From contig JAKQEZ010000241.1 in NCBI GenBank assembly GCA_029558435.1, positions 1 to 12,623 on the forward strand: 12,623 nt of DNA, written 5' to 3'. Position numbers and translations under genes: made by a program. This document shows positions 1 to 12,623 of this stretch, in pieces. Source of the DNA: Bacteroidota bacterium. Lineage in GTDB: Bacteria > Bacteroidota > Bacteroidia > Flavobacteriales > Crocinitomicaceae. The notes under the pieces were generated by a model. That model was not told the DNA's origin, did not search any database, and worked only from the letters and a program-made list of their open reading frames with translations. How positions within the stretch are numbered: the first letter of the stretch is position 1; each line of letters starts with the position of its first letter.

Positions 1-140
1 CAGTTTTCTCACATTGTAAAGTTACAAAATTCAATCTGAAATTGAGAGGTGAGAAGGCAATTTTCGATATAGGCTAAAGTTAAATCAAATCAGGTTCAAT
101 ATGCAAAACAGCCATGCCAGAAATCAAACTTATGAATAGT

Positions 141-190
141 CTGGCAAGTACAAACAAAATAGGATAAGCATCCTTTATTTTGTTTGCCAG
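141..190 (-). terminator. Hairpin downstream of the alcohol dehydrogenase remnant
   Basis: A long imperfect inverted repeat lies 20 bp past the dehydrogenase stop codon. The inner stem is GGAT/ATCC around an AAGC loop (162-173). The outer arms pair CTGGCAA plus ACAAAATA on the left with TATTTTGTTTGCCAG (176-190), leaving six extra bases (GTACAA) as a bulge in the left arm. Read on the minus strand, the inner stem is followed by a T-rich stretch, as in an intrinsic terminator. The A-rich arm on the other side could let it act in both directions. Its place right behind the gene supports a terminator; the long arms could also mark a small repeat element. Confidence 0.55.
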
Positions 191-210
191 CATTTTCAAG
201 AATATTATTA

Positions 211-855
211 CTAAAAACTTACCCCATCAATTACATACCTGTATCGGGCTTCCTTATTCACCACTTTATCCCAGGCTTCATTCAACTGATTGGCTGAAAT
301 GATTTCTATCTGTGGATAAATCTTGTTTAAAGCACAATAGTCCATCACTTCCTGTGTTTCGGGGATTCCGCCAATGGTTGAACTATTGAAATTAACCCGG
401 TTGTTCATCATCAATGAATTATTCAGTTCCAAAGCCCCGTTAATGGGTTGACCTACCTGAGTGAAATATCCATACGGTCTTACACAGGAAACATAATTGG
501 CTAAATCATACGCATAGGGTATAGTAGAAATCATGTAATCCAGTTTTCCGTACCAGGGCTTCAAGTCTTCAATTTTGTTCACTACAATTACTTCCTTTGC
601 GCCAAAAGCTTTGATATCATTCACTTTTGATGGAGATGTAGTAAATGCGTAAACTTCTGCACCTTTTGCAATGGCTAATTTTATAGCGATGTGTCCCAAA
701 CCTCCAATTCCGGCAACACCTACTTTATCTCCTCTTTTCAAATTAGCTTTCATCAGAGGTGAATAGGTGGTGATGCCTGCACACAATAATGGTGCTGCGT
801 ATTTAAGGTCAATGTTTTCAGGGATTTTAATGGCAAAATGTTCAGTTGGCGACAC
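211..855 (-). pseudogene. Zinc-type alcohol dehydrogenase, 5'-truncated remnant
   Basis: This is the C-terminal two thirds of a medium-chain zinc-dependent, probably NADP-linked alcohol dehydrogenase of the YahK/cinnamyl-alcohol type. Visible are LLCAGITTYSPL (residues 23-34, with a family zinc-ligand cysteine), the Rossmann glycine motif GIGGLGHIAIKLA (49-61) and the C-terminal return to the catalytic fold ending YRYVIDGVSF. The usual protein is about 350 residues, so about 135 N-terminal residues are missing. These would form the GroES-like catalytic domain with most zinc ligands. The apparent GTG start at 855 lies in or beyond the junction with an AraC gene end and is not a natural start. 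Loss of the catalytic domain and promoter region argues that it is inactive. An assembly chimera is the alternative explanation. Confidence 0.85.
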
Positions 856-955
856 AGCCTTTAATTTAGGCTTTGCTTCTCAGCAGGCATTTAGTCGGTT
901 TTTCAAATCACAAACCAACCAAACACCTTTGGAGTATATTAAGCAGAAGAATTGA
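847..955 (+). pseudogene. AraC-family regulator, C-terminal remnant
   Basis: The last 36 codons of an AraC/XylS transcription factor are preserved, ending at TGA 953-955. The residues from VGDTAFNLGFAS to SRFFKSQTNQTPLEYI match the second helix-turn-helix of the family, whose usual form is IADIAFELGFSDQSHFSRxFKxxTGxTPxEYR. The reading frame upstream is antisense to the dehydrogenase remnant, so the rest of the regulator (about 250 residues) is absent. AraC regulators are often divergent from the oxidoreductase gene they control, which fits the orientation here. This fragment has no start of its own and is almost certainly not expressed as a functional protein. Confidence 0.8.
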
Positions 956-1249
956 GTGATATGATGTATAGTTTATAGTCGCTGTTGAATAGTCTTTGAT
1001 TGTCTATTTGGTGCTGATGGCAAGAAATGGCTCTTTTGGTTTTTTGCAGCGTTGGTTTTGTGTGTCGGAAAAACCAAATGTGCCATTTACGAACTAATTT
1101 ATTATTGTTTTTTAGTGTTCGTGATTCGCTTCGCTTAATTGAGCGTGGGCAATAAAATTTCCTTGTGCGGTGGATTTCTTATTTTTTTTGTGTCGGGTTG
1201 ATGTCTGGTCAAGTGTCGAAGTGTTGGTTCGGGCGGTCGTCCTGCCATT
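956..1249. other. Gene-free stretch between the AraC remnant and the first cassette element
   Basis: No convincing gene is present. The stretch holds the 64-nt hairpin described separately, then a weaker inverted repeat (ACGAACTAA at 1089-1097 with TTAGTGTTCGT at 1112-1122), then about 130 bp that is richer in G and C than its surroundings. A minus-strand frame of 61 codons is open from 1297 to 1112. It runs through the stem of the neighbouring repeat element and is rich in Thr, Asn, Lys and His with no recognisable fold, so I do not call it a gene. The stretch may be a decayed cassette or part of a dispersed intergenic repeat. Confidence 0.5.
1025..1088. repeat. 64-nt structured hairpin, copy H1
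   Basis: Outer stem AAATGGC/GCCATTT, a 3x3 internal loop (TCT opposite TGT), inner stem TTTGGTTTTT/AAAAACCAAA, and a 24-nt loop containing AGCGTTGGTTTTGTG. The two arms agree at 18 of 20 positions. A second hairpin at 5492-5555 has the same total length, the same TCT/TGT internal loop next to a GC pair, and a loop with AGCGTGGATTTGTG, but quite different stem bases. There is no T-run directly after it in either direction, so it is not an obvious intrinsic terminator. Confidence 0.65.
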
Positions 1250-1385
1250 GCCACTAACGGTTTTCGGCTTGGCGTTCGGGCGGGTTTCGAAGTTCAAAGT
1301 TTCAATTTATTTCTAAAGTTTAATAGTGGCACAGAGCTCTAAGTTTTCACGTCAGCCCGCCTGACGCAAAACCCGTGTTAGTGGC
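1250..1385 (-). repeat. TAAC...GTTA inverted-repeat element 1 (attC-like)
   Basis: The element runs from TAAC at 1255 to GTTA ending at 1380, 126 bp, with an outer 9-bp perfect stem GCCACTAAC/GTTAGTGGC. Inside are imperfect arms (about 1265-1284 with 1356-1375), separated from TAAC by GGTTTT on the left but only one base from GTTA on the right. The left arm TAACGGTTTTCGGCTTGGCG matches that of element 4 at 19 of 20 positions. A small perfect hairpin CGTCAG/CTGACG (1350-1366) sits in the right arm. In the direction of the neighbouring gene the element begins 7 nt after that gene's stop codon. It is the last element of the array in gene direction. Confidence 0.7.
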
Positions 1386-1387
1386 AG

Positions 1388-2560
1388 TTATTTAATTTCA
1401 ATGTTGTATTTATCAATTATATTGTAATTTTTGTCTTTTATTACTATTGTATAAAATCCTTTTATTAGAAAGAGTTCATTAACTTTTTTATTGTCGGTAA
1501 TTTCAATAATATCTGCCGGTATTCCATCATTTTCAAATTCATTGTTTCTATAAGCCAAAATAATCAAAGATTCAATGTTTTCAATTTTAGATCGAGGTAT
1601 TGTGTATCTTTCTTTTCCATTCAACAGCCAGTCAGGTCGGTTATTAATGTATTCTGTTTGAGGATGTATAACCACTATATCCGTTTGTTTAATTTCACTT
1701 TTGCCATTAAATACTTGTCCGTTTTCATCTATCAATACAATAGGTTCTTTTGCGTTGTTAAGTTTTATGAACAGATGATTGTTTTCCTTATTTGATCTTT
1801 CCATAAACATAGTTTGGTCTATAGTCAAAGGGTCTATTTTCATATTATCTTTTAATCTGCCAGCCATTGCTTTTCCCCAAGCAGGATAATTATTTTCAAA
1901 AGCATGAGCATAGCCACAATGAATAAGTGCTTTGCTTTTAGGATGATTTTCTATAAATTTTTGGATATTTTCAGCTTGTTCGATTTCTCTTTCCTTACCA
2001 TTTTTACCTTCTGAAGCTTCATAACTAAAAAGGGTGAAACCAATTTTTAAAGCTTCTGAAAATAAATTGCCGAATTCAGGTTCTTTCGTATAATATCCAC
2101 TTTCCATCACAGGAAATTTTCTTTCATTGATTGTCGAGTCAAACAATGCTTCAAGTCCAAGATAACGATAACCATTGTCGTACAATTCTTTTAAAAGAGA
2201 TTTAGTAAAAGTGCGATGTTTTGAAATATGGTGAGCTTCGTTAATGATAATAATTTGTGCGTGTTTAGATTGCTTTATTATGTAATCTTTTGCATTGACT
2301 TTGCTACTATTTGCAAAATATAAGCTATCTTCTTCAGTTGTTTTTGGTTTTCTTACACCATTCTTATCCCAAATCTGAAGAACTTCTTGATAGTATCCAC
2401 TAAATGATAATTCTGTTGCCCCCTTTTGGTATTTCCAAGCAACTGTATCTTTGTCAATTTGAGATAAAATATCTTTAGAAAACTGATAAGTCTCTGGCTT
2501 TAATTGTCCAAATGCAATTGTTATGCTTAGTGATAAAATAATGGTAAAAAGTTTATTCAT
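1388..2560 (-). CDS. Exported EreA/ChaN-like (TIKI superfamily) protein
   Basis: This 390-residue protein starts with a signal peptide (MNKLFTIILSLSITIAFG, 1-18). The middle resembles the erythromycin esterase/ChaN/TraB fold family: a strand ending in INEAHH (106-111) with H115 shortly after, GYRYLGLEAL (130-139) with a conserved Glu at 137, YE at 180-181, an R/Q-bearing helix (191-199), and IHCGYAHA (213-220) ending in a His. These Glu and His positions match the metal or catalytic sites of that superfamily. The family assignment comes from motif spacing, not from an alignment. Members include macrolide esterases, haem-binding lipoproteins and Wnt-cleaving proteases, so the substrate cannot be named. 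The C-terminal third (about 250-390) is not recognised. The gene is flanked by TAAC...GTTA elements and looks like cassette cargo. Confidence 0.7.
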   Translation of the reverse strand: MNKLFTIILSLSITIAFGQLKPETYQFSKDILSQIDKDTVAWKYQKGATELSFSGYYQEVLQIWDKNGVRKPKTTEEDSLYFANSSKVNAKDYIIKQSKHAQIIIINEAHHISKHRTFTKSLLKELYDNGYRYLGLEALFDSTINERKFPVMESGYYTKEPEFGNLFSEALKIGFTLFSYEASEGKNGKEREIEQAENIQKFIENHPKSKALIHCGYAHAFENNYPAWGKAMAGRLKDNMKIDPLTIDQTMFMERSNKENNHLFIKLNNAKEPIVLIDENGQVFNGKSEIKQTDIVVIHPQTEYINNRPDWLLNGKERYTIPRSKIENIESLIILAYRNNEFENDGIPADIIEITDNKKVNELFLIKGFYTIVIKDKNYNIIDKYNIEIK

Positions 2561-2577
2561 ACGTTTGGTTTTGTAAT

Positions 2578-2714
2578 TGCCTATAACGTTATCAGGGCCT
2601 GCGCAGAAAGCATGAACACAATGAAACGTTAGTTAGCATATTGAATGTAAAAATAACAAAAAAACTAAAAGGACGAAGATTTGATGGCTTTTGCGCTTGC
2701 CCTGTGTTATGCAC
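2578..2714 (-). repeat. TAAC...GTTA inverted-repeat element 2 (attC-like)
   Basis: TAAC at 2584 to GTTA ending at 2709 is again exactly 126 bp. The arms 2593-2613 and 2684-2704 agree at 16 of 21 positions (CAGGGC and GCGCA cores) and share no stem sequence with elements 1 and 4. The spacer asymmetry is the same: five bases (GTTAT) after TAAC on the left, one base before GTTA on the right. The flanks beyond TAAC and GTTA pair poorly with each other. Instead TGCCTATAAC pairs with the far end of the gene on the left, and GTTATGCAC pairs with the far end of the gene on the right. The roughly 70-nt centre is A-rich. Confidence 0.7.
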
Positions 2715-2739
2715 TGGCGGATTTCATTTGTGTAATTAT

Positions 2740-4407
2740 TTAGTTCTTTACCACCTTTTTAACGATATTAAATTTATTTGATTTTACGTTCAAAATATAA
2801 ATCCCATTTAGAAAGTTTTGCATATCAACATTAAATAGCTCTGTATTTTGTATTGCTGTTTTATAAACAATTTTTCCCGAAGCGCTGGAAATACAAAGTT
2901 CTATATTTTCTTTTGGCATTGATACCGTAAAAACTCCATTATTAGGATTGGGGAATATATCAACAGTATGTTCAAGTTTATTTTCTAAAATTACCAATGC
3001 AGGATTTTCCACTAATTTCAAAAGAATCATATTGTTTAAATACCCATCACTAAATCCAAGACTGTCTGTTCCGATGTAAAAAGACCCTCCTTGATTTCCT
3101 GCTGTACTGTATGTAAAAACTGAGTTTCCATGTGCAACAATATCATATCCAAAATCGTTAGAACTCCCACCAATACCCATAGAAGCAATCAAATTGCCGT
3201 TTTCATCATATCTTTCGAGTAATAAATCGGTACTCCTACCTGTGACTGCATTTCCTTGTTGATTGACAATCGTTCCCCAATATTCGTTAAGGAGATAAAC
3301 GGAAGATTCGGTGTCAATACTTAAATCAACAATATGTATGCTCCCGTCTGTTGTGTTGTGCAGTGTTTTTGCCCACAAATAGTTGCCACTTGCACCAAAA
3401 CAAGCTAAAAAAGAGCTCCTAAAGCCAATATTTCCTTGTTTAGCAAGAGAGGAGATTCCATCAGAAAACTCTAACAACTGATTTGTAAAATATCCTCCAA
3501 CGATAATGTTGCCGTTTTCAAATCATTCAATAGCAGTTATGGTACTTGACCCGTATGCATTGTATATTGTAGGATTTGAACTATACACATATCGTACCCA
3601 TTCACATGTTCCGCTAGAAGTATATTTAGCAAGATAGCTCACGCTAAAACACGGAATAGGAAGTATGATTTGATACGATCCAAAATAGGCAGTGTCAGCA
3701 CTACCGTTGGAATGCAATATTCCGGCAGCATAAATATTATTGTTATTGTCGGCTGTAACTACTGTTCCTACATCCGTTTTACCAGATCCGGAGACACCAC
3801 CTGTATTATACCACATTTCGTTTCCGTTTTCATCATACTTTGTAATAAACACGTCATCATTCTCATTTTTTCCTGTAATAAGTATATTATTTTGCTCATC
3901 AACGGCGAGTCCTTTATCTCCTAATCTGTTTGTACCTGCTACGGATGTTCTCCACAAACGTGTCCCCGAAGAATCTAATTTAATCAGCTCAACATTGTTT
4001 GTCTGAATGACAATCGTATCATCATACATCAAAAAACTGCCTTCCCAAGCACTATAACCGATTAAAACATTGTCACCACTATCTAAAGAAATCATTAATT
4101 TAAGACCAGATAAACTTCCTCCTGCGTCTGCACCCATTATTTCAGCCACTTTTTTTAGCCAAATCAAAGAAAGGTTATTGTCAAATTTTGCCAGATATAT
4201 TCCACCTCCTGTAATAACAGAATTCTGTATTTCAAAAGTGTTATTGTATAACCCCGCTGTATAGATATTGCCATTATTGTCCGCTACCATATTCCGTTTG
4301 CCGTATATAGCATCACTGCCTCCTATGGTGTATTCATGCAACAAATAATCCTGTGCGAAGCAAAAAGTAGCGGAAAATAAAATTGATATAATGATTAATT
4401 TTTTCAT
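2740..4407 (-). pseudogene. T9SS-exported beta-propeller protein interrupted by an in-frame TGA
   Basis: One reading frame of 555 residue positions is broken only by a TGA at codon 295 (3523-3525). The frame is unchanged on both sides, reading TAIE-stop-FENGNIIVGGYF, so this is a point nonsense change (or sequencing error), not a frameshift. I start it at ATG 4407 because that gives a clean signal peptide, MKKLIIISILFSATFCFA. An upstream in-frame ATG at 4455 would add 16 non-signal residues and overlap a promoter-like box. The body carries repeats such as DNNGNIYTAG, DEQNNILITG and ITKYDENGNEMW, typical of SBBP-type beta-propeller blades. The end (FPNPNNGVF... GKIVYKT... LNGIYILNV... KKVVKN) is a type A type IX secretion sorting domain. 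If intact it would be a surface or secreted protein. Truncated at codon 295 it would lack the sorting domain. A TTG at 3477 is an unlikely restart because it has no signal peptide. Confidence 0.8.
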
Positions 4408-4452
4408 ATCATTAACAATTTTGATTATGAAAGTAATACTATCACAAAATAA

Positions 4453-4460
4453 CAAATTTA
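4453..4460 (-). promoter_or_regulatory. Possible promoter -7 box for the propeller gene
   Basis: On the minus strand this reads TAAATTTG, a full match to the Bacteroidota -7 consensus TAnnTTTG, about 46 nt before the chosen ATG at 4407. The -33 box (TTG or TTTG) is not clear upstream. The box lies inside the cassette, after element 3, which would give the gene its own promoter. In AT-rich DNA such an octamer can occur by chance. Confidence 0.35.
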
Positions 4461-4549
4461 TTTTGAAATGGTAGAAATTTTGAAAAAATGTCGAAAATTA
4501 GAGTTGTCAAGCTAGTGTTGTTTTATAGTAGTACGCTCATTCACCGCTT

Positions 4550-4606
4550 GTGCATAACGGTTTGGCTAAACTGCGTTTTAATGCAGTTTAGGTTTTGTTA
4601 GCAATA
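4550..4606 (-). repeat. TAAC...GTTA inverted-repeat element 3, short form
   Basis: TAAC at 4555 to GTTA ending at 4600 is 46 bp. It has a perfect 9-bp stem CTAAACTGC/GCAGTTTAG (4566-4574 and 4583-4591) and an 8-nt loop. The spacers are GGTTTGG on the left and GTTTT on the right. It keeps the TAACGGTTT start of elements 1 and 4 but lacks their long centre. It begins 8 nt after the stop codon of the gene at 4609-5220, read in that gene's direction. Its outer flanks pair with neighbouring elements across the genes: GTGCATAAC is perfectly complementary to GTTATGCAC of element 2. Confidence 0.7.
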
Positions 4607-4608
4607 GT

Positions 4609-5220
4609 TTAGAATTGCTTTTTTATTTTCCAACCTTTGTATAAACCACCAAGGTAGTCGTCACCCTTACTGCTATTACTTTCAGGTTTTATCCAGTAAT
4701 ATGCATCTGAATTATAGTCGATTTCAAAGACAATGTGTTTGTCAAGTTTTCCCCCTGAGTATCCGGAACTACTTACAGTCATAGTTACAACTAATGCATC
4801 TCCCTTTCTATATTTATCGGTATAATAAAATACATAATTTTTTTCTGTTACACTCGGTCCGTTAAACAAATCATCAGATCTTATATTTTCTTCTTCAAAT
4901 CCACCTGTAGGTTTACCAAATAATAATTTAGCATCTTCATACATTGAACTTGCTTTCGATTCGGATGGGTAAAAGGAGAGTATTCTAGTCAGTGTATTTT
5001 CGTCACATTGATTATACAAACAACCAAATTCTAATTTTATTTTGTTCTGGCCTATCTGAATGTAAATATTGTTGCCGTCAAAAGTCACTTCTTTATCCCA
5101 GAAATGGTCTTTTATTTCTTGTTTGGTATAGGCTTTTCTAAATGTTAGTCCATAGAAATTTTGACTAAACAGAGATGTAGACAATACTAGTGTAACTACT
5201 GATATTAAAAGTGTTTTCAT
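4609..5220 (-). CDS. Secreted protein of unknown function
   Basis: The 203-residue protein begins with a signal peptide (MKTLLISVVTLVLSTSLFS, cleaved near residue 19-20). The rest is probably mostly beta structure: short alternating strands such as NNIYIQIG and KIKLEFG, then KNYVFYYTDKYRKGDALVVTMTV. Two cysteines at 67 and 72 (GCLYNQC) could form a disulphide. I do not recognise a family. The C-terminus GLYKGWKIKKQF has no type IX sorting domain and there is no lipobox, so it is probably periplasmic or released by another route. The start codon ATG at 5220 follows an A/T-rich leader without a Shine-Dalgarno sequence, as is usual in Bacteroidota. The gene fills the space between elements 3 and 4 almost completely, with 8 nt after its stop and 16 nt before its start, a cassette-like packing. 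Confidence 0.8.
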   Translation of the reverse strand: MKTLLISVVTLVLSTSLFSQNFYGLTFRKAYTKQEIKDHFWDKEVTFDGNNIYIQIGQNKIKLEFGCLYNQCDENTLTRILSFYPSESKASSMYEDAKLLFGKPTGGFEEENIRSDDLFNGPSVTEKNYVFYYTDKYRKGDALVVTMTVSSSGYSGGKLDKHIVFEIDYNSDAYYWIKPESNSSKGDDYLGGLYKGWKIKKQF

Positions 5221-5230
5221 ATTTTTTGAT

Positions 5231-5367
5231 TATTGATAACGGTTCTCGGCTTGGCGATGTGGCGGATTTTTAGCACTAAACTCCAATCGAAGAACTACTT
5301 TTCAAATATAGTAAAAACTTTCAAACGAAGCACTTAACCGCCATATTGCCAAACCGATGTTACAGGC
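5231..5367 (-). repeat. TAAC...GTTA inverted-repeat element 4 (attC-like)
   Basis: TAAC at 5237 to GTTA ending at 5362 is 126 bp. The arms 5246-5265 and 5338-5357 match at 17 of 20 positions, with two of the three mismatches being G-T wobbles. Five bases (GGTTC) follow TAAC and one base precedes GTTA, as in element 2. It is the most regular copy and the first element of the array in gene direction. Its outer flank TATTGATAAC pairs with GTTAGCAATA of element 3 at the other end of the intervening gene (9 of 10). Its right flank GTTACAGGC has no visible partner in the window. Confidence 0.75.
5303..5310 (-). promoter_or_regulatory. Promoter-like box inside element 4
   Basis: The minus strand reads TATATTTG, a full match to the TAnnTTTG -7 consensus. 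It lies in the unpaired centre of element 4, about 83 nt upstream of the ATG at 5220. A TTTG occurs 11 nt further upstream, closer than the usual spacing of about 19-21 nt, so the -33 part is not convincing. If real, the element would carry the promoter of the gene that follows it. Confidence 0.3.
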
Positions 5368-5491
5368 TGGCGTTCTGTCTTTCGTGTTGTAAAGTTCTTG
5401 TCTGTATTGAGTTTTGCTGTTGTGTCGGCTGTGAGATAGGAGTTTTAAAATTTTTAGAAAGGGAAGGAAAAATAATTTTTTAGGATAGGTA
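5368..5491. other. Gene-free spacer between element 4 and hairpin H2
   Basis: I see no gene, no clear inverted repeat and no partner for the GTTACAGGC end of element 4 here. The left half is T/G-rich on the plus strand, and the right half is A-rich around 5440-5480. It may be the leader side of the array or the remains of a cassette. Confidence 0.4.
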
Positions 5492-5555
5492 GTGTAAGCT
5501 CTTCTCGCATTTTGGCTTTAGCGTGGATTTGTGCGAATGCGAGATGTGCTTACAC
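5492..5555. repeat. 64-nt structured hairpin, copy H2
   Basis: Outer stem GTGTAAGC/GCTTACAC (8 bp), a 3x3 internal loop TCT opposite TGT, inner stem TCTCGCATT/AATGCGAGA (9 bp) and a 24-nt loop containing AGCGTGGATTTGTG. Length, internal loop and loop motif match H1, while the stem bases differ. It starts 8 nt after the stop codon of the DUF2141 gene in that gene's direction, so it may end or stabilise the efflux operon mRNA. However, no T-run follows immediately. Confidence 0.65.
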
Positions 5556-5563
5556 GGTGAGTT

Positions 5564-6010
5564 TTACATATAAATCACTTTTACTTTAATGGTCTTATTT
5601 TGGTTTAATTCAAAACTTGCTTTTTTAAAATTAGGTCGGTTGGTTAATCCGATTGAAGAATAGTTTGAAAATCCAATTCCTTCTTTTGGCAAAATTAAAC
5701 CTTTGTCAATCTTTCCATTGCTATTTTCATCGTGCAAAATGTTTACCGCATAATTACCTTTAGGTAAGTTCGGGAATGTATATTGAGCTGTGCCATTTGT
5801 AATGGTTACTTTTTCCATTTTGAAGTAATTTTTATACTGTTCATCAGGAATGGAGTCGTCTTTGTTATACAATGCTATTTGAACCGTTCCTTTTGAATTT
5901 CTCAAATTTTCAACTTTTACCGTTAAGCTGTTTTGTTCATTAAAATTAGCTTTAAACGAACTCAATAACAGTGCTAAAGGCGTAATAACAAAAACGATTA
6001 ATTGCTTCAT
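5564..6010 (-). CDS. DUF2141 domain protein, last gene of the efflux operon
   Basis: This 148-residue protein has a signal peptide or membrane anchor at residues 1-20 (MKQLIVFVITPLALLLSSFK). A DUF2141 domain follows: LTVKVENLRNSKGTVQIALY (29-48), TAQYTFPNLPKGNYAVNILHD (74-94) and the conserved HDENSNGKID (93-102), then GIGFSN. The domain is predicted to be an extracytoplasmic beta sandwich. Its biochemical role is unknown. Its ATG overlaps the stop codon of the RND pump gene as ATGA (6007-6010), so translation is probably coupled. That suggests a role with the pump or in the same envelope response, but this is inference. The 64-nt hairpin H2 follows the stop codon after 8 nt. Confidence 0.85.
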   Translation of the reverse strand: MKQLIVFVITPLALLLSSFKANFNEQNSLTVKVENLRNSKGTVQIALYNKDDSIPDEQYKNYFKMEKVTITNGTAQYTFPNLPKGNYAVNILHDENSNGKIDKGLILPKEGIGFSNYSSIGLTNRPNFKKASFELNQNKTIKVKVIYM

Positions 6011-9000
6011 TTTAAGTGTTTTTTTCTATTGATAAAATTCTCTTTTACACTATCTACCACATCATAAACCATTGGTACTAAATAAACGGTTAAAGCTAAG
6101 GAAGAAAGTAGTCCGCCAATAATCACCCAAGCCAATCCGTTTTTCCATTCAGCTGATGTTCCAGTCGCTAACGCAATTGGTAACATTCCGATTGCCATTG
6201 ATAAAGTAGTCATCAAAATAGGTCGCAGTCTTCCTTTACTTGCCAAAACAATGGCTTCTTTGTAATGCTTTCCTTCTGCTTTTAGCTGATTGGTAAAGTC
6301 CACAATTAAAATTGAGTTTTTGGTAACTAATCCCATTAACATAATTAAGCCCAATAGTGCAAATAAGCTAAGGTGGCTTAAAGATAGATTGAGTGCTAAA
6401 AATGCTCCGATTGCCGCTACAGGAATAGCAAATAAGGCAACAAATGGATAAATATAACTATCGTATAAAGCAACCATAATCAGATAGATTAACACAAAGG
6501 AAATCAGCAAAACAGAACCTAACGCACCAAAACTATCGTTTTGTCGTTTGATATCACTTCCCCAAGTCATTTGTATGCCGTCTGGCAAAGGATTTTTGTT
6601 GATATAAGCCACCACATCATCAGCTACTGTTCCAGACGGACGACCTAATGCATCGGCAGTAAGTGTAACAGCTGGCTGTCGGTCTTTACGCTCTAAAAGT
6701 GAGGGTGAATTGTCTTTTTCTATACTTGCAATTTGTGATACTTCAATAGAAATGCCCATCGGATTGATGATATTCAATTGCTTGATGTCGTCTTCGTTTT
6801 GGCGACTAAATTTATCTAACCATATTCTAACTGGGTATTCTATTCCGTTGTCGGTTAAAGTAGCATCGTCATTTCCAGTAAAAGCAGTTCGTAAATTCAT
6901 TCCTACATAAGCCGTATTTAATCCTAAACGTTGCATTTTATCGTTATCAGGAATAACTTTTAGTTCTGGACTTCCGGTTTCTACTGAAAGACGAACATTA
7001 TCGGCTCCTGGTATTTTTTCAATAATATTTTTTAAATTATTTCCGGTTTGCATTACTTGGTTCAAATCACTTCCACTTAATGTAATTTCAATCGGTGCAG
7101 TACGAGGAATTAATCCCAATGCCATTATAGAATAATTTACTCCCGAAAAATCACTTTGTAAATCATCGCGTAGTTTTCGCATAAAAACTTCCGTTGAAAG
7201 GTTGTTGGTTTCTTTCTTTGATTTTAATTGAATTGTAAATTCCGTTTTATTTGCTGCTCCAACTCCCAAACTTCCAATTCCCGTACTTGGTCCGCCAACA
7301 TTACTAAATACACTTTCCACCTCGGGTTGCTGTAAAATGTATGTTTCTATCTTTTCAGAAACTTTATTGTTTTGTTCAATGGAAACATTTTTATCAAACT
7401 CTAATGCTAAACGAAATTTTCCTTGGTCGCCTGTTGCAATTAATTCTTTTCCGATAATTCCTTGTTTCATCATAACGGCAGTTCCTACAAAAAGTAAAAG
7501 AACAAAGCCTGTGAAAATGAGTTTATTTTTTAAAACCCAGTTCAATGTATTGCCATACCAAATGATAAAACGTTCTAATTGTCTTTCAAACCACAATAAA
7601 AAGCGGTTGAAAAATTTGCTTGGTTTTAAATTTTCTTTTTCTCCAATTCGTGAAGCTAACCAAGGCGTTAAAGTAAAACCAACTAATAAACTTGTTAAAA
7701 CAGTTACGATAATAACTACCGAAAATTGTTTGAGCATATCGGCAACAAACACTTGTAAAAACAGTATTGGCACAAAAACAACCACATCTACCAAAGTAAT
7801 GGAAACAGCAGAGTAACCAATTTCCATTCGCCCGTCCATTGCTGCTTTTTGCTTGTCTTTACCCATATCCAAATGGCGTTGGATGTTTTCTAAAACTACT
7901 GTAGCATCATCTACCAAAACTCCGATAACTAAAGACATTGCCAAGAGTGTCATTAAGTTGAGTGTGTAACCCAATAGCCACATTGTTCCAAAAGCGGTGA
8001 TTAAAGAAGTTGGAATGGCAACGGCAACAATCAGTGAATTTCGATAACTTCTAAGGAATAACAACATTACCAGAGATACTAGAATAACTGCTAAAATTAA
8101 ATCAAACACCACCGAATTAACGGCTGCAATGGTGTTGTTTGTACTATCGTCTGTTACAACAAATTTTACATCAGAACTAGCGTTGTGTTCTTCAATGGAT
8201 TTAAACTTTTCTTTAATCAGTTTAGAAACATCTACTGCATTGGCATCGCCTTGTTTTTTGATCATTAAACCAATTCCTGTTTTTCCGTTAAAACGGCTGT
8301 AAGAAGTAGTTTCTTTGATACCGTCTGTTACTTCGGCAACATCTTTTACATAGACAGGACTTCCCGGCAAGGGCATTGCAATTTGAACATTCTGAATGTC
8401 TGTAATAGCAGTGTACTTTCCAACCAATCGAACAGAATTGTTGTCTGTTTCAGTTTGTATTTTACCTGCTGGTAAATCAATACCCGAACGGTTGATGGCT
8501 TCTACAATTTGATACAAGGAAATTTTATACAATTTCAATTTCTCTTTATCAACTTTTACTTGTATTTCTCTTTCTTCTCCACCTAAAATAGTAATCTCTG
8601 CTACGCCTTTTATTTGTTGAATTTGTGGCAGATAATCGTCTTTCATTTTCTGATAAAACTCAGTTGGTTTTAAATTGCTCGTTGCACTTACAGACATTAT
8701 CGGCAAATCATTAGGCGATACTTTGCTCATTACAGGGCTCAAAATATCTTTTGGTAAGTCCTTACGAATGTTATCAATATAGCGTTGAGCATCTTGCATC
8801 GTTTTATCTAAATCAGTTCCATATTTCAGATTGGCAATGATAACAGAAGCGTTGGGCAATGATTTTGTAACCAAATAATCTACACCTTCCAAATTGGATA
8901 GAGCATCTTCAATTTTTCGGGAAACAGAAGTTTCTACTTCATTCGGCTCGGCACCAGGATAAACGGTTTTAATCACTACAACCGGTTGGTTGAAATCGGG

Positions 9001-9111
9001 CATTAATTCATAGCTCAAATTTTTAAATCCGATTATTCCTAAAAGTGCAAATACGCTGAAAAGAACAATTATCAGCGATGGTCGTTTTATTGATATTTCT
9101 GTAATATTCAT
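6007..9111 (-). CDS. RND efflux pump, inner membrane transporter (AcrB/HAE1 type)
   Basis: This 1034-residue protein is full length for the family. It exports substrates with proton antiport and works with the adaptor and outer membrane channel encoded upstream. The start MNITEISIKRPSL followed by a membrane helix is typical. The two large periplasmic loops and about twelve membrane helices are present. TM4 contains VIGVLVDDATVVLENIQR with the proton-relay Asp pair near residues 401-402, and TM10 has LVTKNSILIVDF with Lys near 931. These are the key residues of drug and other hydrophobic-compound pumps; metal pumps of the CusA type usually have DE in TM4. I chose ATG 9111 over an in-frame TTG at 9120 because family members begin at this position. 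Substrate cannot be told. A four-helix-bundle gene separates it from its adaptor gene. Confidence 0.95.
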   Translation of the reverse strand: MNITEISIKRPSLIIVLFSVFALLGIIGFKNLSYELMPDFNQPVVVIKTVYPGAEPNEVETSVSRKIEDALSNLEGVDYLVTKSLPNASVIIANLKYGTDLDKTMQDAQRYIDNIRKDLPKDILSPVMSKVSPNDLPIMSVSATSNLKPTEFYQKMKDDYLPQIQQIKGVAEITILGGEEREIQVKVDKEKLKLYKISLYQIVEAINRSGIDLPAGKIQTETDNNSVRLVGKYTAITDIQNVQIAMPLPGSPVYVKDVAEVTDGIKETTSYSRFNGKTGIGLMIKKQGDANAVDVSKLIKEKFKSIEEHNASSDVKFVVTDDSTNNTIAAVNSVVFDLILAVILVSLVMLLFLRSYRNSLIVAVAIPTSLITAFGTMWLLGYTLNLMTLLAMSLVIGVLVDDATVVLENIQRHLDMGKDKQKAAMDGRMEIGYSAVSITLVDVVVFVPILFLQVFVADMLKQFSVVIIVTVLTSLLVGFTLTPWLASRIGEKENLKPSKFFNRFLLWFERQLERFIIWYGNTLNWVLKNKLIFTGFVLLLFVGTAVMMKQGIIGKELIATGDQGKFRLALEFDKNVSIEQNNKVSEKIETYILQQPEVESVFSNVGGPSTGIGSLGVGAANKTEFTIQLKSKKETNNLSTEVFMRKLRDDLQSDFSGVNYSIMALGLIPRTAPIEITLSGSDLNQVMQTGNNLKNIIEKIPGADNVRLSVETGSPELKVIPDNDKMQRLGLNTAYVGMNLRTAFTGNDDATLTDNGIEYPVRIWLDKFSRQNEDDIKQLNIINPMGISIEVSQIASIEKDNSPSLLERKDRQPAVTLTADALGRPSGTVADDVVAYINKNPLPDGIQMTWGSDIKRQNDSFGALGSVLLISFVLIYLIMVALYDSYIYPFVALFAIPVAAIGAFLALNLSLSHLSLFALLGLIMLMGLVTKNSILIVDFTNQLKAEGKHYKEAIVLASKGRLRPILMTTLSMAIGMLPIALATGTSAEWKNGLAWVIIGGLLSSLALTVYLVPMVYDVVDSVKENFINRKKHLK

Positions 9112-9118
9112 TTTGTTC

Positions 9119-9515
9119 AATTAAAAATTAAGAATGATGAATTAGGAATTATTTTGCTTAGAGGAAAGCAAAATGGATGATAGAATTTTACTTAATTCTT
9201 CCGCATCATCTATTAATGACTTTGATAACTTTTCGTCTAAATAATCAGTAGCAGTTAGAAGATTTAACCAATATTTCGTTTCTCTTGCTTCCTTATAAGA
9301 AATTGAAATTTTAGCGATAAAATCTTTTTTAGATTGTCCACCTATTGCTTCCTCTACATTAGCTCCAATACTTGTTCCCGAACGAAGTAATTGTTTAGAA
9401 AGCACAAACTCTTTCTTTTGTTCTGTGAGATATTTATAAGCATTCACAACTCTTATTGCAAACACAAAACTTTTCTGCTGTATAACATTCTCCTTCATAC
9501 TCCTAATTTTTAATT
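9119..9515. mobile_element. Putative insertion unit carrying the four-helix-bundle gene
   Basis: The four-helix-bundle gene is bounded by a perfect 12-bp inverted repeat, AATTAAAAATTA at 9119-9130 and its complement TAATTTTTAATT at 9504-9515. Similarity continues imperfectly inward. Heptamer repeats lie just outside on the right. The unit splits the adaptor and pump genes, which are normally adjacent. There is no transposase. Low-complexity AT repeats can arise by chance, so the mobile interpretation is inference. Confidence 0.4.
9142..9498 (-). CDS. Four-helix-bundle protein (23S rRNA intervening-sequence family)
   Basis: The 118-residue protein fits the S23/IVP four-helix-bundle family in length and motifs: an opening helix with FVFAIRVVNAYKYL (11-24), SKQLLRSGTSIGANVEEA (34-51), and KEARETKYWLNLL (69-81) before the last helix. 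Family members form small oligomeric helical bundles. They were first noticed in intervening sequences of 23S rRNA genes, and their function is unknown. Here the gene sits between the adaptor and the RND pump genes of an efflux operon, in the same direction. The 32-nt and 30-nt spacers are low-complexity AT-rich DNA, with an inverted repeat and heptamers. GGAG lies only one base from the ATG, too close for a standard ribosome site. It is probably a passenger, not a pump part. Confidence 0.9.
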   Translation of the reverse strand: MKENVIQQKSFVFAIRVVNAYKYLTEQKKEFVLSKQLLRSGTSIGANVEEAIGGQSKKDFIAKISISYKEARETKYWLNLLTATDYLDEKLSKSLIDDAEELSKILSSILLSSKQNNS

Positions 9516-9543
9516 TTCAATTCTTAATTCTTAATTCTTAATT
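9516..9543. repeat. Heptamer tract (CTTAATT), three copies plus a variant
   Basis: Three perfect CTTAATT copies (9523-9543) follow one degenerate copy TTCAATT (9516-9522). The tract overlaps the last codons of the adaptor gene, so the repeat encodes the adaptor's C-terminal Ile-Lys-Asn and its stop. The heptamer differs by one base from the CTTCATT tract at 10601-10670. Confidence 0.75.
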
Positions 9544-10583
9544 AAAACACTCGCTCCGTCAAAAAGATTGATAAAGCCATTTGTTACGATAATGTCCCCA
9601 ACATTTAAACCACTTGAAACAATCGTTCTATTGCCGATATTTTTAGAAATTGTAATCGTTTGTAAAACTGATTTTCCATTTTTCACGATATAAACTTGTG
9701 CTTGATTTTCACTATTTATAATGGCAGAAGACGGAATAATAATACCTTGTTTTACTTCGTTTTCGGATAGAGAAACCTTTCCAAACATTCCTGATTTTAT
9801 AGTGGATTGCTTGGTGTTTTCTACTTGAAATTGTACAGGAAAACTATTTCCCATATTAGCCTTACTTCCAATCATAGATAATTTTCCATTCAATGTTAGT
9901 TCAGGGAAAACATCCGCTGAAATGTTATAATTTTGATGGGATTGAAATTGCTTTAGATTACTTTCGGGTACGTTTACCGTAAATTTAAGTGTGCTTATGT
10001 CGGTGATTTGCAACAAAGGAACTCCGGGTGCTGCAAAAGCTCCAACCTCACTCAATTTTGCTGTTACTATTCCGTTGAAAGGTGCTTTGATAGTCGTTTT
10101 GTTTATTTGCTCTTGCAATGTTGCTTTTTGAACTTTTGCAGATTTCAACCCCAACTTTGCTTTTTCCAATTGAACACCTTGCACGGCATCGGCTTCCGTT
10201 AAAATGGTATAACGATTTACATCATCTTGCAAACCTTCAATTTGCACTTCAACGGTTTGTAATTGTAGTTTTAAAAGTGAATTATCCAATTGAATGAGTG
10301 TTTGCCCTTGTTGAACATAGCTACCTACATCTACTAGAACAGCATTAATTTTACCTTGTGTTTCAGCACTGATTTTTACTTCTTTATTAGGTTCAAATGT
10401 TCCTGTATAAACGCCTTCTTCATTGATGTTTTTTAGTTGAATAGTGTCCACATCAACGGATATAGGTTTTTCTTTATCGAATTGGTAAACCTTACTTTCT
10501 GTCGTTTTTTTATTACTTGTCAATTTGAATATTACCAAACCAACAATTGCAATACCTGCTATTATCCAGATTATTTTTTTCAT
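9531..10583 (-). CDS. RND efflux periplasmic adaptor (HlyD/MFP family)
   Basis: The 350-residue membrane fusion protein links the inner membrane pump to the outer membrane channel. An N-terminal membrane anchor (MKKIIWIIAGIAIVGLVIFK, 1-20) has no lipobox cysteine. A biotinyl-lipoyl half motif follows (KISAETQGKINAVLVDVGSYVQQGQTL, 70-96). Next come a coiled-coil hairpin (about 100-160), the second lipoyl half (TTIKAPFNGIVTAKLSEVGAF, 163-183) and a beta-barrel domain (TLKFTVNVPES onward). The membrane-proximal part ends in GLNVGDIIVTNGFINLFDGASVLIKN. I chose ATG 10583 because an in-frame ATG at 10613 lies inside the heptamer tract and would only add ten repeat-encoded residues before the anchor. 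The final codons come from the AATTAAG repeat. Confidence 0.93.
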   Translation of the reverse strand: MKKIIWIIAGIAIVGLVIFKLTSNKKTTESKVYQFDKEKPISVDVDTIQLKNINEEGVYTGTFEPNKEVKISAETQGKINAVLVDVGSYVQQGQTLIQLDNSLLKLQLQTVEVQIEGLQDDVNRYTILTEADAVQGVQLEKAKLGLKSAKVQKATLQEQINKTTIKAPFNGIVTAKLSEVGAFAAPGVPLLQITDISTLKFTVNVPESNLKQFQSHQNYNISADVFPELTLNGKLSMIGSKANMGNSFPVQFQVENTKQSTIKSGMFGKVSLSENEVKQGIIIPSSAIINSENQAQVYIVKNGKSVLQTITISKNIGNRTIVSSGLNVGDIIVTNGFINLFDGASVLIKN

Positions 10584-10600
10584 CTTACTTATTTTTAATT

Positions 10601-10670
10601 CTTCATTCTTCATTCTTCATTCTTCATTCTTCATTCTCCATTCTCTATTCTTCATTCTTCATTCTTCATT
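10601..10670. repeat. Heptamer tandem repeat (CTTCATT), ten copies
   Basis: Ten consecutive 7-bp units, eight exact CTTCATT and two central variants (CTCCATT 10636-10642 and CTCTATT 10643-10649). On the coding strand the unit is AATGAAG. The tract spans the 3' end of the outer membrane protein gene, where it encodes the final MKNEE and stop, the whole 68-bp spacer up to near the adaptor start, and an extra ATG in each copy that keeps the unit intact. Confidence 0.9.
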
Positions 10671-11989
10671 GAAATATTCCCCGTTAATTTTTTGAATTCC
10701 AAATCAGCTTTTAAATAATCTATGATAGCTGATAGATAATTTTGTTGAGCCTCTCTTAGCGCATTGTCTGCGAGTAAAACATCAGTAATTGTTGCAGTAC
10801 CTTGTTTTTGTTGCAATACAGTTTGCTCATAAATTTTTCTAGCTTGTTCTATCTGATTTTCTGTGTTGACGATCACTTTTTTAGTTACCGTTAATTGATT
10901 GGATATATTACTTATTTCCATGTTGTTTTTATCAGTTACTAAACGTTCTTGAAGCTCATTGTTTTTTATTTCTAATTTCTTTTGGTTTATTTTACGTTGC
11001 AATACAGTTCCACTAAATAAAGGGTAAGAGAATTGGACTCCAACAAAACCAACTTGATAAAACTTTAAAAATTCGTGTGGTTTTTTGTCATAACCATAAC
11101 CGTTTAATCCGTAAGAAGCAACAAAATTGAATGAAGGCAAATAACGTGATTGATTCAATGTTTTTAATTCAGAGTTCAATAGGCTATTTTGAGATTTAAT
11201 AATTCGTACTTCAATGTTGTTATTGTTTTTTGCTTCACTTGAAATTTGGAATTGAATAGTAGGGTCTATAACAATTTCTTTGCCTAGTTCGATACCCATA
11301 TTTAATTTTAAAGCATTTAATAACTGACTATATTTATTACTTACTAAATCACGTTGTGTTTCTAATTGATCTTTTTGTAACTTTATTTTATTGACATCTG
11401 TTCCCTTTACTAATAATTGCTCCTGCAATAATTGCATTGAAGAGAGCAATTTGTTAATATTGATTAAGTTACTATCTATAAATTTTAATTGATGTTGTAC
11501 AATCTGAGCATTGTAGTAGAGGTTAGTAATATCATATTCTACTTGTTCTACAGATTTCTGATAGTTTAACTCCATCATTTCACCAGCCGCTTGTGAGGTA
11601 CGGATACCACCATAAATTTGTGGATTATAAATAGGTAACGTTAATTGTAAATTAGCGCCAATGTTATGTGGCACTCCAAATTGTAGTTCTCTAAACTGAC
11701 CTTCTGGAACTTGTGGATTGAGTGCATTTAAAGGCATAAGTTGAGTTGGTAGTTCAACAAAATATTTGTAATCAGCATTCAATGTAAGTCTAGGTATCAA
11801 ATTTGATTTAGCTTCCAATTCTCTTTGATTACTAATTTCTATTGAATTCTTATTGATTTGCAGTGTTTTATTATAAACATTTGCTACGCCAATACATTGT
11901 TTTAATGTCCAAACTTCTTGAGCTTGTACAGTATTCCACCCTAAAAATAGAATAAGTGACAATGCAAGTTTGTGAGTATTTACTAACAT
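10652..11989 (-). CDS. TolC-family outer membrane efflux protein
   Basis: The 445-residue protein has a signal peptide (residues 1-23, cleaved after VQA). Two outer membrane efflux repeats follow. WTLKQCIGVANVYNKTLQINKNSIEIS opens the first and is typical of family members, with long coiled coils through LSSMQLLQEQLLVKGTDVNKIKLQKDQLETQRDLV. The second repeat contains LPSFNFVASYGLNGYG and FVGVQFSYPLFSG, which are membrane strands, then ARKIYEQTVLQQKQGTATITDVLLADNALREAQQNYLSAIIDYLKA, a highly typical end. It forms the exit duct of the pump encoded downstream. The last residues (MKNEE) are made by the heptamer repeat, so the native C-terminus was probably altered or extended. The first gene of the core pump set, it starts 21 nt after the preceding membrane-protein gene. 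Confidence 0.94.
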   Translation of the reverse strand: MLVNTHKLALSLILFLGWNTVQAQEVWTLKQCIGVANVYNKTLQINKNSIEISNQRELEAKSNLIPRLTLNADYKYFVELPTQLMPLNALNPQVPEGQFRELQFGVPHNIGANLQLTLPIYNPQIYGGIRTSQAAGEMMELNYQKSVEQVEYDITNLYYNAQIVQHQLKFIDSNLININKLLSSMQLLQEQLLVKGTDVNKIKLQKDQLETQRDLVSNKYSQLLNALKLNMGIELGKEIVIDPTIQFQISSEAKNNNNIEVRIIKSQNSLLNSELKTLNQSRYLPSFNFVASYGLNGYGYDKKPHEFLKFYQVGFVGVQFSYPLFSGTVLQRKINQKKLEIKNNELQERLVTDKNNMEISNISNQLTVTKKVIVNTENQIEQARKIYEQTVLQQKQGTATITDVLLADNALREAQQNYLSAIIDYLKADLEFKKLTGNISMKNEE

Positions 11990-12010
11990 AATTAGATAAA
12001 TTTTTTTGTT

Positions 12011-12409
12011 TTACTTTTCTTTAATTAAATTTCTCTTTTTTAAATTCAGCCAACCAATACCGGTCATTATCGCAGTAAATACAATTCTGAATAGCATCGC
12101 TTTTACCGTTTTTTCTTCGTGTATTCCGCCATTGTGTATATAAAATTGAAAGGCTATAAATGCGATAATCAACAGGGATAATGAAAAGAGTAAAGATTTA
12201 AAACTTAGTTTGGGTTTTGTCCAAGTGGTATAAGCAGCCAACAAGTACAGAATGCCGCATATCAAATTGGTGTAAACGATAAACAAGACATAGTTACCTT
12301 CTTTTTCCCGAATACCGAATAAATCAAAGATGACAGATGAAGCCATAAATACGGTTAATAAGCCAAAGAAACTTAACAAAACAGTCTGTATGATTTTAAG
12401 TGCTTTCAT
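12011..12409 (-). CDS. Small four-helix membrane protein of unknown function
   Basis: The 132-residue protein is predicted to have four membrane helices (about 7-29, 40-60, 70-91 and 103-121) and a basic C-terminal tail (LKKRNLIKEK). No catalytic motif is visible and I do not recognise a named family. It is 3 nt downstream of another small membrane protein gene and 21 nt upstream of the TolC-family gene, so it is very likely in the efflux operon. Whether it assists the pump is unknown. The codons and base composition look like those of the neighbours. Confidence 0.75.
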   Translation of the reverse strand: MKALKIIQTVLLSFFGLLTVFMASSVIFDLFGIREKEGNYVLFIVYTNLICGILYLLAAYTTWTKPKLSFKSLLFSLSLLIIAFIAFQFYIHNGGIHEEKTVKAMLFRIVFTAIMTGIGWLNLKKRNLIKEK

Positions 12410-12412
12410 TTA

Positions 12413-12623
12413 TCAATGTTGTTTTTTGATTTCATTTTTAAATTTAAAAAAGCTAAACCCGGCAATAAAAACAGAAGCTGTCATAGACAGTGCACCAATC
12501 AAAACAAAAATCGGAGGTAAACCCAAATACAGTTCTGCCCAAATACCTATTGGCATCAGCAACCCGATTATAGCCAACCAAGAAATGGCTTTTGAATAGT
12601 GTAAATTCTCTTTGAAATGCAAG
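12413..12623 (-). CDS. Small membrane protein, cut by the window end
   Basis: At least 69 residues are visible with two membrane helices (about 11-29 and 35-58) and a basic end (FKNEIKKQH). The apparent start is a TTG at 12622, but no stop codon precedes it in the window, so the true start is probably outside. It ends 3 nt before the next gene's ATG, consistent with the same operon. The family is not recognised. Confidence 0.6.
   Translation of the reverse strand, partial: LHFKENLHYSKAISWLAIIGLLMPIGIWAELYLGLPPIFVLIGALSMTASVFIAGFSFFKFKNEIKKQH

Follow-up and report, generated by a model that had tools for sequence, protein, structure and literature searches.

An integron-like cassette array in a Bacteroidota contig and related arrays across the phylum

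INTRODUCTION

The closest described systems are the sedentary chromosomal integrons, or super-integrons, exemplified by that of Vibrio cholerae. Their cassettes lie head to tail with one hairpin site per unit, a tyrosine recombinase and an attI site stand at the start of the array, and the arrays can be very long and include some toxin-antitoxin-like cassettes. Two published accounts put the V. cholerae super-integron at 179 cassettes in 126 kb and the largest values elsewhere at 301 cassettes and 3% of a genome (PMC11551772, PMC11023631). A cluster of attC sites lacking an integrase (CALIN) is called where at least two sites lie within 4 kb with no integrase nearby. A third point of reference is XerA and other "integron-like" simple tyrosine recombinases (model NF040815), and the paper that treats them calls the IntI-specific insert essential for integron function (PMC8138268).

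The locus described here lies in a 12.6-kb window (the whole stretch of DNA analyzed, 12,623 nucleotides). It is similar to a CALIN in having several cassettes and no recombinase in view but differs in that its sites are not canonical attC. The Bacteroidota system to which we assign it is like the super-integrons in its layout, its very long arrays, and some toxin-antitoxin-like cassettes. It differs from them in belonging to another phylum, in having a site with 1/5 spacers in which only GTTR is conserved, in having a recombinase without the IntI insert, and in size, one array reaching 349 elements and about 12% of its genome.

RESULTS

Layout of the window. A preliminary description of this DNA noted three genes on one strand, separated and flanked by four inverted-repeat elements, and all four elements are present between positions 1255 and 5362. 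Genes and elements are placed here on the minus strand, the strand of an element being given as the gene direction; for E1, the presumed recombinogenic bottom strand is the plus strand. The attC-like element E4 (5237..5362, 126 nt) precedes cassette A, which comprises a gene of 203 aa (4609..5220), exported as judged by eye and without a Pfam match, and the short attC-like element E3 (4555..4600, 46 nt). Cassette B follows, with a gene at 2740..4455 for an exported protein with an SBBP repeat and a Por_Secre_tail domain and with the attC-like element E2 (2584..2709, 126 nt). Cassette C has a gene of 390 aa (1388..2560), again without a Pfam match and exported as judged by eye from a signal-like start, and the attC-like element E1 (1255..1380, 126 nt), with TAACG/GTTA ends and a stem. 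The layout of three genes stands, but the middle one is interrupted: an in-frame stop at 3523 splits it into two in-frame pieces (2740-3477 and 3523-4455).

The plus strand of all four elements reads TAACG...GTTA; in the gene direction the form is TAAC, 1 nt, stem, then stem, 5 nt, CGTTR. TAAC follows the stop codon by 7 nt (stop at 1388), 30 nt (stop at 2740, where 26 nt had been reported), and 8 nt (stop at 4609). No convincing start of E4's own cassette was found in the window, the best candidates matching at 6/8 bases in unrelated places. The earlier statement that no integrase is visible is right for the 12.6-kb window, as no recombinase was found among the open reading frames scanned or read. 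The 390-aa protein has 999 homologues, and close ones occur in several Bacteroidota genera among the best 120; at E ≤ 1e-40, it has a homologue in 5 of 296 Bacteroidota genomes. None of six loci with distant homologues (34 to 54% identity, L201 to L206) had an element.

Element architecture. The unequal spacers (5 to 6 versus 1 to 2 nt, where 5 to 6 versus 1 nt had been noted) and the nonclassical boxes recur beyond the window. A scan at stem score 10 of 344 kb (47 loci plus the window, both strands) gave 59 matches; these loci had been picked with a pattern derived from E1 and E4, copies of which account for 20 of the matches and not for the other 39. The 1/5-type asymmetry is not due to chance, because the same scan gave 0 matches with 5/5 spacing, 2 with 1/1 spacing, 0 to 3 with eight scrambled box pairs, and 0 with swapped boxes. 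The mirror asymmetry gave 54 matches, which are largely the identical elements on the opposite strand. Set against canonical attC, the elements show a 1/5 asymmetric bulge and do not conform to the R boxes RYYYAAC and GTTRRRY: among 342 cassette starts of the large array described below, only 29 have the full GTTRRRY box, although the GTTR core is kept (192 GTTA and 156 GTTG among 349 elements). As in canonical attC, and by folding energies only, the bottom strand is the better-folding one in 47 of 56 listed elements and in 267 of 338 elements, and the plus strand of E3 folds with a z score of −3.08.

We built a covariance model, R1, from 47 of the 56 listed elements plus E1, minus near-duplicates and short ones, a training set that includes E1 (85.3 bits) and E4 (132.1 bits) and excludes E2 and E3. 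R1 nevertheless recovered both E2 (39.1 bits, E = 8.5e-6) and E3 (27.9 bits, E = 0.0023). It also found an element in 43 of the 47 pattern loci and in the window, many of these loci containing training sequences.

Distribution. The suggestion that the sites form a Bacteroidota-specific family is borne out by R1, which matches 145 of 296 genomes from Bacteroidota but none of 150 from Pseudomonadota. In one family, 123 of 149 genomes have an element. The proposed covariance-model search did find arrays with differing genes between elements, and related arrays are widespread in Bacteroidota. Among the material examined, the elements did not occur mainly as isolated copies unrelated to gene boundaries, and the three genes were not seen always in one order with the elements absent in relatives. 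One chromosome (CP058707.1; genome G002, from which locus L009 comes) carries an array, SSA2, that spans 507 kb, about 12% of the genome, and has its 349 elements on a single strand; the 8 opposite-strand matches are mirror images of array elements. A first position weight matrix scan of this array had given 134 elements, missing those with CAAC/GTTG cores. Some cassettes are toxin-antitoxin-like, either HepT-like (by Pfam) or PIN-like (by eye); the Pfam search covered 100 of 316 families of cassette open reading frames, namely, the longest without ambiguous residues, with one transposase-like family left out.

Unit of exchange. By sequence comparison, the unit is the gene plus its element, because the variable bases at the 3′ element of a cassette are a repeat of how that cassette begins. 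The cassette start and its own R″ flank are reverse complements at 5/6 bases or better in 25 of 29 consecutive pairs, compared with 4 of 64 for the two flanks of a single element and 5.6% for all against all. In the 507-kb array the figures by the same criterion are 295 of 342 cassettes, 27 of 342, and 7.5%, with 47 cassettes failing to match. We had also considered, from reading by eye, that the two flanks of one element pair with each other, but these counts place the match between a cassette's start and its own end. In the window, unit A (4555..5240, delimited by the GTTA core at 5240 and the end of E3) matches at 5/6, unit B (2584..4558) at 6/6, and unit C (1255..2587) at 4/6, a result that random draws of starts and ends from the large array give with a frequency of 0.0011. 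The E2-E1 pair, at only 4/6 while E1's own two flanks match at 6/6, runs contrary to the rule.

Of 14 pairs from plasmids, 10 match, and related arrays on plasmids carry antibiotic resistance genes. Resistance plasmids of Empedobacter and Riemerella have in common a 1,226-bp gene-plus-element unit, 99.7% identical, with different neighbors. It starts at GTTAGC and ends at CGTTA, so that both breakpoints are at the GTT core; two further comparisons each place one breakpoint at the core. These comparisons indicate that, as in integrons, gene and site form one cassette and are exchanged together at the GTT core.

Recombinase and attI-like junction. A tyrosine recombinase, which the preliminary description suggested looking for near arrays, stands at the array start: elements lie within 10 kb in 13 of 20 recombinase loci versus 0 of 20 control loci (Fisher, 1.3e-5), and all 53 of 53 elements point away from it. 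Controls were matches of 33 to 37% identity taken in list order, leaving out the multicopy G113 and G138 matches, one 427-aa G027 match, and the last listed G022 match. In four of the seven loci without an element within 10 kb (L164 to L167), the contig ends beside the recombinase. No element was seen in 19 of the top-ranked 30 recombinase loci, with flanks of 1.5 kb only, within 12 kb of a 64% identical recombinase on a Chryseobacterium oryzae plasmid (L130), or in the 2.9 kb seen around a 578-aa recombinase (L050). Across the family of 149 genomes, 95 have both element and recombinase (E ≤ 1e-40), 28 of the 123 element-bearing genomes have no such recombinase, 6 have only the recombinase, and 20 have neither.

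The recombinases of these relatives align with the catalytic R-K-HxxR-H-Y set. By this alignment they lack the IntI-specific insert, because Box I Arg and Box II His are 89 to 90 residues apart in 45 of 48 (3 were not parsed) versus 131 in IntI1. All six recombinases scored with TIGR02249 fall under its cut-off, with a gap at about positions 180 to 235. The same six are like XerA-type enzymes in scoring 197 to 223 bits with NF040815 (one exceeds the cut-off of 220) but differ by an extra N-terminal part of about 75 residues and by association with cassette arrays. IntI1 was found at 30% identity, and IntI forms one separate clade in the tree, which would allow one shared origin with the Bacteroidota recombinases or two origins. 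Some database entries in this recombinase family are automatically named "site-specific tyrosine recombinase/integron integrase." At the putative attI-like junction, the start of the first cassette is recovered at 7 to 8 of 8 bases in 26 of 29 loci compared with 48 of 812 swapped pairs (5.9%). At the sequence level this agrees with an attI site next to the recombinase, into which cassettes would go ahead of GTT, as in integrons.

DISCUSSION

We consider the three genes of the window to be cassettes of a Bacteroidota integron-type system, with a probability of roughly 0.9. Every unit opens with a GTTR core, continues through the gene, and closes with a hairpin element that ends in the next GTTR core; the units lie head to tail in one direction; and, where a recombinase is present, it is at the array start, and an attI-like junction precedes the first GTTR. 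We infer cassette recombination from these features. A Xer/IntI-type tyrosine recombinase that lacks the IntI-specific insert would recognize the folded bottom strand of the element, cut at the GTT core, and excise cassettes as circles, which would then be inserted at the attI-like site adjoining the recombinase gene. The window is a small, CALIN-like array with no recombinase in view; probably, a recombinase encoded at another place in the cell acts on it, or it is the remnant of a rearrangement. The R1 arrays, the recombinase at their start, and the exchanged plasmid unit all support the preliminary proposal of a Bacteroidota recombination-site family forming integron-like cassettes, with no integrase here.

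It could be argued that these are classical integron cassettes, with IntI and canonical attC, merely diverged in Bacteroidota. The equal layout, AAC/GTT core, bottom-strand bias, attI-like junction, and catalytic set, as well as the IntI1 similarity, would all fit, but the scarcity of full GTTRRRY boxes, the asymmetric 1/5 spacers, the missing insert, the TIGR02249 scores, and the separate IntI clade, in a tree that would allow one origin or two, make this improbable. With no IntI-specific insert in its recombinase and GTTRRRY at only a few sites, the system strictly falls outside the IntI/attC integrons; integron-like working is strongly supported.

Terminal inverted repeats, hairpins, and numerous copies per genome would also be expected of short nonautonomous mobile repeats (MITE or REP-like) that insert themselves behind genes. 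Here, however, the two flanks of one element seldom match each other (4/64 and 27/342), whereas the matching flanks bracket a gene plus its own element (25/29 and 295/342). The single orientation of 349 elements in one array and the inclusion of genes in the plasmid-exchanged unit also count against a stand-alone repeat, which we regard as very improbable. The position of hairpins behind stop codons might instead suggest that gene ends carry conserved terminators of transcription or small RNAs, but an Rfam search of the window gave chance-level matches only, and no Rfam family fits the elements. This reading would leave the conserved junction bases, the cassette-end matching, and the exchange at GTT unexplained and is contradicted by unit exchange on plasmids; its likelihood is practically negligible.

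We found no description of the integron-type system proposed here in the literature searched, which covers no preprints and few subscription papers. It seems reasonably probable that Bacteroidota have a class of integron of their own, present in nearly all members of some families. Its recombinase would have come to recombine cassettes as single strands without the IntI insert, separately from IntI or before it, and the system would build arrays that exceed those reported for Vibrio and be an unrecognized carrier of resistance cassettes among plasmids of Myroides, Riemerella, and Empedobacter. If so, a main means of gene capture in a major phylum has escaped notice, plausibly because it lacks the two markers by which integrons are found, canonical attC and the IntI insert. 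The need for the IntI insert in hairpin recombination would become testable, and the assembly of some resistance regions on Bacteroidota plasmids would be explained.

Results

The array in the 12,623-bp window comprises three minus-strand genes bounded by four inverted repeats, E1 (1255-1380), E2 (2584-2709), E3 (4555-4600) and E4 (5237-5362), and its kinship, judged by relatives, lies in the Bacteroidota. Read in the gene direction, an element runs TAAC, about 1 nt, stem, centre, stem, about 5 nt, CGTTA. Of the stop-to-element distances in the preliminary description, 7 and 8 nt were borne out, and the third, put at 26 nt, measures 30. An in-frame stop at 3523 splits the middle gene into two pieces that match SBBP and Por_Secre_tail; this stop within the Por_Secre_tail cassette gene (3478-3523) reflects either decay or a sequencing error. 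Elsewhere in the window, an ORF for a zinc-binding alcohol dehydrogenase (211-855) breaks off where an AraC-type C-terminal fragment (767-955, plus strand) starts, and 211-955 looks like a rearrangement or an assembly joint.

A search pattern of 19 specified bases from E1/E4 yielded 47 loci. These supplied 45 of the 47 training sequences of R1, a covariance model of the element, and the window supplied the other two. R1 detects an element in all 47 loci except L003, L019, L034 and L038, a result that is partly by construction because the model was trained on them. A descriptor scan at score 10 returned 59 matches with the asymmetric spacing (20 starting at the search pattern and 39 elsewhere), against 0 with 5/5 spacing, 2 with 1/1, 0-3 with scrambled boxes and 0 with swapped boxes; the mirror asymmetry gave 54 matches, largely the same elements read on the other strand. 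These counts show that the asymmetric spacing is specific. In surveys that scored the best 11-21 candidates per genome, the R1-positive share was 123 of 149 genomes (E<=1e-3) for the Flavobacterium sp. J49 family, 145 of 296 (E<=1e-4) for the phylum Bacteroidota and 0 of 150 for Pseudomonadota. Of the five genomes from which oddly labelled loci came, Acetatifactor, Maricaulis and a proteobacterial MAG had no element, a WOR-3 MAG had three and a Chlorobium MAG two. The element is a Bacteroidota family. On its bottom strand, many copies (in L006 and other loci) carry by eye a TAnnnTTG motif about 4 nt before TAACG, resembling the Bacteroidota -7 box, and an antisense transcript could possibly run through the element.

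Matches to TIGR02249 (integron integrase) served as the route to recombinases of 347-378 aa. Six of these (L107, L117, L118, L119, L121 and L126) lie at array starts, as does a broken one (L120), in genomes pre-selected for carrying elements. In an unselected test of 20 recombinases ranked 32nd-51st in the homologue search, with up to 10 kb on either side, elements were found at 13 of 20 loci (39 elements) versus 0 of 20 controls (Fisher 1.3e-5), the controls being lower-scoring recombinases of 33-37% identity and about 300 aa, presumably XerC/XerD; at L164-L167 the contig terminates beside the recombinase. The 1.5-kb flanks of the top-ranked recombinases held elements at 11 of 30 loci (14 elements). 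All of these elements (53/53) point away from the recombinase, be it co-directional or divergent. Across the 149 genomes, recombinase (E<=1e-40) and element occur together in 95, the element only in 28, the recombinase only in 6 and neither in 20 (p 3e-7). A Chryseobacterium oryzae plasmid (NZ_CP094530.1) encodes at 12001-13044 a recombinase sharing 64% identity with the Flavobacterium J49 enzyme; no element lies within 12 kb of it, an arrangement resembling an empty (In0) platform.

An attI-like junction was sought at 29 loci with recombinase and elements by locating the start of the first cassette via its own end. The start scored 8/8 at 17 loci, 7 at nine, 6 at two and 5 at one, and lay 27-249 nt from the recombinase at 23 of the 29; with ends swapped among loci, 48 of 812 pairs reached 7, six of those reaching 8. 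By eye, the bases preceding GTT are similar within groups: TATAAACAA, TATAACAA/C, or a palindrome such as AATAAACGCA..TGCGTTTAT.

If cassettes close into circles, complementarity is expected between the bases past the 3' AAC core and the start of the cassette that they end, rather than the start of the following cassette. At L006, where eleven elements and ten ORFs of at least 80 aa alternate in a single direction, and at the other loci, this end match reached at least 5 of 6 bases in 25 of 29 consecutive pairs less than 3 kb apart, compared with 4 of 64 for the flanks of the same element and 5.6% all-against-all. Four pairs failed: those of L027, L037 and L039, and E4-E2 in the window, where the scan had missed the intervening E3. 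With E3 included, the window pairs match at 5, 6 and 4 of 6 bases, a score for which random draws of starts and ends from the large SSA2 array gave 0.0011; contrary to the prediction of the rule, the two flanks of E1 itself agree at 6/6. The unit is gene plus element.

The SSA2 array lies on a MAG chromosome (CP058707.1, 4.27 Mb; found via L009) and holds 349 elements on one strand over 507 kb (3,475,207-3,982,503), about 12% of the genome; eight opposite-strand R1 matches are mirror images. That the sequence is a MAG is a caveat; the 580 kb covering the array contain no scaffold gaps, and their N runs (1188) are of one or two bases only. Of the 342 cassettes, 295 pass the end match; own-element flanks agree in 27 of 342, and the all-against-all comparison gives 7.5%. 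The core GTTR is GTTA in 192 and GTTG in 156 of the 349, and the canonical R box GTTRRRY occurs in 29 of 342 cassettes. The 11th base is A at the start, and at the end it is G 198 times, A 58 times and C 42 times in 300; an end G would give a G-T wobble on the bottom strand and a C-A mismatch on the top strand. The gene strand carries the longest ORF in 257 of 286 intervals, and another 61 intervals lack any ORF of 60 aa. Gene-strand ORFs of at least 80 aa (435) form 316 families; Pfam matches of 100 representatives include Por_Secre_tail (6), glyoxalase (3), HepT-like, KilA-N, MerC and MarR, and one family resembles PIN/VapC by eye, going by its motif. The cassette intervals include two DNA-similarity clusters of 56 and 25 members, and of the 60-mers in the array 26% are repeated. 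For comparison, published arrays hold 179 cassettes in 126 kb in Vibrio cholerae and up to 301 in V. vulnificus (PMC11551772, PMC11023631).

Another hairpin family, 64 nt long, lies just beyond both ends of the window array (1025-1088 and 5492-5555), with a variable 8-bp outer arm, a 4x4 bubble between GCTCTT/ATGTGC sides, an inner stem and a similar loop. Relatives of the 1025-1088 copy occur in the SSA2 and SSA6 arrays; of 11 matches examined by eye, 10 lie at a distance of 30-205 nt from an R1 element.

A blastn search of window positions 900-5600 against plasmids gave matches at E1 or E4 on plasmids of Empedobacter, Riemerella, Myroides and Runella, several of them adjoining resistance genes. 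The plasmid genes immediately followed by an R1 element are lnu(H) and arr in Empedobacter brevis (L207, L208), blaMYO-1, blaOXA and a GNAT gene in Myroides odoratimimus p63039 (L209), blaMYO-1 in Myroides albus (L210), and blaOXA with estT in Riemerella (L211), where ere(D) and erm(F) also sit between elements in reverse direction. The end match holds in 10 of 14 plasmid pairs, L207 and L208 being one strain. One clean exchanged unit, 1226 bp carrying arr and a MarR gene, is 99.7% identical between Empedobacter and Riemerella from exactly GTTAGC to exactly CGTTA, with differing neighbours. A 1034-bp match (98.9%) between M. albus and Riemerella has its right breakpoint at the CGTT core and its left end within the preceding element, at an IS1182-type insertion in M. 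albus. In a 4006-bp Myroides pair (92.2%) the core breakpoint is the start, AACGTTAGC, which follows a different element in each plasmid; the match then continues through aadS and an IS91 unit. A 622-bp match (87.3%) begins at the AAC end of an element; that one aside, no core breakpoint was identifiable in the remaining plasmid matches listed.

Discussion

How these recombinases relate to IntI can be judged from several features. They keep the catalytic residues, and most terminate in SP[FL]D, as does IntI1. The Box I Arg and the Box II His lie 89-90 residues apart in 45 of 48 (three not parsed); the corresponding distance is 131 in IntI1, 90 and 97 in a pair of XerA-like proteins, and 96 in those controls that the script recognised (4 of 20). 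The IntI insert is missing. According to PMC8138268, this insert is not fully conserved in an 'integron-like' subgroup, yet essential for integron function. Six proteins scored 178-221 bits with TIGR02249 (cut-off 265, none above) and 197-223 bits with NF040815 (cut-off 220, one above), and a PDB search gave XerA at 136 bits and IntI4 at 125. A 59-row tree places IntI in a single clade (100/100) and the Xer controls in another, and gives no firm branching order for the Bacteroidota recombinases relative to IntI and the XerA-like proteins.

Folding energies computed with DNA parameters favour the bottom strand in 47 of 56 elements (p 3e-7) and in 267 of 338 SSA2 elements (4 equal, p 3e-39), both p-values being too small because the elements are related to one another. 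This preference parallels attC, whose bottom strand is the one that recombines (PMC8946536).

Among the matches listed, in a search with preprints and most subscription papers outside its scope, there was no paper on such a Bacteroidota system, and an earlier description may exist. Two papers name Bacteroidota among integron-bearing phyla with no detail (PMC8618304, PMC9668308), and a third mentions integrons in Myroides in general terms only (PMC6391281); some recombinase database entries are already automatically named 'integron integrase'. In sum, what the window displays are cassettes of a Bacteroidota integron-type system. It falls outside the classical IntI/attC family, since neither of two defining features tested was found, and, as far as sequence tests can tell, it works like an integron.
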